A stretch of DNA of 48,388 nt, taken from contig JABLXV010000055.1 of the NCBI GenBank assembly GCA_013177895.1, positions 1 through 48,388 on the forward strand, written 5' to 3'. The notes beneath the pieces were generated by a model. It worked only from the letters and a program-made list of their open reading frames with translations. It was not told the DNA's origin and made no database searches. Position numbers and translations under genes: made by a program. The stretch is from Brevinematales bacterium (GTDB lineage: Bacteria; Spirochaetota; Brevinematia; Brevinematales; GWF1-51-8). This document shows positions 1 to 48,388 of the stretch, one piece after another (position 1 is the first letter of the stretch; each line of letters opens with the position of its first letter).

Positions 1-1592
1 ACGTCGATTTTGATGAACCCAGTATCGTCGAGGTCGTCCTTAGTCAGCTGGGCGACCTGATGCCCGTCGCGCGAATGCTCCATCGACGCGTATCGGGTGA
101 TGCCGCGCGGGAGTATCATTATCCCGCCCGCGTGCACGGACGTGTGGGACGCGATACCCTCGATCTTCTGCGCGATATCTAGAAAGTGATGGATTTCCGG
201 GTCGTTCTGGTAGAGCATGCTCAGCACGGGATTATCATGGATATATTTCGAGAGCAGATGCTCCGAGGTGAAGGAGAACGGGATGATCGAAAGGAGTTTT
301 TCCAGTTTCTGCTTCGGAAGCTGATAAACCTTCGAGATTTCCCGGATGCACGAGCGGGCCATCATCCGGCCGATAGCCGCGAGGTGCGCGACATTCAGCG
401 CGCCGTAACGCTCCGTGAGGTATTCGAATACCTCGTGCCGCCGCCGCCAGCATAAGTCGATATCCACATCGGGAAGCTGTTTCCGCCCCGGATTGAGGAA
501 CCGCTCGAACATCAAGTTATTCGCCACAGGATCGACTTTAGTTACTCCCAGCAAAAACAGGACGAGGGACGATACGGACGAGCCGCGCCCCCATCCGAAC
601 GGGATACGGGATTTCCGCATAAAGCGCGCGATATCCCAGACGATCAGGAAAAAGTTCTGGAGCTGGAGCTTCTCGATAACCGAAAGCTCGTACAGCAGGC
701 GGTTTTCATACTCCTTGCCGTAGCCGAGCCGCGCGCAGCGGGATTTTGTGATCTCGCGGAGCTTGTTCGCGTTCTTGCTGAACGACGGTATCTTAAAGGA
801 CTTGATATCGAAACGGATATCGATCTGGTCGATTAGGCGGGCTGTGTTTTCCATGAAATCGGGATGATTCCTGAAAATATGGCTCACCTCTTCGGGCTTT
901 TTCAGCACGTAGTCCGCGTCAAGATCGATCGGGAGGCCGCGCTCGTTTCCGCTATGGCTCTTGAGGCGGTGGCTGTTCAGGAAGAGGAATGCGTCTTTAT
1001 CCCCGTTGAAGTAGCGTGCCTCGCACGCGGCGATCGGTGTCAGCCCGAGGGTCTCGTTTACCTCGATGAGTCGCTTAATCTGCGGGACCTTGTTCAGCCC
1101 GGTGTAGTTGATTTCCATATAGACATGGTCGCCGAAAATATCGCGGTATTTATCCCTGACCCCGGTCAGGTAGCTCATATTATCAATATGCATCAAAAGT
1201 TCGGCCTCGAGTACGACCGCGTTGCCCTGCGAGAATTTACGGAGAGTTTCCCGCGAGATGACATATTGTTTCTTCGTGAACGATGTATGATGCGCGATAG
1301 TGTTCAATTTGAACAGGTTGTGCAGGCCGGTGTTGTTCAGCCCGATTAAAAGAATGGGATAGCGGTTTTTGCCGCTATCCCCTTTGATGAATAATTCAAT
1401 TCCGTAGACCGGTTTCAATTTTTCCTTTTCGCAGAGCTTGGTCAGCTCGAAAAAACCGTAAGTCGATAAGGTATCGGTGAGCGCGACACCGGGATACCCG
1501 TGAAACGCGCAGAAACCGACCAAATCTTCAAGCCTGATCAGCGATCCGTAGAACGAATACTCGCTGTGGGTATGAAGATTGATAAAACCCAT
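1..1592 (-). CDS. dnaE: DNA polymerase III alpha subunit (DnaE family), N-terminal 530 residues, runs off the window
   Basis: Replicative or repair DNA polymerase of the C family. The minus-strand frame is open from the ATG at 1592 to the window edge. An N-terminal PHP domain begins with HTHSEYS near residue 7. The palm region follows with GWGRGSS, then FERFLNP and PDVDID at about residues 374-379, which holds the catalytic aspartates of this family. HAGGIMI lies further on. In the PHP domain the usual TDH motif reads TDT, so one metal-binding histidine is replaced, as happens in PHP domains without active proofreading. The ATG overlaps the stop of the upstream lipoprotein gene by one base (TAATG), so the two are probably translationally coupled. 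The C-terminal part lies outside the window, so DnaE1 and DnaE2-like types cannot be separated. Confidence 0.9.
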   Translation of the reverse strand, partial: MGFINLHTHSEYSFYGSLIRLEDLVGFCAFHGYPGVALTDTLSTYGFFELTKLCEKEKLKPVYGIELFIKGDSGKNRYPILLIGLNNTGLHNLFKLNTIAHHTSFTKKQYVISRETLRKFSQGNAVVLEAELLMHIDNMSYLTGVRDKYRDIFGDHVYMEINYTGLNKVPQIKRLIEVNETLGLTPIAACEARYFNGDKDAFLFLNSHRLKSHSGNERGLPIDLDADYVLKKPEEVSHIFRNHPDFMENTARLIDQIDIRFDIKSFKIPSFSKNANKLREITKSRCARLGYGKEYENRLLYELSVIEKLQLQNFFLIVWDIARFMRKSRIPFGWGRGSSVSSLVLFLLGVTKVDPVANNLMFERFLNPGRKQLPDVDIDLCWRRRHEVFEYLTERYGALNVAHLAAIGRMMARSCIREISKVYQLPKQKLEKLLSIIPFSFTSEHLLSKYIHDNPVLSMLYQNDPEIHHFLDIAQKIEGIASHTSVHAGGIMILPRGITRYASMEHSRDGHQVAQLTKDDLDDTGFIKID

Positions 1593-3064
1593 TATAACTT
1601 ATCGATCAGCGCTTTTAACTGGGTCGCGGAACCTTTGACGAAGGAACCGAATACTTCCTTCTCGCTGTCGGCCGCGGCCATAATACGCACGTTATCCGCG
1701 AAGAAAATTTCACCGGTAGACGTGTCTACCAACTGCGCGGATACAGAATAAACGCCTTTCCATTTCTTGATCGTGGTATTATACGCAGGGGCGGAGTCGC
1801 TGTCGATATAGAGAATCAGGACTCTCTTGATACCCTGGTTTGCAAGCTGTTTCAGCGCGGCGTCGTCGGCTTCCTGAATCTTGTTCAGGTTGACGCCCGA
1901 CGGGAACTTGACCGCTTTGAAGCCCTTGCTCTTCATATAGGAAAGCATATCGGAGGCCATATTCGGGATCAGCTCCATATCGCCGTCCTTATTCACAATC
2001 GCGACAACCGCGGTGGGAATATCATAATTCGCCTTATTGCCGGCGGTGAACGACGCGGTCGCCATCGATTTCTGGACATAGTTCTTGAGGTCGATATAGT
2101 ACTTCTGGAAATCCCCGCCGAGGGTGGAGAGTTCGTTGAAGGTGATATCGAGATTGGCGTACAGCTTGGTGGAACCGACGTTCTTCAGGCCGGTAATCTT
2201 ACACTTGACGGAACCGTCCTTATCGGAAACGGCGGTACGGTTATAATCGCCCTTGTTGTTATTCAGGGTGAAAAGCACCTGCGCGCCGTAAACCGCGATC
2301 TTACCCTTATCGCCGGAATAATACACATTATAGGTGAATTCTCCGCCCTTAGAGGTATCGACTTCCTTGACGCCGTCGACCGCTTCGAGGGAGATCTTTT
2401 TCAGGACGTTACCCGCGAGGTTGATGTAGATAATCGCCTCGTCCTTGCGCTCGTCGACTTTAGCGGCGGAAAGCGCCGCGGTAACATACGCGTTGACCGC
2501 GTCGATCACTTTACCTTCGTTGATGTACGCTTCGGCTTTTTTAATCTGGTCGTCGACCAGTTTCTTCTTACGCATCAGTTCGTCGATGATATTCTGGCGT
2601 TCTTTGTCTACGGACGCTTTGGTGATCTTGCAAAGCACCCATACGGAATATCCGCTCAGGCCGTCCTCGCTGAACGGAACCGCGGCGGTCTGTTCGACCT
2701 CAAGCCCGCCTATATTCGCTTTTGCCTTGGTTTTAATATTCTGCTCATAGTCTTTCTGAAGGACGGGATCGTTCAATGAGCCGTATACCTTCAACGCGCT
2801 GGAAACTTCCGATTCCTGGAAAATGAACTCGATCGTTTTCGCGGTCGCGTCTTTGTACGCCTTGTCCTTGACCTCGACTCCCGTACCCAAGTCCTGCGAG
2901 TAACCGACGAAATAGTAGTACTGAGAGGAAGTAGGCGGGTTGAGCGCCCAATCGGGCTCTTTTACAGGGGCGCTATTGCCGCTTTTAACAGCCGCGCCGC
3001 CTCCGCCGCACGACATCAGCAGTATTCCCATCAGCCCGGATAAAATCAATGCGCTTCGTTTCAT
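1592..3064 (-). CDS. LPP20-like lipoprotein, 490 aa
   Basis: Predicted envelope lipoprotein. The signal peptide ends in a lipobox LLMSC with Cys19, followed by a Gly-rich linker. Residues about 36-110 begin with PDWALNPP and a tyrosine-rich stretch ending FVGYS, and resemble the LPP20 domain. A charged helical segment follows near 155-185, then beta-rich C-terminal regions. The start is supported by GGAGGG six bases upstream of the ATG. A candidate promoter lies at 3100-3128. The gene is coupled to the downstream polymerase gene by a TAATG overlap, an odd pairing for an envelope protein. The precise function is unknown; many LPP20 proteins are of unknown role. Confidence 0.75.
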   Translation of the reverse strand: MKRSALILSGLMGILLMSCGGGGAAVKSGNSAPVKEPDWALNPPTSSQYYYFVGYSQDLGTGVEVKDKAYKDATAKTIEFIFQESEVSSALKVYGSLNDPVLQKDYEQNIKTKAKANIGGLEVEQTAAVPFSEDGLSGYSVWVLCKITKASVDKERQNIIDELMRKKKLVDDQIKKAEAYINEGKVIDAVNAYVTAALSAAKVDERKDEAIIYINLAGNVLKKISLEAVDGVKEVDTSKGGEFTYNVYYSGDKGKIAVYGAQVLFTLNNNKGDYNRTAVSDKDGSVKCKITGLKNVGSTKLYANLDITFNELSTLGGDFQKYYIDLKNYVQKSMATASFTAGNKANYDIPTAVVAIVNKDGDMELIPNMASDMLSYMKSKGFKAVKFPSGVNLNKIQEADDAALKQLANQGIKRVLILYIDSDSAPAYNTTIKKWKGVYSVSAQLVDTSTGEIFFADNVRIMAAADSEKEVFGSFVKGSATQLKALIDKL

Positions 3065-3099
3065 TATGTCCCTCCATAGTTTTTGTTAGGATTTCATAT

Positions 3100-3128
3100 A
3101 TCATAACACTATTTGGTAAATATTTAAA
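3100..3128 (-). promoter_or_regulatory. Candidate sigma-70 promoter for the LPP20-like lipoprotein gene
   Basis: On the minus strand TTTAAA and TATGAT are separated by exactly 17 bases, about 35 bases upstream of the ATG at 3064. The -35 box is only moderately close to consensus. Confidence 0.45.
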
Positions 3129-3155
3129 GAAAATCGGCAATTTTTAGGGGATGAA

Positions 3156-3776
3156 TTAATAGAAGCATTCCATCGTTTTTTGCATTCCCTCCAGTAGGCC
3201 GCGAACCTCGCTGATATCCGGTTCGCCGTTCAGTATTTCGCAACGGATACCGGTATCGGTAATCTCGCTTGACGGGCAAACCGTAAACAGCGCCGATGCC
3301 GATTCTATCAGCTTCGGATTCTCGATAAACGCCTTGACCTGCACTTTATTTTTTTTAGCGGTAACCTTGATCAGCCTGTTGAACTCCGGGTCGAACGATT
3401 TGATGCTTCCGCCGGAAAACAACCGGCTGAAAAACGTGGATTTTTTTATCCGCATATCGAAATCGTAGGGGGTGTTAAACGCCAGATGAAGATGGGTATG
3501 AAAATACTGAACGTTGGAGTTCTTCGCGGTATGCAGGATAGGGTATAGGAATGCATAGAAACGCCCGATTTTGCCGTTTAATAGGCACGGGAAACGCATC
3601 TCGAAAATAGTGCGGAAAAACGGCTGGTTCAGCATGTCTTTAACTTTTTCTATATCACGGGTACCCATCTCTTTACCCGCGAGCTGAACCAGAATAGGGG
3701 AATCGAGTATCGCGTCGAAATTTTCGCTGTAATTCAATCCCAGTCCGCCGCCGAGAGTTTTCCAATGTTCTTTCAT
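3156..3776 (-). CDS. Hypothetical protein, 206 aa
   Basis: I do not recognise this family. The protein has no signal peptide and no clear membrane segment. It contains a histidine-rich stretch YFHTHLHLAF near residues 90-99, a basic central region and two cysteines in the C-terminal half. The start at 3776 has a strong ribosome site, GGAGGG, and a promoter at 3801-3829 (TTTACA, 17 bases, TAGAAT). It is transcribed alone, divergently from the PPC-domain gene. A binding or enzymatic role cannot be assigned from sequence alone. Confidence 0.6.
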   Translation of the reverse strand: MKEHWKTLGGGLGLNYSENFDAILDSPILVQLAGKEMGTRDIEKVKDMLNQPFFRTIFEMRFPCLLNGKIGRFYAFLYPILHTAKNSNVQYFHTHLHLAFNTPYDFDMRIKKSTFFSRLFSGGSIKSFDPEFNRLIKVTAKKNKVQVKAFIENPKLIESASALFTVCPSSEITDTGIRCEILNGEPDISEVRGLLEGMQKTMECFY

Positions 3777-3800
3777 ATACCCTCCATTCGAATAATGACT

Positions 3801-3829
3801 ATTCTAATAGCGAAATCTTTTTTTGTAAA
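3801..3829 (-). promoter_or_regulatory. Sigma-70-type promoter for the hypothetical gene ending at 3156
   Basis: The minus strand shows TTTACA, exactly 17 bases, then TAGAAT, about 25 bases upstream of the ATG at 3776. Confidence 0.6.
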
Positions 3830-3840
3830 TACATAATTCT

Positions 3841-3869
3841 TTGTCAATCCCGCGGACGTGTATTATAAT
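3841..3869 (+). promoter_or_regulatory. Near-consensus sigma-70 promoter for the PPC-domain gene
   Basis: TTGTCA (3841-3846), 17 bases, then TATAAT (3864-3869). Transcription would begin near 3876, just before the ribosome site AGGAG at 3877-3881. This rules out an upstream in-frame GTG at 3858 as the start of the following gene. Confidence 0.75.
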
Positions 3870-3887
3870 ATCCGTCAGGAGTATGCA

Positions 3888-4316
3888 ATGGATTACAGGA
3901 AGTATGGAAATATCGTTCTGTTACGCATCGACCGCGGGGAAGAGGTAATCCGGTGCCTCACGGATACCGCTAATAAGGAAAATATCCGTCTCGCGCAGAT
4001 TTCCGCTGTCGGCGCCGCGGACAGCCTCACTATCGGATTATTCGACACCCGTACCAAGACATACTCCACAGTCGATCTGAACGGAGAGTATGAGATTACC
4101 GCGATGGAGGGGACGATTACCCGGATGGACGGAAATGTCTACCTGCATCTGCATATTACGGTCAGCGACGAGGAGTTTCACGCATTCGGCGGCCATCTCA
4201 ACCGAGCGGTCATCAGCGGCACGTGCGAAGTCGTCATGCATCTGATTGACGGCGAAGTCGATAGAAAGTTCGATAACGGTGTGGGACTGAACCTCATCGA
4301 TTTCACGGGGAAATAA
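3888..4316 (+). CDS. PPC/DUF296-domain protein, 142 aa
   Basis: A small single-domain protein of the PPC family (plants and prokaryotes conserved), also known as DUF296. The family's typical features are visible: HLHITVSD after GNVYL near residues 84-95, then FGGHL, and a C-terminal strand ending in CEVVMHLI. Stand-alone bacterial members form trimers, and their biochemical role is poorly known. The ATG at 3888 is chosen because AGGAG lies six bases upstream and the promoter sits at 3841-3869. The stop codon abuts the ATG of the next gene (TAAATG), so the two genes form an operon. Confidence 0.8.
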   Translation: MDYRKYGNIVLLRIDRGEEVIRCLTDTANKENIRLAQISAVGAADSLTIGLFDTRTKTYSTVDLNGEYEITAMEGTITRMDGNVYLHLHITVSDEEFHAFGGHLNRAVISGTCEVVMHLIDGEVDRKFDNGVGLNLIDFTGK

Positions 4317-5249
4317 ATGTTCGACCTTTATACGATCCAGATGATCCGGGAGAAGAAGCCCCTGTTCGATACGCGTCACGCGTCACGGTATACCCCGGAG
4401 ATAATCGATTACATCTCCTACTACGGGATGCTTTCCGATACGTTCGACCATTACTATGGCTATATCGATTGCAAAAAGTACCGGATATTCGCTAATGTTT
4501 TCGTGCCGCCGCGCCCGAAGGGAAATATCCTGTTCAATCACGGGCTTTATAATCATACCGGCTCGCACTGGCGGTTTCTATCCTATCTATTGGAACAAGG
4601 TTATACGGTGCTGACATACGACTTTCCGGGGCACGGGCTTTCCTCCGGCGAACGTTTCGCTGTCGGGGACTTTTCCGACTATACCGATGTGATGCTGAGG
4701 GTGATTGATACGTTCCGTAAGGAATGGAAACCGCCTTATCGTCTGGCGGCGTTCAGTACGGGAGGTTCGTGTTATCTCGACTATCTCCTACGTAATCACG
4801 ACGAATTGTTCGATAAAACCGCGCTGGTCGCTCCATTAATTCGCTCGTTCCTCTGGGAACCATCGAAAGTCAGCTATAACCTGGTCGCGAAAAGGTTCGG
4901 CGCGCTCCCTGTACCGAAATTCCCGTCCTATGCGTCGTCCGATCCGGACTTCAAACGCCGCTATCTCGGCGACCCGTTGATGGAATGGACGCTGCCGATG
5001 TCATGGGTCGGGGCGCTCATCCGATGGAACGAACGGATCGAACGGCTGCCGCGTAACGATAAGGAGATTCTGGTCATTCAGGGCGATAAGGACTGGGTGG
5101 TCGATTATAAGTATAATCTCGCGTTCCTCGCGGAAAAATTCCCGAATATGCGGCTGAAGGTGATGTCCGGCTCGAAGCACGACGTGCTGAACGAGACTTA
5201 CGGTATCCGCCATGCCGCGTATGAAACGATCGTAAATTTCCTCTCTTGA
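4317..5249 (+). CDS. Alpha/beta hydrolase, monoacylglycerol lipase / S33-like, 310 aa
   Basis: Predicted cytosolic serine hydrolase. The oxyanion region FNHGLYNHTG and YDFPGHGLSSG are typical of the lysophospholipase / S33 hydrolase group. The nucleophile elbow reads AFSTGG, a variant of GxSxG with Phe at the first position. The acid is probably in GDKDWVVD and the histidine in GSKHDVLNE near the C-terminus, so the catalytic triad appears complete. It has no signal peptide. The start directly follows the PPC-gene stop, indicating coupled expression. The substrate is unknown; esters of glycerol or similar lipids are the usual targets of this group. Confidence 0.8.
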   Translation: MFDLYTIQMIREKKPLFDTRHASRYTPEIIDYISYYGMLSDTFDHYYGYIDCKKYRIFANVFVPPRPKGNILFNHGLYNHTGSHWRFLSYLLEQGYTVLTYDFPGHGLSSGERFAVGDFSDYTDVMLRVIDTFRKEWKPPYRLAAFSTGGSCYLDYLLRNHDELFDKTALVAPLIRSFLWEPSKVSYNLVAKRFGALPVPKFPSYASSDPDFKRRYLGDPLMEWTLPMSWVGALIRWNERIERLPRNDKEILVIQGDKDWVVDYKYNLAFLAEKFPNMRLKVMSGSKHDVLNETYGIRHAAYETIVNFLS

Positions 5250-5312
5250 CGTTTCCGCCCGAATTGATTAATTTACTGCTACTTTTACTAACCGATAGGG
5301 AGGAAACGAATT

Positions 5313-7199
5313 ATGTCTTCCGAGACATTCAAGTTCCAAGCCGAGAGCCGTGAGCTTCTCGATCTGATGGTGCATTCCATCTATTCCAACAAAGAAATAT
5401 TCCTGCGGGAACTGATATCCAACGCGTCGGACGCGCTGGATAAGCTCCGTATCGAAGCGATTCAATTCCCCGACTTCCTCAAGGAATCGGGCGAGGCCGA
5501 GATCGTGATCGAGACGGATAAAAAAGCCCGGACGCTGACAATCCGCGATAACGGTATCGGGATGAGCCGCGAGGAGATTATCGAAAATATCGGTACGATC
5601 GCGAAATCCGGCACGAAGGAATTCCTGGAGAAGATCAAGGAATCCCAGAAGGGCGAACCGGCGGATTTGATCGGCCAATTCGGCGTGGGGTTCTATTCGG
5701 TATTTATGATCGCAAATCAGGTGACTATTATCACCCGTCTCGCCGGGCAGACTACCGCAACCAAGTGGGTATCCGACGGGAAGGGCGAGTTTACCGTATC
5801 CGAGACGGAGAAAGACGCTCCCGGTACGGAGATTACCCTGCTCTTGAAGCCCGCCGACGAGGAGAACGGTATCGAGGATTACACTGATTTCCAGACCGTA
5901 TCTACGGTTGTCAAACGCTATTCCGACTTTATCAGCTATCCGATTACGATGATGAACGAGAAGGAAAAACAGACCCTCAATTCCATGAAGCCGATATGGG
6001 CGAAGTCCGAGACGGAAGTCAAACCCGAAGAGTACAACGAATTCTATAAGCATATTTCTCACGACTGGAACGAGCCTCTCAAGGTAATCCCGTTCAAGGC
6101 GGAAGGGACTATCGAGTACCAGTCGCTGTTGTTTATCCCGTCGCGCGCCCCGTTCGATTTTTACTACCAGGGGTATAAGAGCGGATTGCAGTTATATGTA
6201 CGGCGCGTGATGATCCTCGAGGCGTTCGAGGATATGCTCCCGCATTATCTCCGTTTCGTGAAGGGCGTCGTCGAATCGTCCGATCTCCCGTTGAACATCT
6301 CCCGTGAAATTCTCCAGCAGGACAGGGTGACCCTCCAGATGAAGAAGCGCCTCGGGAAGAAGGTGCTGGACACCCTGCAGGAGATGCTCGACAAGGAACG
6401 CGATAATTATATCAAGTTCTGGGGCGAGTTCGGGAACGCGGTCAAGGAAGGGATGACGGTCGATTTCGAGAATAAGGACAAATTGCAGGAACTCCTGCTG
6501 TTTTATTCCACCGCCGACCCGGAAAAGCAGACCACATTGAAGGAATATGTCGAACGGATGAAACCCGAGCAGAAGGATATTTATTACTTCGCGGGCGAGA
6601 ACCGCGAGACGATGACCAATTCACCGCTCATAGAAATATACAAGAATAAGGGGTACGAGGTGATCCTCCTGACCGAGGCTGTGGACGAGATTGTCGCCGG
6701 TACGATTATGGAGTACTCCGGTAAGAAGATGAAATCTATCGAGAAGGGCGAAGCCGATATAGAGAAGACGAAGGACGAGAAGAAGGCCGACAAAGAGCTC
6801 AAGACCACCGAGAAGGACTACGAGGAACTGATAAAATACCTCGAGACCGAGCTCGGCGAGTATGTGAAGCAGGTACGGCTGACGACCCGTCTGGTATCCG
6901 CGCCCTCGTGCGTGGTGTCCGACGAGGCGGGGATGTCCCCCCATCTGGAGCGTTTTCTCAAGCGCACGAATATGAAGGTACCGGAGAATAAGCGTATTAT
7001 GGAGCTCAACCCCGAGCATAATATCGTGAAGAAACTCAAGTCGCGTTTCGATACCGATAAGACCGACCCGCTGATCTCCGAGTATGCGGAACTCCTCTTG
7101 GGATATTCGTACCTCGGCGCGGGTGCGGAACCGCCCGATGTGGTGCGTTTTAATAACCTGCTCGTGCGGGTTCTCGACGATACGTTGAAAGACAAGTAA
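5313..7199 (+). CDS. htpG: Molecular chaperone HtpG (Hsp90), 628 aa
   Basis: Cytosolic ATP-dependent chaperone of the Hsp90 family. The ATP-binding GHKL domain is complete: ELISNASDAL at residues 33-42, DNGIGM at 79-84 and the QFGVGFYS motif near 120. Middle and C-terminal dimerisation domains follow, with a lysine-rich charged stretch near residues 480-510. The length matches bacterial HtpG (about 610-650 aa). The ATG has an AGGGAGGA ribosome site. A strong intrinsic terminator follows at 7209-7235, so the transcript ends here. Confidence 0.97.
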   Translation: MSSETFKFQAESRELLDLMVHSIYSNKEIFLRELISNASDALDKLRIEAIQFPDFLKESGEAEIVIETDKKARTLTIRDNGIGMSREEIIENIGTIAKSGTKEFLEKIKESQKGEPADLIGQFGVGFYSVFMIANQVTIITRLAGQTTATKWVSDGKGEFTVSETEKDAPGTEITLLLKPADEENGIEDYTDFQTVSTVVKRYSDFISYPITMMNEKEKQTLNSMKPIWAKSETEVKPEEYNEFYKHISHDWNEPLKVIPFKAEGTIEYQSLLFIPSRAPFDFYYQGYKSGLQLYVRRVMILEAFEDMLPHYLRFVKGVVESSDLPLNISREILQQDRVTLQMKKRLGKKVLDTLQEMLDKERDNYIKFWGEFGNAVKEGMTVDFENKDKLQELLLFYSTADPEKQTTLKEYVERMKPEQKDIYYFAGENRETMTNSPLIEIYKNKGYEVILLTEAVDEIVAGTIMEYSGKKMKSIEKGEADIEKTKDEKKADKELKTTEKDYEELIKYLETELGEYVKQVRLTTRLVSAPSCVVSDEAGMSPHLERFLKRTNMKVPENKRIMELNPEHNIVKKLKSRFDTDKTDPLISEYAELLLGYSYLGAGAEPPDVVRFNNLLVRVLDDTLKDK

Positions 7200-7208
7200 T
7201 GCAAATAC

Positions 7209-7235
7209 GGGCTGTCCTCCGGGATGGCCCTTTTT
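7209..7235 (+). terminator. Rho-independent terminator after htpG
   Basis: GGGCTGTCC pairs with GGGATGGCCC (nine pairs including two G-T) around a four-base loop and is followed by five T residues, ten bases after the htpG stop. Confidence 0.85.
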
Positions 7236-7290
7236 CTTGTGTTATTTCTTTTCCGGCATTATCATTAACGATTACTAAAAAGAGGCGTCT

Positions 7291-8652
7291 ATGACCGACT
7301 GGAATACGCTGGTAGGATTTAAACGGGACCTGCTGGATACCGCGGAGAAGGCCATCCGCGAGAAGAAGGGCTACACCTTCGAGTTCGTGATCGAGGACTG
7401 GACGACCGACTTCCTGCGCTTCTACCGCAACCAGACCAACTATAACATTACCAAGAACGAGATCACGATGTCCGCGACCGTCGAGCGCGATAAGCGGAAA
7501 TACACGTTCGTACTGTCCAATCCGTCGCCGGAGGTTCTTTCCTCGGCTCTGGACGATGCATGCGGGATTGTCGATAAACTCCCGCCAGACGAGGATTTTG
7601 TCAGTTTCGAGGACAACCGCGATATCTATAAATACGACAGTATCGCCGATTCCCGCGCGGCGATGCCGTTGAGCGATAAGGTCGAACTCCTCCGGGAGAT
7701 GGCCGGGTCGCTCGGCGATAACGATTACAAGCTGTACGGGTCGTTTATCACCCTGCGGGTGTTCCGGCATATCCTGAACTCGCATATCCCGGTGAAACAT
7801 TTTTACCAGTCGCCCGTGATGCTCGACGTCAAGGCGGTGTCCGATAAGACGATGTCCACCGTCATCGAATCGTTCGGCGGTAACGATTTTAGCCTGTTCG
7901 ACCGCGACGATTTCACGGCGCGCCTGCGCGAGAAGATCGGCTACAGCCTCCTGCCCTCGAAGGATATCGAGCCCGGCGCATATGACGTTATCCTGTCTCC
8001 CCACGCCGCCGCGCAGTTACTGGAATTCCTGATAATGGGGGCGTATGCCCAGAACCTCGATAACGGTACGTCGTTCTTCGAGGGAAAGACCGGGCAGAAG
8101 ACTCTCTCGGATAAACTGACGGTCGCGTCCGACCCGCATCATAAGGAACTGATTAACTTCCCTTACCACCGGGAGGGTTCCGCCACCGGACGGCTCGCGA
8201 TAGTCGAGAACGGCGTATTCCAGTCGTTTATCGCCGACCATTACTACTCGAAGAAGCTCGGCATCCCGAAGAACTGCTCCGTAGGTACGAACGCGCTTAC
8301 TATCGAGCCGGGCGCGAAATCCCTCGCGGAACTCACGGGGATGGTCGAACGCGGACTTTATATATCCAATATCCATTATATGAATTTCATCAACGAGAAG
8401 GAAACGTCGGTGACCGGGCTGACCCGTGACGGGACGTTCCTGATAGAGAACGGTAAGATATCGAACACGCTGCCGAACCTTCGATATACGGTGAAGCTGT
8501 CGGACGTATTCGCGAACATCATCGAACTCGAGAACCGCCGTTACACTATCCCGCAGTCGCAGAACTACGATAATTTCCAGTTGTACTCGTCCGCAGTACC
8601 GCATATATTGACGGGCGGATTCAAGATCAGTTCGTCGTCGCACACGGTATAA
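7291..8652 (+). CDS. tldE: TldE/PmbA-type metalloprotease partner, 453 aa
   Basis: Member of the TldD/PmbA family without the HExxxH zinc motif, so it is the TldE (PmbA) type. TldE forms a heterodimeric protease with TldD that degrades unfolded peptides and, in other bacteria, processes modified peptides such as microcin B17. The C-terminal part has family signatures such as REGSATGRLAIVENG and NALTIEPG. The length agrees with PmbA (about 450 aa). It lies ten bases upstream of tldD, so the subunits are expected to be co-expressed. An AGAGG ribosome site precedes the start. Confidence 0.85.
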   Translation: MTDWNTLVGFKRDLLDTAEKAIREKKGYTFEFVIEDWTTDFLRFYRNQTNYNITKNEITMSATVERDKRKYTFVLSNPSPEVLSSALDDACGIVDKLPPDEDFVSFEDNRDIYKYDSIADSRAAMPLSDKVELLREMAGSLGDNDYKLYGSFITLRVFRHILNSHIPVKHFYQSPVMLDVKAVSDKTMSTVIESFGGNDFSLFDRDDFTARLREKIGYSLLPSKDIEPGAYDVILSPHAAAQLLEFLIMGAYAQNLDNGTSFFEGKTGQKTLSDKLTVASDPHHKELINFPYHREGSATGRLAIVENGVFQSFIADHYYSKKLGIPKNCSVGTNALTIEPGAKSLAELTGMVERGLYISNIHYMNFINEKETSVTGLTRDGTFLIENGKISNTLPNLRYTVKLSDVFANIIELENRRYTIPQSQNYDNFQLYSSAVPHILTGGFKISSSSHTV

Positions 8653-8662
8653 GGGAGAGCTT

Positions 8663-10123
8663 ATGGAACGCACACCTGAAAATATAATCCGCCGCGCCTC
8701 GGAATTAATGGGCGCGCATTCCCTCACGTTCGGCGATATCCGCTATGTCGGTACCGACGAGGAGGATTTTTATTTCGAGAAGGGTATCCTCAAGACGTAT
8801 GCGTCCGTGATGGGGCAGAATTCCATCGGGGTGCGTATCCTCTGCGACGGGTGCTGGGGCTTCGCGGGCACGAACGACCTTTCGGACGATTCGCTCGCGC
8901 ATACGGTGAAGCGGGCGCACGATAACGCCAAGCACGGCGCGCTTTTCAAGACCGCTGCGCAGAAGATGAAAATCGCGCCTCTTCCCGCGGTGAATATCCG
9001 GCATACCCAGAAGATAAAGACCGACCCGTTCACACTCGACCGCGAGCGCAAGATGGAGAAACTCCTCGCGATAGCGAAAAAACTCGATGGGTACAACGGT
9101 ATCGTGTTCAATTATTTTCTCGCCATGTTCAATAAGGAATACAAGTACTACTGGAACACCGATGGCACGACCTACGAATCGACCCGTTACCAGGCCATGC
9201 CGTGGATGCACGTGATCGCGTCGGACGGTAAGGGTATCCAGACCCGTACTTACCCGGGGGGTATGTCCGCGCGCGCCGGGGGTTTCGAGGTGGTGGAGGA
9301 TTTCCGTTTCGAGGAGAATATAGACGCGATAGTGAAAGAAGCGAACGACCTGCTGAGCGCGCCGGTGATCGGGGACGAACGCGCCGATCTGATTATCGCG
9401 GGCGGGCATCTTGCGCTCCAGCTCCACGAATCGGTGGGGCATGCCACAGAAGCGGACAGGATATTCGGGATGGAGATTTCCTACGCGGGCAAGACGTTCG
9501 TCAAGCCGGAGATGATGGGGAAATTCCGTTACGGCTCGGAGCATGTCAATATAGTCAGCGACAGCACGATAGAGGAAGGAATCGGTTATCACGGGGTGGA
9601 CGACGAGGGTGTCCCCGGGAGGCGTACCGATATCGTGAAGGACGGAATCCTCGTCGGGATGCAGAATTCCCGCGAGGTCGCCGGGCTCCTGGGAACCGAG
9701 CCGAGCTCGAATATGAAAGCGTCCCACGGGTATAATATCCCGCTGGTGCGGATGACGAATTTCAGCCTGATGCACGGGAAGGCGGGAACGCTCGGCGACC
9801 TGATTAAAAGTACCGAGAAGGGTTACCTGCTCGACTATACCAAGACATGGTCGATAGACGATAACCGTTATAATTTTCAGTTCACCACCGAGATCGGCTG
9901 GAAGATCGTGGACGGCGAGATCAAAGGGATAGTTAAGGAACCGACCTATTCGGGGATTACCCCCGAGTTCTGGAATTCCTGCGACGCGGTCTGCTCTGAG
10001 AGCGAATGGGGCGTCCACGGGACGTTCCACTGCGGGAAGGGCGAGCCGGGGCAGGTAATGAAGCTCTCGCACGGGGTCGCGCCCGCGCGTTTCAGGAACG
10101 TCGCGGTCAATATCCGCGCGTAA
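8663..10123 (+). CDS. tldD: TldD metalloprotease catalytic subunit, 486 aa
   Basis: Zinc-dependent protease subunit. The catalytic motif HESVGH is at residues 255-260, in the context LALQLHESVGHATEADR that is characteristic of TldD. A third metal ligand is expected near the C-terminal CGKGEPGQ region. The length matches the family (about 480 aa). It is paired with TldE directly upstream. The start follows GGGAGAGCTT. No antibiotic-peptide or maturation genes are nearby, so a general proteolytic role is the simplest reading. Confidence 0.93.
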   Translation: MERTPENIIRRASELMGAHSLTFGDIRYVGTDEEDFYFEKGILKTYASVMGQNSIGVRILCDGCWGFAGTNDLSDDSLAHTVKRAHDNAKHGALFKTAAQKMKIAPLPAVNIRHTQKIKTDPFTLDRERKMEKLLAIAKKLDGYNGIVFNYFLAMFNKEYKYYWNTDGTTYESTRYQAMPWMHVIASDGKGIQTRTYPGGMSARAGGFEVVEDFRFEENIDAIVKEANDLLSAPVIGDERADLIIAGGHLALQLHESVGHATEADRIFGMEISYAGKTFVKPEMMGKFRYGSEHVNIVSDSTIEEGIGYHGVDDEGVPGRRTDIVKDGILVGMQNSREVAGLLGTEPSSNMKASHGYNIPLVRMTNFSLMHGKAGTLGDLIKSTEKGYLLDYTKTWSIDDNRYNFQFTTEIGWKIVDGEIKGIVKEPTYSGITPEFWNSCDAVCSESEWGVHGTFHCGKGEPGQVMKLSHGVAPARFRNVAVNIRA

Positions 10124-10151
10124 TGGATTCCCTTTATCGGCCGATAATTTT

Positions 10152-11003
10152 ATGGAGCAGTCATTGAGTTTATACGATCTGCATATTCATTCCACCTATT
10201 CCGACGGCTTAGACGGCCCGGACTCGCTGATAGATAAGATCGAAGCCGCAGGGCTCGCGGGCTTCGCGCTGACCGACCATGAGACATTCGACGGGGTAGA
10301 GCCCGTGCGCGAACGGCTGGCCGCGCGGAAATCCGCGCTCGTATTCATCCCCGGCATCGAGTTTTCCACCTATGTGACGGGGCTGGGGGAGATTCACTTA
10401 TTGGGGTATTTCCCGGACGGCGGGATTGAGAAACTCGCGGAAATCACCGATGCGGGAAAAAAATACCGTCTCGAACGCGCGTCGCGGATCATCGATTGCC
10501 TCGCGGGTAAGGGGCTGAAAATAGACGGCGATAAACTACTCTCGCAGACGGATAAGCCGATCGGGAGGATGCATATCGCGAGGGCGCTCGTCGAGCACGG
10601 GTATTTCGCCGAGACGCAGGAAGCGTTCAGGAAGTACATCGGGCAGGGTATGCCGTGCTACTTCCCGCGCCGGCAGCTCTCGCCGGAAGAGGCGATCATT
10701 GCGGTTAAGGAAGCGGGCGGCTTGTCCAGTCTCGCGCACCCCATGTTCCTCTCGCGGTCGGGGAATTGGGCGATTTTAGAGAAGTTTATCGGGACGGGAT
10801 TGAACTGCATCGAGTACTTTCATCCGAAAATCAGCCGCAACCTGACGCAAAGGATAAAGACCGAAATGGAAGGCCGATTGATGATGACATCGGGCAGCGA
10901 CTATCACGGGGATGCGCGCGATAACGGACTGGGGTTTTACGGGGTCGACGAAGGGCAGCTGCATACGCTGTTTCCGACTATTCGTTTGCTTGTGAGGAAA
11001 TAA
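10152..11003 (+). CDS. PHP-domain phosphoesterase (YciV / RNase AM-like), 283 aa
   Basis: PHP metal-dependent phosphoesterase. The metal ligands are in place: DLHIHSTYSDG near the N-terminus, ALTDHETFDG, SLAHPMF near residue 195 and GSDYHGD near 255. The architecture matches the YciV group, which acts on nucleoside 3',5'-bisphosphates and the 5' ends of structured RNA. The ATG at 10152 lacks a ribosome site. GGAG at 10154-10157 is well placed for a TTG start at 10164, which would shorten the protein by four residues. The PHP domain is complete here, unlike the altered one in the polymerase at 1-1592. Confidence 0.85.
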   Translation: MEQSLSLYDLHIHSTYSDGLDGPDSLIDKIEAAGLAGFALTDHETFDGVEPVRERLAARKSALVFIPGIEFSTYVTGLGEIHLLGYFPDGGIEKLAEITDAGKKYRLERASRIIDCLAGKGLKIDGDKLLSQTDKPIGRMHIARALVEHGYFAETQEAFRKYIGQGMPCYFPRRQLSPEEAIIAVKEAGGLSSLAHPMFLSRSGNWAILEKFIGTGLNCIEYFHPKISRNLTQRIKTEMEGRLMMTSGSDYHGDARDNGLGFYGVDEGQLHTLFPTIRLLVRK

Positions 11004-11018
11004 AAAAAATGTTATAAT
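10990..11018 (+). promoter_or_regulatory. Candidate sigma-70 promoter for bactofilin-map-nadB
   Basis: TTGTGA (10990-10995), 17 bases, TATAAT (11013-11018), overlapping the end of the PHP gene and about 26 bases upstream of the bactofilin ATG. Confidence 0.55.
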
Positions 11019-11044
11019 ATCTGATAATTTTACAGGAGGACACG

Positions 11045-11518
11045 ATGCCGCCCAAAATTGAAGGCAATATCAACAGTGTAATCGGAGAAGGGTCAGTATT
11101 CCAGGGAAAATTTTTCGTTCACGGCTCTTTCCAGATCGACGGTAAATTCGAAGGCGAAATCCGCACGGAAGAACATCTCGTAGTGGGGGAAACCGGTAAG
11201 GTCAAGACCAAGGTTATCCGCGCGAAGAAAGTCACTGTCGCCGGCGTAGTTCTCGGGGATATCGAGGGATTGGAAGAAGTCAGACTTCTTTCCACCGGCA
11301 GAATACTCGGGAGTATCACCGCGCCCCAGCTTACCATGGAACCCGGCGTTGTCATCAAGGGTAATATCCTGATTACCGCGGGTCAGAAGAAGGAAGTGGA
11401 TAAGCTGATCGAAGACGCTTACGGTTCCGGCCCGTCCATCAACTTTGACGCGATTTTCGATGAGACTAAGAAGCCCCTGCCTTCATCCGATGGGAAATTC
11501 CGCAACGAGATCGAGTAA
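11045..11518 (+). CDS. Bactofilin (polymer-forming cytoskeletal protein), 157 aa
   Basis: Bactofilin / DUF583 family. These small right-handed beta-helix proteins polymerise into membrane-associated filaments that organise cell-wall synthesis and cell shape. The core at about residues 15-115 shows the regular alternation of Gly, Val and Ile typical of the beta-helix, with the signature GxFxGEIRTEEHLVVGE. Flexible tails flank it. AGGAGG precedes the ATG. The stop abuts the map start, and nadB follows closely, so the three genes form one operon that mixes cytoskeleton with housekeeping enzymes. Confidence 0.9.
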   Translation: MPPKIEGNINSVIGEGSVFQGKFFVHGSFQIDGKFEGEIRTEEHLVVGETGKVKTKVIRAKKVTVAGVVLGDIEGLEEVRLLSTGRILGSITAPQLTMEPGVVIKGNILITAGQKKEVDKLIEDAYGSGPSINFDAIFDETKKPLPSSDGKFRNEIE

Positions 11519-12286
11519 ATGTTTCATTTGAAGACCCCGGTCGAGATCGAGTACCTCAAGAAAAGCAATCAGATCATCGCGAAATCGTTTGATCTGATTC
11601 GGCCGCATATGGAACCGGGTGTCACGACAAAGGAAATAGACTCTATCGTTGAAGATTTTATACGTTCCAAGGGCGCACGGCCATCCTATAAGGGATATTC
11701 TCCCGGACGGGGATTCAAACCGTTTCCCGCGGCGACATGCATCTCGGTAAATGAGGAAGTCATACACGGTATTCCCGGAAATTATGCAATGAAGGAAGGG
11801 GATATTGTTTCCGTCGACATTGGTACGGAGCTGGCCGGGTTTTACGGCGACGCCACCTATAATTACATCATCGGGAAAACATCCCCCGAGGCGAAGGCGC
11901 TGGTCGAGCATACCGAAAAGGCGCTCTATCTCGCTATCGATGTTTGCCGTGAAGGTAACTATCTCAACGAAATCGGCAAAGCCATCAGCTTTTATCTCAA
12001 CCCGTTAGGATATGGGATAATCCGTGAGTACTGCGGACACGGGGTGGGCAAAGCGGTGCATGAAGAACCGCCGGTACTCAACTATTACGACCCCAAGCGG
12101 AAAGGCCCCAAGTTCAAGAAAGGTCTGGTAATCGCAATAGAGCCCATGATCACTATGGGAAGTCCGGCGATCGCTGTAAAAAGCGACGGTTGGACTGTTG
12201 TGTCCCGGGATAAGAGTCTGGCATCGCATTGGGAGCATTCTATCGCGATCACGGACGGCGAGCCGATTATTCTCTCCGCGTATTAG
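11519..12286 (+). CDS. map: Methionine aminopeptidase type I, 255 aa
   Basis: Removes the initiator methionine from nascent proteins and works with a dinuclear metal centre. The ligands are recognisable: Asp100 and Asp111 (eleven apart, as in the family), His in CGHGVGKAVHEEP, Glu in AIEPMITMG and Glu in WEHSIAITDGEP. The length is typical for type I enzymes. The ATG follows the bactofilin stop directly. The next gene begins eight bases after the stop. Confidence 0.97.
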   Translation: MFHLKTPVEIEYLKKSNQIIAKSFDLIRPHMEPGVTTKEIDSIVEDFIRSKGARPSYKGYSPGRGFKPFPAATCISVNEEVIHGIPGNYAMKEGDIVSVDIGTELAGFYGDATYNYIIGKTSPEAKALVEHTEKALYLAIDVCREGNYLNEIGKAISFYLNPLGYGIIREYCGHGVGKAVHEEPPVLNYYDPKRKGPKFKKGLVIAIEPMITMGSPAIAVKSDGWTVVSRDKSLASHWEHSIAITDGEPIILSAY

Positions 12287-12294
12287 GAGGGGTT

Positions 12295-13851
12295 ATGGAA
12301 TTTGACGCAGTAGTGGTGGGAAGCGGTATCGCGGGCAGCGTGGCCGCTTATTATCTCGCGAAACAAGGTTATCAGGTCGTACTTCTCGATAAATCGGAAG
12401 ATTCTTCCGAATCCAACACTTATCAAGCCCAGGGTGGAATCTCCTATCAGGGCGAAAAAGATTCCATCGATCTCCGGTTTCAGGATATTATGAACGCGGG
12501 CGCGGGTATTTCCAATCCCGACGCGGTCTCCATTATCGCGGAGATGGGGCCTAAGCTGATCGAGGAAATCCTGATCAACGAATTCAAGGTCGATTTCTCC
12601 CGTAAGGGCGACGGTTCTCTCGATTATACCGACGAGGGCGCGCATTCGGTCAGGAGAATCCTGCATTCGTTCGACACTACCGGGCGCAGCGTCCAGATAG
12701 CCGCGTCGGCCGCGCTTAAAAAGCAGAACAAAGTCACCCATCTCTATAATCACACCGCCGTCGATATCATCACCTGGCACCATCATTCCAACGACGTGCA
12801 CCGGATGTACAAACCGCTGACCGCCCTCGGGGTATACGCCCTCGATAACAATACGAAAAAAGTCGAAAAGATATTGTCGAAAATCGTCGTGCTGGCGTCG
12901 GGCGGAATGGGGCGGATATACCTCCATACGACGAACCCCATATCGGCGACCGGGGACGGTTACGCTATGGCCGCGCGCGCGGGGGCGCGTCTCATCAATA
13001 TGGAATTCACTCAGTTCCATCCGACGACGCTCTATCACCCGAGGGGGCATAATTTCCTGATATCCGAATCGGTGCGCGGCGAAGGGGCGGTGATCACCGA
13101 TACCCGCGGCCGCCCGTTTATGCATAAGTACCATGAGAAAAAAGACCTCGCCCCGAGAGATATTGTCACCCGCGCTATTCTGAACGAGCTTCTCGAATCG
13201 GGGGATAAATTCGTGCTCCTGGACCTTTCCCCGATAGGCAAGGAAAATATCCCGAAGCGTTTCCCCAACATCTATAAGACGTGCCTCGAACTCGATATCG
13301 ATATCAGCGAGCAGCCGATACCGATCGTACCCGCGTTCCATTTCTCATGCGGCGGGGTGATGACCGATACTCACGGGCGCACGAATATCGAACGGCTATT
13401 CGCGGCGGGTGAGGTGGCATGCACCGGACTGCACGGCGCGAACCGACTCGCGAGCACGTCGCTTCTCGAGGCGATGGTGTTCGGCAGAATTATCTCCGAT
13501 TACACGATTGCCAATAAGGATTTTTATTACGGCTTCAAATTTCCCGAAGTACGGGAATGGATCGATACCGGGATTATCGATATTATCGACCCCGCGCTGA
13601 TCAAGCAGGACTGGACCTACCTCCAGAATATCATGTGGAACTATGTCGGGCCGATACGCAGTAAGAAGCGTCTCCAGAGGGCGTTGATCGATCTGCGGAA
13701 CCTTCAGGAAGATATAGAAAACTTTTACCGCGACGCGAAGATGGATAGGAAGATGGTGGAACTGCGTAACGCTATCCAGACGGGCGCGGTGGTCGCGGAG
13801 CACGCATGGACGAACCGCGATAGCCTCGGCGCGCATTACCGGATCGATTAG
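12295..13851 (+). CDS. nadB: L-aspartate oxidase NadB, 518 aa
   Basis: FAD-dependent oxidase that makes iminoaspartate for NAD synthesis. Residues 5-30 form the FAD-binding Rossmann fold (VVGSGIAGSVAAYYLA). QAQGGI, EFTQFHPTTL, ESVRGEGA, HFSCGGV and GLHGANRLASTSLLEA are all family signatures. NadB and fumarate reductase flavoproteins are close relatives. The length, single-subunit context and HFSCGG pattern favour NadB. The start at 12295 follows AGGAGGGGTT. The quinolinate synthase genes nadA and nadC are not in the window. Confidence 0.9.
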   Translation: MEFDAVVVGSGIAGSVAAYYLAKQGYQVVLLDKSEDSSESNTYQAQGGISYQGEKDSIDLRFQDIMNAGAGISNPDAVSIIAEMGPKLIEEILINEFKVDFSRKGDGSLDYTDEGAHSVRRILHSFDTTGRSVQIAASAALKKQNKVTHLYNHTAVDIITWHHHSNDVHRMYKPLTALGVYALDNNTKKVEKILSKIVVLASGGMGRIYLHTTNPISATGDGYAMAARAGARLINMEFTQFHPTTLYHPRGHNFLISESVRGEGAVITDTRGRPFMHKYHEKKDLAPRDIVTRAILNELLESGDKFVLLDLSPIGKENIPKRFPNIYKTCLELDIDISEQPIPIVPAFHFSCGGVMTDTHGRTNIERLFAAGEVACTGLHGANRLASTSLLEAMVFGRIISDYTIANKDFYYGFKFPEVREWIDTGIIDIIDPALIKQDWTYLQNIMWNYVGPIRSKKRLQRALIDLRNLQEDIENFYRDAKMDRKMVELRNAIQTGAVVAEHAWTNRDSLGAHYRID

Positions 13852-13864
13852 TGTTGCGCTAAAG

Positions 13865-13895
13865 TGTCATTGCGAGGCCTAAGCCGAAGCAATCT
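13865..13895. repeat. REP-like hairpin between convergent genes
   Basis: A 31-base element begins TGTCATTGCGAGG and ends GAAGCAATCT. Outer arms ATTGC/GCAAT and inner arms GGC/GCC form an interrupted hairpin with a CTAA loop. Elements of this GTCATTGCGAGG...GAAGCAATC form are dispersed in many bacterial genomes. Only one copy was seen in this window. It lies between the convergent nadB and Nudix genes, the usual site for REP elements. Confidence 0.65.
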
Positions 13896-13907
13896 ATTTC
13901 AGTTTGG

Positions 13908-14453
13908 TTAAGGCCTGTACCATCTCTGTAGATATAATAAGAGCAGAATCGTCTTAGAATCCTTGATTTTCCCCGAATATACCCATTCCATCGCCTCGGA
14001 ATAATCCACAATCGCGGGTTCGATAATCTCGTCCTCGTCGGGCTGCTGTTCGGCTTTTTCGAGCTGGGTCGCGCGGAAGGCGTGGATGACCTCCGAACTG
14101 TAACCGACGGCGGGATAGTACGAGAACAGGTACTCCATCTTACCCGCGCTGTAGCCGGTCTCCTCGAGGAGCTCGCGGTACGCGGCGGCCTCACGCGGTT
14201 CGGACGGATCGTCGATCTTCCCAGCGGGGAGTTCCCATATCACCTCGCCGACCGAGTAGCGGAACTGTTCGATCAGTATCAGGCGTTTCTCGTCGATGAA
14301 CGGGATGATGACGACGGCGTGGGGGTAACGGACATAATTACGCTGGACGGTTCTCCCGTTGGGAAGCATGACGTTGTCGCTCATAAACGAGAACGACGTC
14401 CCTCGCAGGACTTCGCGGGTGGAAACTGTTTCCTCTATCATCGGTTTTTTCAT
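13908..14453 (-). CDS. Nudix hydrolase, ADP-ribose pyrophosphatase-like, 181 aa
   Basis: Hydrolyses nucleoside diphosphate linked compounds, most likely ADP-ribose. The Nudix box runs from GKIDD to RELLEETGY near residues 78-101, with one extra residue compared with the strict spacing between Gly and the first Glu. The upstream RYPHAVVIIPF and EQFRYSVGEVIWELPAG are typical of the NudF group. GGAGG precedes the ATG. It begins 14 bases after purF, so the two genes are likely co-transcribed. The actual substrate is inferred only from family resemblance. Confidence 0.88.
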   Translation of the reverse strand: MKKPMIEETVSTREVLRGTSFSFMSDNVMLPNGRTVQRNYVRYPHAVVIIPFIDEKRLILIEQFRYSVGEVIWELPAGKIDDPSEPREAAAYRELLEETGYSAGKMEYLFSYYPAVGYSSEVIHAFRATQLEKAEQQPDEDEIIEPAIVDYSEAMEWVYSGKIKDSKTILLLLYLQRWYRP

Positions 14454-14467
14454 ACGAAACCTCCGTA

Positions 14468-15922
14468 CTACGAACCCCGGTGGTTACCGAAGTACTTCTG
14501 CTTGATCTCCTGCTCGAACCCGTCCTTGGAGAACTGGTTCAGCGGCGACGGGTATTTCCCGTCGAAACACGCTGCGCAGAAATCTCCCATGTGCGCGGAA
14601 TCGTTCTCGGTGAACAACGCGTCCGTATCGAGGTAGCCGACGGTCTCCACCCCGATAAACGCGGCGATCTCGTCCATCGTGCGGTACTTGTTCGCGAGAA
14701 GCTCCTCGTAGGTGGAGAAGTCGATGCCGTAGAAGCATGGGAAACGTACCGGCGGCGAGGCGACCCGCATATGCACTTCCTTAGGGCCGTAGTTTCGCAC
14801 GAGTTTCACGATCTTCTTGGAAGTAGTCCCTCGGACGACGGAATCGTCTATCAGTATAATCCGTTTCCCGGCAATAATTTCCGGGACGGGGATAAATTTC
14901 ATCTTCACGCCGAAGTCGCGGATTTTCTGCGAGGGCTCGATAAATGTGCGGCCGATGAAGTGACTGCGTATCAGGCCGAGGCCGAGCGGTATGCCCGATT
15001 CCATCGAGTAGCCGATCGCAGACACCATACCGGAATCCGGCACGGGAACGACATAGTCCGCGTCTACAGGGTGCAACCTCGCGAGCTTCCGCCCGATACC
15101 GAGACGGTACTCGTAAACGCTGGTATGGAACATATTTGACGACGGTTTCGCGAAATAGATCAGCTCGAACACACACTGGTTGGTTTTCGGCTTGACGGGA
15201 ATAATCTGATCGGTGCGTATCCCGTTCTCGGTGATGATAACCATTTCGTTGGGCTCCACCTCGCGGAGCTTCTTCGCCTCGATGATGGAAAACGCGCTGT
15301 CCTCGGACGAGAACGCGATCGTTCCGCCGATATCGGCGATCGTATCGCCGATCTTGCCCATCGACAACGGGCGGAAACCCATCGGGTCGCGCGCGGCGAT
15401 CAGTGTATCCTTGGTCATAATCAGCAGGGCGAACGAGCCCTCGAGCTTCGATAACGCCCATTTGACGGCCTCGACAAGGTCTTCGGGGGGCGCCTCGGAT
15501 ATCAGGTGGATGACCACCTCGCTGTCGCTCGTGGAGTGAAAGACCTTTCCCTGCTTGATGAGTTCGTTGCGTATCAGGTTGGCGTTAGTGATATTCCCGT
15601 TATGCGCGATGGCGACCGCGCCTTTGGAGGTGGAGCCGGTGATAGGCTGGGCGTTGACAAGGGTGGGCGAACCCGTGGTGGAGTAACGCACATGTCCGAT
15701 GGAACGGAATCCCTTGAGGTAGTTCAGTTTCTCATCGTCGAGAAACTCCGAGATTTTACCGACGCCGACCTGCTTATAGAGCGAAATCCCCTCGGTGCTT
15801 ACGATACCGCAGGATTCCTGCCCCCGGTGCTGGAGGAAATTTAACCCGAGGTAGACATAATTCGCCGCTTCGCTGATCCCGTAGATACCGAATATACCGC
15901 ATTCTTCTTTTGGCTTATCCAT
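14468..15922 (-). CDS. purF: Amidophosphoribosyltransferase PurF, 484 aa
   Basis: First committed enzyme of purine synthesis: makes phosphoribosylamine from PRPP and glutamine. The seven-residue propeptide MDKPKEE precedes Cys8, the nucleophile of the Ntn glutaminase domain. The PRPP-binding motif is IILIDDSVVRGTTS. The cysteines of NQCVFEL, RFPCFYG and DFCAACF match the ligand positions of the 4Fe-4S cluster in the Bacillus-type enzyme. The length is typical. The gene follows an AAA ATPase and a small lipoprotein gene at short spacing. Confidence 0.96.
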   Translation of the reverse strand: MDKPKEECGIFGIYGISEAANYVYLGLNFLQHRGQESCGIVSTEGISLYKQVGVGKISEFLDDEKLNYLKGFRSIGHVRYSTTGSPTLVNAQPITGSTSKGAVAIAHNGNITNANLIRNELIKQGKVFHSTSDSEVVIHLISEAPPEDLVEAVKWALSKLEGSFALLIMTKDTLIAARDPMGFRPLSMGKIGDTIADIGGTIAFSSEDSAFSIIEAKKLREVEPNEMVIITENGIRTDQIIPVKPKTNQCVFELIYFAKPSSNMFHTSVYEYRLGIGRKLARLHPVDADYVVPVPDSGMVSAIGYSMESGIPLGLGLIRSHFIGRTFIEPSQKIRDFGVKMKFIPVPEIIAGKRIILIDDSVVRGTTSKKIVKLVRNYGPKEVHMRVASPPVRFPCFYGIDFSTYEELLANKYRTMDEIAAFIGVETVGYLDTDALFTENDSAHMGDFCAACFDGKYPSPLNQFSKDGFEQEIKQKYFGNHRGS

Positions 15923-15935
15923 CGAATTCCCCGCG

Positions 15936-16304
15936 CTATTGCGCTAATTTCTCGATCACCTTAAAGATATCGATTTTCGAATCGAATCCCTTGAATACCT
16001 GGTACTCTTTCACCCTTTTTTCCATCGAGTAATATTGCTCTCGGAAAATCCCCATATCCTCTTTGGAGAGGCTGTCGATATATTTTTTATAGACTTCGTT
16101 TAATTCCTGCATCCGCGCGTAAATAGTCTTCGCCTGATCGCGGTAGTCCATGTCGGGATTGAGGCGGATATCGTACAGGAGGTCGACTATCTGCCGCAGG
16201 AGCTGTTCCGATTCGTCGATAGTACTATACCATTCGGGACGGACTTCCGTATTGCACGCCGCGAACACGAGCGCGAAAAGGATTAACGGTGAAATCAGCC
16301 TCAT
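15936..16304 (-). CDS. Small lipoprotein, 122 aa
   Basis: The signal peptide ends in the lipobox VFAAC with Cys17, so this is probably an envelope lipoprotein. The rest is predicted mostly helical and charged and matches no family I know. Its ATG overlaps the stop of the AAA ATPase gene (ATGA), suggesting coupled translation. purF starts 13 bases after the stop. Confidence 0.7.
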   Translation of the reverse strand: MRLISPLILFALVFAACNTEVRPEWYSTIDESEQLLRQIVDLLYDIRLNPDMDYRDQAKTIYARMQELNEVYKKYIDSLSKEDMGIFREQYYSMEKRVKEYQVFKGFDSKIDIFKVIEKLAQ

Positions 16305-18343
16305 GACGAGAACCCCACTTTATTTTTCAATCCGCCGATACGCGAGGTAAGTTCCTGCTTGATGGCTTCCATAAAATCCTGCTGGGTGACGACACGGCTG
16401 CCCTCGTCGCGGAGAGCGGCCTTTCGCGCGGCGTTATAGACCACGTTGGCGATTGATCCGCCCGCCAGTTCGGTCTCGGCGAGCTTTTTCAGGTCGACGT
16501 CCTCCGCGAGCGGGAGTTTGTTCGATATATGCACCTCCCAGAGCTTGAGCCGTGTTTCCATTGTGGGGATATCGAACTTGATTTTTATATTGAAGCGGCG
16601 GTTCCATGCCGTATCGAAAATATCGATCAGGTTGGTAGTCGCGATGAATACTCCGTCGAAATTCTCCAATTCCTCGAGAAGGATGTTCTGCATCTGGTTG
16701 TATTCCTTATCGGCGGCCTGCATCACCGCGCCGCGCGCGGAAAGAAGCTGGTCGGCCTCGTTGAAGAACATAAATACTTTCTTGGTGGACTGCTGGGCGT
16801 AACGGTAAAATTCCTTGAATATCTTTTTTACATTTTTAGCGCTTTCCCCCACCCATGAGGTGACCATATTCGACGCATCCACTTTGAAAAGCTCGGCTCC
16901 GGCCTCGCCCGCGAGCGCCTCCGACGTGATCGTTTTACCCGTGCCGGACGTCCCGTAAAGGAGTATCTTAATCGAACTGTAGGATGTGGAGGAGAGGGAC
17001 GGTTTGATGCCCCATTCGCGCATCGTCTCGATCGTGCGGGTCATATCGACCGCGCCCATCAGGTTCTTCTTAACATCCTCGTCGAGTATCACGCTATTTA
17101 ACGTTACCTGCGGGGTATAAATTTCGTAGAGGCCGCGGAAACGGTTCTTATCGGTATTGCGTTCGCCGTCCGCCAACGAGTTGGAGGCTTCGGCCTTATT
17201 TTTTATCTTATCTTTTTCCGCCTTCACGTCGGCGAAAATCATTTTATAGATGCGTTCGCGGGAAATGCTGATCGTGCTCATCTCGAACGAAATCTCGTCA
17301 TACAAGTCCTGGTCGACCATGTCGTCGAATTCGTCCAAATCCTCTTCCTCGATCAGCGAATTGGTCTCGAAGAAGTCGTTCGCCTCGATCAAACCTTCGT
17401 TGACGAATACGCTGTCCTTCAGGAAGAAACGGAGTATGGTTTTAGTATGCGAGGGCGAGAAGGACAGGAGGGATAGTATCTCCTCGATGCTGTTGAATTT
17501 CGTTTCCTTCTGGATAATGACGCGGTAGATCAGGTAGATCAGGAAGAAAAATTCGAGACTGGTCAGTTTACGCGCTTTCAGGAAGTCCGCCAATTCCATG
17601 GATAGTTTTGATGAGACGATCTTTTTCCTGAATGCCTTGAGCGATTGGGCGAAGTCGCCGTCGTCGTAAATATTCGAATCGGGGGATACGCCCCATGAAT
17701 AAACGTTATGAAAGAACCCCGAGATGAAAAAGTGATACTTGATAATCTCATTCAGGTCGTTCAGCATCCCGTCGACATTCGCGTAACGCCCGGAGCTCAT
17801 ATTGAGTGTGGGGAACCCGTAACCGTTACCCCCGCCGATCTCGTGAAATATCTTCGTAAACGCGATGGGGGAAAGGAATATCCGCTTGATATTGTAAAGG
17901 TTCGCCATATGGATGAGAGGCAGCGTCTGCTGGGAAAAATCGTTCTCCTCGGAAAAAACAATTTTTTTCGAGAGGAGCTGGTGTGAGGGGTCGAGGACGG
18001 TCTGTACGAATTCGAGACATTTTACCGGCGAGCGGTGAAAAAAGTTCGCAACCTGCCATATCAGGAGGCCGTTTTTTTCCAGCAGGCTGATGCCCAGGAG
18101 AAGCAGAACGAGCTTCTTTTCCTCGTAGGACAGTTTTATAGAGAACGGAAAAAAGTCGCGAACCGACCGGACAATCATCGAGACAGGATGCTGGGTAACA
18201 GAAAAAACGCGTTTTATGGAAATCTTATTCCGCTTGTTCCGAAGTTTCAGGTCATGCGAGCCGATAAAACGCTGGAATTTCTGCGCGAGCAGTATCGCGT
18301 AATCGATCAGTATCAGTTTTTCGCGGGAACGGTCTTTTGCCAT
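16301..18343 (-). CDS. AAA ATPase with a long unrecognised N-terminal region, 680 aa
   Basis: The C-terminal third is an AAA+ ATPase. Walker A is GTSGTGKT (about residues 464-471) and Walker B is FMFFNEAD (about 524-531), with Asn in place of the usual first Asp. The downstream ATTNLIDIFDTAWNRRF fits the second region of homology. About 400 N-terminal residues show acidic and hydrophobic tracts but no known domain. The ATG at 18343 is preferred; a longer frame reaches 18421 but would add an unlikely hydrophobic tail. The ATPase probably remodels a protein partner. The following lipoprotein gene overlaps by four bases. The target is unknown. Confidence 0.75.
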   Translation of the reverse strand: MAKDRSREKLILIDYAILLAQKFQRFIGSHDLKLRNKRNKISIKRVFSVTQHPVSMIVRSVRDFFPFSIKLSYEEKKLVLLLLGISLLEKNGLLIWQVANFFHRSPVKCLEFVQTVLDPSHQLLSKKIVFSEENDFSQQTLPLIHMANLYNIKRIFLSPIAFTKIFHEIGGGNGYGFPTLNMSSGRYANVDGMLNDLNEIIKYHFFISGFFHNVYSWGVSPDSNIYDDGDFAQSLKAFRKKIVSSKLSMELADFLKARKLTSLEFFFLIYLIYRVIIQKETKFNSIEEILSLLSFSPSHTKTILRFFLKDSVFVNEGLIEANDFFETNSLIEEEDLDEFDDMVDQDLYDEISFEMSTISISRERIYKMIFADVKAEKDKIKNKAEASNSLADGERNTDKNRFRGLYEIYTPQVTLNSVILDEDVKKNLMGAVDMTRTIETMREWGIKPSLSSTSYSSIKILLYGTSGTGKTITSEALAGEAGAELFKVDASNMVTSWVGESAKNVKKIFKEFYRYAQQSTKKVFMFFNEADQLLSARGAVMQAADKEYNQMQNILLEELENFDGVFIATTNLIDIFDTAWNRRFNIKIKFDIPTMETRLKLWEVHISNKLPLAEDVDLKKLAETELAGGSIANVVYNAARKAALRDEGSRVVTQQDFMEAIKQELTSRIGGLKNKVGFSS

Positions 18344-18374
18344 AGTAACCCCAAGGATACATGAATAGTTAATA

Positions 18375-18403
18375 ATTATAATATAAAACGGGAAAAAAAA
18401 CCA
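18375..18403 (-). promoter_or_regulatory. Weak candidate promoter for the AAA ATPase operon
   Basis: TGGTTT, 17 bases, TATAAT on the minus strand. The -10 box is perfect but the -35 box is poor. It overlaps a short T-run and weak hairpin (18393-18412) that may also end the XpaC-like transcript. Confidence 0.35.
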
Positions 18404-18430
18404 GTATCCGGGATATATCAAAAGGAAATT

Positions 18431-19219
18431 CTATTTATAACCGTCCATTTTTATTTCGTTTTCGAGCACTTTAATCTCAGTATTGAGGTCCATCAGGTCG
18501 TCCTCCTTCAGCCGGAAGAAGAGATTCGAGAACGCATCCCTGATCGTATCCATCGTGGCCTCAGCCTTCCCGATACCGGTATTGATGGTGGGGGATTTTA
18601 CCGCATATCCCGCGAGCTCGTTATACTTCTTGAGAATTTTTATCGTGGCGTCGAGGTAATAATCGGTAAAACGTTTCGCGGTCTTCAGCGACGCGGGGCG
18701 TTCGATAAAAACGTCCATAATATTCTCGATAGTCTCGGTAATTTCGGAAACCTTAGTTTTTATATCGGGCTTCACGATTTTCTTGCGAAGCTCGTGAATC
18801 TCCGAAAGCCGTTCCTCGCAGCGCAGGATAACCGTTTTTAACTGCCCGTCGGGGAGATTCTTACTGCGAAGGTATCCCGAGGGATACCTCGGCTCTGAAT
18901 GGTCGGCTTTAACCGGCTCGACCGGTGGCGGCGGCGGAGCGGAGCCGACGGGTTCGGGAGGTTCCGCGGGTGTGACGATGACCGCATCGCGATAAACGGG
19001 AGTATTACTTTCAGCGGCCGAGTTATTCCATGCGCCTCCCCATTTCTGTTTCCATTCCTGTTTCTGGTTTCTCCATTTTTCCTTCCAGCCGGATTTCCAG
19101 TCAGGACTATTCTCCGTATTCGATTTAGATTTCCGCGAAATCGCGTTAAAAATGGAACCGAATATTTTTATAAATATTGTAGAAAAAACAAAAAAAATGA
19201 TAGCTCTGATAAACCCCAT
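18431..19219 (-). CDS. XpaC-like membrane-anchored protein, 262 aa
   Basis: Probable member of the XpaC family (annotated from a Bacillus gene linked to indolyl phosphate hydrolysis). The N-terminus has one membrane segment, IRAIIFFVFSTIFIKIFGSIF. A Trp/Lys-rich stretch with WKSGWKEKW follows, then a proline-rich linker with PPPPPVEPV. The C-terminal half is helical and ends DLNTEIKVLENEIKMDG, close to the XpaC signature. The start at 19219 is chosen because GGGAG lies just upstream. A frame extending to 19255 lacks this site. XpaC usually accompanies TelA (toxic anion resistance), which is not seen here. Confidence 0.65.
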   Translation of the reverse strand: MGFIRAIIFFVFSTIFIKIFGSIFNAISRKSKSNTENSPDWKSGWKEKWRNQKQEWKQKWGGAWNNSAAESNTPVYRDAVIVTPAEPPEPVGSAPPPPPVEPVKADHSEPRYPSGYLRSKNLPDGQLKTVILRCEERLSEIHELRKKIVKPDIKTKVSEITETIENIMDVFIERPASLKTAKRFTDYYLDATIKILKKYNELAGYAVKSPTINTGIGKAEATMDTIRDAFSNLFFRLKEDDLMDLNTEIKVLENEIKMDGYK

Positions 19220-19283
19220 GTGGAATCTCCCGTGAATATAATATATATATAACACAATAAAAAGTAAAATAAGTTACCGGAGT

Positions 19284-19312
19284 ATTATACCTTTAGTCGA
19301 TTATTTCTTCAG
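19284..19312 (-). promoter_or_regulatory. Candidate promoter for the XpaC-like gene
   Basis: TATAAT on the minus strand (19284-19289) with CTGAAG 17 bases upstream. The -35 match is weak. The leader down to 19219 is AT-rich with TATATATATTATATT. Confidence 0.35.
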
Positions 19313-19598
19313 GGGAGGGTAGGGAAGGCGGAACCGGCAAAGAGGCGGGAGTTTCGAGGTTCTCGGGGTTAGTGATATCCTTTGGAACAGGCAAATCCGC
19401 GGGGACGGGGAGGGATTGGGGGTTTTTAAGCGATTCGGGGATTTTCATGGATGGAGGATTATCCAAATCCCGCGGCGTGGGCATTCTTTCCGGGATACTC
19501 ATTTTACCGGGATTTGGTAACGAGTCGGGTATCGAAAGAGATTCCGGCATCTTTAACGGTTCGGGATTATTCAGGGGCAATACTTTTATTCCACCCAT
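19293..19598 (-). CDS. Proline-rich hexapeptide-repeat protein, 101 aa
   Basis: The whole protein after an 11-residue N-terminus is 15 uninterrupted hexapeptides of the form P-x-x-[LMI]-x-x, coded by 19296-19565. Examples are PESLSI and PADLPV. Exact spacing with no insertion in 90 residues is unusual. The repeats are acidic to neutral and end at the C-terminus. No signal peptide is visible. The ATG at 19598 is chosen for the GGAG six bases upstream; in-frame Met codons at 19610 and 19631 lack one. It lies between the XpaC-like and endonuclease-family lipoprotein genes. Its function is unknown. Confidence 0.65.
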   Translation of the reverse strand: MGGIKVLPLNNPEPLKMPESLSIPDSLPNPGKMSIPERMPTPRDLDNPPSMKIPESLKNPQSLPVPADLPVPKDITNPENLETPASLPVPPSLPSPEEIID

Positions 19599-19616
19599 AT
19601 TTTTCTCCATCATATT

Positions 19617-19645
19617 AATATGACACTGCATGAGAAAAATATCAA
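19617..19645 (-). promoter_or_regulatory. Candidate promoter for the hexapeptide-repeat gene
   Basis: TTGATA, 17 bases, CATATT on the minus strand. The predicted start of transcription near 19610 leaves GGAG and the ATG at 19598 in the leader and favours that start. Confidence 0.4.
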
Positions 19646-19659
19646 GAAAGCGCGCGAGG

Positions 19660-20829
19660 TTAATATTTTAATGTGATTACTACAGGGTAATGGTCGGACG
19701 GACTGGGCGACGGGTGGGGGATGTTTACCGAATTCGAAACATAGTAGGGAAATAGAGCAGGGGAAAGCAGGATATGGTCTAACCGGCTGGAAAAAGTCGA
19801 GATTGTCCATGCGTCGGGAGGCAGAAATGTCGCGTTAATCGGTATGAAGTCGTTAGAGGGATTCGCGGGATTATCATTCTGGAACGAAAGGATTTCGACG
19901 GTTTGCCCGCTATCGAAGTCCTCGGTTAATGCGGTATTCATATCCCCCAGAATGACAATCTGATCGGTATAAATATTCTGGACAGCTAAAATAGTATCCT
20001 GTATGATTTGCGCCTGGGTACGGCGTTTCTGGAGATTTAAAAAAAGTGGATCCAAATCGAACTCAGCCTTCAAATGGGCGGCATAAAACCATACCGGGTA
20101 ACTTCCGAGAACATTGATCCTGAATTTAAAAACAGGTCTCAGGTATGAAAGTGAGATATTTGTCCCCGAGAGAGGGTCGGTATAAACCGGATAAACGATA
20201 TCAGAAGCGTCGTAGACAGGCCATTTACTCCATACCGCGATGTAATCGCTGGGAAAACCGTACTGAATAGTGTAACCATGATAGGGCAGGGAAACCCCGT
20301 TTGATGTAAGAGCGGAGTCTAACAATGCCGCATCTTCAGGTTGAATTTCCTCCAATACAATAATATCAACGTTCGCGGATTTTATCCATTTTGCCAAATA
20401 GTCATGACTATCCGCGATTAACAGATCGGCAATATTATAGGTAGCGATAATCACTTCCGAATTATTTCGAACTAATTTGATCGATAGGGTGTTAGTCTGA
20501 TGAGATTTTATAGAAATATTGGTGGTATAACTGGAATAATGGGGCGCGGAGAAAGTTATCTCCCAATCCCCGGGAAGGGATGATGCCAAATTAAAATTTC
20601 CTGTTTCATCGGAAAAAACGGTATTGCCGGAGGAAATATCCACTCGTGCACCGACAATAAAGGTATGATTTGAAATATCGGAGATATATCCTCGTACCGT
20701 ACCGAATAAAGAATTTGTAGTCTGGGAGGAAGGACCGAAGTAAATCAGTTCACTGGGGGAACAAGAGACAAAAAGCATGAAAAGCGCAAGAAATACGGGT
20801 GAATAAATGCTTCTTCTTCTCATACGCAT
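19660..20829 (-). CDS. Secreted endonuclease/exonuclease/phosphatase-family lipoprotein, 389 aa
   Basis: Metal-dependent phosphodiesterase fold. After the lipobox LFVSC a beta-sandwich resembling carboxypeptidase regulatory domains occupies about residues 40-115. The catalytic domain follows with ATYNI, IVLEEIQ, ILGDMNTA and the final SDHYPVVI, which hold the expected Asn, Glu, Asp and His. It is likely anchored in the envelope and acts outside the cytoplasm, on nucleic acid or phospho-compounds. The ATG at 20829 (or 20823) is just four bases after a tRNA terminator. No ribosome site is evident. Upstream in-frame codons lie inside the tRNA gene. Confidence 0.8.
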   Translation of the reverse strand: MRMRRRSIYSPVFLALFMLFVSCSPSELIYFGPSSQTTNSLFGTVRGYISDISNHTFIVGARVDISSGNTVFSDETGNFNLASSLPGDWEITFSAPHYSSYTTNISIKSHQTNTLSIKLVRNNSEVIIATYNIADLLIADSHDYLAKWIKSANVDIIVLEEIQPEDAALLDSALTSNGVSLPYHGYTIQYGFPSDYIAVWSKWPVYDASDIVYPVYTDPLSGTNISLSYLRPVFKFRINVLGSYPVWFYAAHLKAEFDLDPLFLNLQKRRTQAQIIQDTILAVQNIYTDQIVILGDMNTALTEDFDSGQTVEILSFQNDNPANPSNDFIPINATFLPPDAWTISTFSSRLDHILLSPALFPYYVSNSVNIPHPSPSPSDHYPVVITLKY

Positions 20830-20833
20830 CCAT

Positions 20834-20856
20834 AAAAAAGGACGGTAAAACCGTCC
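20834..20856 (-). terminator. Rho-independent terminator of tRNA-Ser
   Basis: On the minus strand GGACGG and CCGTCC form a six-pair stem around a five-base loop, followed by six T residues. It begins four bases after the tRNA 3' end. Confidence 0.9.
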
Positions 20857-20860
20857 GTAT

Positions 20861-20948
20861 CGGAAAGGGCGGGATTCGAACCCGCGGTACCCTTCTGGGG
20901 CACACACGCCTTCCAAGCGTGCTCTTTCGACCACTCAGACACCTTTCC
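20861..20948 (-). tRNA. tRNA-Ser (anticodon GGA)
   Basis: An 88-base cloverleaf on the minus strand with a seven-pair acceptor stem GGAAAGG/CCTTTCC and discriminator G. The anticodon loop is TTGGAAG, giving anticodon GGA, which reads UCC and UCU. The T arm contains GGTTCGAATCC. The long variable arm is as expected for serine tRNA. CCA is not encoded. Its own promoter and terminator make it a single-gene unit. Confidence 0.97.
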
Positions 20949-20961
20949 AAATTGAGAAGAT

Positions 20962-20990
20962 ATTATAATCGATTTTTAGTATTTTTGCAA
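20962..20990 (-). promoter_or_regulatory. Promoter of tRNA-Ser
   Basis: TTGCAA, 17 bases, TATAAT on the minus strand, about 14 bases upstream of the tRNA 5' end. Confidence 0.8.
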
Positions 20991-21088
20991 GTATTCTGAT
21001 GTGAGGTATCGGGAAAAAATTGATTTCATCTGACAAGGATATTTTCGTAGCAGAATCGGTAAATATTCCGCTGTTGAGACTGTGAGAT

Positions 21089-21186
21089 TCAGGATAAAGC
21101 TTCTAAAAAGCGTATGTTTTACGAATTATCCTTTTACTAATCAATCAGTTTTTCAAGCAATAATATACGTTAGAAGCTAACCCTGA
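21089..21186. other. Long imperfect inverted repeat in the gap between tRNA-Ser and xseB
   Basis: The 298-base gap 20949-21246 holds the tRNA promoter, this element and an AT-rich stretch. Arms pair as TCAGG/CCTGA, AGCTTCTAA/TTAGAAGCT and CGTAT/ATACG, separated by an internal loop and a four-base bulge, with a 49-base loop. An alternative short hairpin GTTAG-AAG-CTAAC is followed by a T-rich run. It might be a small RNA, leader structure or protein site; none can be assigned. Confidence 0.45.
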
Positions 21187-21214
21187 TTTTCTTTATTTTT
21201 TTTTATTTTAACAT

Positions 21215-21225
21215 TATACTATAAT
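21215..21225 (+). promoter_or_regulatory. Possible -10 elements upstream of xseB
   Basis: Overlapping TATACT (21215-21220) and TATAAT (21220-21225) lie about 25 bases before the xseB ATG. No good -35 box is seen in the T-rich sequence upstream. Confidence 0.4.
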
Positions 21226-21246
21226 CAAAAAGCAGGGTGACTACAA

Positions 21247-21486
21247 ATGGCTGCGAAGAGTGAAGGCCGTTTTGAAGATTTACTGAAACGCCTCGAACAA
21301 ATTGTGAGTCTTCTCGAGCAGGGTCAGGATATAGATGAATCTCTGAAGCTCTATGAAGAGGGGATGAAACTATCGTCCAGGCTGGAAAAACGGCTGGGTG
21401 AGATCGAACGAAAAGTATATGAAGTTAAAAATGTTTCAAAGCTCGATAAAAATGAAGATGATAAAATGGATCTGGAACTTTTTTAA
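21247..21486 (+). CDS. xseB: Exodeoxyribonuclease VII small subunit, 79 aa
   Basis: The small subunit forms a complex with XseA that degrades single-stranded DNA from both ends. The characteristic pattern FEDLLKRLEQIVSLLEQG, then LYEEGMKL and the coiled coil ending EVKN, is complete. The length is typical. AGGGTG precedes the ATG. The large subunit gene xseA is located at 28298-29515 on the opposite strand, so the subunits are not in one operon. Confidence 0.92.
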   Translation: MAAKSEGRFEDLLKRLEQIVSLLEQGQDIDESLKLYEEGMKLSSRLEKRLGEIERKVYEVKNVSKLDKNEDDKMDLELF

Positions 21487-21497
21487 CCGGAGTTGCT

Positions 21498-21851
21498 ATG
21501 CTGAAGTATCATATTGAACAAGTAAACCAAGTCCGGATCATTTCGCTGGAGGGACAACTTTCTATTTTGGAAAAGGATGTCCTGAGGGGTATCCTTGAGA
21601 AGGAAAAAAACGTCAAGGAATTTGAATATATTCTAGAATTTTCTCAGGTTTTTTATATCGACTCGTTCGGGATTTCGTTTATCCAGAAAGTATTATTGGG
21701 GGATGAGAACAGGCGAAAACTGATTATTGTCAGCGATAGGGATTATATCCGGTATGTTTTACGTTTTAATAAGCTCGATATGATGATGAATGTCAGTTTT
21801 GCAAAGAATTTAGATGAAGCATTGAGTATCTACGATCACACCCAAAAATAG
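21498..21851 (+). CDS. STAS-domain protein (anti-sigma factor antagonist-like), 117 aa
   Basis: A single STAS domain covers the protein. ILEFSQVFYIDSFGISFIQ carries the conserved serine that partner kinases phosphorylate in SpoIIAA-like antagonists. Such proteins bind anti-sigma factors or act in signalling switches. No kinase (RsbW/SpoIIAB-like) or SpoIIE-type phosphatase is encoded nearby. It lies 11 bases after xseB and is followed by envelope and PilZ genes, suggesting one transcript. The partner is unknown. Confidence 0.82.
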   Translation: MLKYHIEQVNQVRIISLEGQLSILEKDVLRGILEKEKNVKEFEYILEFSQVFYIDSFGISFIQKVLLGDENRRKLIIVSDRDYIRYVLRFNKLDMMMNVSFAKNLDEALSIYDHTQK

Positions 21852-21866
21852 TTTCGGAGGGATGGA

Positions 21867-23441
21867 ATGGCAAGAATATTTTGGATTAGTTTATTTGCTT
21901 TGATTTCATTCAAAGGGCTCTACGCTGAAACCATAAGCATCGAGAATAATTATGTTTATATCGGTGTGCATGATAAAACCGCCGGTTTTTTTATGAAAAC
22001 CAAAGAAGGCGACCCTAAAACAAAAAACGATAACGATAAAAAGATACTGCTTGATAAAACTCCTCCCACCTCGATAACCGTCCTGAATATCGATGGCTTT
22101 ATCACCACCTACGGCAGCGCGGACGGTTCCTACTACTTTCGCCCGACCAACCAGAACGGTAAAGTAATTACCGACTGGATGATACGCGGTCTGGTAATCC
22201 GCCAGATTCTTGAGATTGTACAGGGCCCCACAACCTCGCTCCCGGATACCATGCTGGTCACGTATTCTATATCCAATATCTCCGGGCAGAAAAAGAATGT
22301 CGGGGTTGAAATCATCCTCGATATATATCTCGGCGATAAGGACGGGGTGCCGTGCAGTATTAACGGGAAACTGATCGATAAAGAAACTCAATACACCGGG
22401 GAGAATATACCGGAGTCATGGTATTCCCTTGACGATGGGAATAAAGCGAACGTCCGCGTCCAGGGGACGTTAATCAATCCGCTGATACCGATGAATCCCG
22501 ATAAGGTGATTTTTACTAAATGGCAGAGGCTTTTCGATAACCCGTGGGATATCGAGGCCGATAACAGCACATTTCCCAAAGGAAAGTTTGATAACGCGGT
22601 GGCCGTATTTTTCAATATCAAACCGATCCTCCCGAATCAGAAGGTGTTTTATTCCACCATGTACGGTTTGTTCGGCGCGAATATCTTTACTTCAGACGAT
22701 ATGGCCGCTTCCATTGCATGCAGTGACAGTATAGCTCAGTATCCGTTTCCGGTGCAGTTGACGGTCGCCAATCTGAGCGGACGCGAATTGGATTCCGTAA
22801 AAGTGAAGATTGCGTTGCCCGAAGGTTTGAAGCTTTCCGCCAAGAGCAAGACCAAGGCTGAAACTGAAGTAAAAAATGTAGGTATTGATAAGCCCGTCAC
22901 GCTGGAATATTTAATCGATGCGAAGGATAAAATCGAATCGGCAATAACCGGCGTAATACAATTCGATATTAACGGAAAGATGGAAAAAATAACCGCGAAT
23001 ACGAAGGCGATGAAAGAGATATCCCTGAATCCCCTCGCCGAAGCTCCGAAAGAAACGGAAAAGGATATTACCTACTATCAGGGCTTGATGCAGGGTGACT
23101 GGCTGACGGTGAGCGACTTCAAATATAATTCCGCTAAGCTTACCCCGGAAATAAAAGCCGAGCTCGATCAGGCGGCCGAGGTATTCGCGCAATTCCCCAA
23201 GGGGTTAAAGGTTAAAATTACCGGGTTTACTGACAGTAAGGGCGGCGATAAGATGAACAAGAAACTCGGTATGAAGCGCGCAACGGCTGTCTTCGATTAT
23301 CTTACCAAGGTAAAAAAATTACCTAAATCAATGTTCGTTCTCGAGTCGATGGGGGAAGACAGTCCTCTGGCGGACAACGATAGCGATGAGGGAATGCGCG
23401 AGAATAGAAGAATTGAATTTCAACTAATTATCGGGGATTAA
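21867..23441 (+). CDS. OmpA-family outer membrane/periplasmic protein, 524 aa
   Basis: A signal peptide ends near GLYAET. The N-terminal 270 residues are unrecognised and beta-rich. A middle segment near 290-385 resembles adhesin-type beta-sandwich repeats, with VTLEYLI. The C-terminal domain from about 410 is OmpA-like: KITGFTDSKGG, LGMKRATAVFDYL and the final MRENRRIEF. This domain binds peptidoglycan. A GGAGGG ribosome site precedes the ATG. The PilZ gene starts one base after its stop, so the two are coupled. The function of the large N-terminal part is unknown. Confidence 0.85.
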   Translation: MARIFWISLFALISFKGLYAETISIENNYVYIGVHDKTAGFFMKTKEGDPKTKNDNDKKILLDKTPPTSITVLNIDGFITTYGSADGSYYFRPTNQNGKVITDWMIRGLVIRQILEIVQGPTTSLPDTMLVTYSISNISGQKKNVGVEIILDIYLGDKDGVPCSINGKLIDKETQYTGENIPESWYSLDDGNKANVRVQGTLINPLIPMNPDKVIFTKWQRLFDNPWDIEADNSTFPKGKFDNAVAVFFNIKPILPNQKVFYSTMYGLFGANIFTSDDMAASIACSDSIAQYPFPVQLTVANLSGRELDSVKVKIALPEGLKLSAKSKTKAETEVKNVGIDKPVTLEYLIDAKDKIESAITGVIQFDINGKMEKITANTKAMKEISLNPLAEAPKETEKDITYYQGLMQGDWLTVSDFKYNSAKLTPEIKAELDQAAEVFAQFPKGLKVKITGFTDSKGGDKMNKKLGMKRATAVFDYLTKVKKLPKSMFVLESMGEDSPLADNDSDEGMRENRRIEFQLIIGD

Positions 23442-23442
23442 C

Positions 23443-23796
23443 ATGAGAGAGAGTAACAGCGAAAACCCTCTACGCCTGACACGCATTTCCGTTAGTATAC
23501 CCGCGGTATACTCATGGAAGGGCAGTAACGCGGAGGGGATTATTGTCGATATATCCAGCGGCGGAATGAGTATGGATGTACGCCAGATTTTCGTGGTCGG
23601 CGATATACTCCGGGTACAGTTCCGCGCGGGCGATAAACTGGTGGATTTCTGGGGCATCGTGCGTAACGTAGTAGGAAACAATATTGGCGTAAAATTCGAG
23701 GAAGTATCCAACGAGAACCTCGAGACTATAGAAAAACTGGTCGACGATTTACTCAGGGCGCGCGGATTGTCGTCGCATGAGGGATATCAAGGCTAG
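23443..23796 (+). CDS. PilZ-domain protein, 117 aa
   Basis: Predicted cyclic di-GMP receptor. The N-terminal RLTR matches a somewhat compressed RxxxR motif, and DISSGGM matches the DxSxxG motif of PilZ domains. The C-terminal helix ends with LVDDLLRARG. It is single-domain. It sits downstream of an OmpA-family gene. With the HD-GYP protein at 35672-36715, it points to cyclic di-GMP signalling. The output is not visible. Confidence 0.8.
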   Translation: MRESNSENPLRLTRISVSIPAVYSWKGSNAEGIIVDISSGGMSMDVRQIFVVGDILRVQFRAGDKLVDFWGIVRNVVGNNIGVKFEEVSNENLETIEKLVDDLLRARGLSSHEGYQG

Positions 23797-23800
23797 ACCG

Positions 23801-24646
23801 TTATTTAACTGTAAAGCTATATCCCTCCGGGTAAAAGGAACCGTCTTTACCCATCATAATCATGTACTTTCCCTTCCCGTACTTTAAATTAAGCGAGAAA
23901 GAGAACGCATCGCCGTTCCATTTCAAAGTCATCTTGCCTGTGCCGGTATAGAAACTTCCGTCCGGCATCTGATACTTCGCCGATTTATCGGGAAAGCTGA
24001 CGAATACGGTCAGACGCTTCTTCTCGAACGGGCCTAGAAAATCGAAGGTAAAGGTTACCGTATCGTTATAGGAATATTCTTCCGGCTCGATGGAGGTCAA
24101 TTCCCCCATTAAGTCGCCGAAGTTTTGGGTGGCGTAATAATAGTAATACCCGTTATCGTAGGTTTCCGCGATACCCACGCCGATGTGGGAATATTTGGTA
24201 TTCAGTATGTTCGCCTTATGCCCGGGGGAGTTCATCCACGCGGTCATCAAATTCTTCGCGACGTCCTGTTCGCTCGAACCGTAATTATAGGCGATATTTT
24301 CGCCGACACCGCCCAGTAATTCAGGGAATAATATGGATTTCCGCTGTCCGGGGCTCATTCCCTTGTTGTCGGTATGCGAGAAAAAATTATATTGTATCAT
24401 ATTTTTACTGTGATAAAGCGCCATTTCCTCAAGTTTATCAAGATACTGATAGGGGGGAAGCCCGGCTTTTTTCCGCTCGACATTCGTCATCTCAAATACC
24501 AGCTGCTCGATTTTGTGGAGGTTCAGTCCCGATGCCTTCACGGAGGTTTTCGAGAGTAGAGTCTGTGGAGACGATAACGCGATTATAAAGACAATCGCCG
24601 ATAATATGGAAACCCTCGCGGAACGGAAATATTTCTTCAGTATCAT
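23801..24646 (-). CDS. CAP (SCP-like) domain extracellular protein, 281 aa
   Basis: A hydrophobic segment FIIALSSPQTLLS near residue 25 looks like a signal or anchor. The CAP domain follows at about 45-170 with HSKNMIQYNFFSHTD, GGVGENIAYNY, TAWMNSPGHKANIL and HIGVGIAE. The C-terminal region is beta-rich and unrecognised. The ATG at 24646 is chosen because GGAGGA lies five bases upstream; longer frames to 24682 lack this. The stop is four bases from the convergent PilZ stop. It is probably secreted; its role is unknown. Confidence 0.85.
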   Translation of the reverse strand: MILKKYFRSARVSILSAIVFIIALSSPQTLLSKTSVKASGLNLHKIEQLVFEMTNVERKKAGLPPYQYLDKLEEMALYHSKNMIQYNFFSHTDNKGMSPGQRKSILFPELLGGVGENIAYNYGSSEQDVAKNLMTAWMNSPGHKANILNTKYSHIGVGIAETYDNGYYYYYATQNFGDLMGELTSIEPEEYSYNDTVTFTFDFLGPFEKKRLTVFVSFPDKSAKYQMPDGSFYTGTGKMTLKWNGDAFSFSLNLKYGKGKYMIMMGKDGSFYPEGYSFTVK

Positions 24647-24673
24647 AAATATCCTCCGGAATATCATGCTATT

Positions 24674-24702
24674 ATAATACACTGATTGTATGAGGAATTC
24701 AA
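24674..24702 (-). promoter_or_regulatory. Promoter of the CAP-domain gene
   Basis: TTGAAT, 17 bases, TATTAT on the minus strand, with an overlapping TATAAT three bases downstream. Confidence 0.6.
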
Positions 24703-24715
24703 GCCGGGAATGAGA

Positions 24716-25555
24716 TTAATTTTCAGGTTCGATGAAGTCCTGACCATCGTCCGCCGCTTCGGGGGTTTCCCGCCCGTATTTATCTACCGGTATCTCATTG
24801 AGTTTCTGCGCGAACAGAAGGTATCCCGTATGCGCGACCATCCGGTCGTGCGGGCGGGTCATGTTCTTCTTGACACGGATACCGCGCTGGAGGATTTCCA
24901 GACACCGGATACGGATAAAACCCGACTGCTGCATCTTTTCCACAGTCGTCTGGATTTGCTCGATATTCGGGTTGAGCGTACCGATAAACCCTCCGCCCGA
25001 AAGGGCTTCGTATGCCGCGTCGATCAGCGTCCACGGCTCCGGTACGTCGATAAATATCGAATCGATATCTTTCAGCCCGAATCCGCCGTCAATCACGGGG
25101 TCTTTCAGGAAGAATTCGACGTTCTCCGGCCGTCCGAAACGTTTGACATTCTTGACCGCCATTTCCTGGTGCTCCTCCCGGCGTTCGAACGAGTATACTT
25201 TTCCCTTCTCTCCGACAATCCGGGTGAGCAGGATAGTCAGCGAGCCGGAACCCGAACCGATTTCGATCACGCGGCTGCCGTTCTCGATCCCAAGCTCCAG
25301 CAGGATAGTACCCGCTTCTTTAGGGTAGATGATGGTCGTGCGGCGTTTGACCTTCATCATACGGTCGGCGAGGGTTGGCTTCAGGACATAGTAATCGGTT
25401 CCGAGATGCGTGGATACTTTATCGCCGTAACTCATCCCGCTCTCGAATTTCACAGTTCCACGATGGCTCGAAAACGACTGGTTTTCGACGAAGGGCAGCA
25501 TGTAGTAATTACGCTCGTCGAGATAAAGGATGAAATAATCGTCTTTCTCTAACAT
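24716..25555 (-). CDS. trmI: tRNA (adenine-N1)-methyltransferase, TrmI-like, 279 aa
   Basis: SAM-dependent Rossmann methyltransferase. The SAM motif is VIEIGSGSGSLTILL (about residue 105), followed by VYSFERREEHQEMAVKN and SIFIDVPEPW. The last signature, MTRPHDRMVAHTGYLLFA, is typical of the TrmI/Trm61 family that methylates A58 of tRNA. The N-terminal beta domain is present. The ATG at 25555 has AGGAG at the right distance; the frame extends upstream into the preceding aminotransferase gene but that start is unlikely. The gap to the upstream stop is only eight bases. Confidence 0.87.
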   Translation of the reverse strand: MLEKDDYFILYLDERNYYMLPFVENQSFSSHRGTVKFESGMSYGDKVSTHLGTDYYVLKPTLADRMMKVKRRTTIIYPKEAGTILLELGIENGSRVIEIGSGSGSLTILLTRIVGEKGKVYSFERREEHQEMAVKNVKRFGRPENVEFFLKDPVIDGGFGLKDIDSIFIDVPEPWTLIDAAYEALSGGGFIGTLNPNIEQIQTTVEKMQQSGFIRIRCLEILQRGIRVKKNMTRPHDRMVAHTGYLLFAQKLNEIPVDKYGRETPEAADDGQDFIEPEN

Positions 25556-25563
25556 GGTCACTC

Positions 25564-26788
25564 CTAGATATTTTTCACTGTATCGATCAGGGTCTGTGCG
25601 AGATAATGCGCGTCGTCTTCGGATAATCGCGAATAGACCGGCAGACTGATTTCCGCGCGGTAGCACTGGTTCGCGGACGGGTAATCGTCAATCGAGTAGC
25701 CGAGCTTATGATAAAGGGGATGGAGCGGCAGCGGGATAAAATGCACGTTCAGCGCAATTCCCTGTTCTCCCATCTTCTGAATAATCAGGTTGCGTCTTTC
25801 CTCGTCGGGAATTTTTAGCCGGAGCGGATAGAGCTGGTAGGACGTTTCACGTGATTTATCCGCGAGCGGGGGAAGCTTCGCCCAATTCTGAGTCACGAAC
25901 GCCTCATCATATATTCCGCATATCGTCTTACGCCTACGGAGAATTTCGTTATCGTACCGCGCGAGCTGGGTCAGCCCCATCGCGGCGGACATATCGGTCA
26001 TATTGAACTTGTATCCCGCGAGCTCTATCGTGTAGAACCAGTTACCGGCGCGGAGTTTTTCCAGCGCGTCCTTCGACTGTCCGTGAAGGGTCAGAAGTTT
26101 CAGCTTTTTACGTATCTCGACTGCGTTTTCCCAGCGGGATAGGTCGTACAGGATCGCGCCGCCCTCGGCGGTGGTCAGGTTTTTTACCGCGTGGAATGAG
26201 AACACGGTAAAAATCGGCCTGACTCCCGATCTTTTTACCGTGATAACTCGCGCCCATACTATGCGCGGCGTCGGAAATAAAAACCGGCCGCCCGGACTGC
26301 CGCTGATAGGGATTCATCGACGGGCGGAAAAGATGCGCCTTCCGCGCGAGAACCGCCGCGATCTCATCATAATCGGCGGGAAGCCCCGCGAAATCGACGC
26401 TGATGACCGCCTTTGTGCGTTCTGTTATCAGGCGTTCCACTGCCGCCGGATCGATATTGAAATCATCGGCTTTCACGTCGGCGAATACCGGCTTCGCTCC
26501 CGTATGGAGAATTACATTTGCGGTCGCTGCAAACGTATAGGGCGTCGTGATCACTTCGTCTCCGGGGCCGATCCCGAACATCCGCAGGATCATTTCCATC
26601 CCGGCGGTCGCGGAGGAAAGGCACACCGTATGGGACGCGCCGCAGTATTCCGACAACCCGGCCTCGAATTCGGCGACCTTCGGCCCGGTTGTTATCCAGT
26701 CGGAACGCAACACTTCCGTGACTGCGCGGATTTCCTCTTCGCCGATCTCCGGCAACGCGAACGGGATTCTTTTCATCATATCAGACAC
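25564..26788 (-). pseudogene. DegT/DnrJ/EryC1 aminotransferase, frameshifted
   Basis: A PLP-dependent sugar aminotransferase split into two frames. The upstream frame (26788 down to 26108) has ALPEIGEEEIRAV, DWITTGPKVAEFE and SSATAGMEMILR, then SDAAHSMGA. The downstream frame resumes with FSFHAVKNLTTAEGG, which contains the Schiff-base lysine, and runs to 25564. Removing one base from the five-A run at 26209-26213 joins the frames into a normal protein of about 407 residues. Start codons at 26788 (GTG) and 26779 (ATG) are possible. It forms a pathway pair with the overlapping CapD-type gene. It could be a sequence error. Confidence 0.85.
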
Positions 26789-28184
26789 CCCCGAATTCGG
26801 GAAGGTATTTTTTTATCACATCGCGGATATTTTCTTTCGAGAAGGTCGCTGCGGCCGCTGAGAATTCAGCGATCATCGAATCGACCTGTTCCGCGGAATA
26901 CACCGGTTCGCCGTCGGAGAGCATCCGCAGTTTATCGAAGCCGGTAGAGCGGGGATTCTCGTACTGATAGCTCAGTTCCTCGTTCAGCTTCTCGCCCTGA
27001 CGCAGTCCGGTGAACGCGATCGGGATAACCGTCTCGTCATACCCGGAAAGGGCGATCATCCTCCGCGCGAGGTCGAGGATGCGGATCGCGGTGCCCATCT
27101 CGAGGATAAATATTCCCGGGTCGGGTACGGCGATAGACTTGAGCACGAGGCGCGCGGCCTCGGGGATAGACATAAAATAACGGGTCATCTCGGGGTCGGT
27201 GACAGTCACCGGACCGCCGTTTGCGATCTGTTTCAGGAATAGGGGTACGACGCTTCCCCGCGACGCGAGCACATTACCGAAGCGCACGATGGAGAACCTG
27301 ACGGGGCTGGACGGGGAATTCATCGATAGCGTCAGGAGTTCCGCGATACGCTTGGTCGCGCCCATAAACGAAGAGGGATAGACCGCCTTATCGGTCGAGA
27401 TCAGCAGGAAGCGCCGAGCGCCGCATTCGAGGGTTGCGCGGGCGGTGTTGTGTGTCCCGATAATATTATTCCGCACCGCCTCGTCGGGATGCTCCTCCAT
27501 CAGGGGGACATGCTTATGCGCGGCGGCGTGGATAATAATATCGGGCTTCAATCGCGTGAATTCATGGCGGAGTTTTACGGTGTCGCGGACGTCTCCGATC
27601 ACATAGGAGAAACGCCCGTCCTGTTTCAGCGATGAGATCAGTTCGAAGATGGAATTTTCCCCGCGCCCGAAAGCGATGGCTTTTTTCACGGGGAGTTTCA
27701 GCAGCTCGCGGAATATTTCCGAGCCGATTGAACCGCCCGCGCCTGTCACAAGCACAGTCTTTCCCTCGAACGCCGGAACGAGGCGTTCCGTCTCGAGGCC
27801 GACTTCTTCGCGACCGAGCAGGTCGACCGGCTGAATATCGCGTATCTGCGAAATCCGTACATTGCCCTCGATGATGTCGAATATACCGGGCACGATTTGT
27901 ATCTTTACGGGAAGCCCGGACAGGACGGAAAGGATATGCTCGATGACGTTTCGCGCGGCGGAGGGGATAGCGATGATCACCCGGTCGATCGATTGGGCTC
28001 GGATCACTTCCGGCGCGGAGTCGATCTTATCGAGCACGGGAATTCCCGCGCAGTCGCGTTTCGCCGGACGGTCGTCCAGAAAGCCGATGATCTCCCATTT
28101 TTTAGCAAAGTAACGGTGCGAGCGGATTTCGTTCGCGACCATTTCGCCGGCGGCGCCCGCGCCGATAATCAATACTTTTATCAT
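26781..28184 (-). CDS. CapD/FlaA1-type nucleotide-sugar 4,6-dehydratase, soluble form, 467 aa
   Basis: Predicted UDP-GlcNAc-type 4,6-dehydratase for polysaccharide or glycoprotein sugars. Residues 1-130 form a CoA-binding-like Rossmann domain (LIIGAGAAGEMV). The SDR domain starts near 142 with VLVTGAGGSIGSE. STDKAVYPSSFMGATKR shows the Met that replaces the usual Tyr in this subfamily. The membrane helices seen in WbpM/PglF are absent, so it should be soluble. It overlaps by a few bases with the downstream aminotransferase gene, which would aminate its 4-keto product. Confidence 0.88.
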   Translation of the reverse strand: MIKVLIIGAGAAGEMVANEIRSHRYFAKKWEIIGFLDDRPAKRDCAGIPVLDKIDSAPEVIRAQSIDRVIIAIPSAARNVIEHILSVLSGLPVKIQIVPGIFDIIEGNVRISQIRDIQPVDLLGREEVGLETERLVPAFEGKTVLVTGAGGSIGSEIFRELLKLPVKKAIAFGRGENSIFELISSLKQDGRFSYVIGDVRDTVKLRHEFTRLKPDIIIHAAAHKHVPLMEEHPDEAVRNNIIGTHNTARATLECGARRFLLISTDKAVYPSSFMGATKRIAELLTLSMNSPSSPVRFSIVRFGNVLASRGSVVPLFLKQIANGGPVTVTDPEMTRYFMSIPEAARLVLKSIAVPDPGIFILEMGTAIRILDLARRMIALSGYDETVIPIAFTGLRQGEKLNEELSYQYENPRSTGFDKLRMLSDGEPVYSAEQVDSMIAEFSAAAATFSKENIRDVIKKYLPEFGGV

Positions 28185-28297
28185 TTTATTTCCCGGTCTG
28201 TAATTATTGTCCGTATATAATTTTCGGCAGGTATCCGATATCCGATAGATTTATTGCCGTATTCGGCAGGATAACATAGGAAATAGTATGGGGAGCT

Positions 28298-29515
28298 TCA
28301 TTCTTCGACGCGCGACTTCACCTCGCCGGAGGAAAGAATAGTCAGCAGATTATCCCCCGCTTTGGCGTCCTTCGATGCGCGCAGGGTGTTCCGTTCGCCG
28401 TTTTTATCCACACGGTATGTGATGGAGTATCCGCGTTCGAGTATTTTTGTCGGATTGAGCGCTTCCAGCTTCTCGCGGTACAACCCGATCTGGTGCGTCC
28501 ACTGCCGTATCTTCGACTGGTACACGCTGTCGAAACGGTGCATGAGATTGGATAAATGCATCGAAATATCCGAAAGGGAAGTCATAAAGATACGTTTGAG
28601 CGCGGGGCCGCCCTTATTATCGAGAACCATCCTGAATTGGTCGATGCGGGTATTGACCAACTGCTCCGCGCGGAACGAGAGGTTACGCACATAATCGGTG
28701 AGCTGATTGCGGTCTTTGACCACCAGCTCCGCGGCGGCGGATGGAGTCGGCGCGCGCATATCCGCGACATAATCCGCGATCGTGTAGTCTATCTCATGCC
28801 CGACAGCGGAAATCACCGGGACTTTCGAATGGAATATCGCCCGCGCGACCGGTTCCTCGTTGAAGCACCACAAGTCCTCGATAGAGCCGCCTCCGCGCCC
28901 GACGATCAGCACGTCGAGAAGGTGACCCGCGTACTTATTGGCGACCTTGATGGAACGGGCGACCTCATGCGCCGCGCCGTCACCCTGTACGGCGGCGGGA
29001 AAGAGGAGGATATTGACGCTGCCGAAACGGCGGTTCGTGACGTTGAGGATATCGTGGATAGCCGCGCCGGTGGGCGAAGTCACAATCCCCACCCATTCGG
29101 GATACTCGGGGATTTTACGCTTTCGGGCCTTATCGAAAAATCCCTCGGCTTCGAGCTTCTGCCGGAGCTGCTCGAATTTCTGCTTGAGGATGCCCTCGCC
29201 GAGCAGCAGCACCGATTCGACGAAAAAGCTGATGGAACCTTCTTTTTTATAGTAGGAAACGTTGCCGAAAAGGAGGATTTCAAGGCCGTCGGAGAGATTC
29301 TTGACCGCGCCCTGCGCTTCGGAATAATTCATAATGACGCAGCTGATTTTGGATTCTTCATCCTTGAGGGTGAAAAAGACGTTTTTATTCTGCTGGATAC
29401 GAAGATTGGATACTTCGCCCCGAACCCAAAGCTGGGGAACATTATTCGAAATGACTGTGGATAAGTATTTCGCTAATTCGCTGACCTTAAGGGCTTGGGG
29501 CAGATTTTCGGGCAT
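28298..29515 (-). CDS. xseA: Exodeoxyribonuclease VII large subunit, 405 aa
   Basis: Catalytic subunit of exonuclease VII. An OB-fold occupies about residues 10-100 (VRGEVSNLR, VFFTLKDEE). The core has GRGGGSIEDLW, FNEEPVARAI, SAVGHEIDYTIADYVADMRAPTPSAAAEL, all family signatures. A coiled coil follows, and ERGYSI sits near the C-terminus. The length is normal. It begins six bases after the rpmE stop, so the two share a promoter at 29753-29781. The small subunit xseB is at 21247. Confidence 0.95.
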   Translation of the reverse strand: MPENLPQALKVSELAKYLSTVISNNVPQLWVRGEVSNLRIQQNKNVFFTLKDEESKISCVIMNYSEAQGAVKNLSDGLEILLFGNVSYYKKEGSISFFVESVLLLGEGILKQKFEQLRQKLEAEGFFDKARKRKIPEYPEWVGIVTSPTGAAIHDILNVTNRRFGSVNILLFPAAVQGDGAAHEVARSIKVANKYAGHLLDVLIVGRGGGSIEDLWCFNEEPVARAIFHSKVPVISAVGHEIDYTIADYVADMRAPTPSAAAELVVKDRNQLTDYVRNLSFRAEQLVNTRIDQFRMVLDNKGGPALKRIFMTSLSDISMHLSNLMHRFDSVYQSKIRQWTHQIGLYREKLEALNPTKILERGYSITYRVDKNGERNTLRASKDAKAGDNLLTILSSGEVKSRVEE

Positions 29516-29521
29516 GCCGAA

Positions 29522-29722
29522 TTACTTGATGCCGTATCTCTTCTTGAAGCGTTCTACCATACCGCCGCGGTCGAGACTTCTCTTCTGGCCGCTGTAGAAG
29601 GGATGACACTTCGAACAGACTTCGACATGTATCTCTTCCACTGCCGCGCGGATAATGAATTCCTCGCCGCAAGTGCATTTTACTTTGGTATTATAAAGTT
29701 TGGGATGTATTCCGTCTCTCAT
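29522..29722 (-). CDS. rpmE: Ribosomal protein bL31, zinc-binding type, 66 aa
   Basis: Large-subunit ribosomal protein. KCTCGEEF and EVCSKCHPFYSGQK supply the four cysteines that define the zinc-containing form, and the protein ends VERFKKRYGIK. The length is typical. AAGGAG precedes the ATG by seven bases. It has a consensus promoter and is followed directly by xseA. Confidence 0.96.
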   Translation of the reverse strand: MRDGIHPKLYNTKVKCTCGEEFIIRAAVEEIHVEVCSKCHPFYSGQKRSLDRGGMVERFKKRYGIK

Positions 29723-29752
29723 TCTTCTGCTCCTTACATAGGATAGTATATA

Positions 29753-29781
29753 ATTATACCACTATTTCAGGATTTTGTCAA
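29753..29781 (-). promoter_or_regulatory. Perfect-consensus sigma-70 promoter for rpmE-xseA
   Basis: TTGACA, exactly 17 bases, TATAAT on the minus strand, about 31 bases upstream of the rpmE ATG. Confidence 0.92.
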
Positions 29782-29816
29782 AATAGTTAAAACTTCCCTT
29801 TTAAAGGAAAACGGAG

Positions 29817-29822
29817 TATAAT
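29817..29822 (+). promoter_or_regulatory. Candidate -10 box for the amidase-yqeK unit
   Basis: TATAAT lies 18 bases before the amidase ATG. No good -35 box is found; the region 17 bases upstream reads TTCCCT and overlaps the small palindrome CCTTT-T-AAAGG, a possible activator or repressor site. Confidence 0.45.
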
Positions 29823-29840
29823 AGATACGGGAGGATTAGT

Positions 29841-30503
29841 ATGAAAACACTTGCCATATTTATACTTACCCTATTATCCGCATCCGTCTCAGCAGTCAAG
29901 CAACCGGTGTTCAAAGAGTACCCGATAGTCACCGAAGAGCGGCTGGAGTTGACTAAGGCATACTGCAAGATGCATTACGGGATGGACAATTACACCCTGA
30001 AAGACCCGAAAATGATCGTCATCCATTGTACCGAGGCCGGCTCGCTAGGGGTATCGCTGGGATGCTTCAAGCCGGCGAAAATCCCGGAAGAGCGCGAATA
30101 TCTCCAAGCGTTCGGCGATTTGAATGTCGGGGTACATTATCTGATCAGCAAAAAGGGAGAAATATACCGGATGATGCCGGATAATATTATCGCGAGGCAC
30201 ACTATCGGGTTCAATTATACCGCGCTCGGTATCGAGAATGTCGGGAAAAATAACGCCGATCTGACCCATGCCCAGGTTCTGACCAACGCCCATTTGGTCG
30301 CGTGGCTGGTCTCGCAGTACCCGTCGATAGAATACCTCATCGGGCATTACGAATATACCAATCAGAGCCTCCCTCATTATGCGCTCTACATAGAAAATGT
30401 CACGAATTATAAATTTACATCGAAGGTCGATCCGGGCCAGAAATTTATGAAGGAACTACGGGAAATTCTAAAAAAGAAGTACAATATCATTTTAAAGGAT
30501 TGA
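29841..30503 (+). CDS. N-acetylmuramoyl-L-alanine amidase (Amidase_2 / PGRP fold), 220 aa
   Basis: Predicted exported peptidoglycan amidase that cleaves between N-acetylmuramic acid and L-alanine. A signal peptide ends near SASVSAV. The zinc ligands are likely His in MIVIHCTEAG, His in IIARHTIGFN and Asp in SKVDPGQKF. These positions follow the T7 lysozyme/AmpD pattern. The strongly conserved GVHYLISKKGEIYRM is present. GGGAGG precedes the ATG. The stop overlaps the region of the yqeK ribosome site. Confidence 0.88.
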   Translation: MKTLAIFILTLLSASVSAVKQPVFKEYPIVTEERLELTKAYCKMHYGMDNYTLKDPKMIVIHCTEAGSLGVSLGCFKPAKIPEEREYLQAFGDLNVGVHYLISKKGEIYRMMPDNIIARHTIGFNYTALGIENVGKNNADLTHAQVLTNAHLVAWLVSQYPSIEYLIGHYEYTNQSLPHYALYIENVTNYKFTSKVDPGQKFMKELREILKKKYNIILKD

Positions 30504-30505
30504 GT

Positions 30506-31081
30506 ATGGATTTTGAAAAAATACGCGCCGATCTGGCGAAGGTCCTGCCGGAAAAGCGTTATCAGCATACCCTCGGAGTCGAGGAGGTCGGCGTCAGGCT
30601 CGCGGAACGGTGGGGGGAGAATCCCGACGATTTGCGTATCGCGGCGCTCCTTCACGACTGCGCGAAAGGGATGCGTATCAACGAGCAGTTCGAGTTCTGC
30701 CGTCAGAACGGGATACCCATCTCACGGGAGGATACGTTATCGCCCGGGGTGATTCACGCCCGTATCGGCGCGTTCCTCGCGCACTGGAAGTACCATGTGA
30801 AGGAACGGGAGATACTGGACGCGATATTTTTCCATCCCACCGGCAAAGATAATATGACGCGCCTGCAAAAATTATTGTTTATCGCGGATTATATCGACCC
30901 GAACAGGGATTTGCATGTGACCGGCGATCAGACCGAACTCGCGTTCGAAGATATGGAGACCGCGGTACTGGAAATCGTAATCGCGAAGAACGAGTACCTG
31001 ATAGAGAACCGGATGATTCTCCACCCGGACAGCATCAAGCTCTATAACTGGCAAATCGTGTATATCGAACAACGGAAATAA
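30506..31081 (+). CDS. yqeK: YqeK-type HD-domain phosphohydrolase, 191 aa
   Basis: The HD domain shows RYQHTLGVEEV, AALLHDCAKGM and the later IFFHPTG with IADYIDPNRD, the YqeK pattern. YqeK hydrolyses diadenosine tetraphosphate symmetrically. In many bacteria it lies beside nadD and rsfS; neither is adjacent here. The ATG at 30506 has AAAGGA six bases upstream; an in-frame TTG at 30500 is less likely. It converges with the sigma-54 activator gene. Confidence 0.87.
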   Translation: MDFEKIRADLAKVLPEKRYQHTLGVEEVGVRLAERWGENPDDLRIAALLHDCAKGMRINEQFEFCRQNGIPISREDTLSPGVIHARIGAFLAHWKYHVKEREILDAIFFHPTGKDNMTRLQKLLFIADYIDPNRDLHVTGDQTELAFEDMETAVLEIVIAKNEYLIENRMILHPDSIKLYNWQIVYIEQRK

Positions 31082-31142
31082 CCACCCCGGATTGCTCCGG
31101 CAACGCCCCGCACTTACAGGATTCCATTATCAGCAACCGGGA

Positions 31143-32186
31143 TTATTTCAGCTTATACTTCTTCATTTTCTGCGTCAACGTATTTCTATGTATGCCCAAT
31201 AATTCCGCGGCTTTGGACATTTTCCAATGCGCCTTTTCGAGCGCCTTTAATATCTGGGTCTTCTCCATCTCGTCCAGATCGAGGTCGGTAATAATCACGT
31301 TGTCCTTTTTAATATATCCCGTCAGGTTATTGATATTTTCGCTGGTGGACGAGGAACTGAAAATATTATCGGGGATATCGTCGATGGAGATACGTTCGTC
31401 ATCGGTCATTATCATGGCGTGATGGATCACGTTCTCGAGCTGGCGGACATTACCCGGCCAGTTGAACGATATCAGGAGTTTGACGACATCCTCGTCGATC
31501 TGGGAGATATGCACCCCCTCGAGCTCGACGTAACGTTTGATGAAGAAATCGACCAGTAGGGGGATATCCTCGCGGCGTTCGCGCAACGGGGGGAGATGCA
31601 GGAAGATAACGTTGATGCGGTAGTAAAGGTCCTCGCGGAATTTCGTCTTGCGGACTTCCTGCCAGAGGTCGCGGTTGGTCGCGGAGATGATGCGTACGTC
31701 GATGTTGATGGCTTCCAATCCGCCGACGCGGGTAACAATTTTATCCTCGATGACGCGGAGAATTTTTGCCTGCAGCGCGAGCGACATTTCGCCGATTTCG
31801 TCGAGAAAGATCGTGCCTTTATTGGCGTTTTCGAATTTCCCGATCTTCTGACGGCCAGCCCCGGTAAACGCGCCCTTCTCATAGCCGAACAATTCGCTTT
31901 CGAGGAGGGTTTCAGGGATCGCCGCGCAGTTCAGTTTGACTAACGGCCCGTCCTTGCGGATACCCAGATAATGGGTCGCGATTGCGAACAATTCCTTTCC
32001 CGTACCGCTGTCGCCCTGTATCAGGATATTAGCGTTACTTTTCGCGGCTTTTTTCGCCCGGAGAAAGGACTGGATAATCGAATCGGACGACCCGATAATC
32101 CCGAATTGTTTCATTTCCTCGATGTATTGCAGCTTATCCTGCTGAGGTTCCTCAATAAAGTTTTCAAGGCCTTTAATTAGTTGCAT
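31143..32186 (-). CDS. Sigma-54-dependent transcriptional activator without receiver domain, 347 aa
   Basis: Bacterial enhancer-binding protein. The AAA+ domain starts about residue 30, with Walker A GDSGTGKE at 58-65, the sigma-54 contact loop GAFTGA at 105-110 and Walker B GTIFLDEIGEM. A Fis-type helix-turn-helix ends the protein (LEKAHWKMSKAAELLGIHRNTLTQK). The N-terminus is only about 28 residues with no receiver or sensor domain, so it is likely controlled by a separate protein or by its abundance. It follows the TPR-lipoprotein gene after 13 bases. Target promoters are not known. Confidence 0.92.
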   Translation of the reverse strand: MQLIKGLENFIEEPQQDKLQYIEEMKQFGIIGSSDSIIQSFLRAKKAAKSNANILIQGDSGTGKELFAIATHYLGIRKDGPLVKLNCAAIPETLLESELFGYEKGAFTGAGRQKIGKFENANKGTIFLDEIGEMSLALQAKILRVIEDKIVTRVGGLEAINIDVRIISATNRDLWQEVRKTKFREDLYYRINVIFLHLPPLRERREDIPLLVDFFIKRYVELEGVHISQIDEDVVKLLISFNWPGNVRQLENVIHHAMIMTDDERISIDDIPDNIFSSSSTSENINNLTGYIKKDNVIITDLDLDEMEKTQILKALEKAHWKMSKAAELLGIHRNTLTQKMKKYKLK

Positions 32187-32199
32187 CGCTCAATACCCC

Positions 32200-33534
32200 T
32201 TATTCATATTCAAGAAAATTCTTTTTTAATTCATCGTAATATTTCTTTGCTTCCTGTAGTACATTTTTACTGTAAGCCCCTTTCAAAATACCCTCGAAAA
32301 TATCCTTTGAACGGTATATATCATGGATATATTGGTAGAGGCGCGCGATATTAATCATGGAACGGGCATAGAAGTCAGGGTCGTTTTGGATGAAACGCTT
32401 TGTCTCGTCTTCCATTTTAGCAAGCGCCCCGGCATCGATATCCCCTTCTTTCAGGTATAACGATTCCATCTCGAGGAGGGCATCTTTTTTTACCGAATTA
32501 TCGCCGTTTAACGCCGCGTAATAATTTTTCAGCGCATCGAGGGGCTTCTTCTGCTTCACGAACATCCGCGCCATAAAGAGACTTTTCCGGTATTGGTCGG
32601 AGAGCAGATTAATATTGCTCAGGGATTCCTTGAAGTTGTAATTATCGATCAGGATAGAGATCAGGTGATAACGGAGAAGTTCCTTATCCTGCGGGGACAT
32701 TTCGGCGGAATCGATATTTTTATAGAGAAGTTTTATCTTTTCAGGCGACGACAGGTACTGGAGGGACGATATTACCGTATCGGACATCTGGAACCCGCCG
32801 CCTTTATTTGTCGGAGTGGTGTCCTCCGGGGAAATCGTGATCTGGTTCGTGGTCTGCGGGGGCAGGGGGTTGAGCGCGGCGCCCATAGGCTTAATCTGGT
32901 AAATATATTTTTTTATCAGTTTGCCGGTCTTAGTATATCCGTGGAAAATAACCGAGCTATTGAGATTTCCGCCCAGAAACAGGAAAAATCCGTCCGACGG
33001 GTTGGATTTGTCCTTGAGAAATTTTATATCTCCCTCGACCGTCTTTAACGTCAGGAGCACGTCTTTCTCAAATATATTGATTGAGAACTCCTCGCCGGGA
33101 ATCATCTCGATTGACTTGTATACCGGCGTGATAGTAAGGGGTTCCTTGACGATCGGGGTATTGTCGATAGGCGGCTTTTTATTCTGGATCTGCGTGATTA
33201 TTTTATTGGACTGAATCGTCTTCGCGGGGTCGACGGGAAGCGTGGTAACCTGCGTGACAATAGTCTGTCCGTTGATGGCGGGGGATGCATTGGTGATAAA
33301 ATTTGTTTTCAGGATAACCGCGAGCGTTACCTGATTGGTGGTCATTACATCCGCGACGGGAGGAATCTGGTTAGTTACCGGCTTAGGGCGGTTGATGTAT
33401 TTCATGTAACCCGATTCATCTAGGATTTGCTCGAATGAAAGGAATTGAGCATTTTGGATATTTTTCAACAGCAATAGATGTTCCTGAGTGCAGGATAGAA
33501 AAAATACGACGCTTAGAAGAACGATTCCCCTCAT
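32200..33534 (-). CDS. Lipoprotein with C-terminal TPR-like region, 444 aa
   Basis: Lipobox FFLSC with Cys15. A long Thr/Asn/Pro-rich linker (about residues 45-130) leads to a beta-rich part near 145-225 and a helical C-terminal region from about 255 that resembles tetratricopeptide repeats. This suggests an envelope scaffold. The start overlaps the upstream TPR gene by four bases (ATGA), implying coupling. No enzymatic motif is visible. Confidence 0.7.
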   Translation of the reverse strand: MRGIVLLSVVFFLSCTQEHLLLLKNIQNAQFLSFEQILDESGYMKYINRPKPVTNQIPPVADVMTTNQVTLAVILKTNFITNASPAINGQTIVTQVTTLPVDPAKTIQSNKIITQIQNKKPPIDNTPIVKEPLTITPVYKSIEMIPGEEFSINIFEKDVLLTLKTVEGDIKFLKDKSNPSDGFFLFLGGNLNSSVIFHGYTKTGKLIKKYIYQIKPMGAALNPLPPQTTNQITISPEDTTPTNKGGGFQMSDTVISSLQYLSSPEKIKLLYKNIDSAEMSPQDKELLRYHLISILIDNYNFKESLSNINLLSDQYRKSLFMARMFVKQKKPLDALKNYYAALNGDNSVKKDALLEMESLYLKEGDIDAGALAKMEDETKRFIQNDPDFYARSMINIARLYQYIHDIYRSKDIFEGILKGAYSKNVLQEAKKYYDELKKNFLEYE

Positions 33535-35120
33535 AACTTTTCCAAATCTTTAATATAGTTTTTAGCGTTCTGGTTGCCCGGATCGATGGAGACAATATCC
33601 TGAAATATCCGTTTCGCCTTATGGAACTCTTTTAATTGTATATATAATAGGCCGATTTTGTACAGGGTGTCGGGTTCCGGTTCCTTATGGAGCATATACT
33701 CCTCGAACAGGTCGATCGCGGAATCGGCCTCGCCGAGTTTCATTTTTGTCAACGCGAGTGTATATATTATATCGGGATTTCTATCGATTATAATCGCTTT
33801 TTCAAGGTATTGCGAGGCTTTATGATAGTCTTCCTTGTTCGCTTCGAGAAGACCGAGGCCGTACAGGATATTAATCTCGGACGGGTTGACCTTGAGGCCT
33901 TGCTCGAGGATCTCTCTCGCCTGATTGAGCTTACCTACCTTCATCAGCGAACTGCCGTAGATGAAGAAGATAATCTCCTTCGACACGCCCTTCTTGATCA
34001 GCGGTTCGAGGTACTGGATGGATTCCCAGTACTTACGCAGATGGTAATAACAGATACCGAGATTCTCGTATATATCGTCCGTATTCTTCGAGCTCTCGAG
34101 GCAAAGGGTGAAATAATCGATCGCCTTATCATACTTTTCTTCGAGCATATAGCTTAAACCGATACGATAAGCATACTCGGGATTATTCGTTATCTGGAAA
34201 ACCTTCAGGAAACTTTCACGCGCCTTCGCGTACACCTTCTGGTTGAGGTAGATATAAGCCAGACGCTCCCATATCTCGGAGGCATGGGGTTTCAGTCCCG
34301 CGGCGTACTTGAGCGCCTCGATAGCGTCGTCGGGCTGTCCCAACGCCTCATACACGATCCCGATATAGTACCATGCTTCCATATTGGTACGATCCTGCTC
34401 GATGGCGACCTTGAGGACTTCCTGCGCCTGATAGGTCTGGCCAACCTCGAAGAAGCACATCCCCAGTAGGACGAGCGTCATCGGGTAACGTTCCTTATCC
34501 TCCTCATAGACGCGCGAGAAACATTCGATCGCCTTCTGGTAGTCCTTCAGCTCGATATAGGAAACTCCAAGTCCGAAAGTAGCGTTGATTTCTTTTGGAA
34601 AGTGTTGAAGATACTTCAGAAAGAGGTCTTTCGAACGCTGCGGGTCATCCTCCTGGATGAGATTCATCCCCAGATTAAAGACATTCAGCGCCGCGTCAGC
34701 CTTAACGACAAAATAGTCGAATAGGGGTTCCGCCTTTTCGAAATTATTCATCTTAATATTACAGAGGCAGAGATGGAATGCGATAAAATCGTCGGATTTA
34801 TCGCTCTCGTACACATCCTCGAAATAATTCGCGGCAAGTTCATAATTTTCGAGATAGAAATGGCAGATACCGAGATTGTGTTTTACACTGGGGGCGTGGG
34901 GATTGATCTGGTACATTTCGTTCAGATACTTCAGCCCCGCGTCATAATTCTCCAGCTTGATATAACAATAGGCAAGTTTATCCAGTATACTGAACCGGTC
35001 GATATATTCTTCTTTATCCATTGCTTCGAGTATATAGGGAATAGCCTTCGCGTAATTCCCCTCTTCGATAAGTTTTTCAGTTTCCATTTCCTTCATAAAG
35101 GAAATAAACTTATTCAACAT
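33531..35120 (-). CDS. Tetratricopeptide-repeat protein, 529 aa
   Basis: Consecutive TPR motifs fill the protein, with about a dozen repeats such as LKYLNEMYQINPHAPSVKHNLG and the final LKEFHKAKRIFQDIVSIDPGNQ. No signal peptide or other domain is seen, so it is likely a cytosolic protein-protein scaffold. GGAGGATC precedes the ATG. The start overlaps the upstream lipoprotein gene by 11 bases, and the next gene overlaps by four, so it belongs to the HD-GYP transcript. Confidence 0.9.
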   Translation of the reverse strand: MLNKFISFMKEMETEKLIEEGNYAKAIPYILEAMDKEEYIDRFSILDKLAYCYIKLENYDAGLKYLNEMYQINPHAPSVKHNLGICHFYLENYELAANYFEDVYESDKSDDFIAFHLCLCNIKMNNFEKAEPLFDYFVVKADAALNVFNLGMNLIQEDDPQRSKDLFLKYLQHFPKEINATFGLGVSYIELKDYQKAIECFSRVYEEDKERYPMTLVLLGMCFFEVGQTYQAQEVLKVAIEQDRTNMEAWYYIGIVYEALGQPDDAIEALKYAAGLKPHASEIWERLAYIYLNQKVYAKARESFLKVFQITNNPEYAYRIGLSYMLEEKYDKAIDYFTLCLESSKNTDDIYENLGICYYHLRKYWESIQYLEPLIKKGVSKEIIFFIYGSSLMKVGKLNQAREILEQGLKVNPSEINILYGLGLLEANKEDYHKASQYLEKAIIIDRNPDIIYTLALTKMKLGEADSAIDLFEEYMLHKEPEPDTLYKIGLLYIQLKEFHKAKRIFQDIVSIDPGNQNAKNYIKDLEKL

Positions 35121-35685
35121 GATCCTCCACGATCAGCACTTCATACTGAATAGTAATTTTACCTTTATCCGAGATCGAATAACTTACTTTACGGATATAT
35201 GCGGCGCCGGAAGCCTTTTGATTCTTAGCGAGCGATTTATACTGTTTATCCAGAGCATCGACGATAACCGATGGGAAAACCCTCAGATTCGCGTCGGCCA
35301 TAACCATTTCCGATTTCTGGATGAATCGTTTCCCGGATAAAAGATAGACGGAACCGGATATTTCCTTGAACTCGTAGAGATACAGTTTATCCGCAATGGT
35401 TTTCTGAATGGAGTTAAAATACCCGTCCGCTTTTCCCGGAGTGGGGCAATCGGCGATGTCGGAAATTTTCGCCTTTCCCTGAGTGTAGACATAGGCCGCG
35501 CCGCTCATCAGAACATTGATATCGGATTGAGCGTTGATTGTCGCGACCTGCTGCTCCTTACCGAAGCCGACTACTTTAGTATTTACGGTATCACCTATAT
35601 ATTCTTTATTTTTTACTTTTATCGTGTTCTGGCAGGATGTCAGGATTACAATGGTTGTAATCAATAGGTATTTAATAGATTTCAT
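35110..35685 (-). CDS. Lipoprotein of unknown function, 191 aa
   Basis: The lipobox ILTSC (Cys18) follows a hydrophobic signal. The rest is a mixed alpha/beta domain of unknown family; a pair of sections reading KADGYFNSIQKTIADKLY and GKITIQYEVLIVED is visible. The ATG at 35685 is chosen for GGGAG eight bases upstream. It overlaps the end of the HD-GYP gene, which indicates coupled translation. It may be an envelope partner of the signalling protein. Confidence 0.65.
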   Translation of the reverse strand: MKSIKYLLITTIVILTSCQNTIKVKNKEYIGDTVNTKVVGFGKEQQVATINAQSDINVLMSGAAYVYTQGKAKISDIADCPTPGKADGYFNSIQKTIADKLYLYEFKEISGSVYLLSGKRFIQKSEMVMADANLRVFPSVIVDALDKQYKSLAKNQKASGAAYIRKVSYSISDKGKITIQYEVLIVEDHVE

Positions 35686-36715
35686 CACCGTTCTCCCTAT
35701 ATATAATATCAATATTATTTATGAACTGTTCCGCCAATTCAGGGTCGAAATGTGTCTCTTTGCAAGCCTTGATCTCCTCGATCGCCTCATCGATGGAGCG
35801 GTTACTCCGGTAGATTCGTTTCGATGTCATCGCGTCAAACGCGTCGGCTATCGCGGCTATCCGCGCATGGAAGGGTATTTTATCGCCCTTGAGGCCGGTC
35901 GGATAGCCCTTTCCGTCGAAACGTTCATGATGATAATATACCACATCCATGGAAATCTGGTGCTCTTTCAACGCGGGAAAGACAATATTTTTTCCGATCG
36001 TGGGGTGCTGTTTGATGACTTCATATTCATCGCTCGTGAGGGCAGCGGGTTTTAAAAGGATACTATCAGGGACGCCGATTTTCCCGATGTCATGAAGGAT
36101 TCCTCCTTCCTGGACGAGCGACAATTCCGAAGCGGGGAGGCCGATTGCCTTCCCCAAGCCTATGGAGAAACGCGAAACATTCTGCGAATGATCGTGCGTA
36201 TAACGGTCGCGGGCTTCCAGTGCGAACACGAGTGTGGAGAGGGTGGATAGGTACTTACCCCGCAGGTCGGATGTAGTTACGGCGATTTTTTCTTCCAGTT
36301 GATGCACATAATGTTTGCGCTCTTCGACAAATTCCTTGCGTTCGATGATCCGGTTGATCGCAGTCATCATATCGTCGATGGAAAAAGGTTTCAGGATATA
36401 ATCGTATGCCCCGCTCCGCATCGCTTCACGGACAAGATCGATATCGCTGAATGCGGATACGACAATGATCTGCGCATCGGGATTGAATTCTATCAGTTTC
36501 TTGATGAGTTCTATCCCCGACATCTGGGGCATCAGAATATCGGTAATCACGAAGTCGACGAAATTATTTTTATATACGTCGAATCCTTCAATACCGTTCT
36601 GTGCGTTATAGATTCGTTCGACTGACGGGTGAATAGTGAGTATATCGGAAATGATCTTAATGATCGGGAACTCGTCGTCCACGACCAGAAACGAATACTT
36701 TTTGCTTTTATCCAT
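35672..36715 (-). CDS. Response regulator with HD-GYP phosphodiesterase domain, 347 aa
   Basis: An N-terminal receiver domain (about residues 7-125) has the acidic pocket DDE and phosphoacceptor Asp59 (VITDILMP). After a coiled linker comes an HD-GYP domain, with His208-Asp209 in GILHDIGKIG and HHERFDGKGYP at 262-272. This type degrades cyclic di-GMP. AGAAGGA precedes the ATG. It has its own promoter at 36742-36770 and starts the unit HD-GYP, lipoprotein, TPR, TPR-lipoprotein and sigma-54 activator. The partner kinase is unknown. Confidence 0.95.
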   Translation of the reverse strand: MDKSKKYSFLVVDDEFPIIKIISDILTIHPSVERIYNAQNGIEGFDVYKNNFVDFVITDILMPQMSGIELIKKLIEFNPDAQIIVVSAFSDIDLVREAMRSGAYDYILKPFSIDDMMTAINRIIERKEFVEERKHYVHQLEEKIAVTTSDLRGKYLSTLSTLVFALEARDRYTHDHSQNVSRFSIGLGKAIGLPASELSLVQEGGILHDIGKIGVPDSILLKPAALTSDEYEVIKQHPTIGKNIVFPALKEHQISMDVVYYHHERFDGKGYPTGLKGDKIPFHARIAAIADAFDAMTSKRIYRSNRSIDEAIEEIKACKETHFDPELAEQFINNIDIIYRENGDEIY

Positions 36716-36741
36716 CAGGCGATCCTTCTATTTATCACTTT

Positions 36742-36770
36742 ATTATAAAATAAAATGAGAATCAGAACAA
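36742..36770 (-). promoter_or_regulatory. Promoter of the HD-GYP/TPR/sigma-54 activator operon
   Basis: TTGTTC, 17 bases, TATAAT on the minus strand, 27 bases upstream of the HD-GYP ATG. Confidence 0.7.
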
Positions 36771-36806
36771 GAATTAAATGCTTATATCGAGTTTATCTGG
36801 AGGAAA

Positions 36807-37646
36807 TTAATTGATACTTAAATAAAAATAGGCGGTTGCGAAATTTTCGTCGATTCGCAAACAGGTTTTCAGGAATTTAGAATATATTTTCTCATACCCA
36901 AGTTTTTGGAAGCACTTGGCGACTTTGTAGTTATAATCGCTGTTATTGCAATAATACTTGACGGCTTCTAGATAAAAACTTAACGCGGTATTGTAATCGT
37001 CTTTATTGTAGAATATTTCGCCCTTATGATATAATGCCAGACTGATTAAAACTTCGTCGTTAGCGATATGGATAACTTTATCGAGGTATTCGACCGCTCT
37101 GTCAGCATCGTCCATCGCGTAGTAGCATTGCGAGATAAAGTAGAGATTATCGACGAGGGGGAAGACCTTATAGCTCTGTTCCAGATCGGCGATGGCCGGT
37201 TTAAATTGTCCCATTTTATAATTGGCGATACCTTTTATCTGGTATGCCTGCGCGAGAAACTCGTCGGGAACATGGCCGGGGACAATTTTCAGGAGATTCG
37301 TAACTTCCTGGTAATACTTCTGATCGGAGCGTTTCTCGGATTCGCAGTAATAGAGAAAAACCTTGCCGAAACGGATATAGTTGCTCAACGATAGGGATTT
37401 GGTGTTTGTGATGACAGCCGCGAGTTTATTCGTAATAAAGTCCATATCTCCTTCGAGGGCAAGCCGCAGAACAACCTTAATCATCCGGGACTCGAAATCA
37501 AATGTCTGCTTCTCGGTGATTTTATCCAGGGAGTTGTATGCTTCGATATATTTCGTGCCCTGATAGAAGCCGTCGAATTCCCCGTATTTTGAACAGGCGG
37601 CGGCGAATAGAATAAATATTCCGGCTATTACTAATTTTTTATCCAT
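36807..37646 (-). CDS. TPR lipoprotein, 279 aa
   Basis: The lipobox FAAAC has Cys18. The mature protein is helical, with several TPR-like units such as YKMGQFKPAIADLEQSYKVFP and the later DRAVEYLDKVIH. It is likely an envelope scaffold. It begins within the end of the Smr gene (16-base overlap). It precedes the HD-GYP operon but is separated by a promoter. No catalytic residues are seen. Confidence 0.75.
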   Translation of the reverse strand: MDKKLVIAGIFILFAAACSKYGEFDGFYQGTKYIEAYNSLDKITEKQTFDFESRMIKVVLRLALEGDMDFITNKLAAVITNTKSLSLSNYIRFGKVFLYYCESEKRSDQKYYQEVTNLLKIVPGHVPDEFLAQAYQIKGIANYKMGQFKPAIADLEQSYKVFPLVDNLYFISQCYYAMDDADRAVEYLDKVIHIANDEVLISLALYHKGEIFYNKDDYNTALSFYLEAVKYYCNNSDYNYKVAKCFQKLGYEKIYSKFLKTCLRIDENFATAYFYLSIN

Positions 37647-38002
37647 ATCTCAAACGAACCCTCCCGTTCGATAATGTCAATTCTGAGCGATGCGGCGTTA
37701 TTTCGAAGATAGTCGCCGATCGTGTCTCTTAACGGGGAACGGATACCCGGCGAATGGCTTCCCCTTCCCGTAATGATACTCGCTTTCTTTTCGCCCGACG
37801 CCCGTACCGTATTGATAAACGTTTCCGCCGCGGATAATGCGCTATCGGTATTCATCCCATGCAGGTCTATTGACCGTGAAGAGCCGGAAATCCCTTTCTT
37901 GCCACGCGGGATTTGCTTGTCTTTCGGGATCGGCGGATTACTTTTCATGTACTCGATAAAAATGCTTTCCGCATCCGCTTTTTTATCTATTTTATTTCCC
38001 AT
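37631..38002 (-). CDS. Smr-domain protein, 123 aa
   Basis: A single Smr (small MutS-related) domain. The core DLHGMN and the motif ITGRGSHSPG are the hallmarks of this domain, which in other proteins has nicking or RNA-cleaving activity. The N-terminal 45 residues are a charged extension. It lacks the MutS part. It is overlapped by the genes on both sides. Confidence 0.88.
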   Translation of the reverse strand: MGNKIDKKADAESIFIEYMKSNPPIPKDKQIPRGKKGISGSSRSIDLHGMNTDSALSAAETFINTVRASGEKKASIITGRGSHSPGIRSPLRDTIGDYLRNNAASLRIDIIEREGSFEIWIKN

Positions 38003-39102
38003 AGATAGACGCTTCCCGGGGGAAGAATGATATAACCGCCGTTTTTATCCGAATGAAGCGGGTAATTCCCGAAAACGCTCTTAATAACACCCTTCACCGG
38101 GGCAATATCTTTTATCTTCAATGACGACAACTCCGCGGAAAAGTTGATTCCCATAATCTTTGTCTCGGACTTACTGACCAGAACGACTGTTTCGCTGTCG
38201 TAAATCTGGGGAGCGTAGGGGATATCCGGCGAAAAGAAAGCAATCACTTTATTGATTGACTTGTCTGAGAGAAACGATCCCGGAATAAAAGTGTTCGGAT
38301 AGACCGCCGAATAGAAAAGTCCCACCCCGATATGATCGAACCAGTGGCCTTTATCGGGGATAAAGTTATAAACCCCGGAATTGACCGTCTGATAGATCGA
38401 AGTATCCGAACGGTTCGAGGCCGATAGGATACCGAGAAGAAGTTCTGTGTAGTTCAGGGTGGTTACCGCCGAATGAAAATCCTTGAGATAGCCGGCTGCT
38501 TTCTCATAGTAGACCATGCCCCATCCGGCGTTTCCGCGGATGAAATCGAAATACTTTTTCGCGAGATTTTCAGGAACCCGGCTGATATCGAAAATCCATT
38601 GATCGACCGGAAGCTCCCGCATCACGTTTAGTATCTTTCTCAGTTTATCCTGCACGGCGCCCTGTTCGAGATCGGGGGCGGCATAATCGAGAAAATTGAT
38701 ACTGTCCGGAATGAAATCGGACGTGACCCACAGGTTCCGGTTAAAATCCTGATACTGTGAGAATATATCCGCCTTACAGAATACCTTGATGTTATTTTTA
38801 TGCAGAAAATCGATTATCGCCTTAAACCCCTTTAAATTTCCGAAGACAGTGGAAATCCCGCCCTGCTGGGCTTTGTCCCCGGTGTCCGTCCAGTCATAGA
38901 TGATACCGTCGGTGTTGTAAGGGGATTGATACATCTTGAACGGATGACTGATAATAACGGAATCGAATTGACCGATTCCGAAATTGGTCATAATTGCAAT
39001 CATCTGGCTGGGAGAATATCCGGTAAAATCGACGGAGATTTTCGAAAACCCCGTGGCGAAGAACAGAAAAACAGCGATGATGGAAAGAATAGAACGAGAC
39101 AT
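37987..39102 (-). CDS. Secreted protein, possibly a divergent TIM-barrel glycosidase-like fold, 371 aa
   Basis: A signal peptide ends near FATGFS. The rest resembles glycoside hydrolase folds only loosely: FHKNNIKVFCKAD-like wording of barrel strands occurs as HKNNIKVFCKADIF, then INFLDYAAPDLEQ and QWIFDISRVPENL, and a beta-rich C-terminus. No catalytic acid pair can be named. The Smr gene overlaps its end by 16 bases. The gene follows ROK kinase, so a sugar-related role is possible but unproved. Confidence 0.5.
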   Translation of the reverse strand: MSRSILSIIAVFLFFATGFSKISVDFTGYSPSQMIAIMTNFGIGQFDSVIISHPFKMYQSPYNTDGIIYDWTDTGDKAQQGGISTVFGNLKGFKAIIDFLHKNNIKVFCKADIFSQYQDFNRNLWVTSDFIPDSINFLDYAAPDLEQGAVQDKLRKILNVMRELPVDQWIFDISRVPENLAKKYFDFIRGNAGWGMVYYEKAAGYLKDFHSAVTTLNYTELLLGILSASNRSDTSIYQTVNSGVYNFIPDKGHWFDHIGVGLFYSAVYPNTFIPGSFLSDKSINKVIAFFSPDIPYAPQIYDSETVVLVSKSETKIMGINFSAELSSLKIKDIAPVKGVIKSVFGNYPLHSDKNGGYIILPPGSVYLWEIK

Positions 39103-39112
39103 GACTACAACC

Positions 39113-40066
39113 TTATTTCGTTTTCATAAATGCTAACGCGGCGGAACCGAGTATGCCCGCCTTATTTCCTAATTTCGCCTGCTCGATACTCACCACCTCC
39201 CACGCGCGGGGCAGGGTGTTTATTTTCGCATATTTCATGATTTCTTTAAACAGTATCTCCCCGGCAAGGGAAACCCCTCCGCCGATGATGCATAATTCGG
39301 GATTGAAGATATTTATCAGATTGGCCAGCCCGATCCCTACATATTTTCCGGTGGAGATGATAATCTCTTTTGCGATCATATCCCCGGCTATAGCTTCCTT
39401 GACGATAACCTTCGCGTTCAACTGATCCGGGTAGTGCTTTAATAGGGAAGTATCCAAACCGCGCTCAATCATCGACTTCGCGCGCTTGATCATCGATGTC
39501 GCCGAGCCGTATGCTTCCCAGCACCCCATACTCCCGCACGTGCATTGCATCCCGTTGACGATAATAATCATATGCCCGACTTCGCCGGCATAATTATTTA
39601 CCCCGCCGTATAAGTCGCCGTTGATAAAAATAGCGCCGCCGATGCCGGTTCCGAGGGTGATCATCAGGAAATTTTTCCGGCCGACGCCCGTCCCGAACTG
39701 GAATTCTCCGCGCGCCGCGTTATTAGCATCGTTATCGATAAACGTGGGGATTTTAAAATCGTGCTCGATCTCCTTCGCGAGAGGAAATCCGTTCAGCGCC
39801 GGGATATTACTGATTCCCGAGACGATAGTGCCCTCTTCGGGGGAAATACTGCCGGGACATCCGATGCCGATACCTTTTATCTTATGGTCGGGATTTTTTT
39901 CTAAAAGGTGGCCGAGAGCGTGGGAAATATTCCTGTATATCTTATCCGCGGAATTGGTTTCCGCGAGAGTAGGTACTTCGGAGGAATTGATGATAACGCC
40001 TTTCTGGTCGACAATACCGAGCTTAACCGCGGTACCGCCCAGATCGATTCCGAGATAATCCGACAT
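39113..40066 (-). CDS. ROK-family sugar kinase (glucokinase-like), 317 aa
   Basis: The N-terminal phosphate-binding motif is GIDLGGTAVK, and the catalytic aspartate lies in FIDNDANNAA. The zinc-binding motif CTCGSMGCWEAY and GEVGH(M) are typical of ROK kinases. No DNA-binding domain is present, so it is an enzyme rather than a repressor. Glucose, mannose or N-acetyl sugars are possible substrates. It is downstream of cheY in the same direction and only nine bases away. Confidence 0.92.
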   Translation of the reverse strand: MSDYLGIDLGGTAVKLGIVDQKGVIINSSEVPTLAETNSADKIYRNISHALGHLLEKNPDHKIKGIGIGCPGSISPEEGTIVSGISNIPALNGFPLAKEIEHDFKIPTFIDNDANNAARGEFQFGTGVGRKNFLMITLGTGIGGAIFINGDLYGGVNNYAGEVGHMIIIVNGMQCTCGSMGCWEAYGSATSMIKRAKSMIERGLDTSLLKHYPDQLNAKVIVKEAIAGDMIAKEIIISTGKYVGIGLANLINIFNPELCIIGGGVSLAGEILFKEIMKYAKINTLPRAWEVVSIEQAKLGNKAGILGSAALAFMKTK

Positions 40067-40075
40067 AAATTACCT

Positions 40076-40498
40076 CTACTTCAGTATTTGCCCGACGCGT
40101 TCGAGTACCTTTTCCCGATCCAGCGGCTTGACTATATAACCCTTAGCGCCGAGTTTGATGGCTTCCTTGACCGCGTCGGCGGTTCCGAGGGCTGTCGCCA
40201 TAATAATAACGGCGTTAGGATCCGATTCGCGTATTGCCTTGAGGGTCTGTAATCCGTCCATCTCCGGCATCGTGATATCCAGTGTGACCAGGTCAATATT
40301 CGGGAATAACGATTTATAGAGCGCGAGGCCTTCTTTACCGTTATTCGCCGTACCGATGACCTCAAAATCGCGCGACATGAATATCTGCGAGAGCTGCTTA
40401 ATAATAAACTGAGAATCGTCTATCACGATAACTCTATAGTTTCCGCCTGTTGATTTTTTGCCGATGGGAAAACCGTCTTCCCCAAACATGATTCCCAT
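40076..40498 (-). CDS. cheY: CheY-type response regulator, 140 aa
   Basis: A single receiver domain follows an N-terminal extension of about 20 residues. The acidic pair is in VIDDSQF, the phosphoacceptor in TLDITMPEMDG, and KP in YIVKPLD. Phospho-CheY is the expected switch signal to the flagellar motor. AGGAGG precedes the ATG at 40498. It is the last member of cheA-cheW-cheX-cheY, which is typical of spirochaetes. Confidence 0.9.
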   Translation of the reverse strand: MGIMFGEDGFPIGKKSTGGNYRVIVIDDSQFIIKQLSQIFMSRDFEVIGTANNGKEGLALYKSLFPNIDLVTLDITMPEMDGLQTLKAIRESDPNAVIIMATALGTADAVKEAIKLGAKGYIVKPLDREKVLERVGQILK

Positions 40499-40510
40499 AG
40501 ATTCCTCCTT

Positions 40511-40975
40511 TTATTCCTTAAACGCGATGTTGATCTCGACTATGCCCAAACCGGTATCGATGGGGATAATCAATGCTTCCATCTCAGAATTACCTTCGTA
40601 AATATTCAAATTTGTGCCGGTAATAATAGTCGGAGGCGTAAAATTAAACGCTAAACCCTCCTTTTCGAGTTTGGTTACCGCGCGCCCGGTGATCATATTC
40701 GCGAGCTCCGCGATAGTGGATTTCGCCATATCGTGAAATTCCTTAAATTCCTCGTTATTCAGTTTAGACGTGATCTTGACCGCGGTATCCTCGGTCATAT
40801 CGAATACTATACGTCCGGTAACCTGTCCGGTAACGCCGATAACTACGGCGATCCCCTTCATGGATTCACCGAGTTTCTTCAGATATAATTGTCCCCGTTT
40901 GACGCTGGTATCCAGAACTTCGTTCAGGATATCGAATGCCGCTTCTACAAAGGGATTAATGTACTCAATTCGCAT
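40511..40975 (-). CDS. cheX: CheX chemotaxis phosphatase, 154 aa
   Basis: CheX dephosphorylates CheY-P. The conserved motif STIAELANMITGRA carries the E-x-x-N pair that acts in catalysis. The remaining fold, with GQVTGRIVFDM, fits the CheX/CheC family; the length and single motif suit CheX. GGAGGA precedes the ATG. It lies 12 bases from cheY and 12 from cheW. Confidence 0.92.
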   Translation of the reverse strand: MRIEYINPFVEAAFDILNEVLDTSVKRGQLYLKKLGESMKGIAVVIGVTGQVTGRIVFDMTEDTAVKITSKLNNEEFKEFHDMAKSTIAELANMITGRAVTKLEKEGLAFNFTPPTIITGTNLNIYEGNSEMEALIIPIDTGLGIVEINIAFKE

Positions 40976-40987
40976 GTATTCCTCCGG

Positions 40988-41506
40988 CTATTTTAACGAA
41001 ATCATATACTTCAATGAATTTTCGATATTTATTACCATAATTTCTTTTTCATCTTCTAATATAACCCCGCTGAATATAGAATTCTTCGCCCATTGCTTGA
41101 GGAATTTCCCTTCACGGTAGTTATCGTCGGTAGCGATAATTTTCTTGTAAATACTGTCAATCATAATGCCGAACACGTCCTTATCCTTATTCACGATGAT
41201 GATGAATTTATCGTCATCGGTGATCACGTTCTGGTTGCGGAACGGATCGTCGAGGTCGAGGATCAGTTTGATACTGTATACGGGCAGTATAGCCCCGCGC
41301 AGGTTTAATACCCCAAGCAGTCTCTCGTTCGTATTCGGGACACGGAAAATCTTCTTAACAGTGATGATGCTCCTGATGTACATCACATCGAGCATATAAA
41401 TATTGTTCTCCAGGTAAAATGCGATACCCTGAAACAGGATATTCGCCTTTCGGAGATTTTCTTCTTCTTTGGTGACTTTTTTATTGAGAATTCTGTTGTC
41501 TTCCAT
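40988..41506 (-). CDS. cheW: CheW coupling protein, 172 aa
   Basis: CheW links receptors to CheA. The SH3-like domain begins near residue 27 with FYLENNIYMLDVMYIRSI and continues with LLGVLNLRGAILPVYSI and VFGIMIDSIY. An N-terminal extension of 25 residues is charged. GGAAGGA precedes the ATG, which follows the cheA stop by one base (TGATATG). Confidence 0.93.
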   Translation of the reverse strand: MEDNRILNKKVTKEEENLRKANILFQGIAFYLENNIYMLDVMYIRSIITVKKIFRVPNTNERLLGVLNLRGAILPVYSIKLILDLDDPFRNQNVITDDDKFIIIVNKDKDVFGIMIDSIYKKIIATDDNYREGKFLKQWAKNSIFSGVILEDEKEIMVINIENSLKYMISLK

Positions 41507-41507
41507 A

Positions 41508-43771
41508 TCATCCTTCCTGCTGGGTTTTCATACCGACTTTAAAGAAGTAGGAGATGATCTGGCTGGTGTCGATAATATAACCGATGTCGCCGTTACCTAC
41601 GATAGTCGCAGCCGAGATACCCGGGCTCTTGATCAGCTTCGTGTTTAAGGGCTTGATGACGATATCCTGTTCCCCGATCACCTCGCTCACTATAATCCCG
41701 ACCTGACGCTCGCCGTATTTAGTGACGATGCAGTATTCTTTCGTGTTATCCTGTATATCGAACGGGAGGCCGTAGAAGAAATTTTTCAGCGCGAGGATGG
41801 GGATAAGTTTATCACGGAGCTCGAGCGCGAACGTCCCGTTGATATCCTTCAGGTTCTTCGGATCGATAATACCGTTTCTTCGACCGATGCGACGGGAATG
41901 ACATAGTACATTCCCTCCACGACGATCAATAACCCCTGAATGATAGCGAGGGTAAGGGGAAGGCGGATGATAAACTTCGTACCCTTGCCCTTAACCGTAG
42001 AGATACCGACATTACCGCCGATCTCCTCGATTTTTTTACGGACAATATCCATTCCTACGCCGCGGCCGGAGAGGTTGGATACCTCCTTAGCGGTCGAGAA
42101 CCCCGGGAGAAAAATCAGGCCTAAGAGCTCGCGATGGGACATTTTTTGCAGGAGATTCCTGTCCATCGTGTTCGCCGCGATTGCCTTCGCGCGCAGGACT
42201 TCGGGATCGATACCGTTACCGTCGTCGGAAACCTCGATAACAATACTGTCGCCTTCATGGGTGGCCTTCAGTATGATTTTACCGATTTCAGGCTTATTCG
42301 CCGCTTTCCGTTTGGCGGGTAATTCGATACCGTGGTCGACGGCGTTACGCAGAAGGTGAATCAACGGATCGAAAATATCGTCCACCATCCCCTTGTCGAT
42401 TTCCGTCTCGACCCCCTCTATGATGAGGTCGATCTTTTTATCGAGCTTACTCGCGATATCGCGTATAAGGCGCGGGAAGCGGGTAAATACCGTCTGAATA
42501 GGCACCATCCGCATATTCATCACATTTTCCTGTAACGATGAAGATATCCGGTTGATTTTCTGGATATTCTCGGAAAAAACATCGAAACTGGAGAACATCA
42601 GAGTCAAAGCATTAAGAAGGCTTTTATTTTTTTCGGCTACGATGTCCGCTTCGCCGTTCAGGTTTAGCCGCATGATACCGTTCAGGAATTCCTTGAGCGA
42701 TGATTTTACATCGGTGGATATCCTGTCGAAATCGTTATCTAACTGCGAAAACGTGGATTTTGTAATGACTAATTCGCCGAGGAGGTTCAGTAGATTATCG
42801 ACCTTCCAGCTTTCGACCCTCAGGGTAGACAAATTCCGTTTTTCTACAGATGTATCGTCTTTCTGTTCGGGTTCCTGCGGAGCCTCATCCGGGGGATTGA
42901 CTTCGCCAGTCACCGGGGTTTCCTCGACGGTATTATTATCCTGAGGCTGACTACCGGACTGCGTTGTGCCGGAAGATTCAAGCTCGGCTAATTTTTTACT
43001 GTCTATCTTTATCGAGTTGATCTGTACGACCATCTCCTGAAGGAACGTCTTTTCTTTTAGGTAGTTTTCAGCTTTATCGGAGGCGATAATAAAAACAACC
43101 TCGTTATAAAACATAATTTCCAGTTCATCTAATGAAGGGATTATTTTTATTATTTCCGCCGAGTCGTTCAGGAGCGAATAGAGCTGAAAAGACGAAACTT
43201 CTTTCATTTCATAGGATTCATTCAGTAAAAATTTCATCAGATAAACATTTCGCCCTTTTGAAAGAGCGTCGTTTATCATAGTAAAATCGTCGTTAGAGAG
43301 AGGGATATTACCGTCACCGGACATCTGAGATTGAGCGGTTACCGGAGCAACGGATTTCGCCTCCGGCTTGGGGGCGTCGGCTGATGAAAACTTCAACTTC
43401 GATAGAATATCGATGATCTGATAGGTGCGGGGGTCTTCATATATCGCGCCGGTCGTCCGGGCATTCAGCATTTTCTCGATGATATCACGGCATTCCAGCA
43501 GGACGGTAATCGTCTCAGTGGCAAGCGCGAGTTTATTTTTCCGCACCATATCGAGGATGTCTTCGATCAGATGCGTGAACTCCTGAATCTCATCGAAACC
43601 AACCGTACCCGCACCCCCTTTGATGGTATGCGCGACACGGAAAACCTCGTTGATGGACTTCGTATCCCCAGGGTTATGTTCCAACTGAAGTAAGGAACTT
43701 TCAAGATTATCGATCAGCGAGAACGCCTCTTCAAGAAAATCCTGCTCCAGTTCTTTCGTAAAATCATCCAT
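41508..43771 (-). pseudogene. cheA: Chemotaxis histidine kinase CheA, frameshifted in the P5 domain
   Basis: Sensor kinase with all CheA parts. His48 in VAHTIKGG is the phosphorylated residue. The P3 dimer helix and P4 ATPase follow, with LLRNAVDHGIE, SDDGNGID and GRGVGMDIVRKK. The main frame stops at 41849 inside P5, after SVEETVL. An in-frame continuation (KNLKDINGTFAL, ending at 41508 with IGYIIDTSQIISYFF) resumes at once after insertion of one base near 41868, giving about 754 residues. The ATG at 43771 has AGGGG upstream and follows the promoter start. It may be a sequence error or a true lesion. Confidence 0.9.
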
Positions 43772-43810
43772 CCTGTTTCCCCTATAAGGACTAAAAGTTT
43801 TTACAATCAT

Positions 43811-43839
43811 AGTATATGTTATATCATAAAATATTGCAA
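43811..43839 (-). promoter_or_regulatory. Promoter of cheA-cheW-cheX-cheY
   Basis: TTGCAA, 17 bases, TATACT on the minus strand. The -35 box lies in the perfect palindrome ATATTGCAATAT at 43831-43842. Initiation near 43804 rules out the upstream start codon at 43810. Confidence 0.65.
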
Positions 43840-43866
43840 TATATGATTCAATTCATAGGAACACCG

Positions 43867-44997
43867 CTATTTACAGGTAGCCGCGATTACCCTGTTGACC
43901 GCCTCTCCTATATCGGAAATTTCAATCACGATGTCGATGCCCCCGTTCTTGATGGAGTTTCCGGGCATACCCCACACGACCGAGCTTTTCTCATCCTGGG
44001 CTATCATAATGGCGCCGTCCTTACGAAGCCGCACGCTTTCGATCGAGCCGTCACGGCCCATCCCGCTCAGGATTAACCCCAGTACCCTGCTCCCCACAGC
44101 CTCGCGGATTGACTTAAAAAATATATCCACCGAAGGCTTGAAGAAGAATCCGTCGTATTCCATAGGGTCTGTCTTGAATACCAGCTTATCGCCCGCGCTC
44201 TTAATGAGAGAATGACACCCACCGGGACATACATAGATAGTGCCGTTTTCAAGAATATCGCCGTCCTTCGCTTCGACAACGGGACGGTTATAGATTTTAG
44301 TCAGATTTTTCGCGAACTCGAGGGTAAACCCTGTCGGCATATGCTGCGCGATGACCATAGGCACGGGTATAGGCTTCAACGTGCTCATTATTTTACGGAT
44401 GGCGTTCGGCCCGCCCGTGGATGAGCCGATCGCGATCAGCAAAGGACGAACAGGTTTCGCCTCCCATACCTTAGGAAGGTTATCCAGTCCGAATAACAGG
44501 CCGTCCGGTGCGGGCGGGGGAACAATGATCTCAGGAGTATCGTTTTTAGGTTCGGGTAAATGTTCGCGGTTTTTTATCATGGTCTGGTAAAGTTCGCGAA
44601 TGATGATGCCCATCTGATTGGATATAACCGAAATATGATCGCTGATCTTCCCGTCGGGCTTACGGATAAACTCGGCCGCGCCGTTGGCGAGCGCTTCGAA
44701 TGTCGTGGTAGTTCCCTCGCCGACCAGCGAACTGAAAACGAGGATTTTCGGGCGTACCGATGGAGCGCAATTCGCCTGAATATACTTTAAAAATTCCAGC
44801 CCGTTCATTTCAGGCATTTCGATGTCCAGAATAATAATGTCGGGGTGATAAAAGAAAAATTTCTGCAAGCCGATTTTCCCGTTAGGTGCGGTAGTGACCA
44901 CTTCCATATCGGGAAAGCTATTGATGATACTGGTTACATACTTTCGGATGAGGACTGAATCGTCGATGATCATTACCTTAATCTTATTGCTTGACAT
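43867..44997 (-). CDS. cheB: CheB protein-glutamate methylesterase, 376 aa
   Basis: Removes methyl groups from receptors. The receiver domain has phosphoacceptor Asp58 (ILDIEMPEMNG). The catalytic domain has the serine in IGSSTGGPNAI, His in AQHMPTGF and Asp in SGMGRDG. The linker is proline-rich (PPPAPDG). The ATG at 44997 overlaps the end of cheR by 14 bases, indicating coupled translation. It is separated from cheA by a promoter. Confidence 0.94.
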   Translation of the reverse strand: MSSNKIKVMIIDDSVLIRKYVTSIINSFPDMEVVTTAPNGKIGLQKFFFYHPDIIILDIEMPEMNGLEFLKYIQANCAPSVRPKILVFSSLVGEGTTTTFEALANGAAEFIRKPDGKISDHISVISNQMGIIIRELYQTMIKNREHLPEPKNDTPEIIVPPPAPDGLLFGLDNLPKVWEAKPVRPLLIAIGSSTGGPNAIRKIMSTLKPIPVPMVIAQHMPTGFTLEFAKNLTKIYNRPVVEAKDGDILENGTIYVCPGGCHSLIKSAGDKLVFKTDPMEYDGFFFKPSVDIFFKSIREAVGSRVLGLILSGMGRDGSIESVRLRKDGAIMIAQDEKSSVVWGMPGNSIKNGGIDIVIEISDIGEAVNRVIAATCK

Positions 44998-45811
44998 AGA
45001 TAATCCCCTTCTCAAAAGAAGTTGGCTTGAATTTATCGAACAATCCGACCAGACTTTCGGAATGCCCGATGAAAAGGAAACCGTTATCATTGGTGGAATT
45101 ATATATCTGTGTCAGCACTTTCTTCTGGATATCTTCGTCGAAATAGATAAGAACGTTCCGGCAAAATGTGATGTCGATCGCGTCGATTCCGCTTCCATAC
45201 ATCAGGTTATGAAAATCGAACTTCACCATCTTTTTTATCACATCGTTCACGATATAGTATTTTCCGTCCTCGAGGGGAGTGAAATATTTCTGTATATAGA
45301 TAGGCGGGATTTTTTGTACGGAACGGTCGGGATATTTCGCTTCTTTTGCGATGAAGAGGCTTTCGAGACTGATATCGGAACCCATGATTTTTATATCCCA
45401 TGAAGCCAGATCGATGCGGTTCTTCTCAAAAAACTCCTTGACGGTAATTGCGATGGAGTAGGTCTCTTCACCCGTAGAACAGCCCGCGCTCCAAATTTTA
45501 AGCTGTTTGGAATACTTTGACTTCAATAATCCCGGCAGAATTGTTTCCTCTAGGAGCTCGAAATGACGCTGATTTCGGAAAAAGCTGGTGAAATTCGTGG
45601 TCACAAAATCAATGAAGGAAACTAGCTCGTTTCTATCGGTTTTCAATTGTTCGAGATAAGTTTTTACATCGGTGTTTTTTTCTTTAGTTTTACTGGAAAT
45701 TCTGCTGATAAGCACGGCGGAGTTCGAATCTTTAAAGATGATTCCGCTGTTTTTATAAACTATATCCGCATATTGCGCCAATATACCTTCGCTAATTTCT
45801 AACGCGGGCAA
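44984..45811 (-). CDS. cheR: CheR chemotaxis methyltransferase, 275 aa
   Basis: SAM-dependent methylation of receptor glutamates. The SAM motif is WSAGCSTGEETYSIA; DITFCRNVLIYFD is typical of CheR. The start is TTG (45809-45811), supported by GAGGAG six bases upstream. A promoter lies at 45869-45896. No receptor gene is present in the window. Confidence 0.95.
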   Translation of the reverse strand: MPALEISEGILAQYADIVYKNSGIIFKDSNSAVLISRISSKTKEKNTDVKTYLEQLKTDRNELVSFIDFVTTNFTSFFRNQRHFELLEETILPGLLKSKYSKQLKIWSAGCSTGEETYSIAITVKEFFEKNRIDLASWDIKIMGSDISLESLFIAKEAKYPDRSVQKIPPIYIQKYFTPLEDGKYYIVNDVIKKMVKFDFHNLMYGSGIDAIDITFCRNVLIYFDEDIQKKVLTQIYNSTNDNGFLFIGHSESLVGLFDKFKPTSFEKGIIYVKQ

Positions 45812-45868
45812 TTTATTCTCCTCGATTGAAGTAACCCCTTTTCTGCAGGTGCGGAATATGCAAACAAT

Positions 45869-45896
45869 ATTCTATCGAAAATTAACAGTAAGTCAA
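45869..45896 (-). promoter_or_regulatory. Promoter of cheR-cheB
   Basis: TTGACT, 16 bases, TAGAAT on the minus strand, about 57 bases upstream of the TTG start. Confidence 0.65.
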
Positions 45897-45950
45897 TAAA
45901 AACAGATTACAATTGCATAAAAAAACGAAAATATTAACAATTCAAGGGGA

Positions 45951-46838
45951 TTACTCGTCTATCTGTTCGATTAAGTTTTTATAACTTTCCAGCTTATCGG
46001 GTAACTCGTATTCGAAGAGATCGGCGATCAATACGAAATCCCCGCGTTCGAATGCTACGACGATATCCGTTAGAAGGGAATTCAACTCCTGATAACTCTG
46101 CTCGGCGTCCTCCTGGTATTCGGATGGCATTTCGGCATGATGCTGCCTGAAATAGATCGAGCAGGTTTCGAGGACATTAATGACGGTATGGATTTTACCG
46201 AACGCCTCACGGTCCTTTCCCACCTGTAGGGACTCGGATATCTCGGGTAACTCCGTCCGGCAGTTGTCGAGCGCCTGAAGGAGATCGTTTCTGTCTATCT
46301 TGAACTGATTCGATATCTTTAACTGAAGAGAATCGAAAAATTGAATCATATTCTCGATAATGCTGCATAAGGATGGGATTTTTGCTTCTTCGCGCTCCGA
46401 ATCGTTCAGATACGCTTTTATCTGGTGAAGAGTAGTAGTCAGTATTTTTATTTCATTGAGATGGAACGCGGTAATGGAATTGACGGATTTTAACGTTTCG
46501 ATAATCCAGTCTATAATCTCGCTGTACTGCGCGGTATGGGAGAAACCGTTTTTTTTCATATCGTTTATGATATTTGCCAGCATCCCCTTCGATTCGTGCA
46601 ATAGGGACGCCGCTATCTCCTCCTGAGTTCCTACCTCGATGTTGATCTCATTGATGCTTTCCAATGGGATATTTACCAAATCGGGGTTTTGGGGCGAATA
46701 GAATTTTTTATCTATTTCGATTGTCGAGATAATCAGGTTCTTCTCAAGGATACCCTGAAACGACCGGATAACCTCGAGAGCGTTCTTTTCATTTTCAATT
46801 ACGACGTCGGCGGGTTCGCCGTTAATTTTGAATTGCAT
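45951..46838 (-). CDS. Hypothetical protein, helical with a short beta-rich N-terminus, 295 aa
   Basis: I do not recognise this family. The first 75 residues alternate strands and short helices (MQFKINGEPADVVI, NLIISTIEI, INEINIEVG), with a possible ubiquitin-like look. The rest is a series of acidic helices with no catalytic motif. The gene overlaps the upstream one by one base (TGATG), and precedes cheR after 112 bases. A link to chemotaxis or motility is inferred only from context. Confidence 0.6.
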   Translation of the reverse strand: MQFKINGEPADVVIENEKNALEVIRSFQGILEKNLIISTIEIDKKFYSPQNPDLVNIPLESINEINIEVGTQEEIAASLLHESKGMLANIINDMKKNGFSHTAQYSEIIDWIIETLKSVNSITAFHLNEIKILTTTLHQIKAYLNDSEREEAKIPSLCSIIENMIQFFDSLQLKISNQFKIDRNDLLQALDNCRTELPEISESLQVGKDREAFGKIHTVINVLETCSIYFRQHHAEMPSEYQEDAEQSYQELNSLLTDIVVAFERGDFVLIADLFEYELPDKLESYKNLIEQIDE

Positions 46839-47626
46839 CAGCGGGACTCCTTCCAGATTTCAAAGTAAATATCCCTTCGTCGGGGTAATGTATCCAGTTC
46901 GGTGAGATAAAGACGTTCGCCCTTCGTATCCAGTAATCCGTTCACGGTATCCATCGTGAGTATCTGGGAAATAAACGCAGCGCGGATATGGGTGTACGCG
47001 ACCTCGTTGACGTCCCATGAATGGGTGTGACGGTAGGTCTTATGCTTCGGGGCGAGCCCCTCGAGGAACGCGATGAACTCTTTATATTTATCGGGGTATA
47101 ATGTATAAAGTACGGCGGATTCCGACGGCGAAACAATGGTTACTTTTTCCTCGTGCGAGTTCATCAGCGTCCGCTGGATAATATCCGTAATATCGAATGT
47201 CTGGAGTTCCGCGGTGGTTTGCATCGATTCCAGTCCGAGTATGGAGTGCGACGCGTAAAAATCAAGCTGAAGGGTGATTTTCTCCATTTCATCGAGTGTG
47301 AAAAACACGATCTGCTGCCAATCCCCGAGTACGAGACGGGACAGGTTGAACGGGACGGTTATCGTGTTGGTCGGCATCTTCGAGAGGATATAGGGCGAGG
47401 TATTTTTCTGGATTTCACGGGTGTAATAGATATACGCTTCGGTGAAGTCCTTGACTAAATCTTCCTCGTACTCAATGGAAGTCAACATGACGTTATCGGG
47501 CGCGGTGATCTTCACAACACCTTTTTCAAGATCAAGGTTCTGTATTTCCTCTTCGATAAAAGTGTCGATTCTTCCCATCTGGAATTTATGAAAAGGAATA
47601 TCGAACAAGAGTTCTTTATGTGTCAT
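46838..47626 (-). CDS. Tandem YjbQ-like (UPF0047) protein, 262 aa
   Basis: Two halves each resemble the YjbQ family. Half one has KGVVKITAPDNVMLTSIEYEE followed by TVPFNLSRLVLGDWQQIVFF. Half two has EEKVTIVSPSESAVLY, then YRHTHSWDVNEVAYTHIRAAF and LYLTELDTLPRRRDIYF. The usual PHTTA histidine is replaced in both halves (PDNVM, PSESA), so activity may be lost or changed. GGAAGGA precedes the ATG. It is co-transcribed with the 295 aa gene next to cheR. The assignment rests on my reading of pattern, not on a search. Confidence 0.5.
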   Translation of the reverse strand: MTHKELLFDIPFHKFQMGRIDTFIEEEIQNLDLEKGVVKITAPDNVMLTSIEYEEDLVKDFTEAYIYYTREIQKNTSPYILSKMPTNTITVPFNLSRLVLGDWQQIVFFTLDEMEKITLQLDFYASHSILGLESMQTTAELQTFDITDIIQRTLMNSHEEKVTIVSPSESAVLYTLYPDKYKEFIAFLEGLAPKHKTYRHTHSWDVNEVAYTHIRAAFISQILTMDTVNGLLDTKGERLYLTELDTLPRRRDIYFEIWKESR

Positions 47627-47672
47627 ATGTTTTTCCTTCCGTTATATTTATATTAAGGTGTCCCTTTTTTTT

Positions 47673-47688
47673 ATTCAACTTATTGAAT
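47673..47688. promoter_or_regulatory. Palindrome between divergent genes, candidate operator
   Basis: ATTCAA-CTTA-TTGAAT is a perfect six-base inverted repeat with a four-base spacer. Each arm reads as a possible -35 box for a divergent promoter. It lies in the 142-base gap 47627-47768. Confidence 0.35.
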
Positions 47689-47768
47689 ACTTAGATTATG
47701 CGGGTAATTTTCTTGCGTTTTTTAATTCACCCGCTAAACTATTGCCTAATAAAACCCCGGGACAACCC

Positions 47769-48388
47769 ATGAAAAAAGACCTTTTCATCCTATTTTTTAT
47801 TCTGTTTGTCTGTATTCCGCTATCGGCGGAATCCGTGCTTTACCCGGTCAATATCAGCGGGAAATGGGGTTTTATCAATACGTCGGGAAAGCTATCCGTC
47901 CCGGCGGCATACGATACGGTACGGAAATTCCACGATAACATCGCCGCCGTAGGGAAAGCCAATTCCAAAGGATTCCTTCGATACGGGTATATCGATACCG
48001 CGGGGAAATCCGTGCTGAAACCGGTCTATCTTTCAGTATCGGACTTTTCATGCGGTATCGGAGTAATAGTCAAGGATGATGTAAAAAAATCCGTTTTCTG
48101 CGTGAATAATCAGGGTGTATCGATCCATTCATTTCCCCTTCTTTCGGCGACCGCGTTTACGAATGGACTTTCCATCATCAGGTTCTACGACGAGACTAAC
48201 AATAGAATTTGCGACGGTATACTCTCAAATAACGGGACGATCCTCACTAACCGTTTTGAAAAATTAATCGGCGTCTCCGATGGATTGATACTTATCCAAG
48301 CGAAAATTCCCGTGATCGGCCCGGATAACATGATAACATCGTACCTCGAAAAAAAGGGCTTTGTCGATATGAGCGGCGAGGTCCTGAT
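47769..48388 (+). CDS. WG-repeat protein, N-terminal 206 residues, runs off the window
   Basis: A signal peptide (FILFFILFVCIPLSAES) leads into WG-type repeats. Repeat signatures are KWGFINTSGKLSVPAAYDTV, YGYIDTAGKSVLKPVY and KKGFVDMSGEV. WG repeats occur in exported proteins of unknown role. No clear ribosome site is seen before the ATG. A modest promoter candidate (TTGCGT, 16 bases, TAAACT) lies at 47713-47740. The C-terminus is outside the window. Confidence 0.82.
   Translation, partial: MKKDLFILFFILFVCIPLSAESVLYPVNISGKWGFINTSGKLSVPAAYDTVRKFHDNIAAVGKANSKGFLRYGYIDTAGKSVLKPVYLSVSDFSCGIGVIVKDDVKKSVFCVNNQGVSIHSFPLLSATAFTNGLSIIRFYDETNNRICDGILSNNGTILTNRFEKLIGVSDGLILIQAKIPVIGPDNMITSYLEKKGFVDMSGEVL

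Follow-up and report, generated by a model that had tools for sequence, protein, structure and literature searches.

The polyproline II (PPII) helix has three residues per turn. Among PPII ligands and proline-rich tandem-repeat proteins (substrates of SH3, WW, GYF and EVH1 domains and of profilin), a regular proline spacing is combined with an extended chain, an exposed proline/aliphatic edge and multiple copies of the repeat. In bacteria, leucine-rich repeats (LRR) of the YopM/IpaH type carry a variable segment, xxLPxLPxx, that forms PPII and a beta-turn (PMC5976695); their units have at least 20 residues and include an LxxLxLxxNxL strand segment. A period of six residues is found in the hexapeptide left-handed beta-helix of acyltransferases, whose signature is [LIV]-[GAED]-x2-[STAV]-x. 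An apparent P-x-x-L-x-x pattern in 5 to 17 copies is also produced by recent DNA tandem repeats of period 18, such as those encoding Priestia WP_243495890.1 and those of spirochaete arrays.

The protein described here is encoded in the window (the whole 48,388-nucleotide stretch of Brevinematales DNA that was analyzed) and consists mainly of P-x-x-[LMI]-x-x hexads. It would share with PPII ligands the proline spacing, extended chain, exposed edge and multiple copies, but it is bacterial, its hexads are perfect and fixed in number and phase, no cognate domain was found and it has no sequence relative. Short spacing of P and L is shared with the YopM/IpaH-type LRR; however, the period of the hexad protein is six, the strand segment is lacking and there is no Pfam LRR match. 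The period is that of the left-handed beta-helix, in which 15 hexads would equal five three-sided coils, but by composition at each position the hexads depart from the beta-helix signature (no Pfam or NCBIfam match), because proline has a fixed position and acidic residues stand where small inward residues are needed. What is new is the sequence and the strictness of its pattern, whereas the broad kind, proline-rich repeat proteins, is already known.

Hexad gene and upstream signals

The original prediction of a protein made almost wholly of such hexads is borne out by translation, with 90 of 101 residues in an unbroken period-six pattern. Its coordinates also stood, although it gave no strand, and the open reading frame (ORF) lies on the minus strand (Table 1). 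All 15 hexads match P-x-x-[LMI]-x-x exactly, from the first unit, PEPLKM, to the last, PEEIID, which is followed by the stop codon; there is no interruption, and P or L/M/I recurs at each third residue for 90 residues. Position 2 is commonly E or D and position 6 commonly N, T or S, and there are 0 to 3 glycines. The codon bias of the gene is weak, which says little in a gene so short and proline-rich.

The exact 26-base core of the promoter-like element ahead of the gene occurs once in the genome. The hexad, XpaC-like and ATPase genes each have their own conserved promoter-like stretch. A T-rich, promoter-like stretch (TGGTTTTTTTT...TTATAAT, 18344-18440, minus strand) lies ahead of the ATPase gene and is conserved in four genomes.

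Table 1. Features of the hexad locus, in window coordinates
Feature	Coordinates	Strand	Basis or remark
Hexad-repeat protein gene	19293..19598	minus	ATG 19598, stop 19293, 101 aa; translation, orthologues in four genomes, purifying selection in frame
Tandem array of 15 P-x-x-[LMI]-x-x hexads (residues 12-101)	19296..19565	minus	P and L/M/I at all readable positions, four genomes
11-residue N-terminal leader MGGIKVLPLNN	19566..19598	minus	alignment: alike in three genomes, MKLEPVEI instead in the most divergent
Shine-Dalgarno-like GGAG, 6 bases ahead of ATG	19605..19608	minus	sequence; likewise in G001 and G003
Promoter-like TTGATA-17-CATATT with extended -10 TG	19617..19645	minus	conserved in four genomes, -10 weaker in G002
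XpaC-like membrane protein (PF10112, E 2.9e-19), candidate partner	18431..19219	minus	family search and low-confidence model
AAA+ ATPase	16301..18343	minus	also conserved in genera of the order that lack the hexad protein

Conservation and selection

Orthologues were found in the same synteny in all four genomes of the genus examined (the window's own and three others, G001, G002 and G003), and all conservation statements on the hexad protein rest on these four. The G001 locus was also retrieved by name from Spirochaetes bacterium GWF1_49_6. Gene order was the same throughout: phosphodiesterase-like gene, hexad gene, XpaC-like gene, AAA+ ATPase, small lipoprotein-like protein and purF. Identity to the window's hexad protein was 81% in G001, 59% in G003 and, over the full alignment, 33% in G002. 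Variation of repeat number among relatives had been proposed as a check; the number was constant, with 15 hexads in each orthologue (in G001 only if a 10-N run inside hexads 12-13 has the right length) and zero internal indels in any pair.

Substitutions between the closest pair (window and G001) were predominantly synonymous in the hexad frame (dN, 0.092; dS, 0.558; ratio, ∼0.165), and none of the five other frames on both strands showed a comparable ratio. The antisense ORF at 19372-19623 (83 aa), which overlaps the hexad gene, was unsupported by the substitution pattern. Absence of conservation in relatives and equal rates of synonymous and nonsynonymous change had both been named as grounds for doubting the gene; instead, the protein is conserved in four of four genomes of the genus and its dN/dS ratio is well below 1. 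Because there are syntenic orthologues in four genomes, selection in one frame only, and a conserved Shine-Dalgarno site and promoter-like element, we conclude that the hexad gene is real. It is under purifying selection and keeps both its pattern and its count.

Across the four genomes, every readable position 1 was proline (59 of 59) and every readable position 4 was L, M or I (60 of 60). Between the window and G002, residue identity compared hexad by hexad at positions 2, 3, 4 and 6 was not above that of shuffled pairing, and at position 5 it was 0.20 versus 0.08 shuffled, a nonsignificant difference (P = 0.11). Little besides the pattern and the length is thus retained at the widest divergence. 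The hexad protein is the fastest changing of the five proteins compared in this genome pair, at 33% identity versus 48% for the XpaC-like protein, 48% for the phosphodiesterase, 62% for the lipoprotein-like protein and 70% for the ATPase. In the same genome pairs, the XpaC-like neighbor, which has a Pro-rich linker, showed 2 to 6 indels, and the N-terminal part of the alignment places several of these within its Trp-rich region and linker. Judged by these alignments, the hexad array behaves as a length-constrained protein, unlike the XpaC linker. Fixed length alone is, however, no proof of a rod, because a 122-aa neighbor is likewise without indels in the same pairs.

Restriction to one genus and exclusion of a repeat artifact

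No family with this exact repeat had been recognized originally, and this held in all databases and genomes searched: the hexad protein had no family match in Pfam, NCBIfam, PHROGs, PADLOC or PDB sequences. A profile of the four orthologues run against 393 genomes of the phylum matched in 21 other genomes. Profile matches with at least five exact hexads had DNA units 85 to 100% identical, some in stop-containing frames or on the wrong strand, and the weaker matches outside the genus were without exact phase. A ten-hexad DNA pattern searched in the same 393 genomes recovered the four genus members and seven others, the latter being near-identical repeats as judged by eye. Viral contigs, plasmids and phages yielded no true relative among those searched, and the best plasmid match by E value was a near-identical repeat in Priestia (unit identity, 0.89). 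The protein was absent from nine of nine other genomes of the order, and no paralogue with at least five hexads was found in the same genome. A scan of 84,980 species returned only GWF1_49_6, using exact short peptides that may miss divergent relatives. Within the genomes searched, these results suggest that the hexad protein is so far restricted to one genus.

Chance does not explain the hexad run: 20,000 shuffles of its residues produced at most 4 hexads in a row, versus 15 observed, and the next longest run within the window, in any frame, was 3. A recent DNA tandem repeat is likewise ruled out by the constant copy number, by dN/dS, by Tandem Repeats Finder (TRF), which reported no tandem array at the hexad gene, and by low unit identity. 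The 18-base units of the window gene have a mean identity of 44% (0.42 to 0.46 across the four orthologues, versus 0.85 to 1.00 in the look-alike DNA repeats), and several of the look-alikes lie in antisense or alternative frames.

Neighboring genes and a candidate partner

The neighbors had been described as an XpaC-like membrane protein and a secreted phosphodiesterase, which proved about right: the former is a PF10112 (XpaC-like) protein and the latter an endonuclease/exonuclease/phosphatase-family protein with a lipoprotein-like N terminus. A tRNA gene (20861-20948, minus strand) lies directly upstream of the phosphodiesterase-like gene. The true start of the latter is probably near 20826, because its longest ORF (to 20934) runs into the tRNA.

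In a low-confidence model, the XpaC-like neighbor has an N-terminal membrane helix, a helix rich in Trp (W at 40, 44, 48, 55, 59 and 63), a disordered linker and a C-terminal helical domain. The predicted Trp-rich helix (19028-19099, minus strand; orthologues L118, L077 and L078) stands beside the membrane segment, with its tryptophans spaced by 4 and 7. In G001 it has an extra 11-residue unit, so that its length changes and its helical spacing is kept. Neither of its two paralogues shows such a Trp series in the window genome or in G003 (the third paralogue in G002 was not counted, as its frame is possibly wrong). An XpaC-TelA operon at the hexad locus was rejected: the TelA-like gene, which we take to be TelA from its sequence, adjoins a different XpaC paralogue. 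In three genomes a lipoprotein-like protein of ∼1,900 residues (L080, 1913-8906; also L082 and L084) lies beside the gene read as TelA and an XpaC paralogue. Beside the third XpaC paralogue, two genes (L079, 9390-10014; L081, 8830-9499) presumably form a pair resembling MNT nucleotidyltransferase/HEPN toxin-antitoxin systems.

The hexad gene and the XpaC-like gene at this locus were both present in four of four genomes of the genus and in none of the nine other genomes of the order. A link between the hexad protein and the AAA+ ATPase is weakened by the occurrence of the latter in other genera without the hexad protein. The XpaC-like protein is consequently the better partner candidate, since it and the hexad gene are both genus limited and the ATPase is not. 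A function shared by the hexad and XpaC-like proteins is nonetheless weakly supported, because their co-occurrence represents one phylogenetic event, the surrounding 18 kb is syntenic and the promoter-like stretches are separate. The ATPase itself (orthologues L113 to L117) has some 400 N-terminal residues without a Pfam match and a C-terminal part resembling FtsH/CdvC/IetA ATPases.

Possible conformation and role

AlphaFold, run on a two-sequence alignment, returned a low-confidence model of the hexad protein (pLDDT 67, pTM 0.16). In it, several prolines are followed by short helical turns and there is no PPII rod; a fold search with this model against the PDB gave no match. The model is uninformative, neither supporting nor excluding a rod. 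By inspection, the leader (MGGIKVLPLNN or MKLEPVEI) goes straight into the hexads, and neither a signal peptide nor a membrane segment can be seen. This lack of a visible signal peptide makes the adhesion role suggested originally unlikely; no hydrophobic stretch was seen by inspection either. The fixed length and the three-residue spacing of Pro and aliphatic residues are in keeping with the accompanying suggestion of an extended rod, spacer or scaffold, to which AlphaFold added no structure.

Our preferred reading, held tentatively as quite possible though short of probable, is that the protein is a cytosolic, proline-rich strip of fixed length, probably PPII-like, that would bind or assemble through a single proline/aliphatic edge. 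In sequence, the spacing of the hexads is compatible with the three residues per turn of PPII. We infer the conformation, partner and role as follows. A PPII-like helix would bring the 15 prolines onto one edge together with the 15 aliphatic side chains, giving a rod of up to about 28 nm with its polar positions toward the solvent. Repeated partner copies, or a second strip of this kind, may bind along that edge, and the fixed count of 15 could determine how far the strip spans or how many partners it takes. The best candidate partner would be the XpaC-like membrane protein, whose gene adjoins the hexad gene and shares its phyletic limits; docking of its tryptophans on the prolines of the strip is an idea only. 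That the hexad count serves as a molecular ruler, making this a new architecture (a single-chain PPII rod with one proline/aliphatic edge, defined by pattern rather than sequence and possibly docking on the Trp-rich juxtamembrane helix of the XpaC-like neighbor), we regard as speculative and improbable.

The protein might alternatively be a disordered docking array, each P-x-x-[LMI] acting as an independent short linear motif for one domain with no fixed structure between motifs. In each hexad, as in a linear motif, constraint is limited to just two of the six positions, AlphaFold confidence is low throughout, and multivalent proline tracts bound by SH3, WW and GYF domains are known, mainly from eukaryotes (PMC8409303). 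However, neither phase nor count has changed even where synonymous divergence is saturated, whereas flexible arrays usually vary in copy number and linker length, and no SH3, WW, GYF or EVH1 domain, or other cognate, was found in the neighboring proteins searched. We therefore consider a docking array unlikely, though still a serious alternative. More doubtful is a compact solenoid or spiral, in which every hexad would make one turn, either a beta-turn or a helical one (x-P-[ED]-x-[LMI]), and the turns would stack as a superhelix with buried aliphatics. The short modeled turns after several prolines, the lack of indels, and N/T/S at position 6 followed by E/D at position 2 (the usual start of a helix or turn) fit such a fold, but the model has a pTM of 0.16 and no fold match, there is little or no conservation beyond positions 1 and 4, and the pattern is unlike the signature of the left-handed beta-helix. 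There is a slim chance that many copies associate laterally through the proline/aliphatic edge to make a bundle or filament, without a separate partner; a hydrophobic edge that is continuous, with the polar positions left free, would suit this, yet the PPII bundles already known are described as rich in glycine (PMC8409303), unlike this protein, and there is no direct evidence for assembly. Finally, that the frame is nonfunctional, left behind by a DNA repeat or open only as a by-product of the other strand, to which the overlapping 83-aa ORF and the weak codon bias could be taken to point, is almost certainly wrong, given a dN/dS of 0.165 in the hexad frame only, a frame kept without indels in four genomes, conserved Shine-Dalgarno and promoter-like elements and no DNA repeat.

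Implications

The breadth of these findings is limited to one small gene in four genomes. In the hexad protein the repeat number and two positions per hexad are strictly kept and the rest is in near-random drift, which makes it a clean test object for the minimal sequence need of a repeat protein, and for selected length in a polyproline-type rod. If binding to the XpaC-like neighbor is true, the hexad protein would offer a first handle on the poorly understood XpaC membrane family.
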